Source: Trichormus sp. M33_DOE_039 (GTDB taxonomy: Bacteria; Cyanobacteriota; Cyanobacteriia; Cyanobacteriales; Nostocaceae). Taken from it: a stretch of 39,180 bases of DNA. Positions 1 to 39,180 of the stretch are shown piece after piece. Location of the stretch: the NCBI GenBank assembly GCA_015296085.1, contig DVDT01000107.1, positions 1-39,180 of the forward strand. The letters run 5' to 3'. The notes below the pieces were generated by a model, which was not told where the DNA came from, searched no databases, and was given only the letters and a program-made list of their open reading frames with translations. The stretch's first letter is position 1. Every line of letters begins with the position of its first letter. Made by a program: the position numbers and the translations under genes.

Positions 1-67
1 AACGTTTGCCACGAGGAGCGTGATAGTCTTCTATGCTTTGTAATGCCGCTATCAAACTACTACTCAT
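1..67 (-). CDS. ISAs1-family transposase, N-terminal fragment (partial)
   Basis: ATG at 67-65 on the minus strand opens 22 codons to the window edge. The peptide begins MSSSLIAALQSIED and continues YHAPRGKR. This resembles the N-terminal DDE_Tnp_1-associated region of ISAs1 transposases, where a short helix is followed by D-x-R-x-x-x-G-[RK]-R and then the HPLWLVLL-type segment seen in the other copy in this window. No clear ribosome binding site is visible. Whether the rest of the gene is intact cannot be seen. Confidence 0.55.
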   Translation of the reverse strand, partial: MSSSLIAALQSIEDYHAPRGKR

Positions 68-141
68 TTCACACCACAGTACACTTGAGGTCGGGATGAT
101 TTCTAGTTTAATTTTTCTCTCATTACAATGAATTAGCCCTA
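1..141 (-). mobile_element. ISAs1-type insertion sequence, partial (runs off left edge)
   Basis: Reading the minus strand inward from about 141, the first bases (AGGGCT then TTCATT two bases later) match the terminal inverted repeat of the ISAs1-type element at 37451-38609 (CAGGGCTG then TTCATT). About 75 bases in, a transposase-like frame starts and runs off the window. The end lies about 20 bp from the acr3 stop codon, so the element inserted just downstream of the arsenic operon. The exact end and any target duplication cannot be fixed from one side. Confidence 0.6.
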
Positions 142-159
142 GGGGTGTAGGGGGGAAAC

Positions 160-1278
160 TTAATGAAAGGAATTGATACAACGTGGATCTGGTAAACTTG
201 CCTTTTCTGGTTCTCTGGGAAACCAGGGTGCTGTGCGTTTGCAAAGTTCTACTAGCATTAACATAACTGGGACTTCGATTAAAACGCCTACTACCGTGGC
301 GAGTGCAGCACCAGAATTTAAGCCAAACAGCATGACGGCTGTAGCAATGGCAACTTCAAAGTGGTTGCTAGCTCCAATTAAGGCGGCTGGTGCAGCGTCT
401 TCGTAGGAGAGATTGAGTTTTAATGCTGCTACATAACTAATTAGGAAGATGAAATTAGTTTGAATAAACAGTGGTACAGCAATTAATAGGATGTGTAGGG
501 GATTGTTGACGATTAATTCACCTTTGAAGGCAAATAGCAAGACTAAAGTAATCAGCAAAGCGGTAATGGCAATAGGACTAAGATACTTCAAAAATTGCCC
601 TTCAAACCATTCTCTACCTTTATATTTGAATATCCAGTAACGGCTGTAAATGCCTGCAATTAAAGGCAAACCTACATAAATTAGCACTGATAAAACTATG
701 GTTTGCCACGGTACGGTTAAATCATTTGCTGCTAGTAACCACCTACCCAAAGGTGCGTATAAAAATAGCATTGCTAGAGAATTAACTGCCACCATGACTA
801 ACGTGTGTCCCTGATTACCATAGGACAGATAACCCCACATCAACACCATTGCTGTACAGGGAGCAATTCCTAGTAGAATTGTCCCAGCAATGTAGGAATT
901 TGCGATCGCTACTTCACCGCCACGAATTAATTCTGTGCCAGTAATTAACGGACGAAATAGCCAACCTAAAAAGAACTGGGCAAAAGCTACCATTGTGAAT
1001 GGTTTAATCAACCAGTTCACCACCAAGGTAAGAATGACAGGCTTAGGGGTGCGGATGGCATTGATAGCTTGACTAAAGTCAATCTTTACCATGATGGGGT
1101 ACATCATGAAAAACAGACATACCGCAATGGGAATTGACACTTGATAAATACTAATAGCATCAAGTCTGACTGCTATTTCTGGAAATAACCTTCCTAGGAC
1201 GATTCCGGCAAAAATGCACAGAAACACCCACAGGGTAAGATATCGTTCAAAAAAACTCAGATTACTCTTGGGTTTCAT
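160..1278 (-). CDS. acr3: Arsenite efflux transporter Acr3
   Basis: 372-residue inner-membrane protein with about ten hydrophobic segments, the normal length for the ACR3 family (bile/arsenite/riboflavin transporter superfamily). It exports As(III), using the proton gradient. Family hallmarks visible are the conserved Cys in the [12 protein letters not shown] segment (TM4) and the conserved Glu in [18 protein letters not shown] (TM9), both needed for arsenite transport in characterised ACR3 proteins. The start [19 protein letters not shown] is a typical ACR3 N-terminus. It is the last gene of the minus-strand arsenic operon, 138 bp after arsJ; the gap holds a G/T-rich low-complexity tract. 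An IS end lies just beyond its stop codon, but the C-terminus looks normal. Often annotated arsB; ACR3 is the precise family. Confidence 0.93.
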
Positions 1279-1416
1279 TTTTAGGGGTATAGGGGTGTAA
1301 GGGTGTAGGGATTTAGGGGTTTGGAATACCTGCCTACGCTCTTATACTGTTGCTTTTCTCATTTTGAATTTTGTAGCTTGCTTCCCGTAGGGTATTTTGA
1401 ATTCCGCCTTGTAGTA

Positions 1417-2676
1417 CTAGTCTCCGTCTCCAGCTTTCCAGGCGATCGCTTGACTGGGTTTGGGATCAGGTAATTTCAGTGAAACTACGGCTGCCCCTAG
1501 TACCAAAAACATCGATGTCCACAGACAACCTACTAACCCCAGCCATTGATATACTAAACCTGATAAAACCGTACCAGCTAACCGACCGCCGGAGTTAGCC
1601 ATATAGTAGAAGCCAACATTGAGGGCTACTTTGTCATCATCGGTAAAAGCCAACACTAAATAAGAGTGAACCGCAGAGTTAAAGGCAAACACCACACCAA
1701 ATAGCAGCAGTCCCCCCACGATGGCGATATTGGCGGGGACACCTAATTGTAGAGCCAGGGCGATCGCAGCTGGTACTGCTGTCAGGGTAAATGTCCAAAA
1801 CTGGATAGTTTTAGATTGTGGCGGACGACCAGAACCGAAGCGGCGAATCAATGTTGGTGCTGATGATTGAATGATGCCATAGCCAATCACCCACACCGCC
1901 AAAAACCCACCAACTTGATAAAAAGACCAACCTAAAACCTCGCGCAAGAACACTGGTAAAGCCACCACAAACCAGACATCCCGCGAACCGAATAAAAAGA
2001 AGCGAGCAGCCGAGAGAATATTAATCTCTGGACTCTTAGAAAACAGTTGGCTAAACTTGACTTTCTTCTTAATTTTGCCCATGCCTTTCGGCAGCATCAA
2101 CCCAGTGAACATCAGCAAGAATAAGGCAGCTGCCATCACTAATAAAGCATTAACAAAACCAAATCCATCTAACAAAGCACTACCAACAAAAAAACCAACT
2201 CCCTTGAGGGCATTTTTAGAACCAGTGAGCACCGCCACCCATTTAAATAAAGAGGAATGAGCATCTTGGGGAACTACCAAACGAATCGCACTTTTAGAAC
2301 TCATCTTGGTTAAGTCTTTGGCAATTCCAGAAAATGCCTGAGCCGTCATCACATAAAGGACTGCTAACCACTGCGCCCAACCGGGATTCAAATATGCCAG
2401 CATCACCAAAGAGAAAATCTGTAACCCAATGCCAGTATAAAGAGTGACCTTTAATCCCAATTGCGAGCCAATCCAACCGCCTAAAAAGTTAGTGACAATC
2501 CCGAATACTTCGTAAAACAGAAACAAAGAAGCGATTTGTAGTGGCGTATAGCCAATTTTATTGAAGTAGAGTAACACTAGCATTCTTAGCGCACCATCAG
2601 TAATGGTGAAACCCCAATAAGCGAGTGTTACCAGAATATAGTTTTTAAAATTTGCTTTAGATGCTGTGGTAGTCAT
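1417..2676 (-). CDS. arsJ: ArsJ organoarsenical (1-arseno-3-phosphoglycerate) efflux MFS permease
   Basis: 419 residues with about 12 hydrophobic segments, MFS fold, N-terminus MTTTASKANFKNYILVTLAYW. The frame stays open upstream to 2760, but that stretch is proline-rich intergenic repeat sequence, so ATG at 2676 is preferred. ArsJ exports 1-arseno-3-phosphoglycerate, the unstable product formed when GAPDH uses arsenate instead of phosphate; once outside, the compound hydrolyses and arsenate has been removed. The adjacent upstream GAPDH gene is the diagnostic partner, which makes ArsJ much more likely than a generic MFS permease. Third-to-last in function order: it follows gap by 248 bp containing a palindromic repeat and precedes acr3. 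Confidence 0.88.
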   Translation of the reverse strand: MTTTASKANFKNYILVTLAYWGFTITDGALRMLVLLYFNKIGYTPLQIASLFLFYEVFGIVTNFLGGWIGSQLGLKVTLYTGIGLQIFSLVMLAYLNPGWAQWLAVLYVMTAQAFSGIAKDLTKMSSKSAIRLVVPQDAHSSLFKWVAVLTGSKNALKGVGFFVGSALLDGFGFVNALLVMAAALFLLMFTGLMLPKGMGKIKKKVKFSQLFSKSPEINILSAARFFLFGSRDVWFVVALPVFLREVLGWSFYQVGGFLAVWVIGYGIIQSSAPTLIRRFGSGRPPQSKTIQFWTFTLTAVPAAIALALQLGVPANIAIVGGLLLFGVVFAFNSAVHSYLVLAFTDDDKVALNVGFYYMANSGGRLAGTVLSGLVYQWLGLVGCLWTSMFLVLGAAVVSLKLPDPKPSQAIAWKAGDGD

Positions 2677-2749
2677 GAGTGGGTAGAAAGAGGGCAGGGG
2701 GCAGGGGAATGGGAGAATATTTAACGCCGTGTGCAACTTTCTCTCAAAC

Positions 2750-2885
2750 CTAACCCCCAACCCCTTCCCTACAAGGGAAGGGGAGCAAGAATCAAAGCCT
2801 CTAACGCCACTTGCTACAACGCGGGAAACCCGCGCAACGCAGTGGCTCCTCCTTGCAGGGGAGAGGTTTGGAGAGGGGTTTTAAT
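2750..2885. repeat. Nostoc-type dispersed palindromic repeat between gap and arsJ
   Basis: GC-rich repeat of the kind found in many Nostoc intergenic regions, with CCCTAC-AAGGG and GAGAGG/CCTCTCC motifs at its edges. The core is a strong hairpin: GCCACT 2806-2811 pairs with AGTGGC 2841-2846, and inside it CGCGGG 2820-2825 pairs with CCCGCG 2829-2834 around an AAA loop. There is no T-run after it on the minus strand, so it is not a typical intrinsic terminator. It could pause transcription or alter mRNA stability between gap and arsJ. Confidence 0.6.
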
Positions 2886-2924
2886 GATAAGTTACACATC
2901 GCGTTATTTAAGATCACCCAGTCC

Positions 2925-3938
2925 CTAATTCAGACTCAATGCAACCTTCCGTGCGAGTTCAACCATCCGATTGGCATAACCCCATTCGTTGTCATACCAA
3001 GCCAGAATTTTTACTTGTGTTTCGTCAACCACCATTGTGGAAAGGGCATCAATAATGGAAGAACGAGGATCATCTTTGTAATCTATAGACACTAAAGGAC
3101 GTTCCTCATAGCCGAGGATGCCTTTGAGTGGTGCTTGTTCAGAAGCAGATTTTAATAGGCCATTAATTTCTTCGACTGTGGTTGGTCGTACAGCCTCAAA
3201 CACACAGTCTGTGAGCGAAGCGTTAAGTAGTGGGACTCTGACTGCGATACCGTTGAGTTTACCGTTGAGTTCGGGGTAAATTAAACCAATGGCTGTCGCT
3301 GATCCGGTAGTGGTAGGAATGAGAGATAGACTTGTAGCCCGTGCGCGGCGCAAATCTTTGTGAGGTGCATCGACAATGGTTTGAGTATTGGTGTTGTCAT
3401 GGATGGTAGTAATAATTCCATGTTTAATACCCAAGCCTTCATGAATGACTTTCACGACTGGTGCTAAACAGTTAGTTGTACAAGAAGCAGCCGTTAAAAG
3501 ATGGTGTTTTTCCGATTCATAGAGGTGATCATTCACCCCCATGACAATATTTAAGGCTTCTTCCTTCACTGGAGCAGCCACAATGACTTTCTGTACCCCG
3601 CGCTTAAAATAGGGGTCAAGGGTAGCAGGAGTCCGAAACTTGCCGGAACATTCCAGCATTATATCAACACCGAAATCTTCCCAAGGTACATCGCCCGGTT
3701 TGGCATACTCAGTAAAGCTCAGGGGTGTACCATCAATGAGAACACGTTCACCCTCTGCTTCTACTTCGGGTGTCCAACGTCCATGTACAGAATCAAACTT
3801 GAGTAAATGAGCTGCTGTTACAGCCCCACCTTTTATTTCATTAATATGAACAAATTCTAGTTCTGGCCAACCCCAAGCAGCTCGCAGTGCTAGCCGTCCC
3901 ATCCTACCAAATCCATTAATGCCAACACGAACTTTCAT
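2925..3938 (-). CDS. gap: Glyceraldehyde-3-phosphate dehydrogenase of the arsenic operon
   Basis: 337 residues, full length for type I GAPDH. N-terminal Rossmann motif [15 protein letters not shown]; catalytic Cys in [12 protein letters not shown]-terminal [21 protein letters not shown] oxidises glyceraldehyde 3-phosphate with NAD(P)+ and phosphate. With arsenate it makes 1-arseno-3-phosphoglycerate, the ArsJ substrate. Its place between a PstS-like binding protein and arsJ, downstream of arsR, indicates an arsenate-detoxification role and not the housekeeping Calvin-cycle or glycolytic isozyme. Its ATG lies 26 bp from the stop of the upstream pstS-like gene, so they are very likely co-transcribed. 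Cofactor preference cannot be judged by eye. Confidence 0.92.
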
Positions 3939-3964
3939 GAGTTTAGATAAATAAATTTCTCAAA

Positions 3965-5023
3965 CTAAAACTGCTTTTGCTTACGTAACAATTCGCTAAT
4001 TGTTAAATCGATCTGTGCTTTACCACCAAAAACTGTACCGGCTTTACCTTGGTTTAAATGCACATAGTCGATGTTATAGGCTTCATTTGGTAGCGGGACA
4101 TAACCCACGCTGCTTGCAGTATTTGGTGCTTGTTTAACGTAGAAATCTACAAATTTGTAAACTGCACTTTTATGTGGGGCTGACCAAGGATTGACATAGA
4201 TAAATAAAGGTCGAGAAAGCGGTTGATATTTAGATTTTTCTACAGTTTCTCGTGATGGTAAGATTGCACCTTTACCACTATCTACTGCTAGGACTTTTAA
4301 CTTAGTTTTGTTCTCTTCGTAGTAGGCATAACCAAAATAGCCCAAAGCATTAGGATCTTTACTAATACCGTCTACTAAAACTTCATCGTCTTCACTGGCT
4401 GTATAATCATTACGACTGGCTTTAGCTTTACCTGTGACGGCTTCTGTAAAGTAGTCAAATGTCCCAGATTGTTTACCCGCACCATATAAATTCAGTGGAC
4501 GATCTGGCCAAGTTGCCCTGACTTGATTCCAACGGGTGATTTTTCCTTCCGCCGCAGGTTGCCAAATTTTTTGCAGTTCAGCAATTGTAATATCTTTTGC
4601 CCAGTCATTTTGAGGATTAACCACGACAGTTAAGGCATCAAAAGCAATTGGTAATTCTATATACCTCACACCATTTTTATTACAAGCTGCCATCTCTGAC
4701 TGAGAAATCGGTCTAGAGGCATTATTGATGTCTGTTTTCCCGGCGCAGAATTTCTCAAATCCGCCGCCAGTACCGGAAAAATTAACTTGAATTTGTGTAT
4801 TACTTTTAGTTTTGGCTTGGAATTCTTTAGCGATCGCCTGGGTAATGGGATACACCGTACTCGAACCATCAATGGTAACTTTTGCCACCTGTTCAGAATT
4901 AGCTACTTCGGTGACTGCTGGTGACTGTTGAGTTTGAGTTGATGAATTGGATGTGGCTGTACAACTGGTTGCTACAGCTAATATCCCAAATGCGAGAGCC
5001 AATTTCTTTGCTAGTGCGTTCAT
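3965..5023 (-). CDS. PstS-like phosphate/arsenate-binding lipoprotein
   Basis: 352-residue periplasmic solute-binding protein of the PstS/SphX type. Signal peptide MNALAKKLALAFGILAVATSC with a lipobox-like end (VATSC), so probably a lipoprotein. Phosphate-site motifs in order: DGSSTVYPI, FSGTGGGFEKF, NASRPIS, and GAGKQSGTFDYF. ATG 5023 is preferred over the in-frame GTG at 5032, with AAGG about 8 bases upstream. No pstC, pstA or pstB is nearby, so it is an orphan binding protein in an arsenic operon. It may discriminate phosphate from arsenate, feed a distant Pst system, or buffer arsenate in the periplasm; these roles are inference. Second gene of the operon, after arsR, behind a 100-bp stretch rich in TGATAT/ATATCA motifs. 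Confidence 0.85.
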   Translation of the reverse strand: MNALAKKLALAFGILAVATSCTATSNSSTQTQQSPAVTEVANSEQVAKVTIDGSSTVYPITQAIAKEFQAKTKSNTQIQVNFSGTGGGFEKFCAGKTDINNASRPISQSEMAACNKNGVRYIELPIAFDALTVVVNPQNDWAKDITIAELQKIWQPAAEGKITRWNQVRATWPDRPLNLYGAGKQSGTFDYFTEAVTGKAKASRNDYTASEDDEVLVDGISKDPNALGYFGYAYYEENKTKLKVLAVDSGKGAILPSRETVEKSKYQPLSRPLFIYVNPWSAPHKSAVYKFVDFYVKQAPNTASSVGYVPLPNEAYNIDYVHLNQGKAGTVFGGKAQIDLTISELLRKQKQF

Positions 5024-5041
5024 TGACCTCACCTTGCTGGG

Positions 5042-5142
5042 TGATATGAAATGTATATTTATATCATTTCAAAAAAAATTGATATGTCAATCACCGCAAG
5101 GCTGGTATACACAAAAATTCATCAAAAAAAGTTGATATATCA
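5042..5142. promoter_or_regulatory. Candidate ArsR operator cluster (TGATAT/ATATCA inverted repeats)
   Basis: The gap between arsR and the pstS-like gene holds several inverted repeats built on the same half-site. They are TGATAT 5042-5047 with ATATCA 5061-5066; GAAATG 5048-5053 with CATTTC 5065-5070; TTGATATGTCAA 5079-5090; ATCAA 5121-5125 with TTGAT 5132-5136; and the perfect palindrome TGATATATCA 5133-5142, which overlaps the arsR stop codon. ArsR/SmtB repressors bind AT-rich imperfect dyads of this general kind. Repeated half-sites here suggest a second, internal ArsR-controlled promoter for pstS-gap-arsJ-acr3. Confidence 0.5.
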
Positions 5143-5469
5143 GGAAATATTATCACAGGGGCGTGCAGGTAATATCTGCCCCAAGCGACGGTAATCTGCT
5201 AAGTATTCCTCTAAAGCAGCAAATTGAGGTAAATTCAGGCTGTAATAAATCCAACGTCCTTGTTGACGTGAGTTAACTAAAGCAGCTTCTTTCAAAGTTT
5301 TGAGGTGAAATGATAGTTTAGACTGACTCACCCCCAAAACTTCGCATAAGTCACAGACGCATAATTCGCGCTGGCGTAGCAATTCCAATACATTAATCCT
5401 AATGGGGTCAGAAAGAGCGTGAAAACCAGCCACAATCAAGTGAGGGGTGGTAGCAGTAGGGATTGGCAT
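5140..5469 (-). CDS. arsR: ArsR-family arsenic-responsive transcriptional repressor
   Basis: 109 residues, winged-helix HTH of the ArsR/SmtB family. The metal-binding box ELCVCDLCEVLGVS carries the paired cysteines that sense As(III)/Sb(III) in alpha-3-type ArsR proteins. The recognition helix region is SQSKLSFHLKTLKEAALV, and the wing contains RQQGRWIYYSL. ATG at 5469 begins MPIPTATTPH. It is the first gene of the minus-strand arsenic operon. As(III) binding should release it from DNA and induce the downstream genes. The candidate operators lie immediately after its own stop codon instead of upstream of it, so autoregulation is less obvious than control of the genes behind it. Confidence 0.92.
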   Translation of the reverse strand: MPIPTATTPHLIVAGFHALSDPIRINVLELLRQRELCVCDLCEVLGVSQSKLSFHLKTLKEAALVNSRQQGRWIYYSLNLPQFAALEEYLADYRRLGQILPARPCDNIS

Positions 5470-5580
5470 TAACTTAACCTTGGTTCGGCAACGGTGTAAA
5501 GTTTGCTCTATTCAAACATTTCTAGTCTTGCTCATTTCTCCGTCTCAAATAGCATACTTCTTCCAGCAAAATATTCAACG

Positions 5581-6366
5581 CTATCTTAACCCTTGCTCAC
5601 ACAATAACTGATCCGCCCAAATTGCGTCTGCTGCTGACAGTGGTGGAACTGGTTCTTGAGTGTAATCGACAATCAAATCATAATCATAAATATCATATAC
5701 CTGAGTGAACAAAGCCTGTAAATCTATTACAGGTTCATCATCACCAGAACGTAAAGGTAGGGGAAAAGCAGGAATTACATCTTGTAGATTGAAAGCGTAT
5801 AAATCAGCAATGGGACGACGATTTCCTCGGCAAACTAAAATTCGATAATCACTTTCAATATGATCACCAAACATCGGCATAGGTTTACCTTTACGTAATA
5901 AATCGATCTCTATTAAATTAGTATGACTGCCTAGAACTTGTTCACGTTTTTTTTCATAAACTTTTCTGCCTTTACTCGGACGTTTATTACTAGGAGAAAG
6001 AATTTCAATCGTAGTAATTAATTCTTCTGTACCTACCTCTTTGACTTCTAAATATCCTTCTTTAAGAGTTATGGGTATTGGCACTGTCACTTTGACAGGT
6101 TTAGGTGTTGGTGTGGCAACAGCTACATTTGTATTGTTAGTATTCTTGATGTTTTGGCGGGTTTTCACCATCACATCAGGAATACCAACAGTTACGGAAT
6201 TGTCATCTGTAGTTTCATACATCCGCACCTCGACGGCGACGCGATATTTAGGGCGTAATTGAGGTGATAAAAACCTAGCAATTTCACTAATTAACAAGTG
6301 ATGTAATCCAGGAAATAAATCCGGGTGTTCTAAATAGGGGTTCATTCCTGGAAATACAGAAGGCAT
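5581..6366 (-). CDS. DUF4058 family protein
   Basis: 261 residues beginning MPSVFPGMNPYLEHPDLFPG, the typical N-terminal signature of DUF4058, a family expanded in cyanobacteria. A central TTIEILSPSNKRPSKGR motif followed by YEKKREQVL is also characteristic. This E-x-x-S-P-x-N-K pattern recalls restriction-endonuclease-like folds, a weak inference. The biochemical function is unknown. Only 3 bp separate it from the stop of the aminotransferase gene, so it is the last member of the three-gene minus-strand operon. A proline/threonine-rich segment (about residues 88-95) looks like a small insertion. Confidence 0.82.
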   Translation of the reverse strand: MPSVFPGMNPYLEHPDLFPGLHHLLISEIARFLSPQLRPKYRVAVEVRMYETTDDNSVTVGIPDVMVKTRQNIKNTNNTNVAVATPTPKPVKVTVPIPITLKEGYLEVKEVGTEELITTIEILSPSNKRPSKGRKVYEKKREQVLGSHTNLIEIDLLRKGKPMPMFGDHIESDYRILVCRGNRRPIADLYAFNLQDVIPAFPLPLRSGDDEPVIDLQALFTQVYDIYDYDLIVDYTQEPVPPLSAADAIWADQLLCEQGLR

Positions 6367-6369
6367 GAT

Positions 6370-7590
6370 TTATACTCCTAATTCTGAGCCAGCCACCATA
6401 GCTTCGGGTTGATAACGAATACCGGCTTGCTTGATGCGATGTAAGGCTTCACCTAGGCGATCGCAATCTGCAATCAAGCTAATACGCACATATCCTTCCC
6501 CAGCAACCCCAAAAGCATTACCGGGGGTGACAACCACGCCTGTCTGCTGCAACAGGTTCAAAGCAAAGTCCGTCGAACCCATACCCACAGGACATTTCAT
6601 CCACAAATACATTGTAGCTTTGGTTTTGGGGATATCCCAACCCAACTGCCCGAAACCTTGAATCAGGAAATCGCGGCGGGTGCGGTAACGTTGCTGAACT
6701 TCGTGTAGGTAAATATCGGGCAGTTGTAAGGCTGTTTCAGCTGCTGTTTGTAAGGCGGCGAAAATCCCATAATCCAAGTTGGTTTTGAGTGTTCGCAGTC
6801 CTTGAATCACATGACGATTACCCACAACAAAACCCACACGCCAACCAGCCATGTTGTAAGTTTTCGATAGGGTGTGAAACTCTACGCCTATTTCTTTTGC
6901 ACCGGGAATTTCTAGTAAGCTAGTGGGTTGATAACCGTCAAAAGCTAACTCGGCATAACACAAGTCATGCACCAAGAGAATTTCGTATTTTCTAGCAAAT
7001 GCGACGATTTCCTCAAAAAATTCGCGGGGTGCGGTGGCGGCTGTGGGGTTGCTGGGATAGTTGAAATAAAGTATCTTGGCTTGTCTCGCCACTTCTTCAG
7101 GAATGGCAGCTAAATCAATTAACCAGTCATTCTCAGGCTTTAAAATCAAGCTGTGGACTTTACCCCCAGCAATCACCGGCCCGCGAAAATGGGCAGGATA
7201 GGCAGGGGAGGGAACTAGTACCACATCGCCAGGATTAATATAGGCGATCGCTAAATGCGATAATCCTTCTTTAGAACCCAATAACGGCAATGCTTCACTA
7301 TCAGGATCTAATACAACCCCATAGCGACGCTTATACCAATTAGTGATGGCACGGCGAAAGCTGGCAGTACCTTCAAAGGGGGGATAACCGTGATTGGCGG
7401 GATCTTGCAAAGCTTTCATAGCTGCTTCCACCACTGGCTGTGGTGTTGCGCCATCGGGATTGCCCATCCCCAAATCAATTAAATCAATTCCTTGTTCTCT
7501 AGCCTTAGCTTTTAACTCATCGAGACGGGCAAATACGTAAGGTGGTAGTTGCTGTATCCGATCTGCTGGCGTAATCCAATCCAAACTCAT
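6370..7590 (-). CDS. PLP-dependent aminotransferase, AlaC-like (fold type I)
   Basis: 406 residues, class I/II aminotransferase. N-terminal DRIQQLPPYVFARLDELKAK and DLGMGNPDGATP match the AlaC/YfdZ subgroup (glutamate-pyruvate transaminases) better than aspartate or LL-diaminopimelate aminotransferases. The PLP lysine is in HTLSKTYNMAGWR, and the substrate-carboxylate Arg is in GYVRISLIAD. Its ATG overlaps the stop of the upstream dehydrogenase gene by four bases (ATGA), implying translational coupling. The true amino donor and acceptor are not determined by sequence; alanine/2-oxoglutarate is the family expectation. Confidence 0.82.
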   Translation of the reverse strand: MSLDWITPADRIQQLPPYVFARLDELKAKAREQGIDLIDLGMGNPDGATPQPVVEAAMKALQDPANHGYPPFEGTASFRRAITNWYKRRYGVVLDPDSEALPLLGSKEGLSHLAIAYINPGDVVLVPSPAYPAHFRGPVIAGGKVHSLILKPENDWLIDLAAIPEEVARQAKILYFNYPSNPTAATAPREFFEEIVAFARKYEILLVHDLCYAELAFDGYQPTSLLEIPGAKEIGVEFHTLSKTYNMAGWRVGFVVGNRHVIQGLRTLKTNLDYGIFAALQTAAETALQLPDIYLHEVQQRYRTRRDFLIQGFGQLGWDIPKTKATMYLWMKCPVGMGSTDFALNLLQQTGVVVTPGNAFGVAGEGYVRISLIADCDRLGEALHRIKQAGIRYQPEAMVAGSELGV

Positions 7591-8777
7591 TCCTCAACCT
7601 CGTCACTTATTCCCCTGGTGGAGACACGATTAACCAAGTCTCTACTATCTGTTGGTGCAGTGGTAGAAACCATCGCCGCCATTAACTGTTCCGATGCAAC
7701 TTTGAATGGTAGTCGATGAATGTCAGATTCAGGTGCTAAAGAGATTTCGGCGGCTGTTTGTAACTCACCTAGGGTAATATTACCCAAACCCAAATCCGCT
7801 AATTTTTGTGGCAGTCCAATCTCTGCGTAAAATTTCAATAATTGTTGTCTAGAAGCTGCTGCTAGTTGATTGCCTTGTACCATTTCTTCGAGACGCAGCT
7901 GCACCAAAATTCCATAGGCGACTTTTTCGCCGTGGATGCTGCTGTGTCCAGCAATGTGCGTTAAACCGTTATGTACAGCGTGGGCGGCGACAGTGCGACA
8001 TTGCGCCCCACCCAAGCCACCAATTACCCCAGCTAGTAGTACCGTAGCATCAACAACTTCTTGCCATACCTCACTCCCTGGTTTTTCCAAGGCTGTGGCT
8101 GACTTTTGAAATAAAATATCACGTAAAACCCGCGCCTGTTGGACAGCAGCTATAATTAGAGTCTGTTCTAAATGCCCGCTACTAACTGAAGCTTCATACC
8201 ATTTAGCGATCGCATCTCCAATCCCTGCTACTAGAGTATGCTGTGGTGCAGTTTTCACTAAATCGTAGTCAAGTATGACTAAATCGGGACAGCGAGACAA
8301 AGCCACATCATAAAGAAATGCCCCAGTCTCAGAATAGACGTTCGACAAAGCCGTCCAAGCTGCACAGGTAGCTGCCGAGGTGGGGATAGTAGCGACAGGT
8401 AACTGCAATTGATGGGCGACTAATTTGGCTGTATCTAAGGCTTTACCACCACCAATACCGATAATCACATCGGCTTGATGTTCTTTTGCGATCTTTCTCA
8501 GAGCTTTTAAGCTGGATTCTGCACAATCTGCACCATAAGAGGACGGCATAACTTGCAGATTTTGCTGTTCTAGGATTGGCAGTAAACTTGCTTGCGCGAT
8601 CGCAATGGTGCTATTTCCTGCCACAATCATGGGACGACTGCCTAATTTGGCAATTTCTAAGGCTGCTGCCTCCAATATATTTGACCCACGCATTACTTTG
8701 GCTGGGGCTACTGCTAGCGTGAGTAGGGAAGTAGAAGTTTGAGTAGACAAGGTTTGAGTAGATATTTGATTAGACAT
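7587..8777 (-). CDS. Iron-containing alcohol dehydrogenase / glycerol dehydrogenase-like (GldA-type)
   Basis: 396 residues from ATG 8777 (MSNQISTQTL). The frame extends to a GTG at 8852, but that start lacks support and the added residues look non-coding. NAD-binding GIGGGKALDTAK is the GldA-type glycine motif. Metal ligands of the family are visible as Asp in AGIGDAIAKWYEA and His in AVHNGLTH and SSIHGEKVAYG. GldA enzymes oxidise glycerol or related polyols with NAD+; the substrate here is unknown. First gene of a three-gene operon with the aminotransferase and DUF4058 protein. Pairing with an aminotransferase would fit a two-step alcohol > keto > amine conversion, an inference only. Confidence 0.8.
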   Translation of the reverse strand: MSNQISTQTLSTQTSTSLLTLAVAPAKVMRGSNILEAAALEIAKLGSRPMIVAGNSTIAIAQASLLPILEQQNLQVMPSSYGADCAESSLKALRKIAKEHQADVIIGIGGGKALDTAKLVAHQLQLPVATIPTSAATCAAWTALSNVYSETGAFLYDVALSRCPDLVILDYDLVKTAPQHTLVAGIGDAIAKWYEASVSSGHLEQTLIIAAVQQARVLRDILFQKSATALEKPGSEVWQEVVDATVLLAGVIGGLGGAQCRTVAAHAVHNGLTHIAGHSSIHGEKVAYGILVQLRLEEMVQGNQLAAASRQQLLKFYAEIGLPQKLADLGLGNITLGELQTAAEISLAPESDIHRLPFKVASEQLMAAMVSTTAPTDSRDLVNRVSTRGISDEVEE

Positions 8778-9311
8778 ATACTCTAGTTTGCCAAAACCTT
8801 GATATTTCTTAATAAAATTAAATTTATAACGATTGCTGACCACACATGACACCCCTAGTATTAACGCTAGGAGTCATTTACGGGTATTGCCAATAGTCCA
8901 TAAATTCCGAACTATCAAAGTTTTGAATAACTGTATGGTTTATTAAAGATACCACTGTCAGAATACTCAGCGAAAGTAAATATTAGTATGTCTAACGGAC
9001 GTGAGACAGCCTTACCCATATTCACAGTCCGCAGGCGATGCTGTTTAATTTGTGTAGATCATATCTTAATCTAAAATTAACAAATATTGTATACCTAAAT
9101 ACAAAAAACTAATGAGACCCTAACATTTAGTCAATTATTTAATTTGTTATGTAGTAGTTTTACTGAAAAGAAATAGCACAAGCTAATCAAAACCTCCTTA
9201 ACATCAGGCTATAGTTCACTTTGGTAAGTAGTCATGTGGTGAGATTAAAGTATTAAGCATCACACTTAACAAGACAATAGGATGAATGTTTCCCATTCAC
9301 CCCATTGGTAG
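8778..9311. other. Intergenic region upstream of the GldA-like gene
   Basis: No coding frame of conviction. Two structures are visible. A small inverted repeat CCTAG/CTAGG with an 8-base loop lies at about 8855-8872, near the start of the dehydrogenase operon. A GAATG/CATTC hairpin at 9280-9302 follows the Ycf51 stop on the minus strand and may be a weak terminator, although no T-run follows. The rest is AT-rich. Confidence 0.4.
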
Positions 9312-9833
9312 TTAAGCATGAGATTTTGGCAATTGAGCAAACTTTTCTGGATATAACTCAACCGTCAAATTTTGATCTTCACGACTGGCGAGCGATCGCT
9401 TCGCTTCACCCAGGTAAAGTGGTATAGATAAGCCTGGTTCTGGGTGGATGATGGTACGCGCCCGAATTGTGAGTTGATTATCTCCATTTCTACCCCCACG
9501 ACCAAAAGAATAGAGATTGCTAGCAGCTTGACGCAATGTAGCTTCTACTTCCTCTGGTGAAATTTGCGGTGATGTAGCAATTACCGCTTGGTTTGAACCG
9601 TTATCGTAGACAAGAGTGTACTTAACTGCACCTGGAATCACAGTCCGACTTAAAGGAACTATTGACAGCGCAAATAAACCAGCAGTTAGCACCAACATAA
9701 AGCCGGTTGTACCTACTAGCCGAAAGCGGATGCCCCATTTAAACAAAAAAGCTAGTATTGCCAAAGCCGCAAATACTAGTGTGGCAATACCTGACCATTG
9801 AGTGTATTGCAGAAATTCAGCCGTTGTCAGCAT
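9312..9833 (-). CDS. ycf51: Ycf51 family protein
   Basis: 173 residues, usual length for Ycf51 (DUF2518), a family of cyanobacteria and some red-lineage plastids. Three hydrophobic segments near the N-terminus (about residues 13-30, 36-60) with FKWGIRFRLVGTTGFM between them, then a soluble domain with KYTLVYDNGSNQAV and SPEEVEATLRQAASNLYSFGRGG. Its role is unknown. Monocistronic by appearance. The start MLTTAEFLQYTQWSG is typical of the family. Confidence 0.9.
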   Translation of the reverse strand: MLTTAEFLQYTQWSGIATLVFAALAILAFLFKWGIRFRLVGTTGFMLVLTAGLFALSIVPLSRTVIPGAVKYTLVYDNGSNQAVIATSPQISPEEVEATLRQAASNLYSFGRGGRNGDNQLTIRARTIIHPEPGLSIPLYLGEAKRSLASREDQNLTVELYPEKFAQLPKSHA

Positions 9834-9975
9834 ACGGTTTGGCTACTTAGGTATTGTGTTGACACACCTATTTTACAGATAATGTAGAGACTATAAGGAA
9901 GTAGACCGCAACCAGATGTTAGGCCAGGTGAATGGAAAACTTAATTTCTGCTGGGGTTGCACGAGTTGATATTAG

Positions 9976-10362
9976 TTAATATTGCTGACAATTAATATAG
10001 ATAGTTTTCTGATCTGAGATAGAAACATCTACCCAAAAATCTGCCGGACATTTTTCTAGTGAATTGCTTCTTTGAATTTGAATATCTTCAGCTAGCTGAC
10101 AACGCTGAAACTGCCCGTTTACGTCAAATGATATATGGCTTTGAGCTTGACACGGAAAAGTAGATATTCCCGCAATATAAGATAATTGTAATGTTGTTTT
10201 CCGACTCAAAATGCAGGTAGATAACGAACCATTAGAATAAATACTAATAGTTCCTGGTTCACAGTTGATAGCGGCGTTAGCAGGCTGAGAAATAGCAAAA
10301 TTTAATCCAAGTATGCTGCAAGGAGATAGTAAAAACGAAGAATTTTTAGAGACCGATTTTAT
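9976..10362 (-). CDS. Small secreted Cys-rich protein, start codon not canonical
   Basis: The frame from a TTG at 10209 gives only 77 residues, but the same frame is open upstream and encodes a convincing signal peptide: KSVSKNSSFLLSP then CSILGLNFAIS ending QPANA before AINCEPG. The mature part has six cysteines. No ATG, GTG or TTG exists in the correct place; the codon before KSVSKN is ATA at 10362-10360, which looks like a mutated ATG, and the next in-frame TTG is about 110 bases upstream, beyond a hairpin. Either an ATA/ATT start is used, or the gene has lost its start. No domain recognised. The protein would be periplasmic or extracellular with disulfides. Confidence 0.45.
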   Translation of the reverse strand: MKSVSKNSSFLLSPCSILGLNFAISQPANAAINCEPGTISIYSNGSLSTCILSRKTTLQLSYIAGISTFPCQAQSHISFDVNGQFQRCQLAEDIQIQRSNSLEKCPADFWVDVSISDQKTIYINCQQY

Positions 10363-10626
10363 AGTGAAAAATTATAATTAACAAACAAAAAATAAACATA
10401 AAAAAAGACATCTTTTCAGATGCCTGTTATGCAGGAAAAAACCAAACTGGTTTTCCCTACACCTTCCCAACAATCAGCAACAGTGGCTAATTTGTGTTAG
10501 CCACACTCACAGTCACAAACGTGAATATAAACATCTTATTAACTACAACCTAGGAATAGCCGCAGTGTAACCACTGAAAATTCATAGCGACGCTCAATTG
10601 AATTCGTAGTGGGATTCACCACCGCA
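10363..10626. other. Intergenic region with two hairpins
   Basis: Lies downstream of the O-antigen-ligase-like gene. Besides the terminator at 10434-10456, it holds a perfect 8-bp hairpin GTGGCTAA 10483-10490 / TTAGCCAC 10497-10504 with a 6-base loop. No T-run follows the second hairpin. No coding frame of conviction is seen. Confidence 0.45.
10434..10456 (-). terminator. Rho-independent-type terminator of the 10627-12791 operon
   Basis: Stem AAAACCA 10438-10444 / TGGTTTT 10448-10454 around a 3-base loop, flanked by GG/CC. On the minus strand it ends in a run of six T. It lies about 170 bp after the stop of the O-antigen-ligase-like gene and may act in both directions. Confidence 0.55.
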
Positions 10627-11967
10627 TTATTTTTGGGGATTTATCTGTTGATGATGATATTGATGGTAATGATACGTACTTCCAGAAATAGCTGCCAATA
10701 ATACCCAAGATATGGTGTTCAACCTAAAATCAAAGAGAGTAACATCAACTGTATTAAATAGCAGCCATTCTACAAAAACCACAAGATAACTAAAGATTAT
10801 TATTCGATTTTCTAGAACTAGAGCATGAGATTTTTGAAGGATTTGGATACCGGAAAATAATATCCAGCCTAGTAAACCAAAAAACAATAAAGTAGCTGGT
10901 AATCCCGTTTCGGCCGATAACATCAAAAATAAATTATGTGGATGTCCCAAATCAATATTCATCTGGGATTTATAAAGGGCTGAGAAATTACGTAATCCCC
11001 ATCCTGTCCAGGGATGTTGTTGAGTCAAAGACCAAGCAAACTGCCATTGAGTTTTTCGCATTAAAGCTACTGGCCGATCTGGGTATAAATCATCATTTAG
11101 CCTAGCCCAAAAGAAAGCGGGAACAACACGACGAAATAATTGAGCAATTGGCGCAGGGGCAAAAGCTGCTAATAAAACACTAGTGACGACTCCAGTCACC
11201 ACTCCTACTAGCAAACGCCAACCTTGATATAGTGCGTAGGCTAAACAAGCAAGAATTGCGATCGCCCATCCATTACGCGAGTTAGTTAAAATCAACGCCG
11301 CAAAATCAGCAACTAAAATGATCGGGAGTAGAAAATAAGGATTACGAAGTAGGGATTTATTTATTTTCCCAGTCTTTATTCCCCAATCCCCGATCCCTCT
11401 TTCTAGCAATAAACCTAATCCTAGGGTGAAGACAATGGCTAAATAAGCCGCAAAAATGTTGGCGTGCATGAACAGAGATGACATTCGTCCTGGGGGATTC
11501 CCACCGGATGCGATCGCTACATCCAACACCAAAATCTGTAACTGGGATGTCCAGCCCAAAAATAACTGTCCAAAACCTATGATTAGGACTGGTACAGAAC
11601 CAATCACAAAAATCCATGCAATACGTCTTAACTGGTTAGTGGTTTGAATTAAGGAACTCAGACCAACAAACACCAAGAAAAATGGCAATAAATTGAATAG
11701 CCCTATGAAAGCTGCGGCTTTATCTAAAGCAAAGCCGGCAGATATCAATAATAAGATCGTAAAAACGGCAAAGCCCTGATTAATGGGAGTATGAATAATG
11801 GCGCGTTGCTGGCGCAACCAAGCGAATAATGTTGCAAAACCTATACTCACAGCTCCCAACAAAGGACTTAATGGGAATATGAGTAGACCAACTTGCAGAA
11901 GATTCCAGGGCAATTGCAATTGAGGATGAGAATGATAAAAACCTGACTTCAAGCTAGCTCCCAACAT
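10627..11967 (-). CDS. O-antigen ligase/Wzy-type polysaccharide membrane protein
   Basis: 446 residues, about 11-12 hydrophobic segments, O-antigen ligase/polymerase (Wzy_C) family. The hallmark periplasmic segment is present: HPWTGWGLRNFSALY then GHPHNLFLMLSAETGLP. Such proteins join or polymerise lipid-linked glycans at the periplasmic face of the inner membrane. In cyanobacteria, homologues include exopolysaccharide polymerases and the IctB group; sequence alone does not decide. It overlaps the upstream YaaW-family gene by 19 bp, indicating co-transcription. The N-terminus MLGASLKSGFYHSHPQLQLPW is short and cytoplasmic. Confidence 0.8.
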   Translation of the reverse strand: MLGASLKSGFYHSHPQLQLPWNLLQVGLLIFPLSPLLGAVSIGFATLFAWLRQQRAIIHTPINQGFAVFTILLLISAGFALDKAAAFIGLFNLLPFFLVFVGLSSLIQTTNQLRRIAWIFVIGSVPVLIIGFGQLFLGWTSQLQILVLDVAIASGGNPPGRMSSLFMHANIFAAYLAIVFTLGLGLLLERGIGDWGIKTGKINKSLLRNPYFLLPIILVADFAALILTNSRNGWAIAILACLAYALYQGWRLLVGVVTGVVTSVLLAAFAPAPIAQLFRRVVPAFFWARLNDDLYPDRPVALMRKTQWQFAWSLTQQHPWTGWGLRNFSALYKSQMNIDLGHPHNLFLMLSAETGLPATLLFFGLLGWILFSGIQILQKSHALVLENRIIIFSYLVVFVEWLLFNTVDVTLFDFRLNTISWVLLAAISGSTYHYHQYHHQQINPQK

Positions 11968-12791
11968 TCGCTACGAGTAAGACGAATTTGCGCTAAAGCA
12001 AAGATAGTAGGGATGATCCGACCATAATTAGTAGTAATCATTCTCCAACCTAAATCTGCAAAGAACCAAGCCCACATCATCGGCCCTACTAAGGCGAAGA
12101 CACTACGAACGGCTGTGTATCGAGCTGCATTCAAAGCCATACCTTGACGCGCCATTTGCAATGTGACGTAGCTTTGAAACTGTGTAGTTGCGGCTTGAGA
12201 ACCCGCAACGACAGCTTCTTTGGCTACTTGATAGGTAGCAAAGTTGATAGCAAACTGACGGGCAATTTGTTGCAAAACTAATGGTTTGACTATAGATGTC
12301 ACAGCTAAGGCACTACCACCTTTTAACAGTAAACCTAAAGGGTCATGCTGTAACAACGGTGGTAAAGGCTCGGTAATTTCTGATTTCACCAGCTGATTCT
12401 GCAATTGCACAGTTAATTTTTGCTTTTCGTTATCTGGTAATTTTTTCCACACTTGTCCCAACAGATACAAAAATACTTCTGCTTCTAAATCAATAGTTGT
12501 TAAATCGAGAGAATGAGGGATTTTTAAGTATTTACAGACTTGAAGTAGTGCTTGACGGTAAGTTACTTGATCTGTACGCCCACGTAAGACTGTCATCCCA
12601 TCTGCGGCTAAAAATCGAAAGCGACTTTCTAGTGCATCAAGCCAAGCGTTACGGCTTTGGCTTTGGACTTCGATCGGTTCAGGTGTTTGTACATAATCTA
12701 AAGGATTAAACTTACGGCTAAACAGAATTGCCGTTAAATCTTGTAATTCATCTTCGGTAGCTAACTCTAACGCCGCCCTTAGCTCATCCAA
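11949..12791 (-). CDS. YaaW family protein (UPF0174-like)
   Basis: 280 residues starting MDELRAALELATEDELQDLTAILF, the acidic helical N-terminus typical of the YaaW family. A Leu/Gln-rich helical middle section follows. The C-terminal half has hydrophobic stretches (about residues 158-175 and 228-246, with FALVGPMMWAWFFADLGWRM) consistent with membrane association. Function unknown; E. coli YaaW is uncharacterised too. First gene of a two-gene operon with the Wzy-type protein. ATG 12791 is the clear start. Confidence 0.78.
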   Translation of the reverse strand: MDELRAALELATEDELQDLTAILFSRKFNPLDYVQTPEPIEVQSQSRNAWLDALESRFRFLAADGMTVLRGRTDQVTYRQALLQVCKYLKIPHSLDLTTIDLEAEVFLYLLGQVWKKLPDNEKQKLTVQLQNQLVKSEITEPLPPLLQHDPLGLLLKGGSALAVTSIVKPLVLQQIARQFAINFATYQVAKEAVVAGSQAATTQFQSYVTLQMARQGMALNAARYTAVRSVFALVGPMMWAWFFADLGWRMITTNYGRIIPTIFALAQIRLTRSECWELA

Positions 12792-13175
12792 TTTCCCTTC
12801 CTCCCTTCCATAGAGCGTATCTGTACCCTATTCTACTAGGCGATCGCGGATTCAGGATTGATAACTGGAGCTAGACCAAGAACAGAAAAGGTAAAATTCA
12901 TAAATTTCAAGACGGAACATTGTTACATCTCTACAAGGTTTTTAGATAACGCATATTTTATTTTGTCGATGCCTGTGCTATTTTCTATCTCTCCTTTTTA
13001 TGGCCGATCGCCTTTAAGAAGTCATCTATGACAGAATAGATCGTAACTATTTCATTTAACATCTGTTCCTCCTCTTTGTCTTGTTTGGAGGGATTCTCTT
13101 GTTTCTCTACCTTTGTGTCATCTCTCTTTGAGACCAACTAGCAACTTGGTTTAGTATTAATTTGTAATTGCAAAG
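12792..13175. other. Divergent intergenic region with a transposase relic
   Basis: Separates the minus-strand YaaW operon from the plus-strand DUF6671 gene, so it should hold both promoters, none of which stands out. It contains a relic of a transposase start at 12985-13062 preceded by a purine-rich ribosome binding site, meaning an IS or a MITE derived from one once sat here. Confidence 0.5.
12985..13062 (-). pseudogene. Transposase relic, first 25 codons (IS982/IS4-like)
   Basis: On the minus strand a strong Shine-Dalgarno (GAGGAGGAACAG) leads into ATG at 13062 and the peptide MLNEIVTIYSVIDDFLKAIG then HKKER, ending in TAG at 12985. The opening (short hydrophobic helix, IDD, LLKAIGH) looks like the N-terminus of cyanobacterial IS982-type transposases. 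After the stop, none of the three frames continues the expected transposase sequence, so only the 5' tip remains. Confidence 0.45.
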
Positions 13176-14039
13176 ATGAAATATCAGGAATTATTTTGCG
13201 ATCGCGTCGCTGTCATCGCCACCATGCACCACAAAGAGACAGTGATTGCTCCTCTATTAAAACAAGAATTGGGAATGAGAGCTATAGTACCCCAAAATTT
13301 TAATACAGATATTTTCGGCACATTTACTAGAGAAATCAACCGTCCGGGTACGCAAATTGCAGCCGCTAAATTAAAAGCCGAAAAAGCCTTAGAAATTACC
13401 GGAGAAAATTTAGCGATCGCCAGTGAAGGTAGTTTTTATCCTCATCCTGTTTTACCTTACCTTTACGCTAATCGAGAAATAGTTATTTTATTAGACAAAA
13501 TCAATAATTTACAAATCATTGGCGAAGAATTTTCTACAGAAACTAACTTTAATCATCAAATTGTTAACTCCCTATCAGAAGCATATGAATTTGCTCATAA
13601 AATCGGATTTCCACAACATGGAATAGTAGTTAGCTTTGAGATTTCAAATAACGGGCAAAGTGAGACTCTCAAAGGGATTAACACTGAAAATAAATTTCTA
13701 GAAGCTGTAAACTTAGCTTTAGCAACCGCACCTAAAAAACAAGCTCACTTAGAGACTGATATGCGTGCGCTCTATAACCCCACACGGTTGAAAAATATTG
13801 CTAAAGCTACACAGAATTTGCTAAATAAGATTAGTAGTTGTTGTCCTCAATGCCAAATACCAGGATTTGATGTTATTGAACGTATTCCCGGATTACCTTG
13901 TGAAATATGTCATACACCAACTACATTAACGCATAAATTTGTATATCAGTGTCAAAAATGTGGATTTAGAGAGGAAAAATTATTTCCTCACGGACAAAAG
14001 TTTGCCGACCCGGCCCAATGTATGTATTGCAATCCTTAA
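13176..14039 (+). CDS. DUF6671 family protein with C-terminal zinc ribbon
   Basis: 287 residues. N-terminal domain with DRVAVIATMHHKETVIAPLL, NTDIFGTFTREINRPGT and a conserved IASEGSFYPHP segment, all marks of DUF6671. The C-terminus (about residues 222-286) has cysteine pairs CCPQC, CEIC, CQKC and C-x-x-C in AQCMYCNP, a tandem zinc-ribbon arrangement. Function unknown; the ribbons suggest nucleic-acid or protein binding. Stands alone on the plus strand. ATG 13176 fits the family start (MKYQELFCDRVAVIATMH). A HIP1 site lies right at the 5' end. Confidence 0.82.
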   Translation: MKYQELFCDRVAVIATMHHKETVIAPLLKQELGMRAIVPQNFNTDIFGTFTREINRPGTQIAAAKLKAEKALEITGENLAIASEGSFYPHPVLPYLYANREIVILLDKINNLQIIGEEFSTETNFNHQIVNSLSEAYEFAHKIGFPQHGIVVSFEISNNGQSETLKGINTENKFLEAVNLALATAPKKQAHLETDMRALYNPTRLKNIAKATQNLLNKISSCCPQCQIPGFDVIERIPGLPCEICHTPTTLTHKFVYQCQKCGFREEKLFPHGQKFADPAQCMYCNP

Positions 14040-14177
14040 AGAAAACAAAAAGCGTGCTAATAAAATAAGTTTCACCCTCCAGGCAAGCAAGCTATACACG
14101 CCACGTCACCGCTAAAAATCAAAGATATTTTCCCCTACATTTCCTTTCAATCCAGAAACTCATAAGACGAGATATTC

Positions 14178-14309
14178 ATGCAAAATCTAAAAAATCTCCC
14201 GTTGCTATTAGCAACGGGTAGATTAGTAAATCAAGTTCGTCAGGTGATCGGAATAGTTATTTATTTAGTATTTATTGTCTTAAATGCAATTCTGCCATTA
14301 GATAGATAA
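14178..14309 (+). CDS. Possible 43-residue membrane micro-protein
   Basis: ATG 14178 opens a 43-codon frame with a basic, amphipathic N-terminus (MQNLKNLPLLLATGRLVNQV) and one hydrophobic helix (about residues 23-41, IGIVIYLVFIVLNAILP), ending LDR. A weak GAG lies about 7 bases upstream. Against it, the terminator hairpin of the convergent kinase gene lies inside this frame, which may make the reading accidental. No family recognised. Confidence 0.2.
   Translation: MQNLKNLPLLLATGRLVNQVRQVIGIVIYLVFIVLNAILPLDR
14193..14224 (-). terminator. Rho-independent terminator of the two-component operon
   Basis: CCCGTTGC 14198-14205 / GCAACGGG 14211-14218 with a 5-base loop. The stem extends through AATCT 14193-14197 and AGATT 14220-14224 with one bulge. 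On the minus strand the hairpin is followed by a T-run (GATTTTTT), a classic intrinsic terminator for the genes at 14493-20752. Confidence 0.7.
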
Positions 14310-14374
14310 AACCTGTTCTCATTCTCTTAGTTGTGTATATCTAGAAACGTTATGTAATTCTCCAGAGACGTTAG

Positions 14375-14405
14375 AACTGACTCAAATACAGTCAGAGTCA
14401 GTTTT
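14375..14405. terminator. Second hairpin in the 14040-14492 gap
   Basis: Perfect 9-bp inverted repeat AACTGACTC 14375-14383 / GAGTCAGTT 14395-14403, followed on the plus strand by TTTT overlapping the arm. It could terminate plus-strand transcription, including that from the DUF6671 gene. The 453-bp gap otherwise holds only the possible micro-protein and a startless open frame (14302-14472). Confidence 0.4.
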
Positions 14406-14492
14406 AGCGGCATATGCTATTAGTCAAAAAATTCATTGCCAAAATGAAACTCTGGTGCAAGAGATAAACTGAGAGAAAATTAGTTTAACTTA

Positions 14493-16175
14493 TTATTCTT
14501 TGGTTATTCTTAATGGTAATTGCACTGTAAAAGTTGTCAAATTGTTACCACTGATCACGTCAATCGAACCTTGGAGATACTCTACTAGCTTTTTCACTAA
14601 TGCTAACCCCAAGCCTGTCCCGCTATCTTGCCAAGACTCAGATTCGCTGCTGTGAAAAGCTGTATCAAAAATTGAGGACTTCTCTTCTATGGAGTTGCGA
14701 GAAATTTGGTAAAAGGGTTCAAAAATACGAGATTGTTCGTTTGTGGGGATATCTACTCCAGAGTTATGAACACTAATTTGTAAGCAAGGTAATAGATGAA
14801 ATTCGACTCCATCTGCCAGAGTGAAAGGATTTTTTTTATGTTTTGGGTTTTCGCTAAAATGAACAGTTACCGTAATGCGGCCCAATGGAGGAGTATATTT
14901 ACAAGCATTGGTAAGTAACTCGGAAACAATGCGACCCAGAAGACCTAAATCAGAAACTAAAGGTGGTAAATCTGGAGGAACACTTACTTCCAGAATTTGT
15001 TTTTGAGTGTGGGCAATATTTTGAAAACTTGCAACTACTTGAGGTAGCCATGTTTGGACTTCAATCTTAGTAAATTCTAAGGGATAAGCATCTGCATCAA
15101 TCATTCGCATACTCAGCAAATCATCTACTAAATTTAACTCTCGCTCACATTCATGATTGAGAATATTCAAGTAATGCAATGTAGACTCAAAAGCCTCTGG
15201 TGCAAAAGCTTTAAAAATATTCTGTTGATTGAGTAGATTTTTGAGTGTACTCACAGCCATTTTGATATTCGATAATGGCGTTCGCATTTCATTAGAAGTA
15301 GCCGCCAAAAAATCCTCTTTCAACTGATTAATTCTTTGCATTTCTGCTATTTGCAATTTGAGTTGGCGGGAACGTTCGGCGGCTAGGTTACGTTCTTCTG
15401 TAATTCTCCTTTGGGTGTCATCACGGAACACCATTACTCCCCCTGTCACTACACCATTGTAATCTTTTAAACAAGAAGCACTATCTGCAACTGGAATTAG
15501 CGTGCCATCTTTAGTGCTGAGTAGGATGCCACTACTGAGATTGAAGGTGCTTGCTTGTTGCATAGCTGGAATTAAAGGATTTTGGATGTTATTGAGAGTT
15601 TTTTCGTCAATTAACTGTAGAACTTCGGTAACAATGTGGTTTTTGACTTCCTGGAATCGCCATCCGGTAAGTTGTTCTGCAACTTGATTCATGTATTTGA
15701 TCTGTAATTGAGTATCAATCACAATCACACCGTCTCCCATTTCTCGCAACACGGAACTCAAAAATTGCTCGTGTTCGTACCGATTAAGTGCTGTTTGAAT
15801 CGCTACATAAAGCTCTTGTTCTCTAATAGGTTTGAGGATATAACCAAAAGGAAATGTGACTGTGGCTCGCTCTACAGTGCTTTTATCAGAATGTCCTGTA
15901 ACGTAGATGATGGGAATTTGCAGGATATGCCAGATTTGTTCTGCGGCTTGGATACCATCAATTTCGCCACGCAGTCGGATATCCATCAAAATTAAGTTGG
16001 GGCGTAATTCGGTGGCTTTGGCGATCGCTAGCTCGGCAGTATCAGCAATATCAACAACTAAATAACCCAAAGATTCTAAGGTTTCTTGGAGATTGATTGC
16101 CAAGATATATTCATCTTCGACAACTAGCACTTTGATGGTGCTGACTTTTTCTGTATCTGAATGGATAGTGATCAT
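14493..16175 (-). CDS. Receiver-PAS-histidine-kinase-like protein with Asn in place of the phospho-acceptor His
   Basis: 560 residues. Receiver domain about 12-130 (VLVVEDEYILAINL; phospho-Asp in NLILMDIRLRGEIDG; conserved Lys in YILKPIREQEL). PAS about 137-255, then a coiled linker. HisKA-like region about 285-350, where the usual SHE[LM]RTPL reads SNEMRTPL: codon AAT at 15293-15291 puts Asn at residue 295. HATPase follows, with N-box ELLTNACKYTPP, a modified G1 (HNSGVDIP) and an intact G2 (GTGLGLALVKKL). It cannot autophosphorylate on the normal His. Its ATG is 2 bp after the stop of the large kinase gene, so its receiver is the likely target of that kinase. The kinase part may be an output or scaffold, or phosphorylate in an unusual way. 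Confidence 0.85.
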   Translation of the reverse strand: MITIHSDTEKVSTIKVLVVEDEYILAINLQETLESLGYLVVDIADTAELAIAKATELRPNLILMDIRLRGEIDGIQAAEQIWHILQIPIIYVTGHSDKSTVERATVTFPFGYILKPIREQELYVAIQTALNRYEHEQFLSSVLREMGDGVIVIDTQLQIKYMNQVAEQLTGWRFQEVKNHIVTEVLQLIDEKTLNNIQNPLIPAMQQASTFNLSSGILLSTKDGTLIPVADSASCLKDYNGVVTGGVMVFRDDTQRRITEERNLAAERSRQLKLQIAEMQRINQLKEDFLAATSNEMRTPLSNIKMAVSTLKNLLNQQNIFKAFAPEAFESTLHYLNILNHECERELNLVDDLLSMRMIDADAYPLEFTKIEVQTWLPQVVASFQNIAHTQKQILEVSVPPDLPPLVSDLGLLGRIVSELLTNACKYTPPLGRITVTVHFSENPKHKKNPFTLADGVEFHLLPCLQISVHNSGVDIPTNEQSRIFEPFYQISRNSIEEKSSIFDTAFHSSESESWQDSGTGLGLALVKKLVEYLQGSIDVISGNNLTTFTVQLPLRITKE

Positions 16176-16177
16176 AC

Positions 16178-19100
16178 TTATATCCTGCCTGCTGTAAAGA
16201 AAATTTTAAATTCTGTTCCCTGGTGGTTGTTAATCTCTAAGTTCCCTCTTAACTGTTTGACTAATCCTTGGATCAGATTCATCCCCAGGGTTCTGGTTTT
16301 TTTGCTCTCAAATTCCGCAGGTAATCCAATACCGTTATCACGAACGATTAGTGTTAATGTATGATTACTATCCTGTGACAAACTGACTTGAATTTCGCCA
16401 GCACGATGCACAGGAAAGGCATATTTTAAGGCATTAGAAACTAATTCATTAATAATTAAACCGCAAGGAATAGCGGTTTCAATATCGAGACTGACCTTTT
16501 CAACTTGAATCTTCAATTGAATATGATTAGAACTGACATTATAAGAATCGAATAAATGAGTTGTTAAGTCTGGGATATACTGAGCGAAATCGATATTAGC
16601 TAGATCATCAGAACGATAAAGTTTTTCATGTACCAATGCAATGGAAGCAATACGGTTTTGGCTATCTCGAAGAATGTCAGTGGCTTGAGGATCTTGGGTA
16701 CGTCTGCACTGCATTTGCAGTAGACTACTGACGATTCCTAAGTTATTTTTAACACGATGATGAATTTCCTTGAGTAATACTTCTTTTTCTTTTAAGGATG
16801 CTTGAATTCTTTCGCCAACTTGCTTTTGTTCGGTAATATCCTGTTGAACAGCTACAAAAACTGCACCATATTCGGGATGCTCAAATACACAGGTAGTAGC
16901 AGTACACCAAAAGGGTGTACCGTCTTTTTTGACGTTATAGACCTCGTAGGTGACTTCAACTCGTTGTGTGAGACTAGCGGCGATCGCTTCGTGAACAGCT
17001 CTGGCTGCGGCTGGGTCATCGGCGTAATTCACAATTGAGATATGCTGACCGATTAATTCTCCAGAGTTATAACCAAACATCTGTTCAAATTTGGGATTGG
17101 TATAGACAATTACACCATCAGATGCTCTGACTAAAAGAATTCCCTCAGCCATATTGCGCGCTATGACTGCTTGTAGCTCTAACATCTGCTCAGTACGTTT
17201 GCGATCGCTAATATCGATACTATTGCCAACAATCCTATAAATCTGTGAGTTTTCATCACGCAGAGGAGTCAAGCTAGTAATCCACCAAGTTAGTTGACCG
17301 TGGAAGGGTAGACACTCTTCATAGGTGATGGTTGTCCCCGTGTCTAGGCAATTTTGATAATGCTGTCGTACCATTACGGCTACGTCGGCTGGGAGAATTT
17401 GCTCAGGGGTTTTCCCTTTTAAATCATTAGACTGTAAACCTGTGAGGATCTCGTGAGTGTTGTTTATCCCTGCGTAGCGAAAGTCTTGATCAATGACATC
17501 GATGACAAAAATTGACTGTCCCACGCCATCGTAAATACTGCGTAAAAATTGTTCTTTTTCCTGGAGTGCTTGTTCCGCTCGTTTGTGATCACTGGTATCA
17601 ATAATCACGCCGAGCATTCTGGTCGGCTGATCTGCTTGGTTATAAATTCCTCTGCCTCTGCCTGTTAGCCAATGAATGCTGCCATTGGGATGAATGACTC
17701 GATATTCAACTTCAAAATTAGTCCGATGTTGTAAAGCATTTAACAAAGCCTGCTCAACTCGGTTCACGTCTTCTGGGTGGATGGCATCACGCCATATTTG
17801 ATACTGGGCTGTTGAGGTGGCGGGGTTTAAACCTAATAAGCGATAGTGATTGTCATTCCAAGCTACTTCACCAGTTTGCACATTCCAATCCCAAGTACCG
17901 ATGTCGGTAAATTCAAATGTGAGTCTGAGTTGTTCTTCACTTCTAGCTAGAGCAGCTTCGGCTTGTTGGCGATCGCGTAGCGCGGTTTGCTGTTCGGTGA
18001 TATCTGTAACTCTGACGAGATTGATATCTTGACCAGCAACCTTTATCCGTTTGACTGCAAGGCTTCCCCAGAATGTCTTTCCCTGTTTGGTCATGTATTC
18101 TAGTTCTTTACGCCAAAACCCTTGTTGATTAATTTGTTCAACACAAGCTGCTAACTCCTGTGGAGTAAACTGCTGTTTTTGCAGGGTCTGACCTTCAATA
18201 CCGATGAGTTCAGCTTTGCTAGATGCACCAAACATTTTTAATGCTTGCTGATTACAGTCAGTCGTCAGTAGTGTTTCTGTATCTACCAAAAACAGCGCAT
18301 CAGCAGATTCATTAAAAATAGCTCCGAGCAAGTCACGACTATGGATAATTTCTAACTCGGCTTGTTTGCGTTCTGTAATATCTAAAATTGCTCCTATGAG
18401 CTTGAGTGCTTTTCCTTCACTATCCTGAGCTACTTCTGCTCTAGATTCGACATAACGAATTGAGCCATCAGATCGAATAATACGGTATTCCAGGGAGAAA
18501 GGGGTGCTGTGTAAAATTGCGTCGGTCAACTGATTCTGCACCAGAACGCGATCATCTGGATGAATCATCTGCAAAAACTCGGCGTGGTTCAGTTCTGATT
18601 GATGGGGATTTAACCCAAAAATATCAAAGGTTTCTGTTGACCAAATGCGCTGATATGTGTCGAGATCCAATTCCCAACTACCGACATGGGCAATTTTTTG
18701 GGTAGTGACTAGCTTTGCTTCACTGTGGCGAATTTTTTCCTCTGCTTGAATGCGTTCAGTGATATCTTGAGCAGTGCCATACAGCCGAATGACTTGACCA
18801 TCATCGTTAAACTCTGTATGTCCAATACCTTCAATGTAGGTGACAGAATCATCCGTGGTTAACTTACGCAGTAGCAATTTATAAGATTCACCGGTGATCA
18901 TAGATTGCCTCACCGCTTGGTCTAGTTCTTGCCTGTCTTCTGGGTGATATAGTTCCAGGTTTTCTTGATAAGTTGGTTCTGGTTGGGTAGGATCTAAACC
19001 GAAAAGGTGAAATAACGCCTCTGACCAAGTAATTTTTTCTGTAGCAAGATCAAATTCCCAATTACCAAGACGCGCAACTCGTTGCGATTCTGCCAATAAT

Positions 19101-20752
19101 GCTTGATTTTTGCGGAGTATGTCTTCGTTATTCTTGATGTCAGTTACATCCACTACTAATCCATCCCAAGCCACGCGACCATCTGGACATCGGTGGGGTG
19201 TGGAACGCATCTGTACCCATTTCATTTGACCGCTAGGTGTGCAGATGCGGACTTGGAGATTAAACACTGACAGATGCTGCAAGGATTCATTGGCCGCGAT
19301 CACTATGTGAGGAACGTCTTCTGGAATCACCTGGCGATATAGCAAACTAGAATCTTTAAGTACGTCTTCGGCTGTGATTTCCATCAATTTTTCAATTCCT
19401 GCACTCATGTAGAAAAAGCGATCGCTACCATCTAGTTCCCGGATGAGTTGATATATTGCCCCATTGGGGAGGTGATCGCCGATTCTCCGCAGCATAGCTT
19501 CCCGTTCTTGCAAGGCTTGTTCTGTAGCTTTGCTGTCATTAATATCCCCCAGCGAACCAACCAAGCGGATGGGATTCCCTGACTCATCCCAAACTGCTTT
19601 AGCACGGGAACGAAACCATCCATAATTACCATCTTGACGGCGCAGACGATATTCTACGCTATAGCTGTCTGCTTGTTGCTGTAAATAAGCGGTTTGGGCT
19701 ACTATGACTCGTTCATAATCATCGGGATGAATACGTTTACTCCACTCATCATCCCAATTGCTGAGTTCGTAGCGTTGATAACCCAACAATTCAAACCAAC
19801 GGTCGGAACGAAAGGTTTGATTTGTTGTGATGTCCCAGTCCCAAATAGCTTCTTCTGTACCGGCGATCGCTAATTGCCAACGTTCTTCGCTTTCTCTGAG
19901 AGCCGCTTCTGCTTGTTTGCGTTCACTAATATCTTTACTAATGCCAGTCACAATCCAGCAGTTATTTTCCACATCCTGGCGAGAGGTGTAAGTAGCTGAT
20001 ATCCAACGCAGAGACCCATCTTTGTGATAAAATCTCAGCTCTACAGTCCTGGTTCTGCCCACCAAGATATCTGCAAACAGGGGCATAATTACTGTTTCTA
20101 GATCTTGGGGATGGACTCGTGACATCCACAAGTGTTTATCTTGCATAATTTCCGGCGATGTAAAGCCAAAGATGGCTTCACATCCGGGAGATTGATATTC
20201 ATATTCCCAATCATAATTTGAAAATACCCGAAAACTAACAATAGAAGTAGTAATAGCACTATTGAGGATGTCATTTAAGCGAGCTTCTGAGGTGCGGTAG
20301 CGTACTTCCTGTTGGGACAGTAATTCTGTCAGTTGCCGCGATGGGAATGAATCACAGGCTTGTAATAAAGTATTTTGAATTGACTGTGGTGTGACTATCC
20401 CTGATAACTGTCTTTGCTCGTTAATTATTGGCAGATGGCTGATCCGATGTTGTTGCAACCTCCTCAAAACCGTCGGTAGATCCTCTGCCTCGGTCGCACT
20501 TAAAGTAATCACTGGCTTGCTCATCAATTCTCTAATAGTTTTATCTACCAACACCACTTGAGTAGTTAGCGATCGCACCAAATCTGTTTTTGTAAAAATA
20601 CCTAATAATTTTTCCTGTTCCAGAATTAATACACAACTAGTTTGTGTTTGATTCATGAGATAGATAACTTCCATCACTGGCGTATTGGGAGTAACTTTTA
20701 CCAATGGTTGTTGATACTTGGTATTAAAGAGACTCAATTTAGAGATATCCAT
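16178..20752 (-). CDS. Giant CBS + nine-PAS sensor histidine kinase (HisKA_2 type)
   Basis: 1524 residues, soluble, with no transmembrane segment. A tandem CBS pair at about 15-130 (LLGIFTKTDLVRSL, LSGIVTPQSIQNT) probably binds an adenine nucleotide. By eye nine PAS/PAC units follow (about 155-1300), most ending in the [DS]I[ST][ED][RH]K PAC signature. The kinase H-box LLKEIHHRVKNNLGIVSSLL (about residue 1330) is the HisKA_2 form shared with light- and phytochrome-type kinases. HATPase motifs are GLIINELVSNALKYAFP, VRDNGIGLP and RTLGMNLIQGL. Upstream partner of the receiver protein 2 bp downstream; together they form a two-component operon ending at the 14193-14224 terminator. Signals are unknown; no chromophore Cys/His site could be assigned. 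Confidence 0.9.
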   Translation of the reverse strand: MDISKLSLFNTKYQQPLVKVTPNTPVMEVIYLMNQTQTSCVLILEQEKLLGIFTKTDLVRSLTTQVVLVDKTIRELMSKPVITLSATEAEDLPTVLRRLQQHRISHLPIINEQRQLSGIVTPQSIQNTLLQACDSFPSRQLTELLSQQEVRYRTSEARLNDILNSAITTSIVSFRVFSNYDWEYEYQSPGCEAIFGFTSPEIMQDKHLWMSRVHPQDLETVIMPLFADILVGRTRTVELRFYHKDGSLRWISATYTSRQDVENNCWIVTGISKDISERKQAEAALRESEERWQLAIAGTEEAIWDWDITTNQTFRSDRWFELLGYQRYELSNWDDEWSKRIHPDDYERVIVAQTAYLQQQADSYSVEYRLRRQDGNYGWFRSRAKAVWDESGNPIRLVGSLGDINDSKATEQALQEREAMLRRIGDHLPNGAIYQLIRELDGSDRFFYMSAGIEKLMEITAEDVLKDSSLLYRQVIPEDVPHIVIAANESLQHLSVFNLQVRICTPSGQMKWVQMRSTPHRCPDGRVAWDGLVVDVTDIKNNEDILRKNQALLAESQRVARLGNWEFDLATEKITWSEALFHLFGLDPTQPEPTYQENLELYHPEDRQELDQAVRQSMITGESYKLLLRKLTTDDSVTYIEGIGHTEFNDDGQVIRLYGTAQDITERIQAEEKIRHSEAKLVTTQKIAHVGSWELDLDTYQRIWSTETFDIFGLNPHQSELNHAEFLQMIHPDDRVLVQNQLTDAILHSTPFSLEYRIIRSDGSIRYVESRAEVAQDSEGKALKLIGAILDITERKQAELEIIHSRDLLGAIFNESADALFLVDTETLLTTDCNQQALKMFGASSKAELIGIEGQTLQKQQFTPQELAACVEQINQQGFWRKELEYMTKQGKTFWGSLAVKRIKVAGQDINLVRVTDITEQQTALRDRQQAEAALARSEEQLRLTFEFTDIGTWDWNVQTGEVAWNDNHYRLLGLNPATSTAQYQIWRDAIHPEDVNRVEQALLNALQHRTNFEVEYRVIHPNGSIHWLTGRGRGIYNQADQPTRMLGVIIDTSDHKRAEQALQEKEQFLRSIYDGVGQSIFVIDVIDQDFRYAGINNTHEILTGLQSNDLKGKTPEQILPADVAVMVRQHYQNCLDTGTTITYEECLPFHGQLTWWITSLTPLRDENSQIYRIVGNSIDISDRKRTEQMLELQAVIARNMAEGILLVRASDGVIVYTNPKFEQMFGYNSGELIGQHISIVNYADDPAAARAVHEAIAASLTQRVEVTYEVYNVKKDGTPFWCTATTCVFEHPEYGAVFVAVQQDITEQKQVGERIQASLKEKEVLLKEIHHRVKNNLGIVSSLLQMQCRRTQDPQATDILRDSQNRIASIALVHEKLYRSDDLANIDFAQYIPDLTTHLFDSYNVSSNHIQLKIQVEKVSLDIETAIPCGLIINELVSNALKYAFPVHRAGEIQVSLSQDSNHTLTLIVRDNGIGLPAEFESKKTRTLGMNLIQGLVKQLRGNLEINNHQGTEFKIFFTAGRI

Positions 20753-20894
20753 CTGAGTATGAATCTAAACTAACCCTGTAAAAAATTATTCTCTAATTAA
20801 ATAATTAGAGAGATTTTGATCTGCCTTAATTATTTACAAAATCACATATTTATCAAGAAAAAATGTAAGTTTTAGTTACAAATGTATAAAAAAT

Positions 20895-20920
20895 CCCTCT
20901 GCTATTTCATAGGCAGAGGG
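20895..20920 (-). terminator. Rho-independent terminator of the GT39-like gene
   Basis: CCCTCTGC 20895-20902 / GCAGAGGG 20913-20920. The stem continues with CTAT/ATAG around a TTC loop, with one bulged base. On the minus strand it is followed by ATTTTTTAT. It closes transcription from 21047-22729 before the kinase operon starts at 20752. Confidence 0.72.
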
Positions 20921-21046
20921 TAATTGTATGGTGTGAGGAGCAAACATAAAGTTTACTTGAGAACTATGTTAATCAGGGGTTGTGACAAATTGATTACAAA
21001 GAGATGTCTAAAGTATTACAAAAATGACAAATCAAACATACTTCAA

Positions 21047-22729
21047 TCAATTGACGTTACTACATTGGTAAAGCTGATAAGGGATACCAATCCGGTAGTG
21101 ATGTTGGGGATTGATTGTGCAGTTAGTTTGTTCAGCTAACTTTAGCTGTTGAGGATAATCCCTACGTCTGAGTCCAGGTGCAACTATCCATAAATTTAAC
21201 TGTGATGTAACTTTTATTGATAGTTGCGATAACTTTGTCCAAACAGTCGCTAGGTCAGGAGATTTGCGTAGAGCAACAAAACTATCAGCATCAGATGTTT
21301 GAGTTCTGATCTGTTCTAGTGCTAAGGCGAAACTGAGTCCTAGCGCGATATCTTGATAGTTATCATAGGTTACTACCAATGATAAAGGTAAGGATGGGTC
21401 TAAATTCATATTTTGTGCTACCTTTTCTGGCTGAAACGGTTTTTGAAATACGAAATTAGACCCAACAAGTACACTACTGCATACACCAATTAAAATGACA
21501 ATTAAGATTTGTCTAAAAGTTTGGCTTCTTAGTGTTTGAGTGTGACACAAACCAGCTGATATGAGAGCGCAAAAACTTGGATAATAGACAAAACTATAAC
21601 GAGGAATGGCAGTAATATCTTTACCTGATACATAAGCGATCGCAAAGCACTGTAACAGTACCAAACCTGTGAACATGATGAGTGTTAACGTCGCGTCATG
21701 TGTTTTGTTTTGTTTCCACAGTTGTTTGAAACTTTTAAATAATTTTACCCCTAACCAAATCCCGACAATTAACATTAATAAGGCAGAGATAATTATCGTT
21801 ATTAATGCTTGATTTTCTACTGGCAAAGCTATAACCATTAGCACCAAATTAATCAGAGTTTGATAAAAAGGTGCAAATATACCTGGAGAATTGAGCCAAC
21901 TAGTCTCTGAACGTTGAGCATGACTCAATGTTACTAATACCCAAGGAATAAAACAAATAATAACTGTAATAATAGATATCCCAAGCGATAATAAAAATTG
22001 TCTTTTAATTTTTAAATGCTGATATTTATATAGATTAATTAATCCCAATAAAGTGACAATTGCTGCTATAAAATCTAAAATAAAAAAATAGTGAGTATAA
22101 AAACCAATAATATTAATTACTATCCATAAAAACCATACCCAAAACCTTAGGCGTTCCTTGGCAATATCCTGTTGGATTTGCATAAGTCCTAATAAGGATA
22201 AAGTGATCAAGAACATAGGTAAAGTATAATGGCGTGCTTCTTGAGAAAGGTACACAGCGAAAGGAGAGACTGCCATCAAAAAGGCGGCGATAATTCCCGC
22301 AGTGGGTGAAAAAGTGATATAATTTACCCCATATATAGCTGCGATCGCAGCTACACCAAATAAAGCTGGGAGCGATCGCAGTTTAGTTACCCAATCATTC
22401 CCTAAAATTCCTATCCACTCAAACCAACGATACATACCACAGAAAAATAGTGGTGGATGAGTAGATTGAGTAGCAAGATTCTGCGCGATTTCGCCACAGC
22501 TAACCCCAGACTGAAACGTAAAAATATTGGGGATATCTCGCAGAGGCAAAACTACATCCAAAGGTAAATCATGATAGCTTTTCCCTAAACTGAAGATAGC
22601 AGTAATGACTTCATCCATCCACAGAGGTTTTAAGTCTAAATGCCAAAACCGTAAAATTAAGCCAATGGCGATCGCTCCCAGTAAAGCCAGATAGCTGAAA
22701 TAACCTCTACGATTTGTCATGATTGCCAT
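21047..22729 (-). CDS. GT39-like (GT-C fold) membrane glycosyltransferase
   Basis: 560 residues from ATG 22729 (MAIMTNRRGYFSYL); ATG 22720 is equally possible, and the frame runs on to a TTG at 22762. About 11-12 hydrophobic segments. Family marks: an acidic pair in the first periplasmic loop (LKPLWMDEVITAIFS) and a HPPLFF motif (STHPPLFFCGMYRW), as in PMT/ArnT-type dolichyl/undecaprenyl-phosphate-sugar transferases. It should move a sugar from a polyprenyl-phosphate donor to a lipid, glycan or protein in the periplasm; the acceptor is unknown. The gene stands alone, 73 bp after the small PH-like gene. Confidence 0.8.
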   Translation of the reverse strand: MAIMTNRRGYFSYLALLGAIAIGLILRFWHLDLKPLWMDEVITAIFSLGKSYHDLPLDVVLPLRDIPNIFTFQSGVSCGEIAQNLATQSTHPPLFFCGMYRWFEWIGILGNDWVTKLRSLPALFGVAAIAAIYGVNYITFSPTAGIIAAFLMAVSPFAVYLSQEARHYTLPMFLITLSLLGLMQIQQDIAKERLRFWVWFLWIVINIIGFYTHYFFILDFIAAIVTLLGLINLYKYQHLKIKRQFLLSLGISIITVIICFIPWVLVTLSHAQRSETSWLNSPGIFAPFYQTLINLVLMVIALPVENQALITIIISALLMLIVGIWLGVKLFKSFKQLWKQNKTHDATLTLIMFTGLVLLQCFAIAYVSGKDITAIPRYSFVYYPSFCALISAGLCHTQTLRSQTFRQILIVILIGVCSSVLVGSNFVFQKPFQPEKVAQNMNLDPSLPLSLVVTYDNYQDIALGLSFALALEQIRTQTSDADSFVALRKSPDLATVWTKLSQLSIKVTSQLNLWIVAPGLRRRDYPQQLKLAEQTNCTINPQHHYRIGIPYQLYQCSNVN

Positions 22730-22802
22730 ATGAATAATTGCTTTTCCAGACTTTCTACTCAAGAGCGATCATTAAAATTCACCAATCTTATAACCAGTTA
22801 AC

Positions 22803-23171
22803 TTAGTTAGCTATTTCAGAATTAGGTATAGACTGATTGATTCTTTCTGCCCAATCTTGATGATGATCAATTGTTAAAATGATACGTTGGAAAGGTTCAT
22901 CTTTGAGTTCCACTGCTAAATAATTTTTATCTTGGGTGACATACCAAAATTCTTTACCTCTACTACTGTAGTAAGTTCCAGCCTTGATAATCCCCGGAAT
23001 GCTAGTTCCAGGACTACGAATTTCTGTCCAACTACTCACAGGTTCAGCCGTTGACACAGATTTTATATGATTCAGGGGAATGACAAAAGTTTGATTAAGA
23101 TTTAAAGTGAGAAATTGCTCATACCATTCCCAAGAAATTTGCAAATTTCCATTAAATATACTTAGCTGCAT
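22803..23171 (-). CDS. Small PH-like domain protein
   Basis: 122 residues, soluble, beta-rich. The pattern LTLNLNQTFVIPLNHIKSVS, a WTEIRSPGTSIPGIIKAGTY segment, then GKEFWYVTQDKNYLAVELKD and a C-terminal helix (DWAERINQSI) fits a bacterial pleckstrin-homology-like fold. No catalytic residues. Function unknown. Same strand as, and 73 bp upstream of, the GT39-like gene, so possibly co-transcribed. Confidence 0.65.
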   Translation of the reverse strand: MQLSIFNGNLQISWEWYEQFLTLNLNQTFVIPLNHIKSVSTAEPVSSWTEIRSPGTSIPGIIKAGTYYSSRGKEFWYVTQDKNYLAVELKDEPFQRIILTIDHHQDWAERINQSIPNSEIAN

Positions 23172-23665
23172 AGCTTTTATCCTGTCGTTATTTATTTAAG
23201 ATACTAGTCATATTTACATATTTCTTCTGTGGTGATATCACCCAATCAGGTGAGTTAGATGGACAAAAATTATTCAAATAATCAACTAGATATTATTAAT
23301 TGCATAGCCGTTAAAAAATATACATATTTTTTAAGTATTAGTTTTTATCAGGACTAATAAAAAGTATCAATCTGCAATTTTTTCATCAATATAGGAAATT
23401 ATAAATATAGGGAAAGCCATCAACTACAAATGAATTTGAGATTGGCAGTGATAAGTTCAGCAAACACTTAAAAATAGCTCAAACCCAAATTGAGACAGCT
23501 ATCAAAATCATGGAAAAACTGCGTATATCAATTAATATTTCTGGGAGAGTATGACGAACAGCCCGCATGGGATGGTCAAAATGACCATCCCACAAGATTT
23601 CTCTAATGCACAAAACTAGCTATGTCAGTCCACTACAATTTAAGATTACGTTTCTAAATCATTTC
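23172..23665. other. Intergenic region with three inverted repeats
   Basis: Lies between the DUF1350 gene and the small PH-like gene, both minus strand. Contents: an AT-rich perfect inverted repeat of 11 bp arms (23311-23321 / 23324-23334); TATTAGT/ACTAATA (23336-23342 / 23353-23359); and a very stable hairpin, arms 23568-23578 and 23582-23592 with an AAA loop. The last lies shortly after the DUF1350 stop but lacks a T-run. A startless open frame (about 23410-23553, plus) has coding-like composition. Confidence 0.45.
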
Positions 23666-24676
23666 TTATCGCTTTTCTTCTAGTGCCTGAAGCAATTTAC
23701 CCACGTAAGATTCTAATTCAGCATTACGTCTTTGTGTAGATTCAATAATTAGTAAACTATCAGGAAAATTCAACACGTAATTACCAATTTGTAATCCCAA
23801 AGGTTTTAAATGTCCTCCTGAGGCGATATGTCGAAAATCAACTGGTGGTTTGTGAAAATTGTTAATAAACCAATCCACAGTTGATTGAGCAATTTTATCC
23901 GCTTTAAACTGGATTAATCCCAGCAAGTTAAAGAGATTTGTTTCTTTGATTAAAGCATAAGTTTCTTGAGGACTTGGGTTAACACCCCATCCTAATTTAT
24001 CAATAATTGTTGCTAGAAACTTAGGAATCGCGCTATCAGTACCACTATTAACAGGAGCTAACAAAACAGAGGTTTGACCTTTGATGAACAAGTCAGAAAA
24101 AATATGTTTTTCTGCACCAACATAGTAACTGCTTAACTTAGTCGCTTTTTCGGTTTCTTGCTGCAATTCATGAATTAATGTTTCAATATCTGAAAGAATT
24201 CGCTCAACCTTGCGTTCATTTACAGCCTTGTCCGATGTCGTGCTTGTTTCTAAGACAATCTTACGAATCAGCTTTTCTAATTCATCATGGTCTTCTGGTA
24301 AAGCTGTAAAACCTTCTAAAAGAGCAATATATTTACAACCAATACTATGACCAACCCAAGAAAAATTAGTATCTTTTAAATAAGCTTGATAATCATAGTT
24401 GGCCAATTGAGCCATTCTGACAAGCTCAGGTGTAATTTCGTATTGTTCCTTGATCAGAAATCCCGCTTCTACATAATGATTAAAAGTAAAATTGAACGGT
24501 AGCAAAATAATAGTGTATCCATTATTAAATAGAGATTGCAGCAAATAGCGGTAAAAAAACATGGGTAAAAAAGTACCGAAGAAAGCCCCACCAATAAATT
24601 GAATTACCCCTTTTGGCTGTGGATGTAAAGCAACCCAGCTATGAGACACAGGTTGAAATTTCATTTTCGGATTCAT
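23666..24676 (-). CDS. DUF1350 family alpha/beta-hydrolase-like protein
   Basis: 336 residues, DUF1350 family, found in cyanobacteria and plant chloroplasts. N-terminal SWVALHPQPKGVIQFIGGAFFG and YRYLLQSLFNNGYTIILLPF are the conserved block. The nucleophile-elbow-like VGHSIGCKYIALLE (Ser at about residue 115) suggests an alpha/beta-hydrolase fold, although activity is unproven. ATG 24676 (MNPKMKF) is chosen; ATG 24664 is an alternative. Stands alone, followed by a strong hairpin at 23568-23592. Confidence 0.85.
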   Translation of the reverse strand: MNPKMKFQPVSHSWVALHPQPKGVIQFIGGAFFGTFLPMFFYRYLLQSLFNNGYTIILLPFNFTFNHYVEAGFLIKEQYEITPELVRMAQLANYDYQAYLKDTNFSWVGHSIGCKYIALLEGFTALPEDHDELEKLIRKIVLETSTTSDKAVNERKVERILSDIETLIHELQQETEKATKLSSYYVGAEKHIFSDLFIKGQTSVLLAPVNSGTDSAIPKFLATIIDKLGWGVNPSPQETYALIKETNLFNLLGLIQFKADKIAQSTVDWFINNFHKPPVDFRHIASGGHLKPLGLQIGNYVLNFPDSLLIIESTQRRNAELESYVGKLLQALEEKR

Positions 24677-24815
24677 AATTTTTTATATTGATATCTGAAC
24701 AAGGGGTGATACAGCACCCAGCTTGATAGTTCCGGAAATTTCAACCTGAAGATAGAGGAATGTAGGAGTTTAGGGGTGTAAGTAACAAAAAATAACTATC
24801 ACCAATGCCCAATGA

Positions 24816-26303
24816 CTAACGACTCACTTCCAAGGGTAGGAAAATAGTCAAAACTTCACCGTATTGCGGACGCTGACGGACAATTAACTTACCACCGATC
24901 GCTTGAAATAGGTGTTTGGTAGCAGCCAGATTCAAGCTAATAGTACCTGTTTCTGGTTGGAACATGAGCAACTGTCCCAGAGCTTTGCGGATAGGTGGTG
25001 TGGGTGGTGTGGTGGCTTTGTTGGTCTCTGGACAAAGCGTTTGGGGGGATAGTTGCAGCTTTAGTTGATCACCTGCGGGAATCACTTGGACTTGGATATG
25101 ACTACCAGGAGGTAAACTGCGGGTGAAATTTTCCATTAAACCCGTAAGTACCCGATCCAACATGGCGGGATTACTTACCACCGTGGGTAATTGTTGCGGT
25201 AAAACTACATCCAAAGTTAAATTGCGCCGATGTGCTGCTTGTTGCCAACGGGGAATGCTGTGATGCAACACTTGATCAAGAGACATGGGTGTTAGATGAG
25301 TAATCCCAGACTTTGCTGTCGTATTTGTTTCTAGTTCTGCGGCTCTAAATAACAACTCCATGCGGTCAATTTGCTCAGTACACTCATGATCGATAATTTC
25401 CAAGCGATTGATCACAGTTGTAGGCAAATCCCGCCGTTTCAACAACAGGCGAGTCATAGTCCGAATGGTGGTGAGTGGTGTACGGACTTCATGGGCGAAA
25501 GCTTGCAGTAATTCTACATCGGGATTTGGGGTTGGCGTGTTGGAAATTGGCGACTGGTCATTGGGAATTGAGCATTGGGGGAACTCTTCTCTAATTCCTG
25601 TTCCCCAGTCTTTGGACTCTTCTTCTGGTAATTCTTGGAGAAGAAATTGGCTAAACTGAAGGGTGATGCGGTAGTCGGGTGGTACTAAGGGATAGTTTTC
25701 GATTAATGAGTCCAATTCAGCAAAATAATCGGGATTAGTCAGCATCACTCGCGCACCAAGCGATCGCCATGCTTGCTGCACTACTTCCGGCTCAAAGGCA
25801 AATGAAAACGATTTTGTACCGTTTTTGTGAGTTGCTAAAACTAGAATTAAGCTAAATTTCTCGGTAAATACCAAACAAAACTGTTCTGCGGCTAGGGGAT
25901 CGGCAGGTAGTAGGGGCAGAACTGACTCACAGCGGGTAAATGCTTCTGGACAAATAGCGGCAGTTCGCACAGCGTCTCCGTCAGCAGAATGTGAATCTTC
26001 AGCCATCGCACCAGGCATATTAAATGGCATTAACGCCAAAGGATTAAATGGCTTGGCTGTGAAAGTTACTTTTTGCAACCTCTGGGTAAGTATTGGCTGA
26101 CTAAATAAAGGTGCGGGTGCAGCTAAAACTAGTCCTAGGGTTTTATCAGGTGCAGTATTGGCTAAAGTGTTGATTAACAAATGCTCTATTGCTGCTAGAC
26201 TCATGCGCCATTGCCGCTCTGCTTTGGTTGGTGAGCCTTCAGCTACAATAGATCCACTTTCGGCTAACACTTCATTTAGACTTGGCAAGATCCATTCGTA
26301 CAC
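24816..26303 (-). CDS. Sensor histidine kinase with degenerate ATP-binding domain
   Basis: 495 residues, soluble. N-terminal sensor region of about 220 residues, unassigned. HisKA with intact H-box LLQAFAHEVRTPLTTIRTM (His 271) and a DHECTEQIDRMELLF helix. The HATPase region is unusual: the N-box reads LTGLMENFTRSLPPG, no DxGxG G1 motif can be seen (LKLQLSPQTLCPETN), and G2 is ETGTISLNLAATKHLF instead of GTGLGLAI. Autophosphorylation may be weak or need a partner kinase. A linker at about 231-262 is encoded by G/T-rich low-complexity DNA like that in nearby intergenic regions, suggesting repeat insertion into the gene. Divergent from the BON lipoprotein gene. Confidence 0.8.
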   Translation of the reverse strand: MYEWILPSLNEVLAESGSIVAEGSPTKAERQWRMSLAAIEHLLINTLANTAPDKTLGLVLAAPAPLFSQPILTQRLQKVTFTAKPFNPLALMPFNMPGAMAEDSHSADGDAVRTAAICPEAFTRCESVLPLLPADPLAAEQFCLVFTEKFSLILVLATHKNGTKSFSFAFEPEVVQQAWRSLGARVMLTNPDYFAELDSLIENYPLVPPDYRITLQFSQFLLQELPEEESKDWGTGIREEFPQCSIPNDQSPISNTPTPNPDVELLQAFAHEVRTPLTTIRTMTRLLLKRRDLPTTVINRLEIIDHECTEQIDRMELLFRAAELETNTTAKSGITHLTPMSLDQVLHHSIPRWQQAAHRRNLTLDVVLPQQLPTVVSNPAMLDRVLTGLMENFTRSLPPGSHIQVQVIPAGDQLKLQLSPQTLCPETNKATTPPTPPIRKALGQLLMFQPETGTISLNLAATKHLFQAIGGKLIVRQRPQYGEVLTIFLPLEVSR

Positions 26304-27053
26304 AGACTTTCACCTCTTGGTTCAAGAGCTACTAGCAGCTTTCAGATTTCAAGTTTCACTACTATTTAGAGGTTATAGTTATTTACGCTCTGATAACAGT
26401 CGTATAACCGAACAAGTTAGGCGCAATTTCCCCTATCATACGCCACAACTTACTTACCCTTGGTCAAAATCCATTCTAGTTGCAGCCTAAACGATGATTT
26501 ATCTCGATTAATATCAATGACGCAGCAGATAACATCCTAATACATATACATTTCATTACGTCTTGACAACCTTATCTCCCAAACGATGTCTTGCCATCAT
26601 GAATTACATGGGTGTTAAGAATCTACATATTTAGCTGTTAGTAGTCAACAAGTCCCATGAATGATTATGTAGTTTAAAGGTGTCACACCTTAACAAAGCT
26701 ACCCTATATTTATTTGGATTTGCACTTTTATACTGCTCTATATTTAAGTAATTATATTGGTTTTATTTCTGCATTTACTCTTGACAGCAGAATTATACAA
26801 GCATTACAGAATATCTCGAAAATCAAGTATTTTCTGAATGAGTATTTTAATTATTACCGTTGAATTGTAATTCAAAATTTTCCCTATAAGCTTGCGGATT
26901 TTCTTAGTGTATAGACGTATAAGTTTGTAGATACAGCTATCTGGGATTGCTGTAAATATTGGCTAACTCCCTTCTCGTCTGCTGTAAAACTTTGCTCATC
27001 AAGCTGACACACACATTAATTAACCGCTTCAACTATTCAATTAGGAGATAAAC
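26304..27053. other. 750-bp divergent intergenic region
   Basis: Separates the minus-strand kinase gene from the plus-strand BON gene. It holds a perfect palindrome AAGGTGT-C-ACACCTT at 26677-26691, a possible regulator site, and a sigma-70-like promoter candidate at 26781-26810. No coding frame or recognisable RNA was seen. The final 20 bp contain the AGGAG ribosome binding site of the BON gene. Confidence 0.45.
26781..26810 (+). promoter_or_regulatory. Candidate sigma-70-type promoter
   Basis: TTGACA at 26781-26786, an 18-base spacer, and TACAGA at 26805-26810. It points to the BON lipoprotein gene, 244 bp ahead. The -35 matches consensus; the -10 is imperfect and the leader would be long. 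Confidence 0.25.
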
Positions 27054-27509
27054 ATGAAAAAGCTAATTACTTTCATAGTTAGTGGCTTTTTATTGGTTGG
27101 TACTTTTGGTTGTGAAGAAGCTGCTAAAAAGGCTTCGGATATTCCTAATACCCCCAGCCCCAGTACAAATGTTAAAAAGACAACACAAACTACAGATAAA
27201 ATCACCAAAGCAACTGATAAATCAACTATTTTGCCAGTAAATGGTGCAGATAATAAAGCAAAAACTCAGACTCAGAAAACTTCAATTAGCAAAACTGATG
27301 CAGAACTGAAAACTGCCATTGGCAAAAAACTAGAAACAGGTTTACCTGGAAATAAATTGGTAATTGAAAATAATAATGGTGAAATTACCATTAAAGGTAC
27401 AGCTAATTCTAAAGCAGAACTAGCACAAGCTGAAAAATTAGTTAAAGAAGTTAAAGGTGTCAAGAGTGTAACAATAGAAGCACAAGTTAAATCTACAAAA
27501 AACTCTTAA
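27054..27509 (+). CDS. BON-domain lipoprotein
   Basis: 151 residues. Signal peptide MKKLITFIVSGFLLVGTFGC with a plausible lipobox Cys (position 20; Phe at -2 is unusual). Then a Thr/Lys/Asp-rich, low-complexity linker (about 25-80) and one BON domain (about 82-147), including VIENNNGEITIKGTANSKAE and VKEVKGVKSVTIEAQV. BON domains bind phospholipid membranes in the periplasm (OsmY type). A clear AGGAG ribosome binding site sits 7 bases before the ATG. Gene followed by a strong palindrome at 27581-27612. Envelope-stress protection is the family expectation. Confidence 0.85.
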   Translation: MKKLITFIVSGFLLVGTFGCEEAAKKASDIPNTPSPSTNVKKTTQTTDKITKATDKSTILPVNGADNKAKTQTQKTSISKTDAELKTAIGKKLETGLPGNKLVIENNNGEITIKGTANSKAELAQAEKLVKEVKGVKSVTIEAQVKSTKNS

Positions 27510-27580
27510 GCGATCGCGCATCTAACTTGTAAATCTTTTCATATTGATTGTTGACTGTTAACCCTCAACCGTTAACAGTA

Positions 27581-27612
27581 ATGTAGAGATGTTGCATGCA
27601 ACGTCTCTACAT
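27581..27612. repeat. Dispersed 32-bp palindrome, likely terminator of the BON gene
   Basis: ATGTAGAGA at 27581-27589 pairs with TCTCTACAT at 27604-27612 across the palindrome GTTGCATGCAAC (27591-27602), with a T/G mispair between. This sequence is a common intergenic repeat in Nostoc genomes. It follows the BON gene by about 70 bp and can serve as a terminator. Confidence 0.6.
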
Positions 27613-27654
27613 CATTTATTTGGTGCAACTTTATAGAGAATTGGTATAATCCCC

Positions 27655-27871
27655 TCACATAATCTTGCTGAGGTAGTTAGCACCAAACTGTTGGTTAACT
27701 TCCTTGAGAACAGCATTGTTTTCTAAAAAAGAGACTAAGCTATTTTTGGCACTTTTCAAAGGTGCTTTAACTATAATCACATTGCTCGCCGAGATAGTGA
27801 CCGCTGGCGATCACCGAAGCGTTAGCTGTGGTAGCCGGTAAGTAGTCATTGACGATACTGTGCAGAAAAAC
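27655..27871 (-). pseudogene. C-terminal remnant of an unidentified gene, frameshifted
   Basis: On the minus strand a 51-codon frame (27810-27655) reads coding-like: VTISASNVIIVKAPLKSAKN, SLVSFLENNAVLKEVN, QQFGANYLSKIM, stop. It begins after an in-frame TGA at 27813-27811. A second frame continues the protein upstream to about 27871 (IVNDYLPATTANAS). The junction looks like a small repeat-derived insertion near 27805-27820 that shifts the frame. Composition resembles the C-terminus of a periplasmic binding protein; the family is not identified. Lies between the BON and lipoxygenase genes. Confidence 0.45.
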
Positions 27872-27876
27872 ACATC

Positions 27877-27906
27877 AAATCTTGGTATTTTCAGACACCA
27901 AGATTT
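27877..27906. terminator. Hairpin upstream of the lipoxygenase gene
   Basis: Perfect 10-bp arms AAATCTTGGT 27877-27886 / ACCAAGATTT 27897-27906 with a 10-base loop, followed by TACTAG. Terminator-like in either direction. It separates the remnant at 27655-27871 from the lipoxygenase leader. Confidence 0.45.
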
Positions 27907-28047
27907 TACTAGTCAACACTCAATACATAAAATTTCCTTAAAAAAACTGCGGTCTAAAGTCTCGTTGCGATAATAGCCTTAGCTATGCTGGCGTTTATCA
28001 ACAAAATTAATCTTCTTTAAAGCCGTAAAACTTTGTCAATCGCCTGA

Positions 28048-28063
28048 TTACTTACATAAGTAA
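28048..28063. promoter_or_regulatory. Candidate operator upstream of the lipoxygenase
   Basis: Perfect inverted repeat TTACTTA-CA-TAAGTAA, centred about 72 bp before the lipoxygenase ATG. Size and symmetry suit a dimeric HTH regulator such as a TetR- or MarR-type protein; none is encoded nearby. Confidence 0.35.
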
Positions 28064-28127
28064 CTTCAAAAGTCCTTGCAATTAAATTTTAAGAATCTGT
28101 TGAAACCATTTGCTGTGCGGAGTTTTC

Positions 28128-30017
28128 ATGACTGCATCATTCACCAATAATTCGATCAGTGCTGCAACTAATCCCAGTCTAGAAATAGCTAGACAGCAAT
28201 ATAAATATAACTACAGCTACATTCCACCGATCGCAATGGTGGATGAACTACCTGATGGGGAAGACTTCTCGACTAGATGGTTTTGTTTGTTAGCTCAAGA
28301 GTTAAAGATGATTTTTGTGAATACTTTGATTACCAACAGAGGTAATCGAGGTTCGCAATCAATTCGTGATGATGTCAAAAATTTCATTCTCGAAGCTATT
28401 CTCAAAGGGGCAATCCCGGCTAACATCAGTGTGATTGCCAGATTAATGCAAATTGTCCCTCAAATGCTGATTCGGGGATTTTCTACTGATTTCCGAGAAT
28501 TGGATGATTTGTTGTTTTCACTGGTCAAAGAAAGTGGACTCTTAATACTGGGGGATTCTTTCCAGCGCATTACCAAACTACTTGATCGAGGAAAACCTAC
28601 AGGTCATGTGAAAAGTTTGGCAGACTATCAAAAATTATTTCCCATCATCCCCACGCCAGCGATCGCCAAAACTTTCCAGGATGATGCCGAATTCGCCTAT
28701 ATGCGCGTTGCTGGCTACAATCCGGTGATGATTGAGCGAGTTACTAACTTAGGAGAACGCTTCCCCGTTAGCGATGCACAGTATCAAGCCGTCATGGGAA
28801 GTGACGATTCCCTCGCACTTGCAGGAGAAGAGGGTAGACTTTATCTCGCTGACTATGGAATTTTCAATGGTGGACTTAACGGGACATTTCCCAGCTATCA
28901 AAAGTATCTCTATGCACCTTTAGCACTGTTTGCAGTCCCTAAAGGCTCTAATCCCAATCGTCTGTTACAGCCAGTGGCGATTCAATGTGGTCAAAATCCA
29001 GAGGAAAACCCAATCATCACCCCGAAATCTAGCGAATATGCTTGGTTAATTGCCAAAACCATAGTTCAGATTGCGGATGCGAACTTTCATGAACCCGTCA
29101 CCCACCTAGGCAGAACACATTTATTAGTAGGGACTTTTGCGATCGCCACCCATCGTCAACTCCCCAACTCTCACCCCCTCTACTTGCTCCTCAAGCCTCA
29201 TTTTGAAGGGACTTTAGCCATCAATGATGCCGCACAACGCGCTCTCATTGCGCCTTTGGGTGGCGTTGACACTTTACTCTCATCCACCATTGATAATTCC
29301 CGTGTCTTAGCCGTAGTGGGATTGCAAAGCTATGGTTTCAACAGTGCCATGTTACCCAAACAACTGCGGCAACGCGGCGTAGATGATCCCAACCTCTTAC
29401 CTGTGTATCCTTACCGAGATGATGCCCTTTTATTATGGGATGCAATTCGGCAATGGGTTTCCGACTACATCAAGCTTTACTACAACACTGATCAAGAAAT
29501 TCAAAACGACGCATATATCCAAGCCTGGGCAGAAGAGGTACAAGCTTACAATGGCGGTCGCCTCACTGATTTTGGTGAAGATGGTGGGATAAAGACCAGG
29601 GAATATTTAATTGATGCCTCTACCTTAATTATTTTTACTGCCAGTGTACAACACGCCGCCGTGAATTTTCCCCAAAAAGATGTCATGGGTTACACTCCAG
29701 CCGTACCCCTAGCCGGTTATTTACCAGCCTCCATTCTCAAAAGAGAAGTCACAGAGCAAGACTACCTCAACTTCTTACCACCACTAGATCAAGCCCAACA
29801 ACAATATAACCTGCTGGCTTTGCTAGGTTCTGTTTATTACAATAAACTAGGCGAATACCCGCAAAAACACTTCCCAGATCCCAAAGTCGAACCCTTATTG
29901 CGATCGTTCCAAAGCCATTTGGAAGAAATTGAAACCACCATCAAAAAGCGTAACCGCGATCGCCCACCCTACGAATATCTACTACCTTCCCAAATTCCCC
30001 AAAGCATAAACATCTAG
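28128..30017 (+). CDS. Lipoxygenase (non-heme iron fatty-acid dioxygenase)
   Basis: 629 residues from ATG 28128, with GGAG five bases upstream; a TTG at 28110 is less likely. Catalytic lipoxygenase domain only, with no N-terminal PLAT/C2 barrel, as in other cyanobacterial LOXs. All five iron ligands are visible: His 326 and His 331 (THLGRTHLL), His 509 and Asn 513 (SVQHAAVNF), and the terminal Ile 629 (QSINI). IATHRQLPNSHPLYLLLKPH is the substrate-channel helix region. It inserts O2 into polyunsaturated fatty acids such as linoleate or linolenate to give hydroperoxides. Regio- and stereospecificity cannot be read by eye. Followed by two P450 genes on the same strand, probably one operon; separated from the first by 118 bp of repeat-rich DNA. 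Confidence 0.95.
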   Translation: MTASFTNNSISAATNPSLEIARQQYKYNYSYIPPIAMVDELPDGEDFSTRWFCLLAQELKMIFVNTLITNRGNRGSQSIRDDVKNFILEAILKGAIPANISVIARLMQIVPQMLIRGFSTDFRELDDLLFSLVKESGLLILGDSFQRITKLLDRGKPTGHVKSLADYQKLFPIIPTPAIAKTFQDDAEFAYMRVAGYNPVMIERVTNLGERFPVSDAQYQAVMGSDDSLALAGEEGRLYLADYGIFNGGLNGTFPSYQKYLYAPLALFAVPKGSNPNRLLQPVAIQCGQNPEENPIITPKSSEYAWLIAKTIVQIADANFHEPVTHLGRTHLLVGTFAIATHRQLPNSHPLYLLLKPHFEGTLAINDAAQRALIAPLGGVDTLLSSTIDNSRVLAVVGLQSYGFNSAMLPKQLRQRGVDDPNLLPVYPYRDDALLLWDAIRQWVSDYIKLYYNTDQEIQNDAYIQAWAEEVQAYNGGRLTDFGEDGGIKTREYLIDASTLIIFTASVQHAAVNFPQKDVMGYTPAVPLAGYLPASILKREVTEQDYLNFLPPLDQAQQQYNLLALLGSVYYNKLGEYPQKHFPDPKVEPLLRSFQSHLEEIETTIKKRNRDRPPYEYLLPSQIPQSINI

Positions 30018-30135
30018 GGAGTAGGGAGTGGTGAGTAGGGATAGGAAAAAGTCAAAAACTTTCATTCTTTTACCTTTTTACTTCCTTATCCCCAGTCCCC
30101 AATCCCTAGTCCCAATCCCCAATCCCCCAACAACT

Positions 30136-31485
30136 ATGCAACTCCAAGATAAAATCCTCAAAGCCCACGATCGCCAAGTCCGACTTTCATCTATTCTCGC
30201 TAAAGTCGGTAATACTAGCCCCATCGGTAGGCTGTTGCGATTAATTGTTTATTACTTAGAAGCCGCCATCATGTTAAGAAACTGGCGGAATTTTCTCTAC
30301 ATCCGCAAAGACAACATTGGAGAGAAATTTTTTGCCGTAGACCAAGCCGTTATTCATACTTCTTATTCAGAAGTCAAAAGGCTGATGCAGACTCAACCAC
30401 AACTCAGAGGCAATGATTTAGGCATCATTAGAATGCTTGCTCCTAGCTATCTCCTGAATAATCCCCTAAGTTTAGGGATGAATGGACAGGAACATCAAGG
30501 GGCGCGGGCTTTATTCTCCCAGGCTTTGCCCGACCCTTTGGAAACAGCAGAGTTATTAGGAGAACTAGTCAATCAAAATCTGGCGGATGCAACGAAAAAA
30601 GGTCAATTACATATTGGTAATGATCTACCAGAAATGATGATCCGGATTCTGCACCGACTTGTGTTTCAGATATCATTATCTGAGGAAGAAGTTAAAGCTT
30701 CCAAAGGTTTTGTCAACGATATAGCGATCGCATCTTTGCCTAATTTCGTTGTCAAGTATCTACTCGCATTTAGAACAGCCCCAACTATTAAACATCGTCA
30801 GCGTTTAATTGAGAAATACAAACAATCTCCTCAATGGGCAGCTTTTCGAGAAACCGGTTCTCGGTATCAATTAAATGAACACCAGATTGGTAACACCTTA
30901 TTCGACATGATTCATATTGCCGGGACTGCGGGGACAAGTGCGCTGTTAGGCTCAGTAATTGGTGTTCTTTGTCTTAATGAGAGTTTAAGAAATGATGTCA
31001 CAGCAGAGATCAATACTATCTGGAATAGTCAAGAACCCCTTAACAAATCTGCATTAGAAAAAGCTACAATCACCGAAAAAGTAATTTTAGAAACAGCCCG
31101 TCTTTATCCCCCCGTGCGATTTGTCAGTCAACTCGCCACTCAATCAGGTGAAATCCCCGTTGGGGATACAAAATGCCCATTCCAAAAAGGGACACGCTTG
31201 ATTGGTTCTATCTTCACAGCCAATCGAGATGCAAATAGATACGAAAATCCTGATACTTTTGATGTAACACGAAATTTTTCCGACAACTTATCTTGGAACA
31301 GCCACGGACATGAGCGAATTTGTCCCGGCAGATCATTATCAATTGGCATCATCAAGACATTCTGTTTACATCTGTTCCAAAAATATCAATGGCAATCATC
31401 AACAGAAGTCAAGTGGGATTTTGACAACGTTACAGCCGTATCTCCCAATGATTTAATCCTGCAAGGCTTTACTCAAAAACTGTAA
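30136..31485 (+). CDS. Cytochrome P450, atypical I-helix; likely acts on lipoxygenase hydroperoxides
   Basis: 449 residues from ATG 30136 (MQLQDKILKAHDRQVRL). The open frame extends upstream through repeat DNA, not used. ExxR motif ETARLYPP (Glu 319, Arg 322). Heme-ligand Cys 396 in SHGHERICPGRSLS, where the usual Gly four residues before Cys is His. The I-helix reads AGTAGTS (262-268): the acidic residue of [AG]Gx[DE]T is Gly, as expected for P450s that rearrange or use peroxides (CYP74, CYP152, CYP8) and not monooxygenases. A hydrophobic segment at about 31-46 could give monotopic membrane contact. Paralogous to the next gene. Likely product types are allene oxide, divinyl ether, epoxy-alcohol or lyase aldehyde; undetermined. 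Confidence 0.88.
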   Translation: MQLQDKILKAHDRQVRLSSILAKVGNTSPIGRLLRLIVYYLEAAIMLRNWRNFLYIRKDNIGEKFFAVDQAVIHTSYSEVKRLMQTQPQLRGNDLGIIRMLAPSYLLNNPLSLGMNGQEHQGARALFSQALPDPLETAELLGELVNQNLADATKKGQLHIGNDLPEMMIRILHRLVFQISLSEEEVKASKGFVNDIAIASLPNFVVKYLLAFRTAPTIKHRQRLIEKYKQSPQWAAFRETGSRYQLNEHQIGNTLFDMIHIAGTAGTSALLGSVIGVLCLNESLRNDVTAEINTIWNSQEPLNKSALEKATITEKVILETARLYPPVRFVSQLATQSGEIPVGDTKCPFQKGTRLIGSIFTANRDANRYENPDTFDVTRNFSDNLSWNSHGHERICPGRSLSIGIIKTFCLHLFQKYQWQSSTEVKWDFDNVTAVSPNDLILQGFTQKL

Positions 31486-31564
31486 ATAGTCATTAGTTTT
31501 TTCTTCCCCTGCTTCTTTTACTTCCCCTGCTCCCCCTGCTCTCTTCTCCCAATCCCCAACAACT

Positions 31565-32917
31565 ATGCAACTTAAAGATAAAGTCCTCAAAGCCCACGAT
31601 CGCCAAATCCGACTTGCATCTATTCTGGCTAAAGTCGGTAATACTAGCCCTATTGGTAAACTGCTGCTGTTCATTTTCTATTATTGGGAAGCCACCCTCA
31701 TCTTCACAAACTGGCGGGATTTTCTCTATATTCGCAAAGATAATCTCGGCAACAAATTTTTTGCCTTAGATCATGCGATCGTTCATTCTACTCACGCTGA
31801 TGTTAAAAGGCTGATGCAAAATGAGCCTCAAATTAGAACTAATTATTTAGGCATCATTAAAATGATGGCATCTAGCTATCTCCTCAACAATCCCCTGAGT
31901 TTGGGAACGAATGGTCAAGAACATACTGCTGTACGAGCTTTAATATTGCAAGCAGTACCAGACCCTTTAGAAAAGGCCGAAATATTAGGACAACTAGTAA
32001 ATCAAAACTTAGCAGATTTGTCCAAAAAAGGTCAATTACATATTGGCAACGATATACCAGCAATGCTGCTGCGAATTCTGCACCAACTTGTATTTGAGAT
32101 GTCATTAACTGAAGACGAAGTAACTAGTTCTAAAGCTTATATCAAAGATATAGGATTGGCATTGTTACCTAATTTCGTAGTCAAGTATCTACTGAGAAAC
32201 AAAAGCGCACCACTCATTGAACATCGCCAGCGTTTAATTGAGCGATATAAACAATCTCCCAAATGGGCAACTTTCTTAGAAATTGGTTCTCAGCATGGAT
32301 TAAATGAACACCAGATTGCCAACACCCTATTTGATATGACTCATCTGGCCGGAACTGCTGGAACAAGTGCGTTGCTAGGCTCAGTAATTGGCGTTCTTTG
32401 TCTCAATGATGGCTTAAGAAATGAGCTAACAACAGAAGTAAATAATATCTGGAATGGGCAAGAAACCTTTAATCAATCTGCCTTAGAAAATGCCACACTC
32501 ACCGAAAAAGTAATTTTAGAAACAGCCCGTCTCTATCCTCCCGTGCGGTTTGTCAGTCAATTTACCAATCAATCAGGTGAAATTTCCTTTGGGGAAACAA
32601 AATGCCCATTCCAAAAAGGGACGTTGTTAATGGGTTCTATCTTCACGGCCAATCGAGATCCAAATAGATACGAAAATCCTGATAATTTTGATGTAACACG
32701 AGACTTTTCCGACATCTTATCTTGGAATAGCCAAGGACATGAACGAGTTTGCCCCGGTACTTCCTTATCAATTGCCATCATCAAAACATTTTGCTTGTAT
32801 CTATTACAAAAATATCAATGGCAATCATCAACAGAAGCCAAATGGGATTTTACCAACTTTAAACCCTTCACGCCAGATGATTTAGTCCTTCAAGGCTTTA
32901 CTCATAAATTTGAATAA
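31565..32917 (+). CDS. Cytochrome P450, tandem paralogue of the preceding gene
   Basis: 450 residues, same length and motifs as its neighbour: ETARLYPP, heme Cys 396 in SQGHERVCPGTSLS, and the same AGTAGTS I-helix without an acidic residue. By eye, about 70% of aligned residues match; differences cluster at residues 36-50, 75-130 and 270-300, some likely lining the pocket. The 79-bp gap has C-rich low-complexity DNA, and the sequence just before both ATGs is almost identical (CCCAACAACT), so the promoter-proximal segment was duplicated along with the gene. Two retained copies suggest different substrates or products from the same lipoxygenase. Confidence 0.88.
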   Translation: MQLKDKVLKAHDRQIRLASILAKVGNTSPIGKLLLFIFYYWEATLIFTNWRDFLYIRKDNLGNKFFALDHAIVHSTHADVKRLMQNEPQIRTNYLGIIKMMASSYLLNNPLSLGTNGQEHTAVRALILQAVPDPLEKAEILGQLVNQNLADLSKKGQLHIGNDIPAMLLRILHQLVFEMSLTEDEVTSSKAYIKDIGLALLPNFVVKYLLRNKSAPLIEHRQRLIERYKQSPKWATFLEIGSQHGLNEHQIANTLFDMTHLAGTAGTSALLGSVIGVLCLNDGLRNELTTEVNNIWNGQETFNQSALENATLTEKVILETARLYPPVRFVSQFTNQSGEISFGETKCPFQKGTLLMGSIFTANRDPNRYENPDNFDVTRDFSDILSWNSQGHERVCPGTSLSIAIIKTFCLYLLQKYQWQSSTEAKWDFTNFKPFTPDDLVLQGFTHKFE

Positions 32918-32988
32918 ATCAACAGTTTTTCTCTCTGTGCTTCTGACTCTGGTTGATCCAAACTGTAATTTACACAGATGTACTCATA

Positions 32989-33540
32989 ATGATTTATTCC
33001 ATCGAGAAAAAGCAATTTGATGATATTGCCACTTGGATGATCCCAACCCAAGAAACAAAATTACCCAGTGTGTTAAAAGGTGTATTTTTTATGGATGGGA
33101 ATCCTGCACCAGATGATTGTATCACCATGTACAATCTAGAATGGGATGAACAAAACTATACTTTGTCTCTCCCCGTTTACGCGCCTTTGCAATGGACTTT
33201 TGAAGACTCAATTTTGGGAAAGATATTACTGCGTTTAGTGCAACTAAGTAAGCTAACTTATAAAATTCAGTTTACAGATGCAAGCTTGAAAAAAGCGCAA
33301 GTTATACCCTTTGCCTTCGGTATAGAAATTCCTTTATGGTTGATTAATGCCACCATGCAACAAGACGAAAATTCTCCAAACGGCGATACTTGGCAACGCA
33401 AAAATATTTGGTTGAGTATCATTCCTAGGTTTGCTGATTACACACTGCGGAGAATTGTCGATGAACAAGGTCATTACACTCCTGCTTTTCAAGATATGTT
33501 GACCAAAGTGCAGAAAGAATGTTTAGTAATTGTCGATTGA
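32989..33540 (+). CDS. Unrecognised 183-residue protein following the P450 pair
   Basis: 183 residues from ATG 32989 (MIYSIEKKQFDDIATWMI). The frame continues up to a TTG at 32953, less likely. Starts 71 bp after the second P450, same strand. No signal peptide or transmembrane helix. Mixed alpha/beta, with aromatic-rich strands (LSLPVYAPLQWTFEDS, VIPFAFGIEIPLWLINA). A conserved-looking KGVFFMDGNPAPDDCITMYN segment follows the N-terminus. No family recognised. By position it may bind or isomerise the P450 product, as allene oxide cyclase does in plants, but no sequence match to that family was seen. Confidence 0.75.
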   Translation: MIYSIEKKQFDDIATWMIPTQETKLPSVLKGVFFMDGNPAPDDCITMYNLEWDEQNYTLSLPVYAPLQWTFEDSILGKILLRLVQLSKLTYKIQFTDASLKKAQVIPFAFGIEIPLWLINATMQQDENSPNGDTWQRKNIWLSIIPRFADYTLRRIVDEQGHYTPAFQDMLTKVQKECLVIVD

Positions 33541-33572
33541 GAAAGTCCAGTTATTAATAATCATGTAAAATC

Positions 33573-33944
33573 TCAATAGTCCTTCATGCTGCCTTTTTTG
33601 ATGAGGAAAAATGAAACAGGTAGCCAAAAGCCTATAATTAACACCAAGCGGGGCGAGATGGCCAGCCAATTAGGAGGAAGAACGCGGAAAATATCGTAGA
33701 TAGAAAAAAGGCATGAAGCCATGCCAAATAAGCCAATTACCCGTAATGTAATTTGATGACTTTGGGGAAACCAACAGGCGATCGCAAATAAACCGCATAA
33801 TCCTACTAATGCTGCTGTACCAATAATAAATTCCAGTTGTTTATCTGGGGGTCGAGTCGCAAATACACCAGGAGATTGCATCAACAAGGAAATCCCAGCC
33901 AGTAATGATAGGACTCCCAGCACTTTCCAGAAAGTTCTACTCAT
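33573..33944 (-). CDS. Small four-helix membrane protein
   Basis: 123 residues with four hydrophobic segments (about 8-25, 38-58, 67-84, 94-114). Short polar ends: MSRTFWKV at the N-terminus and KKGSMKDY at the C-terminus. A loop carries FATRPPDKQLEF. No family recognised. Convergent with the preceding gene (32 bp between stops) and not part of the lipoxygenase cluster. Confidence 0.7.
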   Translation of the reverse strand: MSRTFWKVLGVLSLLAGISLLMQSPGVFATRPPDKQLEFIIGTAALVGLCGLFAIACWFPQSHQITLRVIGLFGMASCLFSIYDIFRVLPPNWLAISPRLVLIIGFWLPVSFFLIKKGSMKDY

Positions 33945-34025
33945 AATAATTGTTTATTTCGCAACGCTATACTCAGGCGGGTTTATGTAAAACCGCGCAG
34001 GCTGTTTTGGCAAGTATAGACATTT

Positions 34026-34088
34026 GTAGGGGCGGGTTCACCGAGATCATCGTTAATTGTTCATGATATTTGATTAACCCGCCCCTAC
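34026..34088. repeat. 63-bp MITE-like repeat
   Basis: Perfect 13-bp terminal inverted repeats GTAGGGGCGGGTT 34026-34038 / AACCCGCCCCTAC 34076-34088 around 37 bp of AT-rich DNA. This is a widespread Nostoc intergenic repeat. It sits 100 bp downstream of the NACHT gene and may form its terminator. A second imperfect hairpin (GCGGGTTT...AAAACCGC) lies just before it. Confidence 0.6.
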
Positions 34089-34186
34089 CGAGTCTCATTA
34101 GCTTCAAGCATCGGCTATTTTTAGGATATAGAAGGTTTTACTAATTCACATCAGGCGTAATTTATTGTTAGGAATACTTGTACAGA

Positions 34187-37100
34187 TTAAGAATTATTGT
34201 AAGCATCTGCGAAAGCCGAATCTTGCATTAACTCTGGAGGTATGTTTAATGCCCTATTTAGTCCTGTAGCATTTAGCCACTTTGTATTACTATTCCATAC
34301 AACTGCATCAAGATTGACATTGCGGAGGTTGGCTTTGCTGAAGTTGGCATTGCGGAGGTTGGTTTTGCTGAAGTTGGCATTGCGGAGGTTGGCATCGCTG
34401 AGGTCGGCATCGCTGAGGTCGGCATCGCTGAGGTTGGCATAGCCGAGGTTGGCAAAGCTGAGGTCGGCATCGCTGAGGTTGGCATTGCTGAGGTTGGCAA
34501 AGCTGAGGTCGGCATTGCTGAGGTCGGCATCGCTGAGGTTGGCATTGCTGAGGTTGGCATTGCTGAAGTCGGCATTGCTGAGGTCGGCATTGCTGAGGTC
34601 GGCATTGCTGAGGTTGGCATCGCTGAAGTCGGCATTGCTGAGGTTGGCATCCCAAAGTCTGGCAAAGCTGAGGTTGGCATTGTTGAGGTTGGCATTGTTG
34701 AGGTTGGCAAAGCTGAGGTCGGCATTGCTGAGGTCGGTATCCCAAAGTCTGGCATTGCTGAGGTCGGCATCCCAAAGTCTGGCATTGCTGAGGTTGGCAT
34801 CCCAAAGTCTGGCATTGCTGAGGTCGGCATTGCTGAGGAATAATCCTAAATTTTCTCTAAAAGCAGAGACACTTAGACAGTGACTATAACCGATAATACG
34901 CAGCAAGCGTGCTGATTCAAATTGAGTAGTATTTGGTTTACCGCACGGGTGAAAATTGATATGGTCTTTGATGTCATCTTTTGATCGGGCGTAACGATGC
35001 AACTCTAGCAGCACAATCATCACATTCAGCCCTGTATATACATCCACCTGACGCAAACCCAAGTGAGTTTCTCTGTCTGGTAATTGCTCCCTTAATTGTT
35101 TTTTCTTAATCTGGGGTAAGTTGGTATCTTCTGCATCAATAAATTCACCATCGCACCAACGAAAGTAAAACTCTTCTAATCTTTGAAAGAGGTTTACCAA
35201 ACGTCCCGCATCTTGAAACTCTGGAGTTGTAACCAACAAACCCATTAAATAATCGACAATTTCACGGGTTAAATTCCCATAACCAAGCAAATCATAAATC
35301 TGCTTATTCATCGCATCTGTCGGAACAAAGTCTTCTTCTCGCTGACGTTTCTTGACCTTAGTTGTCCAATCCACAAAGCTTTCTATTAACCGTTCTCCAA
35401 ATAAAAACTCGCTAAAACTCTTGTGGACAAATTCCACTGAGCCACCTTTATCACCAGAGGCTGGTTTGATATAAAAGGCTGTCAACAAATTATTAAGTAA
35501 CTTCTGTTGTTGATTTTTTTCCGAGGGACTTTCATGTCTAGCTTGCTGAATTAACTTAGCAGCTGGGCTGTTACTATCTTTATCATTAAGCCTTGCTTCT
35601 AATATCGCCAATCTTGCAGATTCATTCCCCGACTGCACTACACACAATGCTGCTTCAGTTAAGAACTGCCGTAAATCTTCACTTTCTAAATTAGTCAAGC
35701 GATCATTTTCATCCCCTCGTTGTTTTTCTAAAACCCATCTCACCGACTGATCATAAATACGGATTTTCGCCTGGATACCTTCTGCACCTGCAAACATCTG
35801 CACATTAAAATGTTTTTCTCGGTGCATTCGTCCTAATAAATAAAGTAGTAAAGGTTCTCGTGCTAATTTATTTTTAATTTCATCAGGACAAGCCTGCAAA
35901 AACTGCTCAAATTCCTTCGCTTCTTGTTCACCAACTTTTGCAGTCCATTTATTCAGCCAATTTTCCCGAATTGTGTCATTCATTGGCTGAAGTTCAACAC
36001 GCTTTAAACTTTTCGTTTGTGAAAGTAGGCGGTCTATTCCTTGTAATGCCAAAGGACGACCTGTCACTAAAAACTGATGATGGCAAAAGCTATCTTTTTG
36101 AAATCTTTCAACCTGTTCCAAAAATTCTTTCAAGCCGCCGCTAGCTCTTCCTTCTAGTAATAGCTCATCAAAACCATCCAATAAAAACAAAAATCTGGTA
36201 TTTTTATCCGTCAGCCAGCCGGAATCACTCTGAACAAAATCCAGGTTTTCTAAATAGTTCTCCAGCGTATCAGTCAGATTATCTTTTAAAACCCGCAAGT
36301 CCCGCAGCCTAATTAAAACAGGAGTAAAGCTGGGATGTAATTCTCGCCTCACCAAGTCGGCAAACATCCGGCAAAATACACTTTTACCCCGTCCAGCTTC
36401 CCCCTGAATAAACAAGACTTGTTTCGGCTTTTTTGGGTCCGAGTCACGAAGAATTGTTTTAACCCAATCTTCCAAGTCAATATTTTTATCACTGATACTA
36501 GCAACTTCTTTGACTTGCAAAGGTACATACAAATCTTCAAAGGTAATCTGAGTTTCATCAAAAATATATTCTTGAGGTTTCGGGGCAATTACTGTTTCTA
36601 AATAATCTTCAATACTCAGATGTTTCTCTAGTTTCTCCTTACCTCCTGCACTATACCAGTCCACCAATTGCTTGACTTTATCCCCAACTTTGACCAACTC
36701 CGACAACATATAGTCATCAGTCTTGCGTGCTACCTGTTGAGTAATATCTTCTGCGGCTTCTGTTTTTAACCCAGCCTCTTCCAATCTTTGCTGTAAAATC
36801 TGATTAAATGCTTCCGCCAGTTGCGACTCATGAAAATAAGCGATCGCTTTTTTAGTTTCTCGCTCCTCAAAGTCTTGCTCACCTAATTTCTGAATCTGCC
36901 TAGCTAAAGCATCAGAAGCTTTACTGTCTAGATTAATATTCTTAAATAACTCCTGTTTTTGTTGGCAAATTTCTTTAAAACTATCTATATAAGCAGCCTG
37001 ACTAACTAGCAGCACACAGTCTGATAAACTCGGCTCTTGCTTAGTAGCATCACAAATAACCTGAAGTATAGTAATAGCAAGCGGCGCAAAGGGAATTACT

Positions 37101-37327
37101 TCTTTAGTAATTTGACCTAAAGGGCTATTAAATACATCAAATAATGAAGAAAACTGTTCGACATAGGGTTTAAGGTTTTGCAAATTGGGTTTATTTTCTT
37201 TAACCGCTTTTGCCAAATCAAACACAGCTTTAGCAGCTTCCGCGCCAGTCTTGGTTGCTTCTACTCTTTCACCCCAATTCAAATCTTGAATATTTTTCAA
37301 GAACTTTCGCAGTTTTCTCATCACCAT
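34187..37327 (-). CDS. NACHT NTPase with C-terminal pentapeptide repeats (STAND / NLR-like)
   Basis: 1046 residues. Helical N-terminal effector or adaptor region (about 1-230), unassigned. NACHT domain about 300-470: Walker A GEAGRGKS (309-316), Walker B RFLFLLDGFDELLLEG (Asp 384), and sensor LVTGRPLAL. A helical NACHT-associated region with EFVHKSFSEFLFGERLIESF follows. Pentapeptide repeats A[DN]LSx at about 833-1005 form a right-handed quadrilateral beta-helix. STAND NTPases oligomerise on ligand binding; bacterial NACHT proteins include phage-defence sensors. The sensor here would be the pentapeptide array. No second defence gene is adjacent. ATG 37327 is preferred, with an AGGA 9 bases upstream. 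An ISAs1 element lies 124 bp upstream. Confidence 0.9.
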   Translation of the reverse strand: MVMRKLRKFLKNIQDLNWGERVEATKTGAEAAKAVFDLAKAVKENKPNLQNLKPYVEQFSSLFDVFNSPLGQITKEVIPFAPLAITILQVICDATKQEPSLSDCVLLVSQAAYIDSFKEICQQKQELFKNINLDSKASDALARQIQKLGEQDFEERETKKAIAYFHESQLAEAFNQILQQRLEEAGLKTEAAEDITQQVARKTDDYMLSELVKVGDKVKQLVDWYSAGGKEKLEKHLSIEDYLETVIAPKPQEYIFDETQITFEDLYVPLQVKEVASISDKNIDLEDWVKTILRDSDPKKPKQVLFIQGEAGRGKSVFCRMFADLVRRELHPSFTPVLIRLRDLRVLKDNLTDTLENYLENLDFVQSDSGWLTDKNTRFLFLLDGFDELLLEGRASGGLKEFLEQVERFQKDSFCHHQFLVTGRPLALQGIDRLLSQTKSLKRVELQPMNDTIRENWLNKWTAKVGEQEAKEFEQFLQACPDEIKNKLAREPLLLYLLGRMHREKHFNVQMFAGAEGIQAKIRIYDQSVRWVLEKQRGDENDRLTNLESEDLRQFLTEAALCVVQSGNESARLAILEARLNDKDSNSPAAKLIQQARHESPSEKNQQQKLLNNLLTAFYIKPASGDKGGSVEFVHKSFSEFLFGERLIESFVDWTTKVKKRQREEDFVPTDAMNKQIYDLLGYGNLTREIVDYLMGLLVTTPEFQDAGRLVNLFQRLEEFYFRWCDGEFIDAEDTNLPQIKKKQLREQLPDRETHLGLRQVDVYTGLNVMIVLLELHRYARSKDDIKDHINFHPCGKPNTTQFESARLLRIIGYSHCLSVSAFRENLGLFLSNADLSNARLWDANLSNARLWDADLSNARLWDTDLSNADLSFANLNNANLNNANLSFARLWDANLSNADFSDANLSNADLSNADLSNADFSNANLSNANLSDADLSNADLSFANLSNANLSDADLSFANLGYANLSDADLSDADLSDANLRNANFSKTNLRNANFSKANLRNVNLDAVVWNSNTKWLNATGLNRALNIPPELMQDSAFADAYNNS
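34320..34830. repeat. Tandem 15-bp DNA repeats encoding the pentapeptide array
   Basis: About 34 units of 15 bp (variants of the minus-strand ladder GCCGACCTCAGCAAT). Several longer units are repeated too, notably a 30-bp unit coding for ARLWDx-LSN, used four times. Identity at DNA level is high, including third positions, pointing to recent expansion or gene conversion. It creates spurious open frames on both strands. Confidence 0.85.
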
Positions 37328-37450
37328 AGATTAATTTCCTACTTCATCTATTTAGTAAAAATACAATTGATATTAGTTAAAGGTTATTTAAGAATGGCTT
37401 GGGTGTGATTTTAAGTATTTATTGATCCCCCCTAACCCCCCTTTTTAAGG

Positions 37451-38609
37451 CAGGGCTGTTTCATTCCCTAAAACAGGTAAAATAGCAAGGGTTGAGGGGA
37501 TAAAAATGATGGGTGCGGAACTGATTGAAAAATTGAAGCAAGTGGAAGATTTTAGAACAACTGATGGCAGAAGACATCCACTGTGGTTAGTGTTGCTGTT
37601 TGTCATAATGGGAACAATGAATGGATACGTGGGATATCGGGGATGGGGAGATTTTGTCAAAAGGCATAGAGGGGTATTAATAGAGAAATTTGGGATACAA
37701 AAACATGGAGTACCATCATATTCAACAATCAGACGTGTAGTCATGGGAGTAGATTTCGATAAACTGGCTTAAAAGTTTAATGAATGGGCAAAAAGTTATG
37801 TGGATTTAGAGTTATCAGAATGGTGTGCTACAGATGGTAAAAGTATTAAGGGGACAGTACAAAACTACAGTTCATATAATCAAAATTTTGTCAGTATAGT
37901 ATCGGTGTTTGCTTGCAAAAGAGGGCTGGTTGTGGGGATGGAAAAATTTGAGAATCAGCTCAAAAGTGAAATTCAAGTTGTCCAAGAGTTAATTACAGCA
38001 TTGGGTCTAGAAGGTGTGGTCTTGAGCTTTGATTCCTTACATTGTCAAAAAAAACTTGCCAAATAATTAGAGAAAGTGGCAATGATTATGTGATTGCGGT
38101 TAAAGATAATCAGCCCAAACTACATAGCCATATTCAACACATTGCCGCTACAAAAAAACCAAATTATCGTGTAATCGAGACCGAAAGAACTAGAGATAGA
38201 TTGACAACACGTATTGTCGAAGTTTTTCATGATGTCAATGGAATTGACCCAGCATGGACTGGAATAAAATCTTTAGTCAAGGTCGAAAGAATCGGTACAA
38301 GAAAGGGTAAGAAATATCATGAAATTGTTTGTTATATTAGCAGTTTGATTTGCACGGCTAAGGAATTTGCTCTCGGCATTCGTGGTCATTGGGGTATCGA
38401 AAACTGCTTGCACTGGGTGAAAGATGTTGTTTTCAAAGAGGACTGTTCCACTATCCGTCTTGGCTACGCTCCCGCAAATCTTTCCATTATTAGAGCAATC
38501 GCTCTCAACATCTTGCGTCGCAATGGTTATTATTCCATCACAATTGCTCAAAGATTTCTCTCGCATGATATTGACAAACTCATTCATCTTGTGGAATGAA
38601 ACAGCCCTG
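37451..38609 (+). mobile_element. ISAs1-family insertion sequence, degenerate copy
   Basis: 1159 bp bounded by CAGGGCTG...CAGCCCTG. Inverted repeats are perfect over 26 bp if flanking bases are included (37442-37467 and 38593-38618). The extra arm belongs to a Nostoc intergenic repeat, so the element may sit in a palindrome. No 8-10 bp direct target duplication is apparent. The transposase inside has an early stop and a frameshift. Confidence 0.82.
37506..38599 (+). pseudogene. ISAs1-family transposase, interrupted
   Basis: About 364 codons, typical ISAs1 length. N-terminal DDE_Tnp_1-associated region MMGAELIEKLKQVEDFRTTD then GRRHPLWLVLLFVIMG. An in-frame TAA at 37770 follows FDKLA. A -1 frameshift is needed at an A8 run near 38047 (FDSLHCQKK to TCQIIRES). 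The catalytic triad is visible across the pieces: Asp in CATDGKSIKG, Asp in LSFDSLHCQ, Glu in HWGIENCLHW. The stop overlaps the right inverted repeat. The A8 run reads A-AAA-AAA in frame, a slippery heptamer, but with the TAA upstream the copy cannot make full transposase without suppression. Confidence 0.85.
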
Positions 38610-38879
38610 CCTTAAAAAAGGGGGGAACAAGAATCAAAGTCCCTCTTTTTAACGGGGATTTAGGGGGATAAAGCCACATTTTGCACTTAGCAAAAAGATG
38701 TGTGTACACCATAGCTTTAGAAAAGGGGGAACAAGAATCAAAGTCCCTCTTTTTAACGGGGATTTAGGGGGATCGAGCCACATTTTGCACTTAGGAAAAA
38801 AGATGTGTGTACACCGTAGCCTTAAAAAAGGGGGAACAAGGATCAAAGTCCCCCTTTGTAAGGGGGATTTAGGGGGATC
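38610..38879. repeat. Three copies of a 104-105 bp intergenic repeat
   Basis: Equivalent points (GAATCA/GGATCA) occur at 38631, 38735 and 38840. Each copy has CTTAAAAAAGGGGG, GAACAAG[AG]ATCAAAGTCCC and GGGGATTTAGGGGGAT. The first two continue with CCACATTTTGCACTTAG and the palindrome GTGTACAC; the third is truncated after GGGGGATC. A related arm lies left of the IS at about 37426-37450, so the IS sits within this repeat family. Not CRISPR: long imperfect units, no spacers. Confidence 0.75.
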
Positions 38880-38956
38880 TAAAATATTTGATACACCACA
38901 CAGAAATTTTACAACCCCATCTTAAATCAGAATTCACAGCGATAAAAGCAAAGTCC

Positions 38957-39040
38957 TTAGAAGCCACCTTTACTAATTTCATTTATGTAGCCACGGTTGG
39001 ACACAGCCAAATCAAATTTCGCTACAGAGTTATATATAAT
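38957..39040 (-). pseudogene. Possible C-terminal gene stump beside an IS4-type element
   Basis: On the minus strand a coding-like frame NSVAKFDLAVSNRGYINEIS then KGGF ends at TAA 38959-38957. Upstream it meets the IS4-type end at about 39041. Could be the last 24-28 codons of a gene cut by that insertion; no family recognised and the length is too short to be sure. Confidence 0.25.
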
Positions 39041-39180
39041 CCAATACGGTTCAGTTAAGGCTAGAAAGCTGATTAGTGATATGAAATTTCGGAGCTTCTA
39101 CTCGTTGTCCAGTCCCTCTGTGTTGCGGTTTTTTAGAACGAAATTTTGATACAGGTTTTTTCACGACTCTGGGATTAATA
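39041..39180 (-). mobile_element. IS4-type insertion sequence, partial (runs off right edge)
   Basis: CCAATACGGTTCAGTTAAG at 39041-39059 looks like the terminal inverted repeat of a cyanobacterial IS, and the transposase C-terminus begins right inside it. Only one end is in the window, so the family call rests on the protein tail. Confidence 0.5.
39051..39180 (-). CDS. IS4-type transposase, C-terminal fragment (partial)
   Basis: 42 codons from the window edge to TGA at 39053-39051. The peptide INPRVVKKPVSKFRSKKPQH matches the conserved tail of IS4-family transposases, where NPRVVK is followed by a basic [SK]x[FY]xxK[KR]. Residues RGTGQRVEAPKF follow, then HITNQLSSLN. The stop lies within the presumed terminal repeat. 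The rest of the gene is outside the window. Confidence 0.55.
   Translation of the reverse strand, partial: INPRVVKKPVSKFRSKKPQHRGTGQRVEAPKFHITNQLSSLN

Follow-up and report, generated by a model that had tools for sequence, protein, structure and literature searches.

In plants, signals are derived from oxidised fatty acids by the successive action of a 13-lipoxygenase (LOX), the CYP74 P450 allene oxide synthase (AOS) and allene oxide cyclase (AOC). Peroxide-driven fatty-acid P450s also occur as CYP152 peroxygenases, which use H2O2 and carry an Arg-Pro pair in the I helix. Hallmarks of CYP74 are an Asn in the I-helix groove and a nine-residue insertion in the heme-binding domain, and the CYP74 clan also has an ERR triad and a PPV domain (PMC8124189). 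For cyanobacteria, the literature describes catalase-related LOX fusions and a 10S-DOX with a catalase-related hydroperoxide lyase. A locus in Trichormus sp. M33_DOE_039 (Nostocaceae) resembles these catalase-related systems in that it would make and convert fatty-acid hydroperoxides, but its putative converter is a P450 and its LOX is a separate protein. We infer a pathway and its products, and consider it fairly probable that the genes encode a bacterial LOX-P450-X oxylipin cascade separate from the plant CYP74/AOC route, X being a new protein family.

The window, positions 1 to 39,180 of contig DVDT01000107.1, contains the four genes named in the preliminary description as open frames on the forward strand: LOX (28128..30017, 629 aa), P450-A (30136..31485, 449 aa), P450-B (31565..32917, 450 aa) and X (32989..33540, 183 aa), separated by gaps of 118, 79 and 71 nt. 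The start of LOX was taken at ATG 28128 (an upstream TTG would give 635 aa), and ATG 30136 was picked for P450-A, where the alignment of its relatives begins. P450-A and P450-B are 73% identical, which bears out their description as paralogs. Relative to genome G205, dN/dS is low for LOX (0.11), P450-A (0.12) and X (0.10). A promoter and terminator scan gave hits no more numerous than in shuffled sequences, and is therefore uninformative on transcription.

The P450 is present in 58 of the 217 Nostocaceae genomes, where it adjoins X in 58/58 and LOX in 55/58 cases; in the named loci X adjoins the P450 in 43/44 and LOX does so in 39/44. The conserved unit is LOX, P450 and X, in that order, with a single P450. 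Of the conserved LOX-P450-P450-unknown order proposed earlier, the LOX-P450-X part thus stands, but the tandem P450 pair was found only in the window's genome among the family genomes examined. Likewise, the proposed design of a discrete LOX with tandem P450s is retained as to the LOX and not as to the pair. Because the same order recurs across genera, in many filamentous cyanobacteria, the arrangement is far beyond chance. Most triads lie in one family, and the P450 profile matched 8/386 genomes of the phylum, every one of them in Nostocaceae, as might be expected if LOX, P450 and X were neighbours by shared descent only and served unrelated processes. We regard this as very improbable, since the loci have no flanking genes in common, X is met again, differently arranged, with LOX and P450 genes of other types, and P450 and X are still together in genome G012 despite a LOX located elsewhere. 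LOX genes themselves are common in the family (166/217 genomes), and two genomes, G208 and G209, retain the LOX without P450 or X. No LOX-P450-X cluster in cyanobacteria was found among the paper listings and passages that a literature search covered. A 2007 report on the cloning of LOX genes from N. punctiforme is said, with some uncertainty, to mention a P450 near a LOX, which may pre-empt part of the synteny.

The LOX of the window matches the Pfam family Lipoxygenase (PF00305, E 3.4e-61) with 208 bits against a curated cut-off of 23.6, and the closest solved structures are the 15-lipoxygenases 8x8f and 4g32. It has H321, H326, H509, N513 and the C-terminal I629, which we take to be the iron ligands, so that the complete set reported earlier was recovered. 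H326, H509, N513 and I629 are found in 29/29 relatives and H321 in 27/29; Gln replaces H321 in two triad LOXs, L038 and L039. Residue 379 is Gly in 25/29 relatives, and an assignment of stereochemistry from this position was dropped as too uncertain. NpLOX1 of Nostoc punctiforme is a linoleate 13-LOX of 630 aa. A 630-aa frame occurs in 15/15 Nostoc-titled loci with a LOX, and NpLOX1 is a probable ortholog of the module LOX, as judged by frame length.

Both P450s score well above the cut-off of 22.8 bits on PF00067, over the C-terminal half only (P450-A, 71.9 bits, E 6e-20; P450-B, 70.9 bits, E 1.2e-19). P450-A is the ortholog of the single P450 in other triads, and in the alignment of this family (P450-I) the ExxR motif (E319, R322) and the heme ligand C396 are present in 48/48 rows. 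The acid-alcohol pair of the I helix, by which monooxygenase P450s activate O2, is replaced by A/L265 and G266 in the same 48/48 rows; positions 265-266 were aligned by the tool to D and T of ferruginol synthase (5ylw, GGSDTN). The motif is kept in 33/34 other cyanobacterial P450s, a control set of mostly best Pfam scorers and hence biased toward ordinary P450s. Judged from these residues, a P450 without the O2-activation pair would fit an enzyme that consumes the LOX hydroperoxide. Its placement in the P450 family by Pfam would also suit a monooxygenase that depends on a reductase, has an atypical I helix and hydroxylates the LOX product, with X as a carrier, and some genuine monooxygenases lack parts of the acid-alcohol pair. 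Here, however, both positions are replaced throughout, and differently in a second P450 lineage (30/30), and the neighbours that the loci share included no recognisable redox-partner gene, making a monooxygenase rather improbable.

Another reading has the P450 as a peroxygenase, with the LOX hydroperoxide merely the oxidant for oxygenating another substrate. CYP152 is among the best matches of the P450 profile in the PDB (E 3.3e-6 and 3.6e-6), but ordinary P450s match better, and the relation to all solved P450s is weak. The P450 also differs from CYP152 in its Cys loop, its LOX partner and the missing I-helix Arg-Pro pair (no Arg at 246-275 among the rows listed), and we hold a peroxygenase to be quite improbable. 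The predicted model of P450-A (pLDDT 75.3; Cys loop 384-393 below 50) matched generic P450s in the PDB, and a placement of active-site residues on it was dropped because the model was too uncertain.

Two CYP74 hallmarks were absent as well. No Asn occurs at 254-275 among the rows listed (FDMIHIAGTAGTS), and the nine-residue insertion is missing: W387 to C396 spans 9 residues, which exceeds the usual P450 F-to-C spacing by two. E319, R322 and R379 are invariant and YP[P/A]V stands at 324-327, where ERR and PPV were looked for; similar residues are present in many P450s.

P450-B was placed by the tree as sister to P450-A plus the G205 copy, with support of 100/100, and 33 of 209 conserved columns are changed in it, versus 8 in P450-A. 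On these comparisons P450-B is a lineage-specific, divergent tandem duplicate that evolves faster, and its substrate or product is probably altered.

The second P450 lineage (P450-II), which Pfam fails to recognise, adjoins X in 13 of 20 X loci retrieved from other families of the order. Linkage of the three genes is not universal, 4 of the 20 having neither LOX nor P450 nearby. Among further P450-II loci, a LOX is nearby in 10/19 and none lies within the fetched stretch in 9/19. Its acid-alcohol positions are Q-G in 30/30 rows. A search of the PDB with the P450-II profile found no P450, and its putative identity as one rests on kinship with P450-I and on motifs.

X was previously described as an unrecognised protein of 183 residues, and indeed no family was matched in Pfam (at E <= 1) or NCBIfam. 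Its motifs are LPxxLxGxFFMDGNPLPD and QWTF, and 28 columns are invariant across 44 relatives. The structure was predicted with confidence (pLDDT 91.2). Lipocalin-type barrels (nitrophorins, LTBP1, OMCI, Tp0751) made up 31 of the best 50 of 525 Foldseek rows, at a level that is not significant (best E 0.057, TM <= about 0.4), and the predicted fold resembles them only weakly. AOC was neither a Pfam match for X nor present in the best 50 of 525 Foldseek rows; a role of X as cyclase is speculation. Foldseek against a viral library returned nothing meaningful, and searches of viral contigs and plasmid records yielded no X. The species scan for X relied on a pair of short degenerate patterns and overlooked more distantly related X genes, which a later search recovered; it therefore does not establish absence of X outside cyanobacteria.

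In the LOX-P450-X cascade that we favour, LOX would oxidise a fatty acid to its hydroperoxide; if the orthology with NpLOX1 holds, this is probably the 13-hydroperoxide. The P450 would accept it directly, without reductase or O2, and its heme would split the O-O bond before a rearrangement that yields an allene oxide, an epoxyalcohol, an ether or a cleavage product. X may next bind or convert this hydrophobic or unstable product. The parallel drawn earlier with the plant cascade holds in its logic only: in both, a LOX is joined by a P450 that lacks the O2-activation pair and by a third protein, possibly a barrel in its fold. The parts differ: the P450s lack two CYP74 hallmarks, X is not detectably an AOC, and the genes are clustered as a bacterial module. 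A closer equivalence is conceivable but doubtful, namely a complete, independently evolved bacterial counterpart of LOX-AOS-AOC. In it the hydroperoxide would be dehydrated by a member of one or the other of two new P450 lineages outside CYP74, and X, as a new barrel family, would cyclise or protect the product, yielding jasmonate- or OPDA-like cyclic oxylipins.

If the LOX-P450-X cascade is true, a P450-based oxylipin route exists as a bacterial gene module, unlike the CYP74 and cyanobacterial catalase-related routes, and fatty-acid oxidation gains two P450 lineages, of which Pfam misses one, together with a new protein family. The module would be an apparent bacterial counterpart of the plant route from oxidised fatty acids to signals, and its three small genes make the origin of such cascades directly testable. 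One triad was found in a Peltigera cyanobiont, and the hosts of the module include bacteria living with lichens.

The lipoxygenase gene (LOX, 28128-30017, Pfam lipoxygenase) is followed on the same (+) strand by two tandem P450 genes, P450-A (30136-31485) and P450-B (31565-32917), both named P450 by Pfam, and by the gene of a 183-residue protein without a Pfam family, here called X (32989-33540). The intergenic gaps are 118, 79 and 71 nt. The LOX has kept its iron ligands; its best matches among solved structures are 15-lipoxygenases. The gene set in the preliminary description was right. The window makes up contig C45 of a 7.0 Mb cyanobacterial genome. In a whole-genome search P450-A and P450-B scored 67-69 bits, in the C-terminal half; five other P450s scored 272-287 bits and a sixth was matched in two pieces (81 and 59 bits). 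Short repeats of the CCCCAATCCC type, similar to one another, occur in the gaps before P450-A (30018-30135) and P450-B (31486-31564). A second LOX of the same genome is interrupted by a contig end (L175:1-690, contig C112). The window also encodes a NACHT ATPase with an NNH3 N-terminal domain and pentapeptide repeats (34187-37327, -).

It had been proposed that the LOX, both P450s and X form an oxylipin pathway, and the conservation of the gene order was checked in 217 genomes of the family, which were searched separately with LOX, P450-A (E <= 1e-30) and X. Of these, 58 had the P450 and 62 had X; one genome with one stop each in LOX and P450 (G146) was included in the counts. X adjoined the P450 on the same strand in 58/58 P450 genomes, and a LOX of the same type was directly upstream in 55/58. 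The exceptions were G153, with the P450 at a contig start, G012, with the LOX 2.3 Mb off on the chromosome, and G095, with a divergent LOX ~4 kb upstream on the same strand and a FAD-dependent oxidoreductase gene in between. The latter (Mastigocoleus testarum, L071:5137-7728) encodes an 863-aa protein (DAO), part of which is weakly D-Ala-D-Ala-ligase-like. X without P450 was seen at a contig end in G192, and as short or broken matches in G105, G168 and G184; G192, G208 and G209 had LOX without P450. Within the family the conserved unit is LOX–P450–X, and among the 217 genomes the tandem pair occurs only in the window's genome. In two loci (L038, L039) the first iron-ligand His of LOX, at 321, is Gln (His in 27/29), with P450 and X intact. 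A small BON-domain protein is encoded upstream of the window LOX (27054-27509, +), and a similar one upstream of LOX in G209, which has neither P450 nor X.

The tandem P450s are a local duplication. In a tree of 53 P450s, P450-A and the only P450 of G205 together formed the sister group of P450-B (support 100/100), which places the duplication in the window's lineage, G205 having lost or lacking B. The end branch was 0.28 for P450-B versus 0.039 for P450-A. Where the remaining 46 rows agree (209 conserved columns), P450-B was changed at 33 columns and P450-A at 8 (leave-one-out median of other rows 5; 17 for the G205 sequence, L033, and 50 for L071). The changes in P450-B include residues 92-103, 259-261, 354 and 425-438; heme Cys and ExxR are kept. 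With dN/dS of 0.26 (A–B) and 0.12 (A–G205), P450-B is still constrained.

The I helix of the P450 reads H[I/L/V]AGT[A/L]GT, with G266 invariant in 48/48 rows. Aligned to ferruginol synthase (GGSDTN), A265 takes the acid position and G266 the Thr position. The motif [AG]Gx[DE]T was present in all six other P450s of the genome and, counting related genomes, in 33/34 other P450s (exception L155), most of these controls being the best Pfam scorers and so ordinary P450s by choice. CYP74 enzymes are described as needing neither O2 nor a redox partner and as having a different I-helix groove (PMC10813956), and O-O scission is reported to take place whether or not an axial Asn is present, thromboxane synthase and fungal AOS being the examples (PMC13049297). 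Two of the CYP74 hallmarks named in PMC8124189, the I-helix Asn and a nine-residue insertion, are missing from the window-type P450. A PDB profile search gave 352 matches at E <= 10; among the best 60, ordinary P450s came ahead of CYP152 peroxygenases (E 3.3e-6) and of CYP74A2 (E 4.1e-5, rank 19). The P450 is probably a hydroperoxide consumer. Given the chemistry of CYP74, the two absent hallmarks and the PDB ranking, it may act like CYP74, yet is not assigned to that class.

A scan of an 84,980-species collection with the X profile, which overlooks distant X genes, returned 44 loci, every title cyanobacterial (including Nostoc, Calothrix, Tolypothrix, Rivularia, Leptolyngbya and Adonisia). 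A P450 lay beside X in 43/44 and a LOX within the locus in 39/44; of the five others, three (L099, L120, L125) begin at a contig end and two (L106, L111) are without LOX. Clustering of flanking ORFs revealed no gene common to most loci, the widest cluster covering 11 loci in mixed positions and the next 5. The 44-row alignment of X has 28 invariant columns, polar ones among them (D36, N38, D53, Q68, R137, N139 and Y151). The AlphaFold2 model of X, a confident one (pLDDT 91.2), contains eleven strands and three helices, the final strand lying beyond the C-terminal helix. Foldseek gave no significant PDB match; lipocalin-type barrels made up 31 of the 50 matches listed (best E 0.057; 17 nitrophorin, 7 Tp0751, 4 LTBP1, 3 OMCI). 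Plant allene oxide cyclase is a lipocalin-like barrel, and none was among these 50 matches.

The X profile matched 45 of 388 genomes of the order, 24 of them outside the family. LOX was present in 22/24; in the other two (G501, G789) X is broken or partial. Since LOX is common anyway (166/217 genomes of the family), adjacency is the stronger argument. From the 24 genomes 20 X loci were taken, and in 13 a P450-like protein (445-466 aa, 21-24% identical to P450-A) lies beside X. In one of these (L200) LOX precedes X by 78 nt, and the P450-like gene follows in convergent orientation. In L196 the P450 with X is of the first kind (51%); LOX and X are 0.7 kb apart in L201 (LOX broken) and 2.2 kb apart in L202; L187, L188, L203 and L204 have neither P450-like gene nor LOX. 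This second lineage, P450-II, matched no Pfam family in three proteins tested, no NCBIfam family in two, and no P450 in the PDB by profile, and aligned with the first kind profile-to-profile (probability 97.7, E 2.4e-12). All 30 members longer than 400 aa keep ExxR and the heme RxC; their acid–alcohol position is occupied by Q291-G292. P450-II was found in 37/376 genomes of the order. Among 19 further loci LOX was near in 10: L209, L218-L221, L223 and L224 carry it on the same strand across gaps of 21-185 nt, and L207, L208 and L214 in convergent orientation, 0.9-1.1 kb away. In the other 9, several being short contigs, the stretch covered contained no LOX. X and/or LOX adjoin P450-II in many of the related loci L189-L225 (in L191 P450-II is at 5451-6812).

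Published cyanobacterial routes in PMC11719350 and PMC13049297 involve catalase-related proteins, and the word lipoxygenase is absent from the main text of a cyanobacterial P450 survey (PMC7014017). The pathway idea gains strength from the synteny, from the absence of the O2-activation residues and from finding X and LOX again with a second P450 lineage; the tandem P450s proved a local duplication. Products, order of steps and a role of X in such a pathway are putative. NpLOX1 of N. punctiforme, 630 aa long (PMC10177866), is called a linoleate 13-LOX that prefers alpha-linolenate (PMC10487465). The LOX frame was 630 aa in 15/15 Nostoc-titled loci with LOX, so that, judged by frame length, LOX is probably the ortholog of NpLOX1.
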